Source: Acholoe squamosa
Lineage: Eukaryota > Annelida > Polychaeta > Phyllodocida > Polynoidae
Assembly: GCA_949317995.1 (NCBI GenBank)
Contig: OX439046.1
Span: 61,359,774 to 61,423,773, forward strand
Direction of reading: 5' to 3'
DNA: 64,000 nucleotides
Each line of letters opens with the position of its first letter. Positions within the stretch are counted from its first letter, which is position 1. A program made the position numbers and the translations under genes. The notes beneath the pieces are model-generated. The model did no database searches. It worked only from the letters and a program-made list of their open reading frames with translations, and was not told the origin of the DNA. This document shows, one piece after another, positions 1 through 64,000 of the stretch.

Positions 1-934
1 GTCAGGTGAAGGGATAGTGCACAGTGCTATAACACATACAACATATAGCCAAGGATAGTGTACGATTTATGGATTCATGTTTAGGCCCTATGGATGGCGT
101 CTAGGCCTTGTGGTTTGCCTGTGTTAGGCGGAGGAGTCGGGTTGGATTGCCTCTAGGTCGAATTGTGAATCTGCTGCTCTGGGTGGGCCTCTTCCTGGGG
201 TAGAGTGGTAAAGCCTTGGAGCAGGGGTGCTGCCTGCCTCCAGTAACGTAGGCCTTGCAGATTGCCCTCTAGGCTTCTTTGTGAGCTGCCTTTAGGCTTT
301 TAAGGCTCTCACCCTGGAGGAGCCATTGAAATATGGCTACCACATCAGGATCCCATCCCAGCAACTCTAGGACCCTTACAGTTGAGGTGTCCTCTAGTAG
401 TTGACACCAGGATCAGTGTAACCCCAGTGTTTGTCATTGCCTGTTCATATTGCAATGTGGAGCTGTCCCCATCACCACTATAACGACTACTACTTGTACT
501 ACAGTCCTAGTGGAAAGCAGTCTACCGGTGCCCTACCCTACTGGGCCGCAGGATGATATCAATATAATATCATTCATAAGTAATAATCGAGACACAATAC
601 TTCTACAGATTAAAGGATTAACCGCAGGAATTTACCACAATTAAGGATTATTTCATGTTGAATTGAACGAAAGTCCAAGATGTGTGTACTCGTCAAATAA
701 GGATAATCAGGATCCCAAATGTAATGCTGGAGAAGAGGATCTACTGCAAGAGAAATTGATTTTAAGATCTATCGCAGAAAAGGAGTGAAGGTTTTAGTGT
801 CATTGGAGGACGAGGGTTTTGGTGGTTTGCTTGGTGTTATTGCTGGGCATTGAAGACAAATTGAACTGTAGGTGATTAAATGAGGAAGGAGTTACTGTCG
901 AAGTCACTGCCAGTACCCCTGCTGTCACAGTCTA
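1..934. other. Upstream non-coding stretch, no gene seen
   Basis: I see no supported gene here. Short open frames (for example 450-644) have no splice or codon character that sets them apart from chance. The DNA is of mixed composition with no obvious repeat. It is probably upstream flank or intron of the gene that starts near 1293. Confidence 0.5.
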
Positions 935-1033
935 TGACATCACGTCATTGTATGTCAAGGTTTTGAATCATCATAGGGTTGGCTGCAAAGGTTGGAGACA
1001 AGGCAAGACGCTACTCCCCCTCCCATATATAAT
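935..1033 (+). promoter_or_regulatory. Possible promoter: CRE-like site and TATA-like box
   Basis: A TGACATCACGTCA word at 935-947 contains a TGACGT half-site on the reverse strand and resembles a CREB/ATF site. A TATATAAT word at 1026-1033 could act as a TATA box. Initiation about 30 nt further on would give a pyrimidine-rich 5' leader reaching the ATG at 1293. The alternative is that this is intron and transcription begins further upstream. Motif presence alone is weak evidence. Confidence 0.25.
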
Positions 1034-1039
1034 CACACT

Positions 1040-1282
1040 TTTCTTCCTGTAGCCCTTCACGATCTTTAATTTCAGTCGGCTCTTCCTTTACACTTCTTTT
1101 ATTCTCTTCTACCTCTCTATCAACCCGTCCTTTAATCCTTTCCACACACCTTTTTCTGTTTCTCTTTCCCCATTCCCACTTCATTCACACCATTCCCTGC
1201 CCTTTCACACCCCTCTCCCTATAGACAAAACACTGCTGTGACACCCTTCCTCTCCTCTTCTGCTCCCCCCTCCCCTACACAG
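1040..1282 (+). other. Pyrimidine-rich leader or 3' splice tract
   Basis: About 240 nt are strongly C/T-rich on the + strand and end in CTACACAG at 1275-1282. It reads either as the polypyrimidine tract of a strong 3' splice site, with the exon beginning at 1283, or as a CT-rich 5' leader. Either way it points to coding sequence immediately downstream on the + strand. Confidence 0.5.
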
Positions 1283-1292
1283 CGTTGATGCC

Positions 1293-1754
1293 ATGGTCAG
1301 GGATAGTGCTGGGGACGTCCTGAGAAGTGCCGCACCCACCACCACCACTACAGCACAGATAGGGGGAACCCGCTGCTACCAAACTGCTTCCTGCCACGGC
1401 AGCCTCGCTTTGGATTCCTGCCTACCCGGATGTGGCACGGCAGCAGCAGCACCACCAGCAGCAGCATCTCAGTGTGTGCTCACGAGATTCTCGTGGGTGA
1501 ATGGTGGTTTCCGGTCTGTCATCAGTGAGGAAGCATTGGTGGATGTGGGTTATGATTGTATGAATGTTGAGAAGTGTTCTGGTGTTAGAATTGATGTTGT
1601 TGAGTGTAACTGCTACTACTATCCTCAAATGCAATTAAACTGCTGTATTTCTCCTTACACTGGATACCTCACGACCACCCCCGGCAGCACTAGCCGCATC
1701 AGCAGCAGCACAGAGGCCATATCGGCAGTGGCCACTGGATGTGACATGAGTATT
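1293..1754 (+). CDS. First coding block of a proline-rich protein (exon A, predicted)
   Basis: The frame opens with an ATG at 1293 in an optimal context (GCCATGG) and has 154 codons to the proposed donor GTGAGT at 1755-1760. An earlier ATG at 1288 makes an overlapping 11-codon upstream frame. The N-terminus carries a threonine run and an alanine/proline stretch, followed by a cysteine-containing segment with no domain I recognise. If the donor is not used, the frame stops at a TAA at 1782-1784. Using it, with an acceptor at 1830-1831, keeps phase 0 and joins the large proline-rich frame. The frame and start are seen in the sequence. The join is inferred, and the first cysteine-rich half may itself be partly untranslated. 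Confidence 0.45.
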
Positions 1755-1831
1755 GTGAGTACCAGGGGGGCAGCACGACAATAATAATACTTCTCTCCGG
1801 GTGTGGGGGCCCAAGCCTGCTGGCCTCTGAG
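1755..1831 (+). other. Possible 77-nt intron
   Basis: It begins with a consensus GTGAGT and ends in CCTCTGAG. Removing it fuses the frame open from 1293 with the frame open from 1745 to 3703 without breaking codon phase. The downstream frame has no ATG between its last upstream stop (1742-1744) and the proline-rich region, so it needs a spliced start. The acceptor is only moderately pyrimidine-rich, so other acceptors are possible. Confidence 0.35.
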
Positions 1832-3682
1832 AAGGGTGCGGCCACGGTGACTGGGGTGGGACCAGAACGTAAAGGGGGAGAGGTGGAGACCCAGGATAAG
1901 AGTACCACCCAACCACCACCCACCGCAGGGGGACCAGCCGCCGCGTGCCGCCCCCCTCCTCCACACCTGCCAGGGGGGGATAACAATGGAGGTAGTCCAC
2001 AGCCGCTGACCCAGCTGCAGCTGACCCCGGAAGTGAGGGCCACCGACAACAACGAAAACAGTGCTGAGAAAAAGGCTGCTGAGCCCCCACTACCAGCATC
2101 CCAACTACAAAAACCACCACCACCACCACAACAACTGGTGCCACTGCCACAGCAACCAGTACTGCCACAAAGGCCGGTACTGTCATCTCCACAACAACAA
2201 ACACCATCACCGCCATTGAAACAACCAATACCATCACCACCAAGAAAACAATCAGTAGCATCACCAGGACAGCAACGGTCAGTTCCATCTTCACCACTGA
2301 AGCCAGCACCGTCACCACCACTTAAGCGGCCGGTACCATCACCACCACAAAAACGGCCGGTACCGTCACCGCCACTAAAACGGCATGTACCGTCACCACC
2401 ACTAAAACGGTCGGTACCGTCACCGCCACTAAATCAACCTATACCATCACTACCACTAAGACAGTCAGTGCCATCGCCAGGACAACAGTCACCGGTTCCA
2501 CCATCACCTCAACAATTGGTGCCAACACCAACACAACCTCAGCCAGTACCACCATCAGCTCAACAATCTGTTTCATGTCAAAAACAACAACAGTCGATAC
2601 CACAATCACCCCTGGTACCAACACCAACACAACCTCAATCGGTACCGTCCCCACCGGTACCATCCCCACCCCTACAATCAGTGGCTCCATCACCGCAACA
2701 GTCAGTACCACCATCCCCACAACAACCTGGACCACCATTGCCACAACCAAAGGTACAATCTCCTCTACAACAGTCGGTACCAGCCTCACCCCTACAACCT
2801 GTGACATCCCCCCCTATCAAACCAGTAGGACCAAGTCCCCTACCACCACAGCCGGTACCATCCCCAGTACAACAGCAGCAAGCTGGACCACCACAACTGC
2901 CTGTGGCCACACCAACACCGCTGAAACCAAAACCAGCGAAGAAGCCCAATTTGCTCCTATGTGGTATTCGTAATCTGCCACGGTCGCTGCAAAGTAGTTT
3001 TGGTTCTGGTTCCACCCAATCCACAGCAGTGGTTCACCGGCCTTCCAACGTTGCCGCTGCTGCAGTTGCCGCAGCTGCAGCTGCTGCCGCTGCACCTCTT
3101 GCACCAACTTCCTCTTCCAGTGCTGGTATAAACAGGCTACCACTTGCTGCTGCCCAGTCCACTTTGCCCTTTAGTAGCAATGCCCAACGCAATATCATCC
3201 ACCACTACCCACATCTGCACCACCCGCTTCCATACCACCACGTTGCAAGTACTTCAGGTCTCGCCACCGCCTCTCCTAGCCCCACCGCCTCCGGGACTTC
3301 AAATTTGGCATCAGGCTCTGCTGCTGCATCTTTCGCAGCAGCTCAACTGCCGTCCACTTCGTCGACATTCTCGCCGTCACGCTCGCCGTTCTTGGTGCGC
3401 CGGTGCCTGCCGCTGCACAACACAGTTTACGGCGAGGACCCATTGAGCAGTAACACGGATGGCCGCTTGCCAGGGGAGACCCTACTCCACCTCCGGGGGA
3501 CGGTGGGGGACAGCATGGAAAGGGTGTCAATCGGGAGCTCGAGTATCCGCAAGGCCAGCAATGCTAGTACTCTCACCAACAACACGCCGGTCAACGCGCG
3601 CCCTATGGTGGTGCGGTACTCCATGCGCAAAGCCTCCATCACTCCGTCTCTGCGGCAGATCCAGCAAATACTACTCAAAGAG
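1832..3682 (+). CDS. Large proline-rich exon ending in a phospho-site module
   Basis: This open block of 617 codons is the longest coding frame in the window. In order, it has a charged start, about 300 residues of Pro/Ser/Gln with repeated PSPPLKR-type units, an alanine run near codons 3051-3095, a His-rich stretch and a Ser/Thr-rich region. It ends in a basic module containing SSIRKAS, YSMRKASITPSLRQIQQ and ILLKE. PSPPLKR fits the class II SH3 ligand pattern PxxPx(K/R), and the RKAS words fit the basophilic kinase pattern R-K/R-x-S. The exon ends in phase 0 at the donor AAAGAG|GTGGGT (GT at 3683-3684). Left unspliced, the frame runs only six more codons to a stop. The low-complexity part suggests a disordered scaffold or regulatory N-terminus. 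I do not recognise the family. The resemblance of the second copy (4758-4886) supports coding. Confidence 0.75.
2303..2440 (+). repeat. 27-bp in-frame coding repeat (PVPSPPLKR)
   Basis: Five consecutive 27-bp units encode nine-residue repeats of the form xVPSPPLKR. Flanking PSPP and PQQ segments are looser versions. The length is a multiple of three, so gain or loss of units keeps the frame. The same low complexity leaves several other frames open on both strands through 1.6-3.1 kb; those are shadows. Confidence 0.85.
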
Positions 3683-4757
3683 GTGGGTGTGGTTGTGTAC
3701 TGATAACTACTCCACTACTTCAACATGTTATCACTCAGGTGGTCAGTTTGTGCTATTCACTGAGGTGTGAGACAGTGCACCTCAGTCAGACCCAGTCCTG
3801 TGTGTGTATGTCTAGATGTATGAACACTATTATGCATTGACAGGGTGTGAGTACATACTGCACAGAGAGCTCACATTTATGTCCAGTTTGTCCCTACACA
3901 ATAGACAAGGATAAAGTCCCTGAAAAAAAGCAATCCCTGCAAACGTATAATTTTTTCACATAGCACTGGCCTTGGTGACCAGTAATATACGGTCTACAGC
4001 ACCCAATGCTTGTTTTGTTCTGGTTTTGTTGCTGTGTATATATGACAAAGAAAGCCGCTAGACTATAAAAACAAAGAACTTTTTGTTTGCTGGTGGGGGC
4101 CATTATAAACTGTTATACATGCAACAAGAGCTTCTAGTTGCTGACATCAAGACTTTGCTCACTGTAAGCTTTAAGGCCCTGTACATAGATGCTCAGTAGT
4201 TCACTCAGATAGATAGCTGCATTGCACTTCAAATTGCACCCATGTAATGCAATATAAGAGGCCTGGTTAGGTCTAGTGTCCATGTCATGGACAAGGACTT
4301 GAATTTCAGCTTAAGGTCTATTGTATAGTTACTATTGATGATACATACACTCCTGATGAAGATGTCAACAGTGATTCCAATACATACACACATACTATTA
4401 TGTAAATTAGTCAGGCAGGGCCACAACACAGACATTCAAAGAGTGAAACTGTTTTATTTCTTTGTGAGAAAAGGAAAGCTTCCAGGCAGAATTACAAGTC
4501 ATACACTTACACTGAAAGATTCTGAGAAAGGGATGTAGAGACATTACCATTGAGTGAGGTATACAATTAACATTATACACAGGCCTGGTAGGCTCTACCA
4601 CAGAATCCCACTCACAGAGAGAAGATACATTGGGTCACATAAGAGACCTATTTCATAGACACACAAGTCAGTGAATTAACTCAATATAAGAGACATTATC
4701 TTATACAGAGTAATCTATATATGATGAACATTGGCAGTTGGAAAGTACAATGAAACC
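3683..4757 (+). other. Intron between the two alternative first exons; possible second promoter
   Basis: No coding frame of quality is present. It starts with the donor after 3682. Close to its 3' end a TATATATGA word at about 4715-4723 lies some 40 bp upstream of the ATG at 4758 and could serve a second promoter. The rest is AT-rich with short recurring TATAAGAG words. Confidence 0.5.
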
Positions 4758-4886
4758 ATGAACTACAGAGATAGCATAAGGCGGCAGGATAGCATAAGGC
4801 GCCAGTCGCTGCGAAGATTCTCCTCTGTACGCAAGGCCTCAATAACTCCCTCATTGAAGCAGATACAGCAGATTCTACTTAAGGAG
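4758..4886 (+). CDS. Alternative first exon: 43-residue basic, serine-rich N-terminus
   Basis: An ATG with A at -3 (ACCATGA) follows an in-frame stop at 4725-4727. It opens 43 codons containing DSIRRQDSIRRQSLRRFSS and then RKASITPSLKQIQQILLKE. The last 19 residues differ from the end of the 1832-3682 exon at a single position (K for R). The exon closes with the same AAGGAG|GTGGG donor in the same phase 0. Successive RRQS, RRFS and RKAS words suggest several PKA-type phosphorylation sites. Because both exons end alike, they can splice to the same downstream exon and give long and short N-terminal isoforms. This arrangement is typical of genes with alternative promoters. The downstream function is unknown; any likeness to the phospho-site of phospholamban is too thin to use. 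Confidence 0.65.
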
Positions 4887-7265
4887 GTGGGTGCATTTAC
4901 ACCATGAGCCTGCGGGTATATTTACATAATTATATTGATAATGGTCATCTCCACCTTTAAGACTTCACTGCATGAAGATGTGACTTTTAAGAAGTACGCT
5001 TTTACCAGAAGCATCTGTTTTTACATAATCAGCAAGTCATCTTTTAAACTTCTGTAATTTTATGTAAAATGGGCAGTCAGTGCAGGATTCGTATTCAAAT
5101 ATGCATTCCATTAATAACTTTCTTATCAATGGAGACTTATCAGATACCACACTCTCTAAGATAAACATATCAGAAGATGGAATGCTATCTTTACAAAGAA
5201 ACCCACATTTCTATGTCTAGAATATAGACATAGTTAATAGAAATTGCTGATTATGTAAACTAGCAGAAGCTTGAAAAAGGTACAAGGTGCTACCTAACAG
5301 CTACTCCTCATACGGTGATTAACATTTAGCTCTGGCCTTTTCCCTCTGGCCATAACACCAGCACTCTCCATAAGCATGCCCTTGAGATGGAGGAGAAGGT
5401 TTTTTTGTACCATATTCCAGAATGGAAAGGAAAACATTTAATTAACATTGAGGTTTCCTTTCATTTCTTTGCTTCATTTTATCCATTTACTTATTTTAAT
5501 GTTTATGTTCTTTCATCAAGTTTACTATTTTTTTTATTTTTATGAAACATTGCATTTACTATTCAGGCCTTATACACTTTCTAATACAGTAACCTTCATT
5601 CATAATATGCATGAAATGAATTGTGTTTTGATTATATCATTGTTATAATGCATTTTTATATGATATCATGTTTCCATATTCTATATCTCAATTCCATTAC
5701 AATTTCCAAAATATCATTATTATTTCCAAATTCCCCTTTTCTTCAGAAATTACTGGAAGATATATCATTACAGTTGAACATTATCTAACTTTTGATGTCT
5801 TTGGATGTTAGTGGTAGAGGTCAGTCATAGTAAGTAGAATAACTATGTCTAGATAAATGTATAATTCAAGGTTAGCAATATCAGATTCTTGCATACATAT
5901 AGAGTAGCCTGTATGGTAGAGCACTTACATACTACATAACGAGACATCTCCCTGCACCCAGGATAAAAAAGGACAGAATTCAAGAGCTAGATCTCATTTG
6001 TCATTAGCCCGATGACCAAATTGGCCATTTGAGAGTGCTTTGAGAAGAAACATTTTACTCACAATTTTGAGGCACTTTTCTTTCGAGACAATAAAATGGA
6101 GGGTTGGTTATTGAGACTGTAGGCAAGTGATAGAAGCAGTTACAACATCAGACAGTGAGTTATAAAACATTTTTCCAAAGAAAATCAATAGCCTTCAGGA
6201 GGAGGTAAGGGTATATACACACACACCATAGGGCCTTGCTATAGGCACTGCTTTATTCTGCTGATGCTACCCCCTTGTAGTGACTTCCTGATAATATCAA
6301 GTTTTTGTACCCCAGTTAAGTATGAGGCTTCTTATCTTTCTTTTAGAATAAGTTAATGAGTTATGCTTGGCTCTTTATCCCTCACCACAGTCCCTATCAC
6401 TTACAGTATTGATGATGCTGACTTATGATCCTTGCACCTAGTTATAAAATCCTGAAATATATACAGGCACCAAAATTATGTATTTACACATTCTATCAAT
6501 AAGATATTGCCTCTGTGAATAGATTTATTTAATTATATTTCAGGTATATTGCTTTTCAGGTATTGCTGTTCTCACAAGTTTTAGAATTTGAATATCAATG
6601 TTATAAATTGTACAGCAGTTTTATGCACCATTATCCTCTGTCATTTACCAATTGCAGGGCAGTTTTTCCTGTTGTTATAAATGCTTTATTGAAGCTCATA
6701 TTTTACTAAAACTCTTTACAACGTTGAATATGACTATATTCAAAATATATCCATGTTGTGGAATTGTCTGAAAGACACTCACTCCACAAAATATAGCGAC
6801 AATGTATACCATACCGATTTTTACCACTTCATATTGTCTATAAATAGCACTGACATTACACGCTAATTACATTGGGACTTGATTTATGAAATCAATGTCC
6901 CTGGCAGAATTTATATACTAGAATATAAAGTGTTCGAAAGTATGCCATACTCTGAATAATAAGACTTGAATCGAATGGGATATGCTTTATGGGCTTATAT
7001 GATCCCAAAATCCCAAAGGTATTGTCATACCTGTTTTGGATCTTTTAGAAAATATCTATGCATTTCAGTATGATAGGAACCAGATACATATGTTTCTTAC
7101 AACTCTCAGATCTTTGAGAGAGACATATTCTTGATGCATCGACAACACCTGTTGGCTCACTATGGACAGTTCTGCTTATACCACGATTTCTGGGTTGCTC
7201 AGTGCATTTTGCTGGATATTCCCATGCACATACCTGTCGATATTGCACACCCTGTAGGCTGTAAC
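4887..7265 (+). other. Intron-like AT-rich DNA, no gene seen
   Basis: It begins with the donor of the second first exon. Apart from poly-T-rich stretches near 5400-5560 and a CTATAAATAG word at 6838-6847, I see no exon, repeat array or RNA gene that I can support. Confidence 0.5.
6838..6847 (+). promoter_or_regulatory. MEF2-consensus word CTATAAATAG (1 of 4)
   Basis: A perfect match to the MEF2 core YTAWWWWTAR. Identical 10-mers recur at 19220, 37063 and 51924 on the same strand. It could equally be read as a TATA-like sequence. Confidence 0.2.
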
Positions 7266-7285
7266 ATCAATTTTGAAAGGCGTGT

Positions 7286-7333
7286 GGTTATCCATGGATA
7301 ACCTGCACACTGTGCGGTTATCCATGGATAACC
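7286..7333. repeat. Two perfect 18-bp palindromes in tandem
   Basis: GGTTATCCATGGATAACC occurs at 7286-7303 and again at 7316-7333, a 30-bp period, with similar GTGTG/CACAC flanks. Each copy is a perfect palindrome. It lies about 50 bp upstream of a tRNA-like SINE head. It could be a dimeric protein-binding site or the edge of a mobile element. Confidence 0.8.
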
Positions 7334-7383
7334 CACACACCTCTCACAGATATCCAAGCCGAGACGGACGCCGAAGGAAGAGA

Positions 7384-7590
7384 CGTTGTAGTCTAGTGGT
7401 TAGCGCATTGCGCTCAGCCGTTATAGGTATGCAGGTCGAGTCCTGGTCTGGGCGCATCTTTTCTTCGCCGTGTGCGCTGTCGCTGTCCGCTGCCGGGCGA
7501 CGAGGTGTATTATACACAAACCTAACCGCGAGAAGCATTCAAAGCAATTACACTCGGCCTACGGCCTCGTGTAATTATCCTTCACTAACA
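7384..7590 (+). mobile_element. tRNA-derived SINE
   Basis: A tRNA-like head at about 7384-7455 contains an A-box-like TAGTCTAGTGGTTAGCGC and a B-box-like AGGTCGAGTCC. The T-arm pairs CAGG with CCTG, but no proper acceptor stem forms, so it is not a functional tRNA gene. The GC-rich body that follows ends in a hairpin, TACACTCGGCCTACGGCC with GTGTA (about 7549-7574). The 3' boundary is approximate. Confidence 0.55.
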
Positions 7591-9462
7591 CACACTCGTC
7601 ATGAATTATCCATTGATTACTTTTCAATAACGTCTCACCATATATTGCTATAGACTTGATTTCTGCATGTGTTGCAGCCACCAATGAAATGTATACTATG
7701 AGAAATAGTGTGAGAAATTTCAATATTGTACCCTGGAGATCGCCAATGATTGCTCTATACGCAGCTTTGTGAGCTACCCTGCCAATCTCTATATGTCCAC
7801 TTCTGATTAGTGGTACTACAGCCCCCCCCCATGCCACGCACCCTGGTCCCCTAAAGCTACGTTAATGTCATGTCAACGTCCCTGTCCACCCTGGCTAATG
7901 GTGGAACTAAGTCAGGCCATTAATCTGGACCATTCAGAGGTAACGCAATGGGAGGACATCCACAACAGGCTGTTCAATATAAGGGCAAGTAGCAGTCAGG
8001 TATAGAGCTATATAAAGTAGTAAGGTATATTCTAAGTATTCCTTAATAAATTCGCCACCACTTAAAAACCATTCAGGGCCGGCCATAGCTAAATGCTTTA
8101 TCATGATGAATAAATGCAGTCTCTATCCCCCAGCAGTGAATTCATGCATCATACCTACCTTTCAGGGGTATCCTATCAAGCCTTGACATATTTCAGGCAT
8201 ATAGTTCTACTGAGTAGCTCATTCCATTAACACTTCATAACAACCAATGGACATGAGGGAGTAGTGAGCCTTAAAGTTCCAAAACAATGGTTGAATCGGT
8301 GTGTCACTGAACTACTACAAAATAAAGGGTATTCCAAAAGAAAGCTCAGCTTGCCTACGCTTTGAATGCCCTCCCCGGAAATGTGCAGCGCATGCACTGT
8401 CTATAACCGCCCCGTGTGATAATATTAGCAGCCATATAAAGATTCAAGGGATTGGTGAGGGTCAGGTAGTGAGCTCACAGTATCATTCAGAGTATGCTGG
8501 CATCTGTCCTATTGGAAATGCCTCTCATTTGGATAGCACCTCTTTGTCATGCTAATCAGCATTATTGAGAATTTCTCTCCAGGCGGTTTACACACATGAT
8601 CATTCGCTCCTCAGAACTCAGCCATCAAAGATAATACAACTTGTCACAAAAGGTTATCATAAAACCAGATCAGAGGAAACAGACGCCTCCTTACACGCCT
8701 GCTCACTCTCTCCCTCCCCAACATCATAAATGCTCATAACTATTATCTGTAACACCACCAGGGCAACTTCATGCCTACAGGTTCATATCTGGTCTACCTT
8801 GATACCCAAATGAAGTGGGGTAGGTATGGCGTATCATGTCACCCCATTATGCCCGAACGGTTGACACTTCACAAACAATACATGGGTTACCTAATGTGTC
8901 AAGCCACTGCCTCTAAAGGTTTAAGGGAAATACCCCATCCACTGATCTCCTCAAGGATGTGGGATATGCTCATTAGTTTAAAGGGTATTTCTTACCGCCC
9001 GACACTTTAACCTTTTCCGTCCTGTTCACCTGCGGTGGGTCATAGCAAGGGCAGGTGGTTAAAGGCAAAAGTTTTGCAACATAATTACATTTGGTCCCAG
9101 GCACCCCCAAATCCTTCCTTGTGTTTCCGGGTTCACCCCGTCTGCCCCTCCCCAAACCCTTTTAAAAGGTTCTATTGGACCTTGATGCCACTGCCTTTTT
9201 TGTCTTCTCTTATTCAGCCCTTCAACTTCAATTTGAAGGCTGTACACAGGGGCCTTTGTCAATAATGGCCTTAGGACTCACTCAGTGAATTAATCACAAC
9301 ACTGGGCCCTGAGCAGGATGTAGGGCTGTCACAGGTGACTGTCTGGGTTTGTTTTCTTTATGCCAAATGAACCAGGATCTTGGGGGGTAGTTTATTGTAC
9401 ATAAGAGTACTTGAATTTGCTCACTGCCTTCAGACTGTCACACATTGGGATGGAGAGAGCAG

Positions 9463-9508
<46 letters not shown>

Positions 9509-10337
9509 AGCACATCCTCTATCTATGTTTTCAGAACTGCATAGGGCAGCCTATCACACAGTTTGTTGGTTTGGTTTATACTCATGCTATGCACGCAGGA
9601 TTCTATCAAATACCTGGATTGAGTTTAACTTACATCTTGGAGATAACACAAGCAAAACACTAGGTGTTTAGTCAAGCCTGGTGATTGTTTTTTTACACTG
9701 AGTTCAACCAGGATCCTATGGCTATCTGTGATTGTGTGGTATTTTGTATAGAGGTTCCTTTGGGTCATCAAAACGCATGATGCGTTTTCCTTTTCGAACC
9801 AGCTGCAAGGCGTTTTAAGTATGCCAGAATATTCAGGCAATTTTGTCATTAATTGATCCGATGATGAAACACCTTGCTACCGATTTTTGAAACACCTAGC
9901 GACAAACAGTTGAAATGATGCGAGCTGTAAAACATATCGAACTGGTTTTAGCATGATTAAGCCTATAGGGCCTATGCACATGCCAGGAGTCTATTGACAG
10001 CTATCTCAGGATCCCAGGCTCACAGTTGCATGCATAACAATCCATATACTTGGAATATATCGGTACAGGCATCACGGCAGCAATATCACCTGTAGTAGAA
10101 AAAGACCAAACAGTGAGTAACTCAAGATGGGATGTTCAAAGTCTCCCTACTCCAATGTAGTCAGTGACTCTCCACTGTTGGTAACCAGACTAGGACCCTG
10201 GTGCCCTGAGCGGCAGGATGCCATACTACAGGTGAAGTATCTATTATTCCATTGCGCATCAGAATGTCTCTTTACCCAGCTAAATGCTAGGTATCAACTG
10301 CATTGGCATTATACAGTGATATATGTCGATGTCATAC
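7591..10337. other. Non-coding stretch with scattered repeat fragments
   Basis: No supported exon. It holds a C-run near 7821-7830, repeat-derived words around 8780-9010 (GGGAAATACCCC, also seen near 18660 and 36745) and the (GA)n run at 9466. The remainder is featureless to my reading. Confidence 0.45.
9466..9508 (+). repeat. (GA)n microsatellite
   Basis: About 21 uninterrupted AG dinucleotides. Simple-sequence repeat. Confidence 0.95.
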
Positions 10338-10525
10338 CCCTCATAGGCCAGATGAAATAATTTAACAGGATCTTTTAAGCATTCAAGAATGAATTCAGCC
10401 TTGCCGAGTATATCTGCGGTGTTGCTTTCATGCACCAACGGGTTACATATATACTTTTGAAGGATATCAATCAAATATTCTAAAGTTAGTTGTGACGAGT
10501 TGTTTGCCAAATCTCTCATAGAGTT
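10338..10525 (-). CDS. Candidate internal exon, unknown protein
   Basis: On the reverse strand an acceptor (TTTATCCAG) precedes 188 nt with no stop, ending at a GTATGA donor. The reading starts in phase 0 with NSMRDLANNSSQLTL, continues helix-rich (LEYLIDILQKYI, ILGKAEFILECL) and ends KLFHLAYEG. It has the leucine spacing of an all-helical protein. The open frame extends beyond both splice sites, so the borders are inferred. I do not recognise the family. It could be an exon of a reverse-strand gene or a chance frame. Confidence 0.3.
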
Positions 10526-10612
10526 CTGGATAAAGGTAGGCCTACGTGAGGTATTAGGGAGTTTAAGATGTAAACATGTATGGCTACGCGTACGGGTAAC
10601 GTCATAGGTCAC

Positions 10613-11998
10613 GTGGGGGTATTTCCATCCAGCAGTACATAACCTCTAGGCTAGACATTTTAGACTTGTAGACCCCTCTCAACATGTAGTGCTACTACGT
10701 GTAGAGAAAATGATTATAAATAGAAATTAAAGATAAATATGAATAATCTGAATGGATCCATTCAATTGAGAGGTACTGAGGTACCTCCATTATATAAACA
10801 TATTGTAGGTTGGATAATCATAGCCATGTGCAACCAAGCCCTTATTGAGTGCCTATTTCGTTACTCAACTGGGATCATTCACATCAACTATAATAGACTT
10901 ATACAGTGTAGGACAAATCTTAACCACATTACCTCTACCTGTACTGGAACCTGTACTTGTAGACCTTGCCGTACACGTACAGGTATACATTTAACAATCT
11001 TAACCTCTCTAATGTATTACAGTTACACCCACTGGAATATAAGATGGGCTAGGTCGCTATACCTTTAGAACTACATATACACAGATCGAACCTTCTACAC
11101 GACACCTAACGTTATACACAGGTAGAACATTAGGTACACTTCTAAGAAAATTCAAATGCACTTAGATGTTCTTTTGTTAGGATAACATACTGACAGAGGA
11201 TGGATTTCTGAGAGCATTGTCATACGCCAAAGTGACAAATAGAAACAGAGATGATCTGTATCACATCAAAGCAATAAGCACTTCCTTATCTATTCATACT
11301 TAGGTGCTCTGAGCTCTTTGTCATTCTCGGCTACCACTGTATGACCGAATGTATTGTCCCTCTACTTTCTGTTTACTGCAAACACAAAACCTTTTATTAT
11401 GATATTGCACTGTGCCTGGAGTTTACATAGCCAGCAGTATTTCATACTCAATGATTGCAATCATCTTGTAGCTTTCGTATGTCTTCATATATATAGGGGT
11501 CAATAATTTCCAGTAGCCATGGTGATGTAGGAGGATTAGATTTTACCTGTTGGCCTCATCGATTTGTTATAACAGGGGTATCTGAGTTATCATATAACAG
11601 AGAGTCAAGATGGCATACCAAACCAAGCTATCAATAGTCAATATGGCCTTTGTAAAATGATCTGTAAAATGGTCGTATAGATCTGTGCTTAGGTACCAGG
11701 ACAAATAAGTGACCAGCCACCCAAGTGGGACTGAGAGAGTACTAAATTGACTCATTCATGTGTCGGCCATTTGTCCGGAAGAGGAGACGCTAAGAGTACT
11801 ATAACATTGAAATGCCTTTGTACCTTAACTTAAACAAGGCACTAAATTAGTTGAAGGTTCATCTAAGACATCCCCAGCTAGCTACCTGTGAAGTCCTCAC
11901 ACATACAGTGGGAGAAGCTCAAAGTCACCATACTTCAACCTGGAATATGGATGGTCATACTTCTATACACAGAGTAGCTCAATCTCTTCTCCCTCTGA
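10613..11998. other. Non-coding stretch
   Basis: No exon, RNA gene or defined repeat that I can support. A small inverted word, ACCTGTAC with GTACAGGT, lies near 10940-10990. Confidence 0.45.
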
Positions 11999-12001
11999 GT
12001 A

Positions 12002-12009
12002 TATATAAA
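12002..12009 (+). promoter_or_regulatory. TATA-box-like TATATAAA
   Basis: A consensus TATATAAA lies 70 bp upstream of the acceptor of the 12079-12136 exon candidate. A start site near 12032 would instead make 12032-12136 a first exon ending at the strong GTAAGT donor. The near-palindrome TTGAGCAGCTCAA follows at about 12014. Confidence 0.25.
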
Positions 12010-12078
12010 CTCCCTTGAGCAGCTCAAACCACTGAGAGGTTTGGTTGTGACTGTGCATGTTACCTGTTTACCTGTCAG

Positions 12079-12136
12079 TTTAAGGTCGCTCAGTGCGAGT
12101 CGTTCGATTTTGTCTGGTTGGCAGCAGGGGTGGCAG
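12079..12136 (+). CDS. Candidate internal exon with consensus splice sites
   Basis: The 58 nt are flanked by a pyrimidine-rich acceptor (TTTACCTGTCAG) and a perfect CAG|GTAAGT donor. In phase 0 it reads FKVAQCESFDFVWLAAGVA plus one base, which fits directly after the phase-0 ILLKE donors at 3682 and 4886. The 1-nt overhang matches the start of the next candidate (17204). One other frame is also open, and the TATA-like word upstream allows a reading as an untranslated first exon. Confidence 0.35.
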
Positions 12137-12139
12137 GTA

Positions 12140-12340
12140 AGTTAGTATCAGATGGGATGAATGTTTTCTATGATACCCAATTTTCTTCACGGCGCACACC
12201 TCACAGTGCCTTTCTAGCTGGTTGCACGTGTGAATTTCGGGTAGGAAATTACCAAATGTAAGGTCTTCCAGATGTGTGCACCACTCTCTTTGCATAGTAA
12301 TGCTCTTGGATGGTGGACCACTACTGCCTTTGTCCCAAGG
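12140..12340 (-). pseudogene. Possible decayed piggyBac-type transposase C-terminus
   Basis: A reverse-strand frame reads a linker (PPSKSI), then LEDLTFGNFLPEIHT, then ERHCEVCAVKKIGYHRKH. This recalls the end of piggyBac-derived transposases, where a short F-P segment precedes a Cys-x2-Cys zinc-binding tail. Only the first Cys pair is convincing, and nothing upstream restores the catalytic domain. It may be a fossil fragment or coincidence. Confidence 0.2.
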
Positions 12341-13787
12341 TCAAATCTTTTCTTAGAGGAGGTTAGGAAAGGAGAAGACCACAGAGCAAATTCTCATCTC
12401 CCTATTAGCTGTTGCACATACAGTGTCCCCCCAATGTATGGCAAAGGTTAGATTACGTGGGCATTTGAAAGTTATATTAAGATAACATGTAGAAATGCTT
12501 ACACGCTGCTAAATCATTCCAAAAGTTTAGAATTTTGGGTTGACCATTGGAATATTTGTAGGAGACCTCTTGGTTAAGTATAATTTTCTATGAAATGTCC
12601 GGTTCGGTTCCACTGAAACATTAGTGGCCTCTCGGGACCTCATGTGGGCTTTAGAGGTTCATCGAGATTTTTTTCTGAGGGATTCTGATTAGATGTATGA
12701 TTAAGCATCTTTCACCATAGATAGGCCTACAACTGAGAAGCAATTTGCCTTTCTGATATGAAGAGGTAGGTTGGAGGAGAGATAGATACAAAAGGAAAAA
12801 TCACATAGATTGGCTCTGTGATCTCCAGAGACAGAATGCATAATTTCCACCTCCATGTGGGTTTACCTACCTCATCTCCTTTCGCCTTAGGCATCAAATA
12901 AGCTCATGATTGGATGCTGGCCAGCCCAAATTAGATTAACCACGCCTTACAATAGCATATAGCAATAAGGAAATGGCTTTAGGTAGTGTTAACAGCACAG
13001 TGTTACATCATATTCCTCAAAGGGTATTCAGCATACAATTAGTCATTTTCTAAGGTGTATATACGTTAAGTGTCTGCTTTACACGACCATTTACCTGTAC
13101 ATATTTGTATGTATGCATAATGCATTTGATTGCCTAGCAATTTGTACAGAAACACATAGACAAAACTAATTCTAAATCCTGTCCGAGGTTTAACTTAACT
13201 ATCAATTCCAAGAACACCATAAGCTGGTGCTTGATGTTGATGGACTGTTCCATTGATAATCCATAAACCAAATCGATCCATAAACCAAAATGCAAACTTG
13301 TTGTTGAGCTTGTATGGCAGTTGTTACAGAATAAAAAAAAAGCGGGAGTTACGGAACACTTGTAATTAACCGTTTTCGTTCCAACAGATCTTTTTTTTTA
13401 TAATGTATATTTGTTTTTGTCTGCGCTACAGTCTCCTCCTACTCTCCTGTCGGAGATTTTAAGCTTACACATATCTAATCTGCTACAAAGATACTACATG
13501 TAGTTACAGTAGGGAAGGTGGGGGTGAGCATAACCTCGGTCTATTTGCACTCACTGATAGGATAGCTGCTTCACATGAGGGCTTGACACTGTGAATGCTA
13601 CAGGATCCCTTGAACTTAACTTTTACATGCAACGTACTGGTTAGTTAGTCGTCTACTACTCATTATCTCACGATTTTGGCTTGGACAGTGCTTTTTTGCT
13701 CATAACCCACATGCATTATCAAGCCATAACCCTACTCTCAGACCTTTTCTTCATCTTCAAGAAGGTGCTGGTTTCAATCCGGACATG
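12341..13787. other. Non-coding stretch
   Basis: AT-rich, with A/T homopolymers near 13330-13400. No exon or defined repeat seen. Confidence 0.45.
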
Positions 13788-13850
13788 TTAATAAATTGGA
13801 GAAGTATACAATGTCAACTCCTCCATACATATCCTGCTAAAACCATTTAG

Positions 13851-13925
13851 GTTCAACGGGGAATCGATCCCCGGCCGCTGGGGCAGGAAGCGAGCTCGCT
13901 GTCCACTATACCAAGGCGACCGGTG
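13851..13925 (-). mobile_element. tRNA-like SINE head
   Basis: On the reverse strand, TTGGTATAGTGGACAGCG is an A-box-like sequence close to Asp/Glu/Gly-type tRNAs. GGGGATCGATTCCCC forms a perfect B-box/T-arm. The outer ends pair for only about three bases, so an intact acceptor stem is absent. A SINE or tRNA pseudogene fits better than a working tRNA. Confidence 0.55.
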
Positions 13926-14087
13926 GTAGAACCCAATACACATGGAAGATATCGAAAAGTTGTCCGACATACCTGAAGTTTACAGAGCTCGTTAGCATAG
14001 ATTTCAATGTAGCCTGATGGAGTTATTAACAGAGAACCATCCTTAGATATCCTATATGAACATGCCATGCCTAATTTCTCCATTTTG

Positions 14088-14292
14088 TTCGAAATAAATA
14101 AGAATCCATTGATTTTCCACATCGATACGAGTCGGGACCCACCCCGTCTGGCCATTCCTTGCTCGACGCGTGGCTGACCTAGTTCTTACATCCGGGCACC
14201 TACCCGCTTCATCAACAAGATGAAATGGCCGTGTACCGGGCCGTGTGCATTGGATCGTTATGGAAAATCAATGGATTCTTATTTATTTCGAA
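14088..14292. mobile_element. Inverted-repeat element with perfect 32-bp arms
   Basis: Bases 14088-14119 are the exact reverse complement of 14261-14292. Similarity continues outward with TCCATTTTG-like words. The ~140-bp spacer has no recognisable coding. It looks like a non-autonomous terminal-inverted-repeat element. Confidence 0.7.
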
Positions 14293-14561
14293 GAAAATGG
14301 ATACAAAATGAAGGCGAACACCAACTAGAGATTGTATATTTGGCAGTGGTAGAATAACAGGGCTTGACATCCTTGGATTATACCCGAAAAATCGTTGGAA
14401 AGATGAGGGTATGACGGGTGGAGTAAAAAGCAATGGCTACGGTGGACTGGCATACCGAGCGGATTGCATGCACTTACAAAATGTCTTCTCCTGGATTAAT
14501 TCTTGGGTTATAAGGTAAGAAATTAATACAAAATGGAGGAATCTATGAGATAAATGCCTTT

Positions 14562-14690
14562 ATGTATGTTATGGGAACGCACTCGTGGATTTACGGGTTA
14601 ATAATCCACGACCCCCTAATAATCCACTCCCCCTTCGGGGTCGTGGATTATTAACCCGTAAATCCACTCGTGCGTTCCCATAACATACAT
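14562..14690. mobile_element. Foldback hairpin with 54-bp arms
   Basis: Arms 14562-14615 and 14637-14690 are reverse complements except at a short CTCG/CGAG inversion, separated by a 21-nt loop. On either strand the transcript would fold into a long hairpin. It is typical of a young foldback MITE. Confidence 0.85.
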
Positions 14691-15218
14691 TAAACGCATA
14701 TTAGTCCATTAGCCTTACGCGCCAGCAGTTTATTAACCCAGTAGGTTTGATACTGTTTTGCACTGGTGATTTACTCGCCATTTCCGCTTCCATAAAGCAG
14801 AGTGGTGAAGAAGCATTAAAGCGATATGCTACTCATAAGGACTAATATGTATGACATTCTCAGATTCTGGGTTCAGCTTTCAGTTATGATGTACATGGGT
14901 ATCTTTTACTGCCTGTACTGTATCCGTGCCAGGATATCATAAAGCCAGCCCAAATTTCTCCGTACATGTGCACAACAGTATACCTTATCATAATGCCATT
15001 TCACCTTATCTAGCCCACATTAACTCGTAGGCTACAACGTCCATAAGCATCAAGAAGAATGGCTTGTGCAGCAATGGCTTATGTAGTAAAGCTGAGGTCT
15101 CTACACCTGTCTTGAGATCAGCCAATCTCCTTGCCCTTGTCTAACAACACAGTGCTTGTGGGTACTCTAGTATTTTGCCCATTAGTCACCAATACTGCAC
15201 CCATGCAGCAATACCACG

Positions 15219-15580
15219 AGGGTGTTGCTCCTATTGTAAAAAGAGCTGTGAGTATGTGCCCTCTTTTCTAAACAAGTTGTGCACTGCTACACCTAAGTAC
15301 TTGCACTCCCCACATTAGTCTGAAAAGTCACCTGCCTTGTTTAAAATAGAGAGAGCTGCACACCAGGTACCTACTCATGTCACATGCTCTATAGCTTATT
15401 ATACTGACTGACTTTTCGTAACTAGGTACCTACTCAAATCCCCCTTTTTTAGCACCGTACTTGAAAGACCACTTGTGAGCAACAAAAGGGACAAGTTATA
15501 GCGACATGAGAAGAAAGGACTGGAAATGAGGGCATTTTTTATGCAGCTCTTCCTTTTACTATAGGAGCAACACCCTCCAC
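15219..15580. mobile_element. MITE-like element with about 50-bp terminal inverted repeats
   Basis: The left end reads GAGGGTGTTGCTCCTATTGT and the right end is its imperfect reverse complement (to about 15577). The match extends inward through AAAAGAGCTG and GCCCTC. The centre holds a direct repeat, AGGTACCTACTCA, at about 15366 and 15424. No transposase frame. Confidence 0.65.
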
Positions 15581-15805
15581 ATGGCGGATACAGTCCCAAA
15601 TCGTCAGCACGATGCACAAAAACTGTGGAGTTCTACAGTGCTATAAGCGTGCTGCATCAGAACAAATTTTGCCTTGCAGTAGTTAACATGCTATCCTTAA
15701 TTGTTTATTTCATGACGAGTCCCTGGAGTGTATATGTGCAAGGAGTTAGTGAGTACACAAAGCATGCCTTAATGACAGAACCAGCCTTGGACAGTTTGAA
15801 ATCTT

Positions 15806-15870
15806 CAGGAGGTTAATTCAAAACAGTACTAATCAGTGCTAATTTGCCACTGTTTTGAATTAACCTCCTG
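15806..15870. repeat. Perfect 22-bp inverted repeat with 21-nt loop
   Basis: 15806-15827 (CAGGAGGTTAATTCAAAACA...) is the exact reverse complement of 15849-15870. It makes a stable hairpin on either strand. Confidence 0.85.
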
Positions 15871-16498
15871 GGGCTGTAATATGATAGGTCAATGTATGAG
15901 AAACCTGATTACAAATGGGACCATGAGGGAGAATTGGCGTGTATCCAGGTAAAACCTACGTAATTTATCAGCTCGTATAAGTACATACTCTTTGTTTGAA
16001 TTTATAAGCTGTTGTCATGAAGAAGTATACCTATCTTTGAGGGGCCTTAAATAAACGCCGGTATTGAAAAAGCACTGAAGCCTAGTTGAAATAAGTAACC
16101 CTTAAGGTTCTCGCACTCGCTATGGTATATCAATATATCCCAGGTATTTACACAAGTAATGGTAACCTCCCTCCCTTTCTCCAGTTCATCAATTTGAACT
16201 CAGTCCTTTTGGGCTCAAGTAACGTCCATGGATACTTTGATCAGTAGTGAGAAATGCTAATGGGAAATACTACCTGAAAATGAATGCATTCCCAAATTGC
16301 TGGCATTTTAGCTCAATGCGAGGTTGGCTGATAGATTTGCCAGCCTATACTACCAGTCTTTCACTGGAGGGAATCTCTCAAGATGGTTCAACTACACACA
16401 TTCACTTTGGTTTGAAACCTGCAAAATTAGAGTGGGTGATAATGATAGTAGGTAATGCACTGCCACTGATCTCTGCGATTAGCATGTAATGTAGTAAT

Positions 16499-16879
16499 TA
16501 CCGTAGTGGCCCATTTAAGCACCTGGATGCACATTATTTAGATTCCCTTGCACCCCAGCACTTATTTGAGTGAGTGAGTAATAGATGTTTAACGCCATTT
16601 CGACAGATAAGGTCATATTCATGGAGAGAACTACATTACACAATTTCACAGGGGAATGTGTCAGTGCCCGCGCATATGTGCACCACAAACATCCCGAGGG
16701 GATAGGAAAGAGGAGAAATAGACCATTTTAAGTGGGCTAGGGAAGCCCTAGCACTTATTTGAGACAGGCACTTAATTTAATACTGTTTTTAGTGCTTAAG
16801 ACTGATTTCAGTACCCCCGGCTCTTATTCGAGACCGGTGCTTATTTGAGACCCCGGCACTTAAACCGGCAATTACGGTA
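16499..16879. mobile_element. MITE family C: TACCGTA-ended element with TTAAGCACC arms
   Basis: The ends are TACCGTAGTGGCCCATTTAA and, inverted, TACCGTAATTGCCGGTTTAA. The interior repeats CTTATTTGAGACCGG-type words. Related copies or fragments occur at 16040, 46300 and 56593. Confidence 0.6.
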
Positions 16880-17203
16880 CATAGGGTTTTGGTAGGGCAG
16901 TCATACCACTCCATTCATTAGTGACCATTATGCAGGGCTGTAATGGCATTACCGGGAGAGATCACACTACGATTTGAAGGGGTCTAATCGTATCATCTTG
17001 TGATACCCCTTCCTGATGTACAATGCATTAATTAAGCGGCCCTTAGTCTATATAAAGTGGCCCCTGATGAATACAAACGTATTGGGTTCCATTCCCAGAG
17101 GCTGTAAAACCATCGCCTACATCGCCCACAGCAGTAATGCCGCAAACTGAAGTATTCATGAACCAAATGTAGCAGTAGTTCCCTGTAGGGTGATCTGATT
17201 CAG

Positions 17204-17334
17204 CCAGTTGTCATACAATGATCATCTGTAACAAGGCAGTAATCAAAGTAGGGGCAGCTGTGTGTGTACTGGTCTTGTCCCTGGGACTCTATGGAGGCTC
17301 ATTTGTGTATTGCTTCATATTGCTTATGGATAGG
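17204..17334 (+). CDS. Candidate exon encoding a transmembrane segment
   Basis: The acceptor GATCTGATTCAG and donor AGG|GTAAGG enclose 131 open nt. The reading contains IICNKAVIKVGAAVCVLVLS followed by LGLYGGSFVYCFILLMD: basic residues and then about 28 hydrophobic ones, a plausible membrane helix. The exon starts with two bases that complete the codon left by 12136 and ends in phase 0. The acceptor tract is only moderately pyrimidine-rich. Family unknown; chance is not excluded. Confidence 0.33.
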
Positions 17335-17610
17335 GTAAGGGCGGTTTTCCACCAGGTGCCCATTATGGTAGCCCTATTGGCCACTAGGCGCTTCCATCAG
17401 CCGACAAGAGGCATCTCCCTCCATTGAATGCTATGATAGAAGTCGGCTGACGGTAGTAGTAGGATGGGGCTATCAGCCGATAGAGCACACATACCGGATA
17501 GTCGAAAATGGGCTTCATGTGGTAAGGATATAATTGTTTGTACTGGATTCAGCAATGGAGTATTTGCCCAACTAGTACTTACTTATGTCCTTCACACACA
17601 GCCAAATTGA

Positions 17611-17730
17611 CAGCATGATGTACCAATCCAATGCTGACAAGCACACTCACCAGCACTTCTTCCTCGCATCATGACGACCAATAGGCATCATACACAAGTG
17701 CACATATTTGGAGCCTCTAAAGGGCTAAGC
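17611..17730. repeat. Dispersed family A copy
   Basis: Contains CATGATGTACCAATCCAATGC, then CACTCACCAGCACTTC, CGCATCATGACGACCAATAG and the terminal AAAGGGCTAA typical of the family. Diverged. Confidence 0.6.
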
Positions 17731-17734
17731 AAAA

Positions 17735-19891
17735 ATATTCATCCTTGAGGTATGGGCACAGTGAGCCCTTTTGTCTTTTGACATTCTGTTACTTGTTGGC
17801 ACGGGCAGGTGTCCCTGCAATAAATACAGGCCACCTGAGAGGCATTGTCTCTTTAGCCATACTGTATTATGTCTTGAAATTTGTGATATTGATTTTTCTC
17901 ATCCCAATAGAGAGAGCAGACTCAGTAGAGTAGGGAACAGTGCGGTACCTTCTGTGGATAATGATTGCATACTCTTTTAATTAAAGGGGGGCTAGCACGG
18001 CAAAGTACAACATGGGTACCAACCCAAAAATCGTTGGTAAACTCGCAGGAACCAGCGAAGCAGCCTGATTGGACAAGGGGTTGTCACATGACCTTTTAAT
18101 GCGCGCATGCATTCGCCATGCCAGGGACGCTTTAATGCATAACGTCCATTCTTTATGATGCAAGGTTCTAGCCAAGATAAGTAAAATCCCAATGGCACAT
18201 TGATGGGTCAATTCGATCCTACATGGCTAATACCCCGGGCCGCTGCACTCCTGAGAGGTTGGCATGATGCTTGTAGGCATTGCTGGTAAGATATTGTATC
18301 GCCGTATCATGATGACATACAGCTCTGCCTACAGATGATGCCTATTGAGACCTTAAAATGATAAGTGCTAAATTTCTCTTCCCCGATTTTATCATAGTGA
18401 AACAGGAACACTATATCCATACAGAACAAATGAGAAAAGAATAACACACCATGTTCAGCCTGGCACTTAGGGTAATTTGTTGACTGGCCCTACTGCGTGA
18501 ATGGAGGTTCTTAGGCGTAGGCAACACAGCTATCTCAATCTACACTGTACTACAAAGTAGGCCCCAGTTTCAACAGCTATCACTTTAACCCTTCCTTCCT
18601 AAACTCCAATGGAATCATTTCTGTGGATGCAATGGTTGCTTCCAGGTAGAATGGATGGAGGGAAATACCCTATTATCTCATAATCTTTCTTCTACCTGGT
18701 ATACTTACTGTTGTAAACCTCTTAATACAACAGTTTTGATGGTTCAAGGATTTTTCTTCTTTAATTTAGTTTGATGATAAACAAAAAAATCGTAGATGAG
18801 TAACTCACCAGGATTGTCTTTTGTTCTGACTGCAGCATTGGTGAGTCACTTATAGTTAAAATTGCCAAAGCGCATTTAGGCACTATCTACGCCTTAAATG
18901 TTTGGCCAAGTTGCCCACTCTTGCACTATCTTCCCTGTTGCTGTACTTGACTGTTGTGTACTGTAGTCAGTGTGAAGTATAAGAGCATGTAAGGTGTCTT
19001 TATCTGACAAAGGTGTATCCTTTTGCCAGTGCTAAACATGGACATTAGTACTCTAAAGACTGTCAGTGACAATAGCCTTTAGCTTCCAACCCACCAGTTG
19101 GGGCTTGACTGGCCTACCAAAATACCCATGTAACAAAAACAACCACTCATCACCACCACCCCCTATACAAAGTAACACGCACTGTACACTTAAGGTGTGT
19201 CTGTTGTATGTTATCAGGTCTATAAATAGTAAGCACCAGGTACCTGCACCAGCTCATACCTGCTCCCCTCCCCCAGCTATGAGCTGCTCATTGATTTAGT
19301 ATGGGAACACAGGTATATGATCAAGCTTCTTATTATCACAGCCTGTACCAGTGCTATCCATTGTTTATTTTTTTCATATCTAGTAGAGGCACTACATATT
19401 TATGTATACTTACATTTTATTTATACACAATTACATAATGTTTCCATTTTTTATTGGAGGTTGCAAATAACCAATTAAACTTATAATGCTGACAGCATTA
19501 ATATGTTGACTTTTTGAACATTTCTTTCACCTCCATTTTGAGGTGTTGACTGCATTGCACCTGCCCATTGCATCTCTCTCGAGTTTTTCCAACACTATGT
19601 CAGGTACAACAAAACCATATTTTAGCGTAGAGATCCAAAGATGAATCTCTCCGGGTTGTGAATGATAAGCAGTCTGGAGTCATGATTCAGTTATTCAAAA
19701 TGGGAATACAATAGAATAAAATTGACAAAACTCCAGTTTTGCTATCTCAGACGATTGGATCATATTGAAAGGAACAAGTCATTTTCTATTGATATAAAAA
19801 TGACCACAATATTCTAATGATTATTATGATCTGATTTGACATAGTCAGTCTGCAATGAGTAGAAAACATTTCCACATCTTGCTATCTCTAG
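17735..19891. other. Intron-like non-coding stretch
   Basis: No exon supported. Holds a family A fragment near 18250-18330, a MEF2-like word at 19220-19229 and scattered GGGAAATACCC words near 18660. Confidence 0.4.
19220..19229 (+). promoter_or_regulatory. MEF2-consensus word CTATAAATAG (2 of 4)
   Basis: Perfect 10-mer, same strand as the other three copies. Confidence 0.2.
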
Positions 19892-19945
19892 GACTGTGCA
19901 TGTGAGATGCTCAATCCTATTAGGGACTGTGTACAGGTTGTACAG
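19892..19945 (+). CDS. Candidate 54-nt exon
   Basis: A strong acceptor (CTTGCTATCTCTAG) and a strong CAG|GTGAGC donor enclose 18 codons reading DCACEMLNPIRDCVQVVQ, phase 0 in and out. That phase matches the end of the 17204-17334 candidate. The splice signals are better than average, but the exon is short. Confidence 0.3.
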
Positions 19946-20276
19946 GTGAGCGCTTTGCATGATCTGCCTGTCGTGACAAACGAGGTGAATCCTTCAGAGT
20001 ATTGATACAAACATGCGAGCCACACCGACTTTTATTAATAGGAATCAGGGTAATACAAGAGGGACAATGCAACACGCTGGGAGGTCATTCTGTACCATTG
20101 TTTCATGTCAGCATTTTGTAGATGCTTATCTGAACAATGTTTTGCCAACAGGGATCTTGTATTCTATATTATTGATTGATTTACTGAATATACTCTTATC
20201 TAGATAACAGAGTTCAAATCTGATTTTTAAGCACAATAATACACAACACGAAACATCATAAATCAATAAACATGGA

Positions 20277-20281
<5 letters not shown>

Positions 20282-20310
<29 letters not shown>

Positions 20311-20400
20311 CAGGGGGAGAGAGAAAGGAACAGAGACAGAGAGACAGAAACAGAGAGACAGGGACAGAGATAGACAGAGACTGAAATACAGAGAGAAAAG
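20282..20400 (+). repeat. (GA)n microsatellite grading into GACAGA repeats
   Basis: About 14 perfect GA units at 20282-20310, then degenerate GAGACAGA words to about 20400. Confidence 0.9.
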
Positions 20401-20529
20401 AGAGTTATCTGTATGACCTTCACTAAAAGTCAGAATCCACACATTGGACATTTCAAACAGACTCACACAGGAGAGTGTTTCATCATATGACATTGGTACT
20501 GAATAGAGTTGAGCTCCGAGGACTGACAC

Positions 20530-21285
20530 TGCTTACTAGGCTAAATATGTGGAAGGCGTGGTATGAGGCCATGACACCATTAGAAATTCAGATTACATGC
20601 GGCACCTGCAGCTATGATCTTCACACGGCGCTTAGTATGAGATCTGATAGGGTCGGGCTGTGGACCATTTATTACAGGCTTTGCTATATTGAGATGGCAA
20701 GTCAGTGCTGGGAATAGGGCGTGGTTCTGTAACTGAAGCTTTATAAAGAGAATGCGGGCAAACAAACCCCTGGTAGCATGATCAGTCGGTTCCTTTGCAT
20801 ATCATTTACCTAGAATATAGATAAAAGCGATAACACATACATATAGATACATTATGAATTAGATGTTATTTCATGTTCAAGGCCTTACTTGCCATTAAAA
20901 TTAATGCTATTAAACAGTAAGGCAAAGGAAATAATTAATCAATAAACTCTATCGGATCTAGAAGGGGTGCGTGGGGGCCCTCCTTTTCCCCTGTCCTTGC
21001 TCGTTCATTTTCCACTTTATAGCCGGAAATTGAAATAAAGATAATGAGCACGCCCCTTCTTCCCTAAATCCTGTATGTGCCACGAGCTATATTTGATTCT
21101 TGGCTCTTCAAAATCATGTACAATTCCATACCTTCAATACACCCTTTCCAGACTACTTAAAATGGATCATCATTAAAGTCAGCAGATGGATAGCAGTAAA
21201 TCTAGATGCAATCTGATTCCCCTTATAAATCTATGCTAGTTAGTAATGGAAATATATCAATTACAGATAGAATAGCCTGAATGTA
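20530..21285. other. Non-coding stretch
   Basis: Nothing supported beyond a short inverted pair, CTTACTTGCC / AGTAAGGCAA, near 20885-20925. Confidence 0.4.
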
Positions 21286-21310
21286 ATGTGTGTCTTTATT
21301 GACACCTTAG

Positions 21311-21465
21311 TCCCATCTAACACAGCGAACTTTCCTGAACATGATATAAAAGTGCACAAAGACCAAGCAGTCGAGCGTTCAATGCCGCTGCTTCCTACCA
21401 GATCCACAGCCAGCTCAGGCATCATCCATGCCCTTCCAGATAGCAAGGTGGAAAGGACCAAGTGA
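21311..21465 (+). CDS. Candidate (terminal?) exon, unknown protein
   Basis: The acceptor GTCTTTATTGACACCTTAG is pyrimidine-rich. The reading begins after two overhang bases with PSNTANFPEHDIKVHKDQAV, continues ERSMPLLPTRSTASSG and ends DSKVERTK at a TGA (21463-21465). An ATG at 21286 would also open this frame (59 codons). A donor at AGCAAG|GTGGAA (21447) would make it internal. The mixed, polar composition looks coding, but no family is recognised. Confidence 0.28.
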
Positions 21466-21549
21466 CCATTGCTGGAGGAAGTATCGCTGATAATTGTTGG
21501 CAGGTGTGGGAAGACATGGGATACAAGATATCATTATGGATGAGTACCT

Positions 21550-21770
21550 TTTACTTGTAGGGCCAGAAGCTGATTACTGGTTGTATGGCATTAAAGCTGA
21601 CCAAAACGTACACTTGCCAAGCTGGAATTTGGATATAAGTCGTATGGCATTAATACCAGCCAAAGCTTTTACTAGCCAGGCCAGAATGGGGATACCTATT
21701 GTATAGTGTTAAAATCAGCCAAACCTTTATCTTGCCAGGTAAGAATGTGGGTACTAGTTGCATGGCGGTC
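21550..21770 (+). repeat. Degenerate tandem repeat, about 59-bp unit
   Basis: Nearly four units share the pattern CCAGAATGxGGATA, TxGTATGGCATTAAxxCAGCC and AAACxTTTACTTGCCAG. The unit is not a multiple of three. The consensus CAG|GTAAGA in the last unit is a repeat feature, so I do not call it a splice donor. Confidence 0.65.
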
Positions 21771-22061
21771 CAAATCACAACACAAATATGTTGTTCCAAA
21801 TTGAATGCCTCTCCTTCTTAAAATAGTGTCATCTGGATTTCTCTGCTTAAAGTTTATTCAGTGTGTTAGAAATTATAAATTGGTAGCCATCGAACACAGT
21901 CGAGGCTCTCTTTGATCCTTTTCTATTCCCAATCATTCTTTTGCCAAAAATCACGCCCGTATTTATGACCCTACAGGCGATAGTGGAGGACCGACTTTGA
22001 CATCGCTTTGTCCGTATTTCATATAATATCAATTGATACTTGAAAAGATGAACAAAAATGA

Positions 22062-22673
22062 GTCAGTGTACTCTCATCTGTGTAAAGAGCCACTATCTGC
22101 TATACTTCAGGGGTTGTACCAGTGTCATCTGTGTAAAGAGCCACTATCTGCTATACATCAGGGGCTGTGCCAGTGTCATCTGTGTAAAGATCCACTATCT
22201 GCTATACTTCAGGGGCTGTGCAAGTGTCATCTGTGTAAAGAGCCACTATCTGCTATACATCAGGGGCTGTTTCAGTGTCATCTGTTTAAAGAGCCACTAT
22301 CTGCTATACATCAGGGGCTGTGCCAGTGTCATCTGTGTAAAGATCCACTATCTGCTATACTTCATGGGCTGTGCCAGTGTCACCTGTGAAAAGAGCCACT
22401 ATCTGCTATACTTCAGGGGCTGTGCCAGTGTCACCTGTGAAAAGAGCCACTATCTGCTATACTTCAGGGGCTGTGCCAGTGTCATCTGTGCAAAGAGCCA
22501 CTATCTGCTATACTTCAGGGGCTGTGCCAGTGTCACCTGTGAAAAGAGCCACTATCTGCTATACTTCAGGGGCTGTGCCAGTGTCACCTGTGAAAACAGC
22601 CACTACCTGCTATACTTCAGGGGCTGTGCCAGTGTCACCTGTGAAAACAGCCACTATCTGCTATACTTCAGGA
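22062..22673 (+). repeat. 51-bp minisatellite, about 12 copies
   Basis: Twelve head-to-tail 51-bp units read AGTGTCATCTGTGTAAAGAG, CCACTATCTGCTATACTTCA and GGGGCTGTGCC. The 5' half carries GTCATCTGTGTAAAGA and the 3' half GTCACCTGTGAAAAGA variants, a sign of block-wise homogenisation. Because 51 is divisible by three, one frame (from 22058) is open for the whole array as 17-residue repeats, and the other two frames each stay open over part of it. No upstream splice or start context suggests translation. Confidence 0.95.
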
Positions 22674-22699
22674 CTTTAACGGGACCTTTTCAGTAGGTT

Positions 22700-24218
22700 T
22701 GGCACATTCTAGAACACCTCAGATATGTATATAAAAATGACTTTTCTTATACACACATATAGTTGCCGCACTACTAGTCTCAATTGGTAGGTCAAGAGCT
22801 CCAAAGCCTTGCCTATTTATGAAAATAGGGGAAATAAACTAGCACAAGTAAACTGAGCAAGCTTGAATTAGGAGAGGGAATTTCCTGTTTTTCAAGAGTA
22901 TGCCAGGAATTACCTCAAATAGGCTCACGTAAAACGTGGGGTCTAGGAGAAAACTGTTATTGGTCTCTGCCTTAACCAAAGTGTATTGGCATCTGCCTCT
23001 CTCCATAACTTTCACCACCACCAAGACAACAACAACAACAAAAAACCTTACTCAGCAAAAAGTGTCTGGTACCAAAAGGAAACGTTCCCATAGGTTCAGC
23101 AGAAAAGGGCTACTGGTAGCATTTAGATGTGTATGACTAAGTAATGTTAGACTGGCCTTTACTCACTGACCACTATAGGTTATAACATTTTCTTCCCAGA
23201 ACAAAATAAGATGTTTGTGTTTTGGCTTGCATTGCAGGCAGCTGTAGGATGTAGGAAGAGATCCATTTATAGCTATGTTATGTTATGATTCATGCTAAAT
23301 CTAATACCAATTTAGCTGTCTGGCCATGACTAAAGATTATCCTGTAAACAAACGGCTACAAGTAAGTTTCATCAGAGAGATGAGATACTTTAAAATACCA
23401 ACTCTATTTCATGACTACACATTGTCGATTTGATGTCCCCTATTTGCTTTACACATTAAAATTCATGATATTTAAACAAATTTATGACCCAGATAGAATT
23501 TGCCTTCTATGGCCGACCATGTTTGATTCTAGACCTGTATAAGGGACATTACAGTGAGCTTGTTTTACAAACCCCTGGTGGTTGTCTGTTTGTACCATGG
23601 CGGTCATGGCATAGGTCACCTTCCTGCCTGGTCCCACCTCTGTGCCATGACTATTAGGTGGATGACTCACCCAATGTCCAGCAACAGAACCTGCTCTCTG
23701 TTAGGGATTTGAAGAGAGTGAAGCCATTTCATTTCTTGGGGAATCATCATAGAAGTCCTGCATATCTATTTTCCAATCGATCCCATAGAAGGAAAATGGC
23801 ACACACACACCAAGGTTAAATGCATACAGTTTATGCAACAGCAGTTCTAGTTTATAAATTTTGGGACAGCACCTAAAGCCGAAGCTCCACCGTCACTTGG
23901 CCCAAACGACCTATGGAACCAACTGATCAATGTCCTGTGGGTGACAGATATTTTGGATACTGGACTTTCAGCTTTTCTTATATGATCTGCTTCATTCTCA
24001 GGAATAGCCATATACACCAGTTTCTAACATCAGATGCACCACCACAAGAGTAACCACAAAGCATTTAGTGTTTAAGGGCTCTCGTAGCAAGGCCGATACT
24101 TTGGACTGCTAGCTGATTACCCATACCCATAATGTTTGCTACTCAAAATTACTTGGAATTTTTATTTTCACTTGGTCAGCAGACTAGAAGTGAATAGTTT
24201 TTTGAAAAGAGAGGTCTG
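22700..24218. other. Non-coding stretch
   Basis: A short (CAA)n patch lies near 23028-23041. A weak exon-like window sits at 23316-23361 before a GTAAGT. Nothing else supported. Confidence 0.4.
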
Positions 24219-24488
24219 TTATCCTTTTGCATCCTGAGTTACTGACCTTGACTTTGGGTAATTTGGGCCCCTACCTAGTTGGCAAAGATGACCGGAAGCT
24301 GGACTCGCCCTGGCCGAGTTGACCCATGCTGGACCGCAGCGACAGCTAAGGTCCATTCGGCTGCAATTACTGCATTCTTTATGAGCCATTCCAAAAGAGC
24401 ACAGGACCCTGCCCCTGGAGATTGGGGAGAATCGATCAAGTAACATCTGCATAATTGATTGCTCTTCAGTTTTCCAAGTGGCCAACAT
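24219..24488 (-). CDS. Weak candidate frame in a GC-rich island
   Basis: An 89-codon reverse-strand frame starts at an ATG and contains CSNCSRMDLSCRCGPAW and a polar tail. The island 24270-24440 is clearly GC-richer than its surroundings, and more than one frame is open there, including one on the + strand (MTGSWTRPGRVDPCW...). The direction is therefore uncertain. It could be a gene fragment, an RNA, or a repeat. Confidence 0.18.
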   Translation of the reverse strand: MLATWKTEEQSIMQMLLDRFSPISRGRVLCSFGMAHKECSNCSRMDLSCRCGPAWVNSARASPASGHLCQLGRGPNYPKSRSVTQDAKG

Positions 24489-24559
24489 AGCGCCAGGCTG
24501 AATCCTTTCTTATTCAGCACAGTGAGGTCGATATTGGTGATTGGTAACATCATATCATA

Positions 24560-25173
24560 TCAAGGAAACCTCTTGGTGGTTAATTCGTTGTTCAGTTAGA
24601 TACCACTAGAAATCAAGTGAAATAAACAGAAACCATACTCTATTTCTAAAGAATTGAATGTGTCTATTGTTCAACGTTAGAAGAATCATTTTCTCTATTC
24701 TAAATAAAAACCCATTCAAATATTTCCCATGGTAAATTTACCAGTGCACCATATGTATATAGTATGATTATTGCACTCTAGACTAACCATCTCTTTATTA
24801 CTAATTTGGGTCCATCTTAGAGATGTTTATTTATTTCAAACCCTATACCCATTGTACCTACAAAGACCTGTGTCTGAAAATCTCCACCACTGTGGTAGTC
24901 TTGCCTTCCTTTAAAATTGTATTTGCTGAAGGGAAAGCAATCACAAAGCCATAGCAGTGTAGCTCTATGGATTGTAATCAGGGTCTGGCTCCCAGAGATA
25001 AACAGATTTCAAATCAACATCCAGCTTGCTTCCAATATCATTATAGAATCGGATGTTTTTGTATGATGTTTTTCCCATCCAGTAAAGCTATGTGCAGATA
25101 TATAAGCAAAGGTTCAAGAGATGGAGGAATTTCTGAGCTGCGGGCGTCGTGCAATACAGCAGCTAAAATGTGC
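24560..25173. other. Non-coding stretch
   Basis: AT-rich; no exon or repeat supported. Confidence 0.4.
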
Positions 25174-25373
25174 GTGAGATAACCCTCGGAAATTCCTCCA
25201 ACGAGTGTGCCTTTGCATTTATTTCATGTTTTCTTAAGGAAAAACAATGAAATTCCAATTAATTTCACCTTAATTTGCCACTGTGCGCACTGTTTACATT
25301 GCCATCTTGGAGCTATGACATCATCAAATGGTCACGTGACCTTGGCATGTGATATTTTCGCGGGTTATCTCAC
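25174..25373. mobile_element. 200-bp MITE with GTGAGATAACCC ends
   Basis: The left end GTGAGATAACCCTCGGAAAT is matched by the right end, inverted, as GTGAGATAACCCGCGAAAAT (two mismatches in 20). The interior contains CACGTGAC and TGACATCATC words. No coding. Confidence 0.7.
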
Positions 25374-26445
25374 AGGGGTATGAGATACACAGATGAACTG
25401 TTGGCCTGTCAGTATCACGGGCATATCAACATAAAATAAATACATATATGCATTTACATTCCATTAAATATAGGATCCCTTACATGCATATAACATTCAT
25501 GGTAATCAAAATGTGTCCTTCCAATTTATGGAAACCTAAACTAGCTAAGAGAAAACCTAACACTGAAATGGTAAACTTTTGTTTAATGGACAATGGGTAG
25601 AATAGATCAATAATACACATGAAAAAGCCCATTTGTTTAAGTTTACCATATCATTTCCTTTTACTTATTTTCTAGAGAAACTGTCGTTTTAATTAATGAC
25701 ATAATGACGACTGTATCTTGAAAATTAATCATCGTTTTTTCTTCTCTTTGTATCAGGAATATAATTTCATCGTGTCATAAAATGCCATGATTATATATAT
25801 TCAACCATTAGGTACCAAATTGCAGAGCTTCTACACTAATGTTATATACTTACAGGTTCTATCAAAGCCACACATTCTGGTAGTTAACCAAGTATGTATT
25901 AGGTGACTCATTGGGATGTTTCTGCTCCCGGTGTTAGCCCCTATTAGGCAGAGACTGCCTCGACCATGATATCGCAGACCAATGTTTATGCTCTTATTTT
26001 TTTATTCGGCTCTCCTTTACTTTTCATGAATTTAACATGATCCCAGACTAATATTACAAGGTAATTTGGCACTCCCTGAAACAAGATTTATTTCTGCATT
26101 TTTGGTTTGCTTTGCCACACACTCTTAGTCTCTCTGTTCCGTTGGTTTGAGAAAAAAAGCTTTATGGTAGAAATTCAATGTAGCCGTCTTTTATAATGGT
26201 ACAGACTGAGATTTAAGAGGAGATGAATGTTACATCATATTAATTCTTCATTACATATTAGAAAAACAACTCTAGGTGCATCTTATGCGTCGGATGCACC
26301 TTATTATGTGTGTCTTTACAGTATATGGGCTAGCAATTAATGCAGCCTTTCGAGAAACTCACAAATGCGTTAAAGTGCAATGTAGCCCTCTCAGAGGGCT
26401 AAACAATTCAGTGATAGCAGTCTTGAAAACAAACTGAAGCATCAC
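25374..26445. other. Non-coding stretch
   Basis: AT-rich. A small hairpin, AGGTGCATC...GATGCACCT, lies at about 26274-26301. Nothing else supported. Confidence 0.4.
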
Positions 26446-26534
26446 CTTCCATCTCTAACATCCTGTTCAACATCCTTGAGGAGGTCAATCCCCACAGCCA
26501 CAACATGTCTTTTGTCTGGTGACCTTTGGTATTT
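26446..26534 (-). CDS. Candidate internal exon, unknown protein
   Basis: On the reverse strand a good acceptor (CAATCTCTCCATCTTAG) precedes 89 open nt and a GGAAG|GTGATG donor. The reading is KYQRSPDKRHVVAV, then GIDLLKDVEQDVRDG, phase 0 in and phase 2 out. The charge pattern and acidic helix look coding. Two other reverse-strand frames are also open across part of it, which lowers certainty. It could share a reverse-strand gene with 10338-10525 or 61268-61344, but the phases do not join them directly. Confidence 0.33.
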
Positions 26535-26679
26535 CTAAGATGGAGAGATTGGTCCTCTGCGTCAGGGCCATTAGAGTCAGGACCCCAGAGGGAGCTACCC
26601 TTTTGATGTTGTGATGCCCTGTGGTCTGTGTCTGTGTGTCTCTTAGGTAGAAAGTGGCCTTTAGCATTGTTCACTTCCT

Positions 26680-28226
26680 TGATATCCTATGGGAATGTGC
26701 CCTAGATGGAAGGAACTTCTGTTAAATTTGTGTAATACGTGGCAAGAAAAGGGAACTGGATTAGTAGTTAGAAGTTGTACAGAGTGAACGCAGTCACTTT
26801 TATAATCTAAAATTTCACATTTTAGGGATTATTATTTCTCACTGTAAATATCCATTCACTGAAACGGAATGCTTCTAGCACATTAGTAGGACCAATTCCA
26901 TCCATGTATAAACTATGCCCATTAGGCAACTGCTTAATTTGGGGGAATGTCATTGCAGTGTAGGTTCCCAGGAGTTCAGCTAAAAGTGGACCGAATGATT
27001 GTAAATCTTTTTGTAATTTTCCTTTTTTAGACAGCCTGTACATTGTTTAGTATACGTTGGGAGCTATACTACTTGATCTCCCATAGAGGGTTGTGATATC
27101 TAGATTAATGGAATGATGGCAAAAGTGTGAATAGGCAAGCAGGAGGGATACTCCCTGGGCACTCTCATGAGTTGTCCTTTCCCTTTCCCTCCTCTCAGAT
27201 GTGTGAGCATCACCTTATGTTTAACTCGGTTATACCTTGTGATGCCCAACGGAGGCTAGTCTCGATGGGATTTGCGTCAGACGGCTGATGGTTTAGATGG
27301 TTGCCATTTTCTCATAGAGGAGGCTGTAGAATCAATGGGCTCCCTCCCCCATCCCTTCCTTCACTTCTTATCATACCTTCACCGACCGGTGTTGGCCACC
27401 AGTCCCACCCCACCCCAGGGGATCCTTGTGATTCCTCTCCCCCCTCCCTCACTACTGAGCTGGGCCCCACCTACTATACTACTTACCACAAGCGTTGGAG
27501 GACACCTGCATGTCATCCTTAACCAGTCAAGGGCTGCCAAGGTACTGATGCGTCATGATGCGTGAATGCTATATTCAAGCATCAGGCTACCAGCAGACTA
27601 GCCAGAGCTCCGTTGGTGCATCATGATGACCAATGGGTATGATGCAATCCTTCATTAGTAGAACTTAAAGGGTTACCCATTTCATTGCTTCATGATGCCT
27701 TCAAAACCATGTTCTAATATGCTGCCACGAGAAATGCGGTAATGCAGCACTGGCAAATAGCCAGCATGGCATCAATGTACCATGGCAAAACTTTCAGAGT
27801 GAATTGACCCAAACTGTTAGCCCAGCATGATTCATGGTTTCAGAACTTGTGAGGTACTCACCAGAGCTGCATTCATACCTCTCTGCCATCACAATAATTC
27901 AGTGCCCATACCATACTGATCCAGGGGTGTGTTAAACCTGAAGAGCCGGCATGACGCATGAAGCTACTTGCTCGTCCATTCATATCATGCGACCAAAGTT
28001 GTAAACCAAAGTAACAAATGATGCTGCTCTGGATGGGCTAACTATCGCCCCTTGTTTATTTAGCTTGGTACTTGACAGAGTGGCAAGTAGGTACAAATAT
28101 TTTTGCAGGGCCAATGCCTAAGGCCCTTGCCCGGGATTGGACAAATAATCTATACATTTTCACACAAATGCCTTACGATAAGGCCACCTCTGCATCATGA
28201 TTTATACCAATATGTAGAAGATCAAA
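26680..28226. other. Non-coding stretch with family A copies
   Basis: Diverged family A copies lie at about 27545-27665 and 27950. A CT-rich patch spans 27340-27480. No exon supported. Confidence 0.4.
27545..27668. repeat. Dispersed family A copy
   Basis: Has GCGTCATGATGCGTGAATGC, GTTGGTGCATCATGATGACC, AATGGGTATGATGCA and terminal TTAAAGGGTTA. Confidence 0.6.
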
Positions 28227-28377
28227 TTAAATGTTACTAACTTTGGTTTCTATTAGATCCCCACTAATATTACCCACTAGAAAATCTATTCTGTACAATC
28301 CCACTACCGCGGGTGGAGCCCATGGATATATTGCCAATCCCAGTAAACTAGCTTGTATGATTATCAAACTAACAGGG

Positions 28378-28430
28378 CAGCATGTGTGGGGATTATCTTC
28401 CCAGCATGTGTGGGAATTATCTTCCCAGCA
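28378..28430 (+). repeat. Short tandem repeat, 24-bp unit
   Basis: Just over two copies of CAGCATGTGTGGGRATTATC TTCC. Confidence 0.85.
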
Positions 28431-29066
28431 TTCTGCTTGCAATGATGTATTTTGGCCACTAGGGAGTGTCTGCTGAAGTGTTCCAGAATGGTTGGTAAGA
28501 TTTATCGAGGCAGCACTGCAAGTTAGGAGTTCTGGGGGCATTTCTTAATTAGTTAATATACTACGACTACACCTTAGCCCGCACTCTAATGCCACTGCTG
28601 TCTTATAGATGATGACCATGAATGAGTGCACGCTACAACTGCCATATCAAACCCTTTTATGCATATAATTCTTACATATTTGTGCTGATCATACAAAGCA
28701 GTCATAGGACATTACCTACTCGAATTCTAAGGTTTTATCATATTGACTGTGAGCAGTCGCAGGAACTTACAAAATGGCCTGCTGTCCAACCGTCTGCCCT
28801 TCACTAGCCTTGTCGCCAGTCGGTCAGAGACAGAGTATATGTGTTGTTGGGTGACTTAGACATGTAAATGAGTAGGTGGCTGCAGCCTGGTGGGATTACT
28901 CATTCAAGTAAGACCAGCATGAGCAATATCAACCTTGTCCTTTACCCACCCCACTCAGTCCTGTCCACTGTGTCCTCTACCTGCCCTTGACTACCTCCCA
29001 GACTCTCACTATAAGAAATAACTGCTGAATTTACCAGGCATCCCTATAAAACTGAACAGACAATTC

Positions 29067-29165
29067 AATGAAGCAATATAGTTTTTACAGTAAATATCCA
29101 AGGGACAATACAGTACTGTGGTACAACCAATTTCCATGACAACAGTGGTGAAATCCTTCTTCCAA
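29067..29165. repeat. Dispersed family B copy
   Basis: Shares AGCAATATAGTTTTTACA, ACTGTGGTACAA and CAGTGGTGAAATCCTT with the copy at 41455, same orientation. Confidence 0.55.
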
Positions 29166-29384
29166 TAAGATCCATCATAATCTTGACAACAGTTTTTTGC
29201 AGTATTACCAAGACTGCATGATTGCTCAGTTCTCATTCATTTTGAAGCATTATGCACTAATGCGCCCATGACGATCAATGCACTGATCTATGACACTAGT
29301 GCATCACCTATATATCCATAGCATTAGTGCATCTTGTGAGCCCTCTGGGATGCATCAATTCTGTTCAATTTATATGATGCAGTA

Positions 29385-30273
29385 CACGGCAAAAATGGTG
29401 TTTAGATCCTAAACACAATTCTAAACATATTCTTGCGTTTTTGTAATCACATTACTTTCCTAAACATGTTTAGCCAAACAATGTGCTTAGCTCAAGTGTT
29501 TAGAACTCTAGGTGTTTAGGTTCAAAATTTGTGTTTGGATTATCAATGAAATTTTGCGTTTAGATGTTTATGAATTTTTGTGTTTAGATGTTTAATTTAT
29601 TTGGTGGGAATTAAGGGTTTGCGGACATGTAAAAAAATAAAGGAATGTTTTTTGTTTGTTTTCTCATTTATTGGAAGCCATCAGCAGGTATGTACACAGC
29701 AAAATCTCCCAAGATGTCAGCCACAGCTATATACACTTACATGTACACACTGCATTAGAATGAGAGACTTGAGAAAGTACAACAGCTTGGCAGGAAGGAC
29801 ATTGCTTTATCTATTACAAAATAACATGAAAAAGGTGTCAGTCATGGAACTCATTGATTAATTTAGGGTTATAATGGTGGTGTAAGTTGAATTTAGCCAA
29901 TCTTCTGTTGCTGTTTCTATTTTCATGACATTCAATGAAATGACACTATGATACACAAGGGGTTTGGGGAGTATTGTCACAACAATTGATAATAACATTT
30001 TGCAGATAGTCCATTGAGAGGTAGTGTTGCTACCTGGTGTGGATTTGACATCCACATATCTAAACATATTGATGTTCAAATCTAAGCACCTAGTATTCAA
30101 GTGTTTAAACTCTAAACATCTAAACATGTTTAGCAAAAATGTTTATGTATTTAGAACAAAAGTGTTCTTTTCCTAAATGTGTAGTTGATGAGACACCTAA
30201 TTTGGTATATGTTTAGGTTTTAAACATGTTTAGACCTAAACATGTTTAAAATCTAAACACTATTTTTGCAGTG
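29385..30273. mobile_element. 0.9-kb DNA element with 23-bp terminal inverted repeats, TA-flanked
   Basis: The ends CACGGCAAAAATGGTGTTTA (left) and, inverted, CACTGCAAAAATAGTGTTTA (right) differ at two positions in 23. Each is bordered by TA, suggesting TA target duplication. The interior is crowded with CTAAACATGTTTAG palindromes and variants. Two frames of about 92 codons (29580-29861 +, 29858-30136 -) have no recognisable transposase motif, so I treat the element as non-autonomous. Confidence 0.75.
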
Positions 30274-30289
30274 TACTATAGCCCCAAAG

Positions 30290-33200
30290 AACTATTCAAC
30301 ATGGATGCATTCATGAATCAGGATTTCCGTAGAATCACTTATTTTGCAGCCCTTAAAGGGTTGATGATGTTGAAAAAACTTTTTTTTTTGCCCTAAGTAA
30401 ATCGTAATCTTCAAGGCATTAAGGGTACTAGCAATCTACATACCAAAAGTAAATGCTAGAGCCTATGGGTATTGTCTGTATCAGACTAGACATCTAAAAA
30501 CGCTATATACCTTTACATTGTTATAGATGCCCATGTACTATTCAACCATACTTAACCAGCAACATTAGCATCCAATGCTGAACCTCCTCAGCAGATACAT
30601 GTATTGTCCTTTAACCTTGAACTGACTTTCCTCATTTGTTATTCATAATGAGAACCATATATAGACGTCAATTGTATTAAAAACACCTTCAGTAGCTTTG
30701 GCATCGCTCTTTGCTTCCAGTGTCTAATACATTTATCTCTTCATTGTATGCCACCCAAATGATCCACCTTTGTATTCATCGATCAGCCCACTCCTCAGCT
30801 CAGCAGTTTCTACTTTGTGATACAATAGGCAAAGAGAACAAAAATGACACCTCTAGATATTCCTAAGGGAAGTGTTTCTCTGATGGTATTCTGAATGACT
30901 TTGAAGTAAATTCTTATATTTCATAATCAGATGGCAGTGATAATTGTGTTTGGTGTGAATGGGCCCAGTGCGGGTGCGGGATGTTCGGTTGATGATTGCT
31001 GCAGCACGGATGGATATTGAATTAAGCGCCTCTCGTTCATCCTTTATGGACAAAATGATGTCTCAATATTTAGGTTTCCCTTCATTATGATGCATTTTTA
31101 CATTGCCTGTGAAAAGTATCTCAGTACTGATTTGGATTGGTACACACAAGGTCCACATAATGTCAGATATTCACTGGTCAGGGCTGTATTCAAGAATCAT
31201 GCCGCCAAAAAATGTCTATTGCTTCAAAGTACTCTCTGTTCCTAACAGGATTTAACGCCTGCACTACCATTGAGATGTTAGTCTTGAATTGATATTTAGC
31301 CTGGTGATGGGGTGCTTAATTAATGATCTCTTAGCTTTGTTAAATACCTTATAGGCTGTATAACAATTAGTTCTGATATAAAGGCAATGTTGCCTGGGGC
31401 CTTTTTCTGTTTTTCAAACGAATTCGTGAGGCACGGAGTGTTTCTAAATGGATTGTAAGCAATTGTAAGAATTCTATTTCTGCATGTGATTTGAGGAGAA
31501 GTTTTTGGGTTGATAAATAATCATTATGCCCATTTTGGGCATTTGTCATTGGGAGTTTAGGATGAGGTCCCGAGGTCAGACTAAGTCAAATAAATGCCAT
31601 CTATTCGCAATTGAAATGGATCAAAATGTTTTTAAACATATGGGCATACATTATTCAACATACTTAATCACCTTCAATACAACGTTTCATCTTTTAACTT
31701 GATTTGCAGAAGTGACTTATATTTGATAAATTATGAAAATCGTTTATATGTTTAATCTCCATAGAAGTAGTTGTCTGAATAATCAGAAATGCCACTCAAT
31801 GAAAATTCATACAGAAATACATTCAGGATAATTTATATTACATACTCTTTTGATAATCGTTGGGTACAATCCTATACAAATCCATTTCTCTTACAACATA
31901 AAAATAGTATTGTGGGTATGCAATAATCGTCTTGTCCCTTTAGAAACACTTTATTACAATCGTTTAAAAAATACAGAAAAAGGGCCCAGTACAGTTTATC
32001 ATATATTATCAATTGGTAATTTCCTTCCTAGCAAATGAGCACCACTACAGAGTTGGTATTTCAAATGAATAATCTAATGGAAAAGAAATAACATTAAGAC
32101 ATACTTAGGATTGTTGTCAAGAGGTAATATTGAGGGCGAATTATGTTTGATGCCATCTTCTATCTTCATACAAGAATGTATCATTATATTCTTGCAAAAT
32201 AGTACCTGCTAATGATAGCATACAAAAATATTAGAACACTCTACTCACTAGTCAAAGAGTGCTCTACACCCTGACTAAATGACTCGAGTTGACTAAGGTC
32301 AAACACTAGGTATATTTGCATGTTCAGTGAATTACCTGGGGTGTATTTTATAATAATGTCAATCAGCATACCAGAGTGGCTCGTCTCAAATAAGTGCCGA
32401 TCTCCAACAATGGTACAATAGTATGTAAACTCAAAAGCGCACAGACACTTAAATGGTCCATTAATGTAATGGACACCTGAACAGTGGTCAGTATTCTTAC
32501 TACATGAACGAATCTGTGGTGCTGCAAATCCACATATCAGCCATTTTGGCATTTGTATAATGTACTTTGCGACCAAATGCACCATGCCAGACAGAAGCAG
32601 ACACCAACTAAATTTAATGTCCATTGATTTTCAAGTTGATGCCCTTTAAGGAATGCAAGATGCCTCCCAGTCCATCTCCCTTTGCTTTCGTGATGCACCA
32701 ATGTATTATTCCAAAGACTATGGAATGCATTATGCATTATGCAACCTTCAATACCACATGACTCCAATAAGACAGGCATGACAGGCATGAATGGCACACT
32801 CTTTGACTACTTGAAAAGGACCTGTTCGTCCTCCAAAAGAAAGCATTTTGAATGGTGCATCCAGGCAGTCTGTAGTAGTGACAGGGTTAATGGTTATTGA
32901 TTTTTAGGATGATACCTTGTGGTAGGATGGGGTGCGAGTTGACATTTAATATGATCATCCCTTAGGTTAGAAGCCACAACGGTTTCATCCTATTGGTATT
33001 CTGCCGACCGTTGCGGGTGCAAGGACATGTTTATCTGGCCTTTTTTTCATGTTTTAGAGCTGGACGCACTTTCAATTGAGACCAGACTGTAAATACTTAA
33101 GGTGGCTGGCGGGGATAGACTAAAAGTAATTAGAATTTCGCCATATTCTTAACAGAATCTTAAAATGATATGTACTTTTCATGTATGCAAAGAAAATGTG

Positions 33201-33420
33201 GGGGTCCCATGCATATTTCTGAGATACAGAGCCTTCAACCTTATATTGGATTATATAGCAATTTGTCACATAAATCTCTAGATTCATATCCAAAAGTAAT
33301 TAGATTTTTCTATAACTTCCCCAGCACTAAGATTAAAAGGATACCTTTGCAGTATATGCAAAACTGATATATGGTCCCGGTCATTTTCCTATTGTTTTGG
33401 ATTATTGAAAAAGAAGATCA
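30290..33420. other. Non-coding stretch
   Basis: AT-rich. Two overlapping reverse-strand frames (32241-32624, 32537-32797) have no family resemblance or splice context that I trust. No defined repeat apart from a family-A-like GATGCACCAATGTATT at 32693. Confidence 0.4.
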
Positions 33421-33469
33421 GAGATTGGGGAAACAATAAATGTATGACTGGCTATGACATCTAAGACTG

Positions 33470-33720
33470 TGTCTACCACTAGAATCAGTAGTACAGTGGT
33501 AACATGTTTGCTTGGCATGCAGGGGGTATCTGGATCAAATCCCACCAACGCCACCTTGTTCTGTTTTAGTCAGATGGTCATCTACCTAAATTATGTAGAC
33601 CTATATGCTCTCTGTGTCTGGTTATTGGAAAGACTGCATTCAATAACTGCACAGAAAACTGCTCATTGGACCACTTTGCTATCCCCACCAGCCACCTTAA
33701 TGAACTGATTTCAGTGTAGC
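33470..33720 (+). mobile_element. tRNA-Ala-like SINE
   Basis: The head has AGTAGTACAGTGGTAACATG (A-box-like), an anticodon arm like TTTGCTTGGCATGCA (Ala-type loop) and GGATCAAATCC (B-box-like). The acceptor stem is not intact. A ~160-bp body follows; its end is approximate. Confidence 0.5.
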
Positions 33721-34262
33721 CCTATACCCGATTCACCACAGAAAGGAACGGAGTATTTCTGAAATCCTCTTTTAGATGTAGCTCTTGATGTAAAAACCCA
33801 TTGACATATATCCCTCAAGGAACATACATATATTGAGTTTCAAACATTCTAAGCATGTGTGAGCTTGAACGCTGCCTCTGCTGAGCTTTTGTGACTAGGG
33901 TATTGGTTGTTCAGCTCGTTTGCTCCCCACCCATTCCCTCGACATCTCCTTCTCATTTCTTCCTTAGAATCTACCATCTACCCTTCATCCTGCACCTGCT
34001 AGCTCCCACTAATTTCAACGATTTGCTGATATAACACTTTTGCAAAATTATATATCTGCTATATTTGAATTGCTTTTAGGTGTCTTCGATCCACATCTAA
34101 AAACCTGTGGCATACTATAATTATATTGAGCTGTATTGAATAGCAATTACTACAGCCCAATATAGACTCAATGCACATCAGGATCCTCAAACCCTATGTT
34201 CAGAAGATACTAGGGCTTATTAATCCTTAATATAAATAACAAACCATTAGCACATATAGCAG

Positions 34263-34378
34263 GTTTGAAATTTGATCAAAGGAGACTCATTAGAGAGAAC
34301 GATTTGGTTGACTTTCGAATGAGTCGTTTGAAATACAAACTGGTGCAAATGATGGAGTGTCGTATAGAAGATGGGAAG
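34263..34378 (+). CDS. Weak exon candidate, basic helical segment
   Basis: After an AG at 34261-34262 the frame reads FDQRRLIRENDLVDF, then RMSRLKYKLVQMMECRIEDG, to a GGGAAG|GTGTTG donor-like site. Without splicing it ends at a TAG at 34421-34423. Codon content and charge pattern look coding, but the acceptor lacks a pyrimidine tract. Confidence 0.22.
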
Positions 34379-34429
34379 GTGTTGGCAGCGTTACGATTTC
34401 CAATCGATGCCAGCTCCGGATAGATCGAT

Positions 34430-36440
34430 GATTGATCAATAATGCAGAAACTCTTGGAGGTCCCCAGATAGTAGCTGGCTTTAATCAGCCCACTCAGCAA
34501 GGACTGCTGGGGGAGGGGGCGGAGAGTTAGCTCTTTTTTTTTACTTGTGTTTATTATTAGCCAGGAAGGGTGGCTGACTGAACCTGTTGGTGCTTGGTTG
34601 AGTAACAATATTGGTCTGAGATCTTTGCCAAATTATATAGAAACCTCGTCAATGGCAGGGGTTTTACTTGGCGAGTGACTTCACCAAGTGGAGATTGTGA
34701 AAACCGGATGGTGGGTGAGTACTGAGGTAGATTCCGTAAGACGTAGATTGCTGCAGAACTGAGTCAGGTAGCTTCTAAAAATGAAGTGCAGAAACATTTA
34801 AATTCATCATATTGATTTATTCTATAATTAATCCTCAGGCACAATAAATGAAATAATTTAGGGATAGTTAGAGAGTTTGAAGAAGAAAATCAAAGGGTCA
34901 AGTATGTGAGGTAGCATACCCTTTATGAATATTTTAAAGCAATGAAACAAGATTTAGAAGCTCATTATTTGAGAACTTAAGGTATTCCTTGAGCAGTGCT
35001 AGTTTTTAAGCTGATTTCAATGTCTAGAGGTTTATGCCTACGACATCATTATGCTCAAAGGCCTGCTTTGAGCTAGTACACCATAATTCTTTCCTTCCCT
35101 CTTTTTTATTTTGTCATTTTGTTTGAATGTAGCATACTGATGAGATGCTACTCTTGCAGAGTTAGGGTGGGGAGGAGGTGGAGAGATTAACTTAAGGAGG
35201 GAGGAAGGTGGACAGGCAGGGCTAGATATAGGTGGGAGGGTGTGTGATGAGGTTTACTCTGTTAAGAAAACTAATGATGTATAATACTGCCTTTATTCTG
35301 TGTGAGCATTGAGCAGCAGAGGAAAGCAGAAGAAGTATTCCACTGCGTCAGTTGGTAAGACTGACTATTGCCATACTATTACATTTTTTGTCGGATCAGC
35401 GTCGGTTGGTCAGATTTCAGGCCAATGTAAAACCCGCTTTAGTGAGGCACTACAGGTATAAAAGCCAGTTCTGTCATCATTTCCAAAGAGATTCCTTGTA
35501 CTGTTGTACTGTCACATGGGGCTACTTGTAAAAACTGCACCGGTTCACTGCAATACAAAATTATGGTGGATCGCTGTTTAGTGGTGGTTCGCTGTTCAGT
35601 TTTACAAGGATCCATGGTAGATTAAACAGTTAATCGTTTACAGTGTAAGTGACTGTGGCCTGAAGTGTGTATGGTGCATGGTAATCTAGATGTGTATATG
35701 CTATGTGCTGCGTCCTCTTGTGAGCATCTCCCTTTGTCACCTTACTCAAAGAAATGGTGTCACTAGTGGTGGACATGGGTCCATGGTCAGCCAGAAAAGG
35801 AAAACGCAAACTATGGGTTATAGGAAGTTTTCTTATTTATGTATATGAGCAGCAATGTGTTACATGTTTTATTCATATGGGTGCCCTAAATCCAAACAGC
35901 ATATCAAGCCAGGAATAAGTCCAGTGCAAGATCAGAGCCGGAAGTCACTGATATCGGTATGCACATGGTTCTGTGAGAACCAGTCCTGATTGATTGCTAT
36001 AGCCTATAGGGAGTGAGGACTTGTAGGAAGGGTAGCAACGAAACAAGCATCACTCTCAGTGTTGTGTTGTCTTAAAACAGTGACTAGAGACAGAAACAGA
36101 GACTTTTATTCCGGAGGAGGAGGGGAAAAATAGAATGTAAATCAGAAAGAGATAGACAAATAGATAGAAAATCAAAAAGAGACAGAGACACTGAGACAGG
36201 GACCTATTTATTGTCATTCTCTGATTCCTTTTATCTTTATAAAAAGTCAGGCGCTGCACTTCTTCTCCTTCTTGGTATGTTTACCCTACATTCTGCTTCT
36301 GTCCCGACCCTGCTTCCCATCACAAGTCTACTATGGTCTCCTTGCCCCATTCCGCTCTCTAACGCCCAACGGTAAAGCATATGAATGCATGAATGTCACG
36401 CTCTGAAGCCATTTCGTCCACACCGGGTTTGGTACTCCAG
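34430..36440. other. Non-coding stretch
   Basis: Purine-rich patch (GGAGG) near 35165-35240. A family B copy is listed separately. A short AG...GT window at 34659-34714 is open but too short to call. Confidence 0.4.
35476..35650. repeat. Dispersed family B copy
   Basis: AGAGATTCCTTGTACTG, TGGGGCTACTTGTAAAAACT, GGTTCACTGCAATACA and CAGTTTTACAAGGATCCATG match the copies at 38866 and 54725. Confidence 0.65.
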
Positions 36441-36467
36441 CCCCCCCCCCCCCTCCCCACCGTCCCA
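36441..36467. repeat. C-rich run, possible G-quadruplex on the - strand
   Basis: Thirteen C, T, four C, then ACCGTCCC. The reverse strand has enough G-tracts for a quadruplex. Confidence 0.5.
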
Positions 36468-36516
36468 GATACCGACATCTAACACTTTACAGAAGATAGT
36501 TTGTCCCAAGGCGTTA

Positions 36517-36850
36517 TCATGATGCATCAATGTAGTGCTGGCGAGTTACTCACTGGCATCATATTGGTGCCATAATAAATACGCCTCAGGACTATGTCCA
36601 TCTCGTTGGTTGGTGAAGCCTTTGCATGGAGCACTGGCTGGCTAATCACCTGAAGCTCATTTCTTAAGGTACTGCAACTGCAAAGTCAAATGCCCTTCCT
36701 CTGGCAATTCTTGGTACGATTTGAAGGGGGCAGTCGTATCATGATAAGAAATACCCTATTATTTTCTCGATGTATGATGTGTGAATGAAGCAATGACCAG
36801 CTACTCACTAGGACTGTCTTCATGCACCATGATGCCCAAAATATGCCTTA
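36517..36850. repeat. Two diverged family A copies
   Basis: ATCATGATGCATCAATGTAG with TGCTGGCGAGTTACTCACTGG near 36517-36560. A second copy follows TACGATTTGAAGGGGGCAG (also at 16965) and contains CAGCTACTCACTAGGACTGT and GCACCATGATG up to 36834. Confidence 0.5.
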
Positions 36851-37062
36851 ATACACCCAGCAGTCCTCATAGAGCTACGTACAGACCAGACCTGTGATCC
36901 AGGCTCCAAAAGGGCCCCCAGTATCCATCCATCACTCCCACCGCCTCCCAGGAATACCAATAGCTGAAGTCTACCACCACCGCCACTACTAGTACCCCTT
37001 TCATATTTCTCCCGTTTTCTTCTATGCCTCTGCCTGTCTGGATCCAATGTTAGATACAGCTA

Positions 37063-37072
37063 CTATAAATAG
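37063..37072 (+). promoter_or_regulatory. MEF2-consensus word CTATAAATAG (3 of 4)
   Basis: Perfect 10-mer, same strand as the other copies. Confidence 0.2.
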
Positions 37073-37079
37073 CGATCTC

Positions 37080-38860
37080 CATGCCTATTTAGATCAATGC
37101 ATGCATGTTATGAGAACCAGAACCTTTCTATTTCAAGATACACTCGGGGTAGTTTAGTATTTCGGTCACAGAAGAGCTGAATTTAGCCCCTGCGAAACCC
37201 ACTCTATTCTTCCCTGACCACTAAAGAGTGCCCATGATGCATGCTATGTAGGTTCCATATTGGGTGAAGTGTGTGGGTAGGGGTATAGCAAGATGTTTCG
37301 GTGTAACATGAAGGAACAGCAGCTGCAAAATGAGGTTATGGGCAAAAGAAGAAGAAAGGACTTGCGAAAATGATGGGGTGGGTGGTATGACTTTATAGGT
37401 AGGAGAGCTTAGAAGCCTCCTGCATCCCTAAGGGCTTTCCTGGAAATTTGGATTGAAGCACAGGGAAAAGACTTTGAAGTGGCAGGTTGAAATGCTATTA
37501 GAACAATCTTGGAACACACTACCTCCTGGGCCATAGTCCTTTGTTAAATCCTTTAAAAGCTGAATACCCACTTAATTAACTTGCCCTCCTGATATATGAA
37601 CATGTATGTGGCCTCAGTGAGTGACTACTGCTGTAAATATGCATTATGCCAAACCTGTACGGTAGATGAACCTCTGAGGGGTCAGCATGGTACGCTGATG
37701 CATGCAATCGAGTTACTCACCAAACTGATCACTGCACATCAGAGTCAAAGTGTCACCTTTAAAGAGTCAACTATAGGTAAACCCATTGAGGGGCCTAATC
37801 TGAGGCAGGTTCCGAGCCCCGGGTGAAAGGCTGATTGCAAGGTGCCTCTATAGGGTAAGCAGCAGTGCAGGGAGCAGCTCAGGGGTGGGGATGCTCAACA
37901 CAGTAACTACCCTCAATATCACTCACCTCAAGACCTGCTGTTGAGCTTTATCACTATGGACCTCTCGTTGATGAGGTGATCATGGGCAAGATTTGATTGC
38001 TTTCCACATATCTGAGTCTGTGTTCAAAATATGTTCTGACCTAGGGTTGATCTGAAATTAAACTGTCTATACTCTTTGACTAGCTCTGCCTTTTTGCCGG
38101 AATCGATACAAGTTACAAGACTATATTGTTAATTCAAAGTAGATCAACAGATCAACTCAAGGCAAGATCAATGAGTATTCTCTCATCAGCCAGCAAAGGT
38201 TCTGAAAATCAAGGACTTATATCATATATAAAATTTATGTTTCCAAAACAGATCTAAAAATTAAAAAAAAAAAAAAAAAAAGAAACACTTAATTTTCAAA
38301 TAAGTTAAAGAACAACTCTGCAGAGATAAGGTGTAGGAAATGTTGCTCACCTCTAGGATACAAACCTCCCAGCCCTGCCCTGCTCCAGCCCTACCTTAAC
38401 CTCCTCCACCTGGGACAGTGGGGTGTAGGCCGGGGTGGGGTAGAAGTGGCCTCCCGGTCGTTACTCTCTACATGGGGCCCACTTTTTTACCTGGCTCTCG
38501 ATCCCAGAGTTCGAGGATCCTAGAATTGGCCATTCAGCATAGGTTAAACTTGAGGCCTATTATCAGGGTACATGGCAGGTTAGGCTCGACCATTTTGTTC
38601 TGGCATCTTGTTAAATGAACTCAACATTATCCTTTTTGAAATCTAGGTAAAGAATAAAGACCAATTTGCTTGCTACATTACTTATTTCTAACCAGGGAAT
38701 CCCCAGCCCCAGTTAATTAAATCCCAGTCAATCATACATGATGCAATAGATGTAAGAGATAGGCGGAGACCATTCAATAGATATTTGGCATATTTGGTTA
38801 TGAGAACTGTCGCTCTCTTCCACTGTAAATAAAAAAGGTCTCAAAATAACAACGGAATCC
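37080..38860. other. Non-coding stretch
   Basis: A poly-A run at 38263-38281 is not preceded by a recognisable retroposon body. No exon supported. Confidence 0.4.
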
Positions 38861-38865
38861 TTGTC

Positions 38866-38960
38866 CCAAAGTTGCCAGAGATCCTTCATTATTTTCACAG
38901 AGATTCCTTGTATATGTCTGTACCACCTTACTGCCACCTGGGGCTCCTGCAGACTGCCTA
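38866..38960. repeat. Dispersed family B copy
   Basis: AGAGATCCTTCATTATTTTC, ACAGAGATTCCTTGTATATG and CACCTGGGGCTCCTGCA; same orientation as 35476. Confidence 0.55.
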
Positions 38961-39197
38961 ACCCCAAACCTGCTTCTGCAGGACCCTTACTTAAATGTGC
39001 AAGATGTCTGTATAGGACTGTGTGTATCCGTACTTCTCTCACCCTGTTCACAGCAGCTCACACCCTCACACCCCACATTCCTGATGCCCCCTTACCCCTT
39101 GGCCTGATAACCAGTTAAAGGATGCAAGTAACACGCCAGGGATGCATACATGCACCATCCCGACCCTCTGGGGCTGGTGTACTAACTCCCGGCGGGT

Positions 39198-39308
39198 TAG
39201 CATAATGCACCAATGAAGTGCAGGTGAGCAGTCTCACTAGCATTTCATTGGTGCATCATGATGGCATGGGCATGATGCACTCCTGCATCACAAGCCCTTA
39301 AGGGTTAA
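39198..39308. repeat. Dispersed family A copy (good)
   Basis: CACCAATGAAGTGCAGGTGA and CTAGCATTTCATTGGTGCAT form the family's inverted core. TGATGCACTCCTGCATCA and CCCTTAAGGGTTAA follow. Confidence 0.75.
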
Positions 39309-39309
39309 G

Positions 39310-41005
39310 CCTCATACCCCTTCAGCCTACAGCCTTCCTGTAACACCTTTATACAGTGTTTGGGTGCTAAAGGTGGTGGGTCGTCTTAGAGCTTATAGTA
39401 TAGGGTTTAAAAAGGGTAAAGACGACATTTAAGGGAGGGGGGTTAAAGCTAATACATTATGTTTCAATAAGTGTTATGTTTTTAACGACGAGTCTGATGA
39501 TTCAGTGCATTACTTTAACACGCTGCTGCTATCACATGCTGTTCAAGAAGAAACCTTGTCTATTGCCCACCGATACTTTGTAGATCTCTGTTATAAAAGG
39601 AAGGGTTCTCATGATTGCTACCTGGTAAAGTGGTGATTATAGAAATTATCTGAAATACCACAAAGCGGCAATAATTGGTGATTTGGTATTCAACTAGACG
39701 AAATCAACCCTAGCTGTATAATGTTTCCCTTTTACTCTATAAGGTTAAAAGGCAAGAGGAAATAATGCTAGACAAGCCCTAAAACATGTATCCTCAAAGT
39801 GTGGCTCTACTAGATTCTCTGCCCCATCCCCACCCCTATAGCTCCAGCCTACCTGGGCTTGACCTGTAGGCACTTACCCCACATGGTGCTATATGTTTTA
39901 GCAGGTTATTTATATCTTCCTTAGTGAGTTTCTACCTTTTCCCATACATACCACTTACTCCTTCCACATTTGCCGTAAACACTCACAGACAGATTAGAGT
40001 ATCTCCTGCTGAGCTAAGACGTCCATGGGAGTGTTGGTCTAAGAGGTTAGCCAAAATCAATAGTATCATGTGTTTTGATACAAATGTACACTGATAGTGG
40101 CTTATATATGGAAGGATTCGAATGAGAAATTGATGATTGCCGATGTGTCTTTTATTTAATTGGTCGTTGGTTTAAGACTTAAGCAGGGACAAAATCACAA
40201 TGATTTGTTCGCTGCCTAGTACACTTCACTAGATTAAGTTATTCGGAATATCTTTGTTGATTTCTATAGAAATACATACCCACTGAATATATTATTTATT
40301 CTTCAATTTAAATGATACTTTACCCCTGGGTAGAGTTCTTTTTTTTATTATGACCAGTGCTAATTCAAAGACCCAGTGTTAAACAGATTACTATGTGAGT
40401 ACCATTCTATAAACTAATGGTAAGAATAGCACATGCCTGAAGCCTGAATCTGGTTAATGAAATGGAGGGGTGTGATACGGAATATTGATTATTGAATATT
40501 GAATACTGATATTTTAGTATTTTTCCAATTGTGAGAAAAACACTATAAAAACTTTCTAAATTGAATTAATAGTGAGCCACAAGGGTGGAAATGTATGGGA
40601 ATCTAGGCACATAGGGAGGTGTAACTGCAACTGTCTGGAAGCCATGGGAAAGGAGGGCATGGGAAGATTCTGGATATATTCTTTGGACTTCATCTTACCT
40701 TTATCTCAAAGAGGAAGCATCTAAATAGATCCCAGATTGATCATTTTGTAAAAAGTATGAACCGCCACACTTCATCCCATCAGAGTATGAAGTACTTGCC
40801 TTAGACAGTTTGGTTTTAATGCACACACCCTAATGGTATACTATACTGGAAAGAGGAAGGACCAGATGTTCCATGGACATTTGAGGTGCTAGTCAGTGTT
40901 GAAGTGACATTGTACACTATTATTTGTGCAAAGAATGCTTCCTGGCTTCAGATGCCAGTGCATACTATCCGATTAGTATACTATTAGTTTTACAACACCA
41001 ACAAG
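39310..41005. other. Non-coding stretch
   Basis: No exon, RNA gene or repeat supported. Confidence 0.4.
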
Positions 41006-41009
41006 AGAA

Positions 41010-41204
41010 ATGGCTACGTTTCAATCAGGACTCTCTCCTAGTTCTCCTAACAGTCAGGATAGGAGCTCACGAATGTCCGACCTTAATTTAGTTCTCACCC
41101 AGAAAACACCTACTGTAGACTACCCTACCTATCCCTCTGTGGCCCCAGACTCCCCCCAAAACAAACCTAAAAGCCAAGAAAAGAAAGATGTAAAATCCAG
41201 CTAA
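41010..41204 (+). CDS. Small open frame, Ser/Pro/Lys-rich, unknown
   Basis: An ATG opens 64 codons to a TAA. The product reads MATFQSGLSPSSPNSQ, then LVLTQKTPTVDYPTYPSVAP and a lysine-rich end (QEKKDVKSS). It is polar and looks like a disordered N-terminus. The lysine-rich theme continues after the stop in another frame, hinting at a frameshifted remnant. No promoter or splice evidence. It could be a small gene, a first exon or a decayed retroelement ORF1. Confidence 0.28.
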   Translation: MATFQSGLSPSSPNSQDRSSRMSDLNLVLTQKTPTVDYPTYPSVAPDSPQNKPKSQEKKDVKSS

Positions 41205-41444
41205 CACTAAAAAGCTAAGAAGAAAAAGGAGTTAGCATCCAGTCGTGAAACTACGGGAAGTTATTCACCATCGAGCGTACGATTCTTTATGGAGTTTTTT
41301 TTTATGTAATCGGTAACTCAAGAAGGACGCCATGGCAAACGGAAAAGGGCATTAATTTAAGATATGGTGTACTTTCATTCCTTTTTATTGCTCCTCTTGT
41401 CCGAGTCTTTAAAGTCGTGGCATCTTCTTTAAACAGTGATCTGC

Positions 41445-41815
41445 CATAATTGTAATTCATTGGAGCAATGTAGTTTTTACAATGAGGTACAGAGGACAGC
41501 TCAGTTAGGCACTGTGGTACAAGAAATCTCTGTGAAAATAGCAGTGAAATTCTTGTCCCAAGGTTGTCAGAGATCCTTCTTATTTTGATGATATTTTCTA
41601 CAGTGTGTTCATGCTTGAGAGGCGGCATAATGCATTAATGCAGGACAAGGGAGTTGCTCACCTTTGGTTTATCCATGTATACTCAATGACAGCAGAAGGG
41701 CATAGTGGGGCTTCACTGCATTACAATTTCGATGGTTCACTGTTTAGTTTCAAGCGGGTGTCTGGTAGATTCAACACTTATTTCTTAGAGTGTAGAACAA
41801 AGGTCAGACCCCTGC
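41445..41815. repeat. Dispersed family B copies, both orientations
   Basis: 41455-41590 carries GCAATGTAGTTTTTACAATG, GTGAAATTCTTGTCCCAAGG and CAGAGATCC in one orientation. 41700-41800 carries GGGGCTTCACTGCATTACAA, GATGGTTCACTGTTTAGTTT and GGTAGATTCAACAC in the other. A family A fragment (GGCATAATGCATTAATGCA) sits between them. Confidence 0.6.
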
Positions 41816-42024
41816 CCTAGTATGCTCCACATAATTATATACCCCTTTTTTATATCACACTATCATCCATAGCCTATGGTAGAAAATTCATCCCCCCATC
41901 TCATCCCCTCAGACTTTAGAAGCCCTAGGTACACATACTCATCCTTATCAATCACCATAATAAGAAAATTATATTCTCTCTGCTGCACCTCCCTTTAATC
42001 ACACCCAAACTGCACCAATTCAGA

Positions 42025-42215
42025 CAGAGCACTGGCCGGGAGGAGATGTTCGGGGGCACTCGGCAGAACTCGGCTGTGTTCGGGACTTAGGCAGGGGCGG
42101 GGAACTGCGCAGGTTACAAGTCGATCTTGGATGAGGGTCGCTGGCTGCTACCCTTAGATTCAGATCGAGGCCAGGGTGTGCTGAAACGAGGCTAGAGCCT
42201 GAGCTGTGTCTGTCT
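42025..42215. other. GC-rich, CpG-containing island
   Basis: Stands out from AT-rich flanks. Contains repeated TTCGGG and CTCGG words. No convincing frame or tRNA. Could be a promoter-proximal island or a repeat. Confidence 0.3.
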
Positions 42216-42219
42216 CACT

Positions 42220-43280
42220 GGTTAAAGATGCATATATCTTCATATGAGGATAACCCTGTATAGTAATTAAACAGTGATGTGTTTTGTTAGTGAGGCTTTA
42301 ACAGGAGGAATGTATTCAATCAGAAAATCGGGATGATATATGATGTGCCGCATTGGCCTATTAGCACTCATATTGGCTCGTTTTTAGTCCTCGGTTCTCT
42401 AATAACTGACTAAGGGCCGATGGTAAGAGGTGTTCAAAACTTAACCACTAAAATATCTGTCTCAACAAAAGGCCATTACATCATGTAAATTTCAAAGATC
42501 ACTGAAATTATAATTACTTGATTACAGAATGCAACCAATCCTGATGGTTGATAATATCACTCCATGATGTACTAACACTGCTTGTTTAGATAGTCGCAGT
42601 TATCTAGGCATGAAGGCAAACTGCCTTAGAAGTCGGTGTAAAATGGTGTTTTCTAAATTCAAACTGACACATATTGAGAGATGTATACAGTAAAGGAATA
42701 CCACAGCGCCCTAAGGGTGTGAAACACCAGGATCCTACATTCCACAGCATGAGAGAGGTGTTGTATTCAAGTTGATTTAAACTCTGTCTTAAAACTATGC
42801 AAGGATATGAGAGTATGAAACATTAGAGGGTCTTATCTATAATTCTGCTTCTTTGTAGCCTATATCTACTTTACTAGCTCATATGGAGGGTTCCATCCAC
42901 AGTCGTTTAATATTTCTTTCTAATTTAGGAAACTAACATTAGAGTAACATTACTTTTGTTAGAATATAGCCAATGGGCAATAGCTCATATTGTAGATATT
43001 TGCAGAAATATCCTTCACTAACTGAGAGGGAACATGTTGATCTCTGTGAGTTATCGGGCCCTGGCCCTTAACCTTGCGCCCCCAGTATATAAACTGGGCC
43101 ATTGACAATGTCTCTGTTCGGGCCTGGGAACACTATGGGAGTCCCAGAATGAACTAGAGATAGGCTAGCACTGTAAAGGTCCTTATGAAACGTCTAAGGA
43201 CTAGAGCATTTAGCCAATTTAGGAGAAATGCTCTGTTGAGCTGAGGTTGATCCGTGCTGGCTCAACATCCACCTAAAGCT
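42220..43280. other. Non-coding stretch
   Basis: Nothing supported. Confidence 0.4.
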
Positions 43281-43438
43281 GACCGCAGACGGGCCTGACT
43301 GGATCGGCCAATTGGGAAGTCGGGAACGTCTGCGGAGGACGTCCGATCCAGTCTGTCAATATCAAACATGTTTGATGTCCCCCGATCCGATCGGCCACCC
43401 TTCCCTAACTACCGACCAAATCGGATCCATCTGCGGTC
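43281..43438. mobile_element. 158-bp foldback MITE
   Basis: The ends GACCGCAGA and TCTGCGGTC are inverse. Partly matching arms (GGATCGGCC, CGATCCAGTC) converge on a central palindrome, ATCAAACATGTTTGAT. GC-rich against AT-rich flanks. Confidence 0.65.
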
Positions 43439-43444
43439 GCCATA

Positions 43445-44060
43445 ACTTGATCATACCTAATATAAGAACATCTCAAACCCTTTGACTCCAAGTCAGCAGC
43501 TTGGTCTACTCAGACTCTCTTCCACGCCCCTCACCTGGATGCTAAGTCTATGGAGAAGTTGCCACTTTTGCCAATACCAAAATTTCCCCCAAAAGTTAGC
43601 TGCAAGTAAGTTATGTGGCACTTGATAATCTCGTGAATCGGAAAACTTGCAGTAAATACTGACAAACTGAATTCACATTATCATCAAGTATCAACCTAGA
43701 TATGAATGAGCCTCTACACTACTTTCAATGTTGAGGTCATGTTCAATGATCAAAAGCTTGGTAGATGATGGACATGACTATCATAAGGACTCTTGCTGGT
43801 GTAGAGAGCCGAGTTCAGTCAGAAACCCCAGTCCATGCCACAACAGACCTCTCCCAGACCTAGTGCAGAGGTACCCTCTGTAATTGTGGCCGTATGGTGA
43901 GGTCTCCACAAAAACCATTCATGTTTGTTGCCATTCCCTCCATGCCTGCAATTCCCCTGCACCTTAACGGCTTGTTGGTAAATACACTGTATAATTTAGA
44001 CTATTGGGGGTCATCCATTTCTATTATAAGTTTTCATTGTTTAATTGCTTTTGGGTCCCC
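43445..44060. other. Non-coding stretch
   Basis: Nothing supported. Confidence 0.4.
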
Positions 44061-44062
44061 TA

Positions 44063-44554
44063 CCCAGTGGGCACACAATGTTGCATCAACATTGACAACC
44101 AGTTGATGTTATGTTGATGGTGTTGATCAACCTGTTTTCAACACTTTTTCAATATTTGTATTTCAACGTTGTCAACCATCACCATTTCAACATCCAGTCA
44201 ACAGTTGACATATCAATGTTGAAATATTGTTGTCAACTCAACGTTGATTCAACATTGATTTGTCAATGTTGAATCAACAATATTGATTTAAATGTTGATA
44301 CAATGTTGATTCAACATTGATATGTCAACATAACAACTGTCAACATTGTTTCAACATTGTTGAAACAATGTTGAGTCAACATAGAAACACAAACATTGAA
44401 TCAGCGCTGATGGTTAGATGTTGAATCACAGTTGATTTTGAGTATGTTGTTTCAACTTTCAATTTCAACTCTATTTCAACCCTAAATCAATGTTGATAAG
44501 CAAACAATGCGAACGTTGTTTCAATGCTGAATCAACATTGATGTGCCCAGTGGG
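44063..44554. mobile_element. 492-bp element: CCCAGTGGGCACA ends, CAACATTGATT interior, TA-flanked
   Basis: The left end CCCAGTGGGCACA (44063-44075) is the exact reverse complement of TGTGCCCAGTGGG at 44542-44554, and TA borders each side. The interior consists almost wholly of degenerate TCAACATTGAT/ATCAATGTTGA words in both orientations. From memory, elements of this appearance occur in many aquatic animals. No coding capacity. Confidence 0.8.
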
Positions 44555-44559
44555 TACTC

Positions 44560-45795
44560 TTTAATAAGTATGTGCATAAATTTATTGTTTCTCAGAAATG
44601 TATATCTCTTTTCAGCATCTAGAAAAATAACCATTGTTTATGGGTGGACATCACTCATTCTCTACATTCCAAAAACACAACTAGAGTTCACTATTAAACT
44701 TTTAAAATGTACCCATGCTCTTGTGCAAATTAAAATAGGAGTTTTGTCACATCAGTGTTTCGCTGTTTCCGTCCCATACTTAATATCATTGTTCTAGAAG
44801 GTGATTACAGGATAGTCATTATGTTGCTCTATTTATATGTATGTAGTAGCAATCTAAATACCAACGAGACATTTAGAAATAAAAAGAAATATCCAGCTCA
44901 TAAAGAAATTCACCTGTCTTATTTATGCACTATTAAGTGTAGTAATAGCGAGGCCTTCTTGTCGTGCCCAGTACTTTGCTATAGGCTCTTCTGAGGCCCA
45001 CCTAGAATGCCATTCCCTTCAGGAGGCGATTGAAGATGAGTTGGATGGTGCAAAGTAATGGCAAGCCTGGAAAGGTCAGTTAACCATAGAACAATTCAGA
45101 CCATTAGCCCAAGTTCATAAAAAGTGGTGCATAGATGGCATTTTAATCGGGAGTGTAAATTAGACCGATAATGAACCTTCCCGGTCTTATCTCCACTCCA
45201 ACAAGCCACTCTCCCCTTTTTTCTCGCAAATCGATGTTTCCGAGTTTTTTTGCTGACGACATGGAAACTGCTGATCCAATTTGATGGACCAAAAATCTAA
45301 TTCAGGCCATAAATGATAGATGGAAGTTGGCGAACAATGGTACCGACGTGCCTTGACTAATAATCATTCCACTCCTACACTGAGCATCATTAACCCTGTA
45401 TAGGCAGGCCCAGGCTTATGTCCTTGGTGGGAATGATGCAATACTGCAGTCCTGGGGAGTAATGCAATATCTTGCTTATAAGGCGCATTCTGTGCATACG
45501 GCACACATTGAGAGAGAGGTATTAGTTGCATCTGGGCCTAGATTCTGATCCCTTTGGTGCAATTACATTGCATAATATCCTCGCTGATGCTGAATGGCAC
45601 ACTAGGGATTCTTCCTTGCAGATAGGCTGCACCTTATAAATGAATGTGAGAAATAGCATTAGCTTAGCAGCATATCACTGCTGGATCGTGCAGGCCTTGG
45701 GGTCAGAAACAACTGATATGTACATGAATGCAGCAGCACTTTCAATGAGCTACACCATTCAAACTCATGCATCATGCCGACCCTACAATGTTGAT
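44560..45795. other. Non-coding stretch
   Basis: Nothing supported beyond a GGAATGATGCAATACTGCAG word (family A-like) at 45430. Confidence 0.4.
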
Positions 45796-45797
45796 AC

Positions 45798-45903
45798 ACT
45801 CACAGAGTGCTCCAATGAAGTGCTGGTGAGTACACTCGCCAGCACTTCATTTGTGCATCATGACGGCATGATGCACTATTGCATCAGCGGCCCGTAAAAG
45901 GCT
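45798..45903. repeat. Dispersed family A copy (good)
   Basis: CCAATGAAGTGCTGGTGAGT and ACTCGCCAGCACTTCATTTG make the inverted core. GCATCATGACGGCATGATGC, ATTGCATCAGCGGCCC and TAAAAGG follow. Confidence 0.8.
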
Positions 45904-46149
45904 AAAGGCGCTAGACACCAGGGTACTAGTACTGGTTATACAGGTGTAACCAGGGAGTAGTGACCTTGTGCGGGCTGCTACCTTGTCTTTCAGGTAGTAT
46001 TGATTGGCATGAAGCATACTTTGATGATGCTCACAGCACTGCATTGGAGCAACATGGTGACTGGGGAAAATGAAGCTGCTAGCCAAATAAAGAAAATCCT
46101 TGATGTTAGTTTCCTTTCTTTTTACATGCCCTTACCTGCTGGCCTTTGA

Positions 46150-46225
46150 TTACCAGTCTAGGATTCGAACCTCAGGCCTACCATATCCTAAGGCAGTGCC
46201 TCAGAACTAGCTTTCTGGTCACTGT
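46150..46225 (-). repeat. Weak tRNA-like sequence with B-box
   Basis: The reverse strand has GGTTCGAATCC, a perfect B-box, but no good A-box or acceptor stem. Possible SINE remnant. Confidence 0.25.
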
Positions 46226-46296
46226 AGTATGCCCTATAATGGGCTTGGTCTGTTCAGACTTTCTCAACCTGAGTGTTGACGTAAGGTGTATACTGT

Positions 46297-46390
46297 GCCG
46301 TTGTGTTTAAGCACCGATTTTGAATATGCGCTAGTCTCGTATAAGTGCCGGGTGTATAAGGGTAATGAAATATACCTAAAGCACTGCAAA
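46297..46390. mobile_element. MITE family C fragment
   Basis: TTTAAGCACCGATTTTGAAT and CTAGTCTCGTATAAGTGCCG match the interior of the elements at 16499 and 56593. Confidence 0.5.
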
Positions 46391-47438
46391 GTAGACATTG
46401 AATCAGCACAGGTTTTATATGGCATGCCTCGTGCTAATGGCCACTCCGAATCTAGGAGCACCAGGCCGGTTATTCATGACAGTATGGTATGCCTTAAGAC
46501 GGTGAGTAATGGTGGCCGGTGTGGCACCAAGGTCAATCTGTTTGTATAAATAGAGTGAAAATCCTCATCACACCAGCCTCCTGGGGGTTGTTGCACAAAA
46601 TGTGATCTTATTTACATTTCACAACATACCTAATTTAAGATTGTTTGAAGAAATGTCCTCTGACTCTGAATCATTGTACTATACAAGTTGTCCGGTCAAC
46701 AACTAAAAATGTTTAATTATTGCCTTCCTGATCCATGGATGTTGCAGTCGCAAGGGCCTCTCGAGCCTTGCATCCACGCATCATGATAACACTTTATGAG
46801 CATATCAACTCTATACAATTAGCTTGATGTGTTAATCTATAGTGCTGCCAAGGTATTCTCAAGCACTGCATTTGTAGATTATGGCAAAAGATGAACATGA
46901 ATCTTTACCCATTCATGTAGTACTTACAGGGGTAAAAAACACTTCAAATTTTTCTATTAATTTGAAATGTTTGTACTTTGTGCAACATGGCCCTGTGATG
47001 TGAGGACGGGGCTCAGGGTACAGAACATACAGAGCACATGCCAGGTGGTAAGGGTGATCTGACACATGAGGAGCAGCTCACACACGTGTACGGAGCAGCT
47101 CACCGTGGGTCGGGCACATACACCTACTTTAACCACGTATGGGCTGCTGATGCAGAAGCACACTGGCCCCATCTCATAGTCTCACGATTAGGTCACTGGT
47201 AAACAGGCATGCTGGGAGGTACTTTTTTTCTTAGCTTGTTGCTAGTGAGTCAAGCTGGCAGATGGATACCAGCAAATGCTGATTCCCACAAGCACCCAGT
47301 ATTGGGGTCAAAGTAGGTCCAACACCAGCGGTGTATGAATACGGCAATTTTTGGTCAAAATGGTAACCTAGGGGAGAAGGCTTAGTTTGCCCACCAAACT
47401 AGGTCGCCGGAGAAGTTGATGCAGAAGTGCATCGTGCC

Positions 47439-47545
47439 CATTAGTTGTCATGATGCACCAATGAAATGCTGGCAAGACTGCTCACCAGTAATTCACTGGT
47501 GCATCATGTCGGTGCTCAAACCTCTAGAGTAGGCATGATGCATGG
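47439..47545. repeat. Dispersed family A copy
   Basis: TCATGATGCACCAATGAAAT, GCTGGCAAGACTGCTCACCA and TTCACTGGTGCATCATGTCG form the inverted core. GGCATGATGCATGGATG follows. Confidence 0.75.
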
Positions 47546-47599
47546 ATGTAGCCCATCCAAGCAATTCACCAGGGATGCATGAATGTATCATGATGAACA

Positions 47600-48330
47600 A
47601 TTTGGATGATGCATACAAATACGTACTGAAGGCATTTGACATAGGACATTAAGATATGGAGTGAAATTTATAAGTAGATTTAAAGGAATCCTTACACGCC
47701 AATAGGTAACATGCAATATGGGTTGATACACTCCGAGGAGTACATGCATGTCCTTGTAGCTAGACCTGCAGGGACTGTATGTATGCAACATGATATCAAA
47801 TGGTCTTAATAGTGGGGTAATCCTTGATGCAAAAAAAAATAAAATCATTCTGTAGCTGCCAAAGGATTAACAGGAATTATGTAAGCCATCCTGTGGTTTA
47901 TTCAGCAGTAGTCCTGAAATCCATTGGAGTAACCATCTAAGTGCAGTGGGATGTTTTAAATTCATACATTGTGCTTGTGCATGATTTGATACCTTATGAG
48001 TAACTAGCCAGTATTGGCCTATCAAGCTGGCCTGTTTAGAGGTCAGCTTAAGATATAGCTTGATAGAAGAATGTTGAGATATTGAACATATTAAAATAGA
48101 TAGGACTGTCATTACATGTGCCACTGAAGGCAGGTGTCCATGATGAGATATGATGTGAAATGTACTTCTGATGGTGGTTTCTCAGTTTCTGTGTCATTAT
48201 CGTAGAGCCCCTTCTCTTTTCCCTTAATCTTCTTCTTCTAAGCAGGTTCTTAGACAAAGCTCTTTATTCACATTGAGCCATTAGCAGACGAGCTCTGCTG
48301 TTTGGAGGCACATCCAGAAGTGGCACCTCT
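47600..48330. other. Non-coding stretch
   Basis: Nothing supported. Confidence 0.4.
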
Positions 48331-48339
48331 CTCGCTTCT

Positions 48340-48705
48340 CCTCTTTCTCACTCTTCCTCTCAACCCTTCTCTCCTCTCTTGCTTGCTCCCTTCACCTGCT
48401 CCTTCTCTGTCTGTCTGTCTCTGTCTCTGTCTGTCTCTCTGTCTCTCTCTCTGTCTCTGTCGCTATCTCTCTCTCTATCTGTGTCTCTCTCTTTCTCTCT
48501 CACGCACACTCTCTCCCTTGATATATCTCCTCCTATCCTATTTGTAATTTTCTCTTTCCACACGTTCTCTTTCTCTCTAGCACCTCCCCCCTCTCTCTCT
48601 CCCTCCTCATCCATGCTTTTGCTCCTCTCCTTCATCCTGCTTCTCCCCCCCTCATCCTCTCCTTCTCATTTACTCTGTGTAACCCCTCCCCCCCCCCACC
48701 TTGTA
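48340..48705 (+). repeat. Long pyrimidine tract, (TC)n and (TCTG)n
   Basis: About 360 nt are almost purely C/T on the + strand, with CTCTGTCTCT words and a C-run at 48688-48698. Open frames across it are low-complexity artefacts. Confidence 0.9.
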
Positions 48706-49894
48706 TACTGCCATTGTGTGCAGGGTTACCCCAGTATAAGGAGTTCAGTGGACATGAGACTGTTGGCTGCCCTGTGTGGTTAGGAGTTGCTCCCTTTGAT
48801 GGTGGCTGAGTGCGAGCAGCTCAGCACAATAAGGACTGCATAGAACATTAATGCAACATGACAACCAATGGGCATCACCATAAATATATTGATGTCAAGG
48901 CATTAAACCATCTGGTGGCCTGTTAAGTGTTAACATGTGGGTAATAAGAGATTAAGACCCTAGACCACACTCCCCCTTACGATCCTCTAATGTGAATATA
49001 CCTCGTACTTAGGCCCAGGATAACCCTACCTAATATATCCAGTATGATACCTAAACCCTCCCGAGCTAACTCCTATTTCCACATCCCCACGTTCTGTTTC
49101 CTCCGCCTTCTGATGCCCTCTCCCTTCTGACTATTTCATTTTTTTTCTTCTCTTTTGTACTTCTTAATGTCAAATACTGAAGTTCAGAACCCTCATCATA
49201 TCAATTACTAGGCAACTCGGTATTGGCTTATCGGATTGTGTTGTACATATATCATATTGAGATGTCGGCAAATCATTTCTACCTTATCATTAAACTTCAA
49301 GGATAACATTCTGCCGACGGGATTCCATCATATATTATATGGGTGGAACCTGTCACAGCTGGCTCGGAGACCACCTTAATAAGGTTGGTGCAGTTGTAAA
49401 AACGGTGTTAAGAAGCTTTTACGCCCACCCATCTAGGACGAGATACCGCCCCCAATCTCCTTCACACCACCCACCTTATTCTACTCTCAGAGAGACAGAC
49501 ATCACTTCAAATACTGTTGCGAGTTTGAATTTAGTCTGCTTATTTCTCATCAGATATCGATGATTTCCAAATGTTGACTTATTTCGCCCCCTCCGTACTA
49601 ATGTGAAAGGTTCGAAGTAATATGCATCCCTAGAATATTTATGGGAAATGGAGAGCTTAGATCTATAAGCAACAACTTAGAATTCCATATTTGCTATAAT
49701 TGCTAGATATTTTTCGATAATGTTTATTTAGCATTATTAAGAAGTACCCTCAAGATGCATCATGGCGACAAATACACATGTGAGATATTCTGCCACAGTG
49801 AAATGGTTAACACTTCAAGGGCAACCGATGCATTAATGCACCATGCCCAGGGTTAATGCATTATGTCCAGAGGCTTATAAAACCGAGCAGGGCC

Positions 49895-50003
49895 GGCATG
49901 ATGCACCAATGAAGTGCTGGGAAGCAGACTCACCAGCACTTTATCATTGCATCATGTCGACCTATGGGTGTGACACAGTCCTGCGATAGCGGCGGTTAAA
50001 TGG
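49895..50003. repeat. Dispersed family A copy (good)
   Basis: GGCATGATGCACCAATGAAG, TGCTGGGAAGCAGACTCACC, AGCACTTTATCATTGCATCA and terminal AAATGGTTAA. Confidence 0.75.
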
Positions 50004-50004
50004 T

Positions 50005-51920
50005 TAACATTGCATCTTCGCCTTGTTATCACCCACACCATGCAGCTTGTAATTGAGTTTCCCCATGACCCACATTTTTATCATGTGATAGATCATCATG
50101 GGATGTCTTCTCTATAAGGAGAGATTGTCACTGATCAATACGCTGCCATGAAACTGATGTATGTGGGAACGCTGCATGTGACAAAGCGAGGGGAAGCTAG
50201 GAAGTCATTGCTCCTTCAATATTGCTTCTCCTTTTCATGGCCTAATCCAGTTAACTATTAACTCAAATGCCTGCACAAATTCAATGCTGATGAACAGTGC
50301 TAACAGCACAAGAGTGAATGCAATTCATAGAGTTGGCATGATGCTTAGGTGCAGCCTTACTAAAAAGACTCATCAAAGCTACATTCATTACACAATGTGG
50401 TGGCGAATGGGGGATAATGCATTATACAGATTTTACAGGGATTTAATAAAGTTACCGAGCGAAAGGCAAGGACTCTATTGGTCTATAGCAGTGTCTTATG
50501 CACCTTATGACAATTATTATGAATGAATGTTATAACAAATAACCATTAAATTGAATTGAAGGAAAATATTAGTTATCATCTAGGGGAAGAGATATTAGTC
50601 GGATTGAAAGTGAAATGAAGGATAGATTGTTATAAAATCAAGGAGATGATGGTTCCTGAAGCTGAAGACAATCGTTATTACAACGCCATCATCATAGAGG
50701 ATTCATACAAAAAGTATAAAGACTAGACTAAGATAAAATATGCCCTGAGGGCACTAAGATATTTACCTCACTCAAAGTGCAATGTCTGCTGTATATAAAA
50801 GGTTTGGTGTCTTTTGTTCCTTCTGCCAAGTGTGACATAAGATGACGAAGTCCTAGTCAACACGCCTACATCATAGACACAAAAACTGTTAAAGATTACC
50901 CACTGAGCGTCTTCCTCCTTCCTCCTTGATACACTTCGTTCCTTTTTGTAAAGAGGCATTAAGCGCTATATATCCGCCATCTTTACAAATAGCCCTCCCT
51001 ATTCTAACCAGGTTTTAAGTTTTATTTTATTTTACCACAGTTAGGCATACCCGGTAGTACACTTATCAGACTCAAGCTAAAATTAATATCCAAACACGTT
51101 GTGACTTTATGATATAAGAAGCAATGATTCAACAGCTCTGAATGTTTCTAAATGTCAACGGTTTTTCTGATCCATCTTAAATTGAAAATCAAAAGCAGGG
51201 GAAAATGAGCTGCAAGGGGGACGCTATTTTTTCCTTACTTCCTATTTCTGTGCCTCAATAAGGAAGAAGGCTTTAGCCATAAAGTAACTTTGCTGAGTAG
51301 GCAAAATTATTATCTATATGCTAAAGCCTTGCCAGCTTGGCTTACAAGATGGAAATGTCTCCGTCTTGACTCCTTTATTCATTATTTGTCAGCAAATTGT
51401 TCTCATCATCATTTTCCTGATTTACGGGCTGGTGCAAAGTAGTGAAGCTTCGGTCTTTTAGTCGATCCACTTGTTTTGAAGCAGGCAATTTCAAAAGACC
51501 CCAATTATTATTAAATGTGTAACCACAACATACCAACAAATACCGGCATGGGGTACAGAAAAATTACAAAGGCCTTCATTTATAACCATACCAAATAGAA
51601 AATAAAAGTATTGAAATCATGTAGAAGGTAGTTAAAGTACTCTGGTGCTAATAGATTTCAATACCAATATGTACCCACCTCCAGCCTGTATATGTGACCA
51701 GTGCTTATTTGTAACACAGTTGTCAACGCTTAGCCCTTTCAAGGTTCTTTTACCCTGACACATAATTGAGAAGATCTGAGAAATCAATACTTGGATGATG
51801 TCCGAGTGAGGTTTACAGACGTCAGGGGCAATATCTCAAAACAAAAAAGTCATAACTAGCTATGACTCACCATCAGAGTGTGTAAAATGTCCAAATGGGA
51901 ACGCTATTTTTTATCATTAG
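50005..51920. other. Non-coding stretch
   Basis: An 80-codon frame at 50284-50526 has no recognisable domain and its start overlaps family-A-like DNA. A (G)GGACGCTATTTTTT word occurs at 51219 and, as GGGAACGCTATTTTTT, at 51898. Confidence 0.4.
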
Positions 51921-51923
51921 CCG

Positions 51924-51933
51924 CTATAAATAG
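51924..51933 (+). promoter_or_regulatory. MEF2-consensus word CTATAAATAG (4 of 4)
   Basis: Perfect 10-mer, about 20 bp after the recurring ACGCTATTTTTT word. Confidence 0.25.
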
Positions 51934-52181
51934 GAAAGGAAGAGCATGATTTGATAAAATGACACATATACAGTCTGAGTGAGTGCTGCCGAGGCTCAGA
52001 AAAAAAAAAAACATTTGAAAAAAAAATTAGAAGTCACTTTTCCTTTAAACCAGATAAGTGTAAGGCCAGGTGCTGGGACACAGACCACATGCAGAAAAGG
52101 TGGCAGAAATGTTTGTATTTGCGAAAGCATAACTGCTAATGTCTCACATGACAAGTCTGCTGCGAGAGATACACAGCGCTT

Positions 52182-52252
52182 CTGACAAGCCGCAACTAGC
52201 TCTGATAAAATAGCAAAGCGGGGAGGCATTAGTTGTCGACACGGCTTGTCAG
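52182..52252. repeat. 11-bp inverted repeat with 49-nt loop
   Basis: CTGACAAGCCG at 52182-52192 pairs with CGGCTTGTCAG at 52242-52252. Confidence 0.7.
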
Positions 52253-52259
52253 GGTGTCT

Positions 52260-54470
52260 TGTCTAATGTGTCTGGGGAGTTGTCTTGCTGAGACTGTATC
52301 ACTTGTAATTTAGCCTCCTCTGCTGATTCTATTACTACTGATCTACTGACAGTTAGGCTGCAGGAGTATTTAGCAATCTACTGATACTGATCCCCACACA
52401 TAGTATGAAACCAAAACCTATATACTGGTTCTTACATGGTGCCATTCAAATATTCTGTAATTAGATACAGATAATAATAATAGCTTCACAACTTGCTTTC
52501 ACTTTCCATAATATTATAGTTTCATCTTCAAAATTTCAAGCTCAAGGAAGTAGACAATAAAAAGCAATGACTGCTAAGGATCTTAATGGACATAATTTAG
52601 GAAAACCTGTTTAGCATAGTTGAATCACCATTACAATTGATAAAAAAACCATTCTCATTCCTATTTTATCCTATTTAAACAAAGTAGAAACAAATGTGAA
52701 TCTATAATTTCAGCTTTACCCCACATATATTTCTGGCCTATAAGCACTGTGGTATTGTAGACTGAAAAACATAACAAAACATCATACGGTATACACATAT
52801 ATATGAGGCCCGCTGAATGCGCTGTACTGATGCAACTATTTCTGAATCGATGTCTGTTGAAGGGTATGTTGTGATATGGTTACCAAGGCAACGCTCAGAT
52901 TGCTGTATGCCTGTCTCATACGGCTGTCACACAGGCAGTCAGATACATATTGTTTTTCAGCTTGTGGCAGCTTGTTTTCTCTCTATGCGAATGCCTATAT
53001 GGTAGATCCTATGGTATTGCTAACTATTTATACTTGAGTCAGCTACCTTGCTGAGATAAAATCCAAATAGAAAAACACTAAATCATCATCAACTTGACTG
53101 GGCAACCTTATAACTGTAATAGTAGGAGGTTGCTTCAAAAGTAATGTTAATTCATTGCAATTTTTAACTATGGTCAACAGTGGTGGATTTTGACAAGGGT
53201 GCTAACCCCCTATTTTCTTCCAGTGGACTAGAGTTAGTTTGCCTTTTTGTACCCCAAGAAAAATAAAAAATCCTGGAACCGCCACCGGTCAATGATATCA
53301 TATCCTAGTGTCCCCCCTTGTTGCTATAGCTTGTAGTGTATATAATGGTATCAAGGTACTGCAGTTGGCATGCACAGGGAGGAGATTGGATAATTGGGTG
53401 TGTCTCATTGCAGGGCCCCCAGGGGTGTATGGCATAGAAGGACAGTCCCTATTGATGCAGTGTCTGTATTCTAGTCTACCTTTTCTGGAGGATACTCATT
53501 GTTGTCTGGGAACAAGATCAGGGTGTTTCCTCTATTTTGACATCATCTGCATCATATATTTGCCTGCTCCTGTGCTTTTACGCCAGAAAAACTTACAATT
53601 TCAAAGCTGAAACCTCAGCCTCATTACAAGATGCCTGATCAATAGACAGAGGTTGTACAAAAATGCACCTGTCTATCAAGTGGCCTGTGCTCAGGATATG
53701 ACAGTGTTAAATCCCACAGGCCTAATTTCTAACAGTGTTAATTAGCATTGTTAAGTAATGTCCTCCTGCACTGTTAATCTTTGCTACATAATGAGATATG
53801 GGCAGAGTGTGCTGAATGGAAGAGTAAGGGAATGGATTGTGGTAAGTCAGTCACATTTAGTGTGGATGAGAATTCACATAGCTATCCCACTGAACAAGAT
53901 CTCGAGAGGGTCCCAGGAATGTCCTAAGATCTGACTTGTGAACACTACAAGAAATGAAAATCTTATTATTCCCAGGAAATATAGACACACCACAACATCT
54001 CACAGCGAAGAAAGCTCTCTAGATGATCTTAAGATTCATACGAGCATACCTCCAGCCACTCTAGACTAAATGACTTGTTTCTGTTTTTGTAGAAGGTGAT
54101 GTGATAAATTACTGGAGTGAATCTTGAGTTTTTCTCCTGAGAAGTGGTCACCTCCCCAAATTCAACCAGTTGCGAACGTCCCCCACTTGAGTCCTGTTCA
54201 GTGGGATATCATCAGTCCTAGTACTGCTTCTGCTGCTGTTGTGCTGGTTTAGAAGTACCTGTTTCTGCTGTTGCTACTATGTATTTAGTGCTGTCGTTGC
54301 TGGTGCTGCAGAACAGGCGTTACTGACTTAACCCTGGGTCTTGGAAAATACCATGATGGCCTGTTCAAGCGCAAACATCCTTATAAGTTATACTCAGGAC
54401 TCAGATTAACTCCTTTAGTGACAAAAGAATCAGTTTATTCATTGGGAAAAATCTCATCTAATAAAACAGG
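52260..54470. other. Non-coding stretch
   Basis: No exon or repeat supported. Confidence 0.4.
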
Positions 54471-54483
54471 GGAGTATCGAGAA

Positions 54484-54518
54484 GGGTATGGGTCGGGGGA
54501 GTAGTAGGGGGGGGGGGG
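54484..54518 (+). other. Predicted G-quadruplex
   Basis: GGG-TAT-GGG-TC-GGGGG-AGTAGTA followed by twelve G satisfies the four-tract rule with loops of 3, 2 and 7. Confidence 0.6.
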
Positions 54519-54724
54519 TTAAATCACGCCTACATAATGAGTAAGGCATTGATAGACCTGGCTGATGTCTACCTGATAAATCTCCACAGGCTTATTAACC
54601 ACTAAAGGTCCACCTAGTCATCTCATAAACTGTAACCGTTTATGAGACTCCAGTCAGGCTATGCCAGTGGATTGATACATTCTCTATTTCCAGAATGATA
54701 TGATGAACTGGTGATGGGTACATT

Positions 54725-54960
54725 GTAAAAATGCTGTAGAAATAACAGTGAAATCCTTGTCCTGCAATTGTAGAGATCCTGCAGTTGCAGAGATCCATTG
54801 TTATTTTCACGGAGATGCCTTGCACAGTGTGTAAGTACTGCTGTATTTTAGAGACTACACTGCTTCACTGCAATTACAGTGTTTCACTGCTCAGTTTTAC
54901 AAGGATCCCTGGTAGATTCAAAACCTATTTTGTAGAGTGTAGGATATCCCACAGAGCATT
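54725..54960. repeat. Dispersed family B copy, partly palindromic
   Basis: AATAACAGTGAAATCCTTGT is followed by the inverted TGTTATTTTCACGGAGATG, then CACTGCTTCACTGCAATTAC, CAGTTTTACAAGGATCCCTG and GTAGATTCAAAACC. Confidence 0.65.
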
Positions 54961-55037
54961 AGTCAACCATGACTACAGAGGAGCAAAAGCCTACAGGCAT
55001 CATGTGGTCCTATAGAAGCAGAGGGAGTCTCTGATGA

Positions 55038-55067
55038 GGTGTGTGTGTGTGTGTGTGGGGGGGGGTT
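55038..55067 (+). repeat. (GT)n followed by G-run
   Basis: About ten GT units run into nine or ten G. Confidence 0.9.
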
Positions 55068-55069
55068 AA

Positions 55070-56590
55070 TCACCACTGGACCTACATTATTAACCAGTAC
55101 ATTCTATGTGAATGTGTGGGCGGGGAGGAAGGAAGGGGAGAGGGGTTGGAGGCGTAGGGGTAGAGGCAGATCAAGAATTGGAGGGAAGTAGGAAGTCGAA
55201 GTATTAGTTGATGAAGGGAAATACCAGTAAAGGAAAGAGGGAAGGCAGAGCTAGTATATCATGTTCTGCATTAATGGGTGGTGGAATTCGACTGGGGAGT
55301 AGGGATTTTCTCTCTGCAGTAAAGAATTTATTCGTATTCCATGACCCAGTATCTCCTAAAATGTAAGGGATGCGCTCCATAATTTTACCCCAAAAAGGCG
55401 ACTTCTCTCATGTTTTCTTTAAATCCTCGTTCTGCAACTGAGAGAGCTGCTGAGAGACTATCAGATACCCTCCAAGGATTGAGCATGTTAACCCCTTGGA
55501 AAAATAATTTAGTTCATTAACAGTCCTTTACTTGAGGCTTAAGGACGACATAGTGCTTTAATAAACGCATCTTTTTGAATCAAAGAATATCTCATCTAGC
55601 TGAGACATCCACTGAACTACATGTACTTCCATTAGTCTGTCGAGAAACATCCAGTTTGGATCAATTCTCGTCAAGCTCTATCTATAAGACTGACTTTACC
55701 TCCCTTTGCCTTGCCATTATAATGCAGAGGCCTGCCCCAGTGCCAGATACTCAATCCAGAACCCCTACAGCAGCTACAACAGTAGTCAGAGGGTGCACCT
55801 TCGTGACGCAGCAGCATCATTCACTGGACTGACTTCTGTAGAGAATCCATGTTGAATATTTGATATTTGTTCCCTTTATACACCTACCTCTACATTTCCA
55901 GCACCACCTGCCTCATTTTCCTTTTATTTATGTTTAAGCATTGGGTTGTGTTTGAGAGGAATGGTCAGAGCATTCATGGCATTGTTTAGGTGGTTCTATG
56001 ATGTCTTTCGGGGAGTCGGACTTACTTCACGGGTGAGGGATTCCCCATAGAGTGGTTCATTGTAAACATCTGAAGTTTCTATCGCTCTGCTATGTCCACA
56101 TGTCTCAGGCTTTTGATCTCTACCACAAAAAAAAAAACATTTTCCGCTACTCTCTTACTGATCTGGGTCACTTCTCTGTTTGGGTCTTCTCTTTATTCAA
56201 ATCACCTGCACCTATTAGTACAATGGCTTGATCATTCCTGTTCGCCTCTTTTCATTCTCTATACCTCTCAGCGCTTCTTATCCTGATTTCCTTAACCCAG
56301 ATTTTACCCACTGTCCTTCACCATGTCCATTGTGAGTTATTCTTTTTTTTCTACTCCTCCTCAGCCTTATCCCCTTACCTCCTTAATTGTCTGCCTAGAG
56401 CTCCACTTCTATCTTGTCTTCCCTCCCCTTGTTCTCTCTCCATTTCCCTTTCTTGAAGTTGATTTCATTTACTCTCAAATTACATTCACATCATTCACAT
56501 CAAAATAATTCTAACAGTAGCCCTAGCATGTTCACACTCTCTGCCATCAAAGGAAATAAAAAAGATAATTAAATACTGATCTATACAGCA
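55070..56590. other. Non-coding stretch
   Basis: Purine-rich near 55120-55260, pyrimidine-rich near 56230-56480. No exon supported. Confidence 0.4.
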
Positions 56591-56592
56591 AA

Positions 56593-56904
56593 TGTTGTTG
56601 CTGCAATGGCCTGTTTAATCCTTTAAGGGCTGAGCAAAAATGGTCGCTCTGACCATGGGAACGGCCTCTGAAAAAAGTTTAGTTAATAGAGGACAAGCCC
56701 ATTTTCAATTCCTATACAAATCCTATATAATGGTCGTCGACTTTATTCAATGCTAGGCCTACCATGGTGACGACTATAGTCGATGCTAGCCCTGAACTTA
56801 AGCATCGGGTTCTCAATTCAGCACTAGTCTCGAGTAGGCGCCTTAGGTAAAGAGGTATTGACATTAATGAGTGCACAGGTGCTTAAACAGGCCACCACAG
56901 TACA
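56593..56904. mobile_element. MITE family C copy
   Basis: The ends ATGGCCTGTTTAATCCTT and, inverted, GTGGCCTGTTTAAGCACCT parallel the 16499 element. The interior has AAGCATCGGGTTCTCAATTC and TAGTCTCGAGTAGGCGCC. Confidence 0.6.
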
Positions 56905-57068
56905 GTATAAGCTGCAACAAAAAATAACATTTATATTTGGTATCATCAAAGACTACCTTAACCATCACTGATAGAACATCTATAGTATATACAGTGCACA
57001 TAACACATCACAAAGGGGTGTGGTCTACACTGTGTGTATGTGTTGGCTCCACTCTCCACTCCCAGCTC

Positions 57069-57123
57069 CAGGTGGGGGCGTTATGACGTCAGAACAGGAA
57101 GGATCAATGCATTGTGGGTAGTC
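57069..57123 (+). promoter_or_regulatory. Promoter-like motif cluster
   Basis: Within 55 bp are an E-box CAGGTG (57069-57074), a GGTGGGGGCG Sp/KLF-like word, a full CRE TGACGTCA (57084-57091), an ETS-like ACAGGAAGG (57094-57102) and TGCATTGTGGGTAGTC (57108-57123), the last a little like a Staf/ZNF143 site. The grouping is unusual in this window and sits about 600 bp upstream of a signal-peptide-like start. Confidence 0.35.
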
Positions 57124-57692
57124 TCTGGTAGGTCAATAAGCCATAAACTCCTTGTCTGCTGGAGCCTATAGGTGTCTCTCCTCTACTGCTGTACTAGATC
57201 TTGACAGCTTATCTAATCACCTCCTTTGTTTAGAAGAAAATAGTAGTGGGGTAGGGGAGGCCTCCACATCAGAGGAAGCAAGGTGCTGATATCTAGGTGT
57301 CCATCCCTATCTCATTCCAAATGAAAATACCGGAATAGTGGGATGGTACGCTGACCAATATGATTTCCTGAGTATATCGTTCGATTTTTAGATAGCGCTA
57401 AGTGCGATTTTGCTGTGATGAGTCATTGAGTATTGTCAGTATGATGTTTGGATTTTCGCTTGCAAGTAACTTATTAGAGCTGTATTCATCTCTCATTGCG
57501 ACAGATAGCTGACAGATAGCCATAGAGCAGCTGTATACTATAGATATTGTAATAGTCCATCGGTTACACTCAGTCGGTCATTCACCTGTACTATTGATAA
57601 GAGTTATAAGTACCACCTGTACCTGTAGATTGTATATGATAGAGCATTTTCAGTCAATGATTCAAGAGTCAGTGCTGTCGTCGCGACCACCG

Positions 57693-57752
57693 ATGAAGGT
57701 CGCTATCTATGTGGCATTGTTTTTAGTCCTGAGCCAATGTGCTGTCAGCTGA
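57693..57752 (+). CDS. Signal-peptide-like start, possible first coding exon
   Basis: An ATG after CCACCG opens MKVAIYVALFLVLSQCAVS and then a TGA. One lysine, a hydrophobic core and a small-residue end are exactly the build of a cleavable signal peptide. A first exon would need a donor before the stop. The available GT sites (GTGCTG at 57739, GTCAGC at 57744) are poor. I infer a secreted-protein first exon or a very short peptide; chance is possible. Confidence 0.25.
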   Translation: MKVAIYVALFLVLSQCAVS

Positions 57753-57759
57753 TGTTTTG

Positions 57760-60700
57760 ATCAATGTTTTGAAATAGGGCTAATAATCATGCATGATCCA
57801 TCAACCAATAAAAGGTGAAGCCTCCCTGTGACCAATGTAACACATAAACCTTAGCTTGAGATGGTTTACTAGTTGAAACCCTGTGAAACTGGGCATGTGC
57901 AGAAAAGAACTACTCAAGCCTCTATGATGGTCTGATCAGGACTCAGATGGGGCCAGGATGTTTTTGTGTTACCCTCATCATAGGTCTGATAGAAAACCCT
58001 CCCCTCCCAGCTACATAGCTGGTACCACACTCCTGTACCTTAGACCCTTCCTGAGATCGCATAGCCTCCTCTATGCACCCCATGTGGGTTTTATAGAAAT
58101 ATACTCTCACCTATGTCTAGGCCATACCTTTCAGGGCCATTGGTACATGGGAGCATTGTGCTTGAACCGTCATTGCTAGCCCTGTGGTGAATGTAAAGAA
58201 GAATTATAAGGATGATAGGGATGATAGGGAGTGAATAGAGTTACCCTCTTTTGAGATGCTCTGCAAGGGGTCCGACTGAGATAACCCTTCAATCTCTGCA
58301 TGATGGCCAAAGACCCACCTGCCCTCTGGTGATAATGGAGAGAGTGAACAGAAGGAAGTGAAGGAAGAAATATTGGTTTAATACATTTAAAGAATGATGT
58401 TGCAGCCAATGAGCACCCTCCACTCAGAATGTCTAAATGGTCAAACATACAACATACATCAGGTCGGCCTATATCAGAGGGTTTAGAGTTGAGCACAGGA
58501 GGGTCTTGCCAAAAAGGAAACAAGAACCAAACGATAAAACGTGCACGTTTGTGTATTGCCAAATATTTTCTCACAAACTCGTTTAGATGAAACATGAAGT
58601 TTTTTTTTACCAACTCAGAAAGTGTTTTCTTGATCATTTTGCTGTACATTCTTTGTCAATACTATGAACATGAGTTAGGCTATGTACGTTTCTATCAATT
58701 TTTAGCAGGTTCCTCCTCGTTATCTTTTGGCAAGACCCTCCAGGGGATAGGACATAACACCCCCAGCACTGCTGCCAGATACCCTGCTAGCACCTTTCAC
58801 ACCTTTGATATCTACTCTCACACACCCTTCCCCCTATTGGAACCCTTGGTGCCTGAACACATGGAACTAGCTCAGTGTGGGGCATGATAGGGTTAGAGAT
58901 AAGACCTTAGAGAAGCACCCCTTTGCTATCAGCTGTGCTGCAGACTCTACCCCCCCCGCCCTCACAACCCCCAATATTGAGCTCAGAACTCTTGTAACTG
59001 GGGTTGGAACTGCGTTCCGATCGGGGAATTCTTAACTCTTTAAGGACAGGGTCACACCTCAGGGTCTATGTCCGTTTGTTTTCCTGATGCACTATGGGGT
59101 GAAGCATTGTTACAGCATGTATCTCAAAGGGCAATTGCATAGTGCTGGCATGATGCATGAATTTATCATTGGTGAGTTACTTGCTAGGATTCCCTTCAAG
59201 GATTCCAGTTTTTAAAGTGTTGTAATTACAACACTTAGACAAGTCCCCACTTCAGTATGCATTGCGCTATTGATTTGCGGTCATCAAGATTCCAAGATTT
59301 TGCACCATTGTTAGGTCCAGTAAATCTCAGAGTTTGTGCAATGGCGGTCTCCCTTAATTCAGCACATACCTTTGATAGATGCACCTTGGACAGACATTCC
59401 TTGATTCAGAGACTTGAATTTATTCATGTAGTAGCTAATCCCTAGTACGCTTTCACTTTCCTTTCATCTTAAACTACATTGTGTGTCTTCAGATTGCCAA
59501 CTTCTATATTAAAGAGCGATCAAAGGATATTTATCTCTTTCTCTTAAAATAAGAAAAATATAACAATTGCCTGTGTTTCATGCAATGATCACTAATAAAT
59601 AAAGTATTAATGTCCATGTATGAGTCCGACTCATGCGGGATCTACCCATCCCCTCTCACCAACACCAACCCTGTCATCATCCCCAGGTTGTATTGCAGTA
59701 AGACGTGTTACCTAATACTGAGAATCATTAATCCTGGTAATCTGCAGCACGTGTACATGGACACGTGTGTCTCCTAAAGCCCACAGCTGCATACTCTGGT
59801 ACCCTGAGGTATAAAGCCTCAGGGCACCACCGTACAGGCAGCAGTATAAGAAGCAACAAAGCCTAGTGGGAATACAATAATTTAATTCCCACTATGTCTC
59901 ACTTATAAGTAGGCAGGAATTGGAAATACTCCTCACTCTTCAAACATAGATTTTACTTTTCTAGTCTGAAACATGAGCCTGAAGAGTGTCAGGTTCAGGG
60001 ACATTGTGGCAGTCACCAGTGCCTATATATTGCACTAGGTACGAGTGTAACAGCTGCACTCCATGCTACTCTACCTTCCTCTAGTCCCTAGAGCCTTCAT
60101 TTCTCTACCCATAAGAAATGTAGAATCGCTAAGTTCTATTTTTTAATGAGCAGGATAAAGTAAACAGCATAACACCTTTTAGGTTATTTATTTCAGCCTG
60201 GGTGTAGGCTCTTCATATTGACAAGTTCTATAAAGATCATCCAGCCGTTTCTTTATATATACCAGCTGGAGCTTCAGCGATAGGGTGCTAGGTCTTTTCC
60301 CTTTTTTATTCATTTTATTTGCTTACTTTGAAGACCTCATCATTAAATCATATAGTGCATACAGTCATTGTCTTTATAGTTGAGACTGGTTAGACAGGTC
60401 CTGCCAGCAAATATGTCCTAATATATAGGTATCACTGATGCTTGAGCATTTCGCAGTAAATGATAAAGGACTGTAAACTTTGTAAGGCAAAGTTATTTGG
60501 CCACTACATCTACCCTGTATTGCATACACATAAAGGTACAGGTGCATAAAGCAGAACCTATTCATTTATGTCAATTCTTTGAAGACAATGTGATACATAT
60601 ACATTTACTCGATACCTTACTGCAGCTGTTAAGAATTTCCCTCAATGTATCTACATCAAAGTACCTACGAATCACATCGATACAGCCTTTGAGAGTCACC

Positions 60701-61265
60701 TTTGCAAAGCGCTTCCATGCATCTTAACGACACAGGGCAATGCGCCATTAAAAATAAGACTTTACAGTGCTTATGGTCTAAACCCCAAACCTCACACCTG
60801 TACCATTAATTTTAGACACAGGTAGACTAGTGGCCAGACATGGTGGTAGGGGTGGGGTTGATGTGCAGGGGGCCTGTCTGTAGAAGACGAATGGGTCCTT
60901 CAGGAATCCCAGATATGACACTGATCTAGAGCCAGCAGCTCTAACAGGCCGAGCACACCAGCCACATGGCCACCTGGTTACCCTAAATGAAGGAGGAAGG
61001 GTCCTGATGGTTACTATACATAGGTACTGGTTGGTTTATCTGTGCAGGAGTGTAGCGGATCGCAATTAGAAAGGGAGCATGCTAATGGAAATAGAGCTTT
61101 TGTACCAAATGCAATTCAACAATAGAATATACACATCTTCTCAAACATAAAGAGAACCCAAAGTAAATTTGCATCAAAAACAGTGAAAGACTGAAAGGGC
61201 TGAATAGCCTGTGGAATCTCTAGTCCTAACATGTCAGCAGTAATGTGATGTTCAGTCAATGTGTT
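57760..61265. other. Non-coding stretch
   Basis: A 157-codon reverse frame (58176-58649) lacks any domain and its end runs through a short GGATGATAG repeat. A family A fragment lies at about 59090-59170. No exon supported. Confidence 0.4.
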
Positions 61266-61267
61266 AC

Positions 61268-61344
61268 CTTGAGGCCATGCATCCCTGAGCCGGCCGCTCC
61301 CTGGCCATCTCGGGATCCACCTTGTGAAAAGGTTGGGTCCTGTT
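61268..61344 (-). CDS. Weak exon candidate, GC-rich
   Basis: Reverse strand: after TTTATGTAG, 77 nt read NRTQPFHKVDPEMARERPAQ plus GCMAS to a CAAG|GTAACA donor, phase 0 to 2. It is GC-richer than its flanks. The acceptor tract is weak, and another frame is also open. Confidence 0.2.
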
Positions 61345-61843
61345 CTACATAAATCTGGCTGGTACATATATGTTTCCATACATATTTCTACATAACCAAC
61401 CCAAACCCAGTGTAACACCATACTCAACTCACTGTTTGCCCTCTATGGACTAAATTTGGCACACTTTTTCGTCAATACAAATCTTACTAAAGCGAATATT
61501 TTCACACTTTGTCTCCCAAACCATGTGCAGTAATTTTTGTACCATATTCCACCCTTCTAACAGATCAAATTGTGTACCTCTTGGACTGAATGAGAGCGGG
61601 GACTTTTCATATGCTCTACTCTTGACCAACTGCTTTGAAGGTGAAATCGGCAACATTTATAACAATATTTTGAATAGAAGAATAAAAGAAATGATCTATG
61701 GCCAGTGTAAGGACTTTTATATTTAATCTGCCACACCAGACACAGATGTAAAGGCATATAGATTGGTTGTCTGTGATGGATGAGTGTGTACATACATAAA
61801 GGGGTAGATGCTGCTATAGTCAGGTCTAGGTGACCACGTTATC

Positions 61844-61853
61844 CCTTTTAAGG
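61844..61853. promoter_or_regulatory. CArG-box word CCTTTTAAGG
   Basis: Matches the SRF consensus CC(A/T)6GG. Isolated; no gene context. Confidence 0.15.
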
Positions 61854-61859
61854 CAACAA

Positions 61860-62440
61860 AATCCATCTGTTATGTTTGAGTTCCTCTCGTGCCATGAACT
61901 ACAGATATAGCGCTAGTAGATAATTTGTCGTTACGACATTGGATATCTTGCTATCCCTGTTTTAGTGTTTCAAGCATATTATGTTTGACAGGTTACTCAT
62001 AGGAGCTGCATACATACGTCATAGAGACAAATGAGTATGGTACATTAAGCGATGTGTCGCCCTTAAATGGTAAAAGGGGTAGACACTACATACTATAGGT
62101 AGGGCTATACGTGGATAGGTGAAAGGAAGAGGTGGGAGATGAAAGCAGCAGATGAGGAGATGCCAGAGAGTAGAGTAATCAATATGTGCAGAGTAGAACA
62201 TTGCTTGCTGAAACGCAAGGCCTGCTATATGGCATGTCAGTCTATAGAGGGCAAACAGGCCATTTTATAGGGATTCCCTATGGGCAGAATAGACAGTGTT
62301 TTATCTATGTGAAGATCGCTGGGGAACATTGTGAGGTTTGCACAGATTTCTTATCATAAAGGTATTATTACTCACAGTATTAGTAGGATAGTTCTTTACA
62401 CCAGATCCAGTTACAAAGCACAGTATTGACCATTCGTATG
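61860..62440. other. Non-coding stretch
   Basis: Nothing supported. Confidence 0.4.
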
Positions 62441-62559
62441 ACTATACCCAGCAAATTGTCGTGACTCCTCGTCAACCTGTGTGAAGTGGCTCACACATGT
62501 CGCTAGATGGAACACGACGTCGCTATAGCACAAGATCACCAGGAATAGCAATGGTGGTG

Positions 62560-63060
62560 ATCACATGGCCTCACCTCAGATGGCGAGGATGGTGATCACT
62601 CAGACTCACCAGGGATGGCGACGCGGGTGATCACTCACCTCGCTAGATGAAACGCGCACCTCGTCATAGCACATGTTCACCAGGGATGGCGAGGATCGTG
62701 ATCACTCATCCTCACCAGGGATGGTGACATGAGTGATCACTCATCCTCACCAGGGATGGCGACATGAGTGATCACTCACTTCGCTAGATGAGACGCACAC
62801 CACGTCATAATGCACATTCACCACGGATGGCAAGGATTATGATTAGTCACCTCGCTAGATAAAACGTGTACGTCATAGCACAGGTTCACCTCAGAGGGTG
62901 AGGATCTTGATCACCCACACTCACCAGGGATGGCGACATGAGTGATCACTCACCTCGCTAGATGAAACGCGCACCACGTCATAGTGCAGGTTCACCATGG
63001 ATGGCGAGAGTGGTGATCACTCAGACTCACCAGTGATGGCGATGCTGGTGACCACTCATC
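62560..63060 (+). repeat. Left internal array of the 1.5-kb element
   Basis: Recurring words are TTCACCAGGGATGGCGACAT, GAGTGATCACTCA (an even GAGTGATCACTC palindrome) and CCTCGCTAGATGAAACGCGC. Units are mixed in order, with a short unit of about 35-40 bp. Confidence 0.8.
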
Positions 63061-63439
63061 TTGTTAGATGAAAAGCTCATGATCATCGACATTGGTAATC
63101 ATGCAGCCTCACATCTGCCAGATCAAAGTATGTTTTGCCAGAGAAGGTATTGCCATATGTATCTTCCCTCTAACCACAGACAAGGTGTTCATGTTGATAT
63201 TTACCTATGTATTTTTCCTGTAACCAGAGAAAAGGTGTTTATGGATAGTTGCTTTCATTTTAGAGATACCTCTATCTAAATTCAATTGATATTCTCTCTA
63301 TATAATCTTGTTTGATTCAACTCTGAAGTATTATATGGAAATCAGTGTGAAACAAAGCACATTTGATACGTATGAGACTTATACTTGATGCCCACACTTC
63401 CTAGATAGGCTACATGTTGAACAGTGGTGCTGTCTCAAC

Positions 63440-63860
63440 AACTTTGGCAATGGTGGTGATAAGTTGCCACTGTGAGTGAGAGTGAGTGACAGATGATGCA
63501 ATCCTCAGAGAGCATTGACTTGGAGTGACACAAATTCACGTATTGAGTGAGACCAATGTTGGCAATGGTGGTGATAAGTCGCCATTTTGAGAGAAGATTA
63601 ACTAGGAGTGATACACACTCAAGCAGTGAGTGAGAGCCATGTGGCAATGCAGGTGAAAAGTTGCCATTCTGACTGAGAGTTGACAGGCAGTGGCACATAC
63701 TCACGCAGTGAGTTAGATCCATGTTGGCGATGGTGGTGATAAGTCACCATGCTTTGTGAGGAATGACAAGGCGTGGCACATACTCACGCAGTGAGTGAGA
63801 TCATGTTGGCGACTGTTGTGATAAATCGCCATGCCATGTGAGACTGACACAGAGTGGCGA
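63440..63860 (+). repeat. Right internal array of the 1.5-kb element
   Basis: Five copies of TTGGCAATGGTGGTGATAAG followed by YCGCCAT and GTGAGTGAGA, spaced about 80-115 bp. Each copy can pair GGCGATGG with its own TCGCCAT. Confidence 0.8.
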
Positions 63861-64000
63861 AAGATGACGCAGTGAGTTATCACTCAGAAAGGAGTCACCA
63901 TTGATGACCAATCATGGCGACAGATAACGACAATTTGCTGGGTATAGTTTTATGCTTCTGCTGCACAAGTCAAAGCCCAAGAAAATAGTCTTCTTGTCAC

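Follow-up and report, generated by a model that had tools for sequence, protein, structure and literature searches.

Two exons at the locus end in the same 21-residue module

The window, a 64,000-nucleotide stretch of contig C12 from Acholoe squamosa (C12:61359774-61423773), carries near its start two open frames on the + strand that close on almost the same peptide. The features of this region are listed below, numbered from the first letter of the window; positions called extended continue that numbering along C12 beyond the end of the window.

1283..1754, + strand, probable upstream coding exon (exon A), with ATG 1293 in the favorable context GCCATGG and 154 codons open
1755..1831, + strand, proposed 77-nt intron from exon A to the long exon, phase 0, frame-compatible
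1832..3682, + strand, long Pro/Ser/Gln/Ala-rich exon of 617 codons that ends in the module
3515..3517, + strand, first in-frame ATG of the long exon, in the strong context AGCATGG, giving an N-terminus of 56 residues
3620..3682, + strand, module copy 1, SMRKASITPSLRQIQQILLKE, followed by the donor GTGGGT
4758..4886, + strand, short exon with its own ATG, MNYRDSIRRQDSIRRQSLRRFSSVRKASITPSLKQIQQILLKE
4770..4805, + strand, two tandem 18-nt units (DSIRRQ twice) within the short exon
4824..4886, + strand, module copy 2, SVRKASITPSLKQIQQILLKE, followed by the donor GTGGGT

The original prediction held that the two frames encode nearly the same last 19 residues and that an exon duplication lies behind this likeness. 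Indeed, both frames end in RKASITPSL[R/K]QIQQILLKE, with 18 of 19 residues and 44 of 57 nucleotides identical, and the match extends to 21 codons (S[M/V]RKASITPSL[R/K]QIQQILLKE; 19/21 residues and 47/63 nucleotides identical). We refer to this stretch as the module. Seven of its 21 codons are identical between the copies, 12 show silent differences and 2 encode different residues. Counted by the method of Nei and Gojobori, this corresponds to 13 differences at ~15.7 synonymous sites versus 3 at ~47.3 nonsynonymous sites (Fisher p 2.5e-8). Synonymous sites are saturated while the protein has been kept, which therefore points to long constraint on two translated copies of the module. The bases upstream of the module are unrelated (5/20 and 4/20 match), and downstream, counted from the start of the donor, identity is 10/20 bases at first and drops to 4/20. 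An alignment had suggested homology of the two exons back to their start methionines; this was set aside, as the similarity outside the module was not significant (p 0.06 to 0.11).

The module appears to be confined to these two places. A search of the 1.48-Gb genome (63 contigs) with the 43-residue peptide encoded by the short exon returned two places at E up to 10. A degenerate pattern for QIQQILLKE followed by GT matched 31 times in the whole genome, 2 of the matches being exact (these exons) and 29 carrying three mismatches; a control pattern gave 15 matches. No third copy of the module was found in the 1.48 Gb, the core pattern at up to two mismatches matching these two places only, and the module was not found in print within an open-access library. 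The substitution pattern together with the genome search excludes chance, and the predicted duplication is well supported for the module. As judged from the two copies, it is old, with strong protein constraint on both.

The donors that follow positions 3682 and 4886 are identical (GAG/GTGGGT) and both are in phase 0, as had been proposed. Their score lies at the 99.4th percentile among the 3,585 GTs of the window's + strand.

Translation starts of the short and the long exon

The two exons had been described as alternative first exons, the short one placing 24 residues packed with RRQS and RRFS motifs, and an ATG of its own, before the shared ending. For the short exon this description is well supported. 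ATG 4758 is present, and 24 residues precede the 19 shared ones to give a 43-residue form with three [RK][RK]x[ST] sites (RRQS, RRFS and RKAS), where 20,000 shuffles average 0.49 (p 0.007), and five Rxx[ST] sites, where shuffles average 1.45 (p 0.003). None of the 11 AGs at 4725-4830 is acceptor-like, their pyrimidine content lying at the 10th-59th percentile. Because it has its own ATG and no credible acceptor, the short exon fits a first exon, as far as its sequence tells. The frame is stop-free, but so are 61 of 1000 shuffles, which makes this weak coding evidence alone.

For the long exon the description fails. No methionine occurs before residue index 561, and therefore the exon cannot alone be a first exon giving ~600 residues. 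The frame itself is striking in its openness: it has 0 stops versus 16 and 14 in the other two + frames, none of 1000 shuffles was stop-free, and its first 561 codons contain no stop where 12.2 are expected from shuffles. A composition effect is thus unlikely. Pfam returned nothing for this exon at E up to 0.1. We considered third-position bias among its 27-nt repeats as proof of coding and gave it up in favor of the stop count, as the differences at the three codon positions (10, 22 and 28) are not dominated by the third.

Candidate exon A would supply the missing start from upstream. Its frame has 0 stops, against 6 and 10 for the other two + frames, although 5 of 1000 shuffles were likewise stop-free. 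On its 5' side is an acceptor, ...cccctacacag/CGTTG, with a pyrimidine content at the 99.9th percentile, and its phase-0 donor, ATT/GTGAGT, is at the 97th percentile. Its beginning at an acceptor implies yet another exon 5' of it. The acceptor of the long exon (ctctgag/AAGGGT) is at the 93rd percentile of pyrimidine content. The long exon would either continue candidate exon A, read from ATG 1293, or be translated from the internal ATG 3515, and the 56-residue form that starts there is similar in character to the short form.

A CLC gene lies downstream on the same strand

Exons of a CLC gene lie downstream of the pair, on the same strand and outside the window. The first recognised exon, identified by similarity to a paralogue on contig C4, lies ~137 kb away, and the recognisable exons run from C12:61502093 to about 61,582,900:

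C12:61502093 (extended 142,320), + strand, first recognised CLC exon, a GRDFES-like exon and the candidate join target, GRDFESVYTNHRYTQKEREILASHDSFDYLPSHS... (GRDFESVYTNHR)
extended 171.1, 197.0, 197.7, 200.6, 201.0, 203.2, 211.9, 213.4, 214.1 and 215.8 kb, further CLC exons
extended 221.0-223.2 kb, exons read as the CBS region

The exon at 142,320 begins in phase 0 at ttgcag/GGC CGT GAC, lacks a start codon and is translated as GRDFESVYTNHRYTQKEREILASHDSFDYLPSHSPVYKEWLKRQPA. Pfam Voltage_CLC scored over its cut-off at the C12 exons 61557493, 61560807 and 61573848, and below it at 61562968. A 488-residue join of the translated exons, minus one transmembrane exon, was compared with solved structures and gave 270 bits with ClC-6, 269 with ClC-7, 208 with plant CLC-a and 142 with ClC-2 and ClC-3. 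By these bit scores, which cover solved structures only, the gene is more similar to ClC-6/7 than to other branches.

Of the anion-path motifs, GSGIPE and GPEGP are present, and the third reads GIVVP where GxFxP is usual (GLVVP in the C4 paralogue). The last motif has Phe where Tyr is usual (NDVAFLLPIM). Candidate gating and proton glutamates are present in GPEGP and AMEEVSSFW. Here we assume the names and meaning of the GSGIP, GxEGP and GxFxP motifs, the usual residues and the roles of the two glutamates to be those customary for the family. ClC-6 and ClC-7 (CLCN6 and CLCN7) are endolysosomal Cl-/H+ exchangers. The downstream gene is probably a CLC of the ClC-6/7 type, and its product presumably a Cl-/H+ exchanger of the endolysosomal type.

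Genome-wide, 42 CLC exon matches fall into nine clusters, on C4 (two), C5, C8, C9, C12, C15 and C16 (two). The genome thus holds about nine CLC genes, at least three of them with a GRDFES-like exon.

The first recognised exon of the C4 paralogue has the same acceptor position and phase as that of the C12 gene. Given this and the lack of a start in the C12 exon, the recognised part of the CLC gene must be preceded by an exon that closes in phase 0. In the C4 paralogue, a different candidate phase-0 exon sits ~590 nt before the common acceptor (...RFQKSNSFSKYGSSIEPPKDDAIFYPDDDTHSFFAQ), and nothing resembling the module exon turned up in the 48 kb upstream in that paralogue, so that the module is not a family trait. 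Conversely, no counterpart of the C4 N-terminal exon was seen on C12, where the best tblastn match had an E of 0.18 with a longer query and 1.8 with the exon itself. In this group of CLC genes the N-termini would seem to be interchangeable, which fits a link between the exon pair and the CLC gene and at the same time removes paralogue support for it. The corresponding exon of a paralogue on C15 aligns at 38%, with an upstream view of 1.5 kb only.

Directly after the intact CLC exon of the C4 paralogue, C4:983785-985813 holds tandem partial copies of the exon tail (DYLPSHSVIYRHWI...), with nine matches that each carry an in-frame TAA. The candidate N-terminal exon of the paralogue, at C4 ~982500-982890, is preceded by partial tandem copies of itself.

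Search for the next exon on the + strand

The original prediction supposed a single acceptor shared by both donors. A candidate for it exists at C12:61502093, in phase 0; within the window, none was recognised by Pfam or by an exon scan, methods that miss small exons. Beyond 4,887, the three + frames of the window gave a single Pfam match, to a DUF at E 0.8, and none at E up to 0.5. On the + strand from 4,887 to 142,600 (extended), the matches at E up to 0.1 were one to reverse transcriptase, one to pKID and one to COQ9_N (E 0.006), all beyond the window. As Pfam misses the CLC exon at 142,320 too, its silence in between is weak evidence.

The pKID (CREB) match was rejected. An HMM built from three pKID sequences points to a minisatellite at extended 99,968, with a total E of 4.6e-12 that is made up of eight weak repeats, the best single one with an E of 1.2. 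A CREB gene in the region before the CLC gene is unlikely on this evidence. The minisatellite translates as (REVLTRRPMYQCISGLQ)n, which is the probable cause of the match.

The exon scan scored splice and codon signals, was trained on 584 codons of the C4 paralogue and was run over 4,000-223,300. Nine of its top 10 candidates overlap CLC exons (one in the wrong frame), the exon at 142,320 coming ninth; the exception is a SINE-like repeat at 7350-7504. Ranks 11-14 (12,079; 57,066; 182,215; 95,012) are non-CLC, with three of the four before 142 kb, and they outrank CLC exons at ranks 15, 19, 20, 27 and 32. The scan loses power below rank 10, and small exons or exons of disordered proteins may therefore be missed. 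On these sequence criteria, the CLC exon at 142,320 is the best-supported next coding exon on the same strand, though not the only possible one.

The SINE-like repeat extends over 7380-7560, has a tRNA-like head (GTCTAGTGGTTAGCGC...) and mimics a coding exon in the scan. Similar stretches lie near extended 121.8, 189.7-190.1 and 228.5 kb. ARAGORN called no tRNA at the repeat, no tRNA genes or Rfam families were found in the window, and no Pfam domains on the minus strand at 5001-49500. An 11.7-copy tandem repeat of 51 bp at 22074-22672 leaves several frames open at once, which seems to be a consequence of its period. A block of complex, nested tandem repeats occupies 62500-63877 (periods 35, 71, 82-83, 106 and 141). 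An early guess, the trehalose transporter Tret1, had no supporting paper and was given up once the CLC exons were found.

Interpretation of the exon pair

We favor the reading, with a probability of roughly 0.55, that the two exons serve a single gene as alternative 5' coding exons, and that this gene is most likely the ClC-6/7-type CLC gene. Three joins to the exon at 142,320, the one exon against which they were tried, stay open. The length of the intron, 137 kb, speaks against the link; since introns of 29 and 26 kb occur within the CLC gene, a first intron of this size would be long but in style.

Both exons could also be part of another + strand gene, unrecognised so far and located in the stretch from the window to the CLC gene, or nested in the latter, that encodes a disordered phosphoprotein without a Pfam domain. 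We lean against this, while granting it a real chance. Pfam is blind to disordered proteins and missed the exon at 142,320 as well, the N-terminal exons have no Pfam match, the C4 paralogue uses a different N-terminal exon, and five true CLC exons rank below the scan candidates at 12,079, 57,066 and 95,012. However, the SINE copy is the one candidate from 4.9 to 142 kb that ranks above the CLC exon at 142,320, and the phase-0 coding exon that the CLC gene requires upstream is exactly what the window supplies.

How the pair is used bears on a further alternative, which is compatible with the CLC link: the exons may not be two-promoter alternatives at all, the short exon being a start used rarely or in certain tissues only and the main product of the long exon beginning at ATG 3515, with the proline-rich frame upstream dispensable. 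This is a sizeable possibility, though less likely than not. The absence of methionine from the first 561 codons, the strong context of ATG 3515, the likeness in character between the short form and the 56 residues that this start would yield, and the 27-nt repeats, with differences not dominated by the third position, all suit it. A dispensable frame is hard to square with 561 upstream codons free of stops where shuffles have 12.2, and exon A supplies an in-phase start. By comparison, the view that the copies are a functionless product of a recent segmental duplication, retrocopying or an assembly error has the near-identical protein ending as its sole support. It is refuted by the substitution pattern, with 13 differences at 15.7 synonymous sites while the protein was kept, and by unrelated flanks, and we consider it extremely improbable.

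Under the favored reading, in which the pair belongs to the CLC gene, the CLC exon would be joined in phase 0 to donor 3682 or 4886, over a distance of 137-139 kb. The cytosolic N-terminus would then come from exon A plus the long exon (~771 residues), from ATG 3515 (56 residues) or from the short exon (43 residues). All forms would end in the 21-residue module, that is, a basophilic site (RKAS, then ITPS) and a short helix, before the CLC body begins. An AlphaFold model of the short form, made from a two-row alignment, predicts helices at residues 3-23 and 33-42 with a mean pLDDT of 73.8 and a pTM of 0.28; the RKASITP site would therefore fall in the gap between the two, right in front of the CLC body. 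Modification of this N-terminus by kinases, PKA for example, would alter its sorting or the way it contacts the transporter, and the alternative part in front would set the number of sites and the expression pattern. We infer the CLC splice, the separate promoters, the phosphorylation and the effect on transport or targeting from these features. The fullest form of the proposal would be a ClC-6/7-like exchanger with an anciently duplicated 21-residue phospho-switch in at least two alternative N-termini, placed beyond a 137-kb intron, in which the front (43, 56 or ~771 residues) is swapped for kinase input or location and the gate or docking element is kept. As a whole we hold this to be rather unlikely and put it forward tentatively.

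If the link is true, a module that was duplicated long ago and has hardly changed in either of two alternative ends would point out the residues that matter, and the locus would offer a natural pair in which to compare how phosphorylation controls an intracellular chloride/proton exchanger. A further suggestion is that genes of this kind can have 5' exons more than 100 kb away, easily missed by annotation.

Comparison with known CLC systems

ClC-6 and ClC-7 are the closest solved relatives of the downstream gene, which has GSGIP, GxEGP and the EE pair. It is equally distant from both and differs from them at GIVVP (versus GxFxP) and at the Phe (versus Tyr). To our knowledge, no duplicated N-terminal exon of this kind has been described in ClC-6/7. 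The LL of the module forms no acidic dileucine motif ([DE]xxxL[LI]) when inspected by eye.

The N-terminus has known roles elsewhere in the family. The N-terminus of ClC-7 carries lysosomal sorting motifs (PMC5362633, PMC7940362). The splice forms a, b and c of ClC-3 have similar transport and different location, ClC-3c having an amino-terminal sorting motif (PMC7940362). This resembles the arrangement proposed here in that one CLC gene gives several isoforms; ClC-3, however, belongs to the ClC-3/4/5 branch, not 6/7, and the passages on it in PMC7940362 mention no shared duplicated module. CLH-3a of C. elegans has an N-terminal splice insertion, deletion of which left gating unaltered (PMC5362633), and the N-terminus of ClC-2 can block the pore (PMC11962092, PMC5362633 and PMC7940362, cited jointly for this and the sorting signals). 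CLH-3a/CLH-3b and ClC-2 differ from the gene considered here in being plasma-membrane channels of another CLC branch. Alternative front ends on one CLC would be an arrangement of a known kind, with the duplicated part as its unusual feature.
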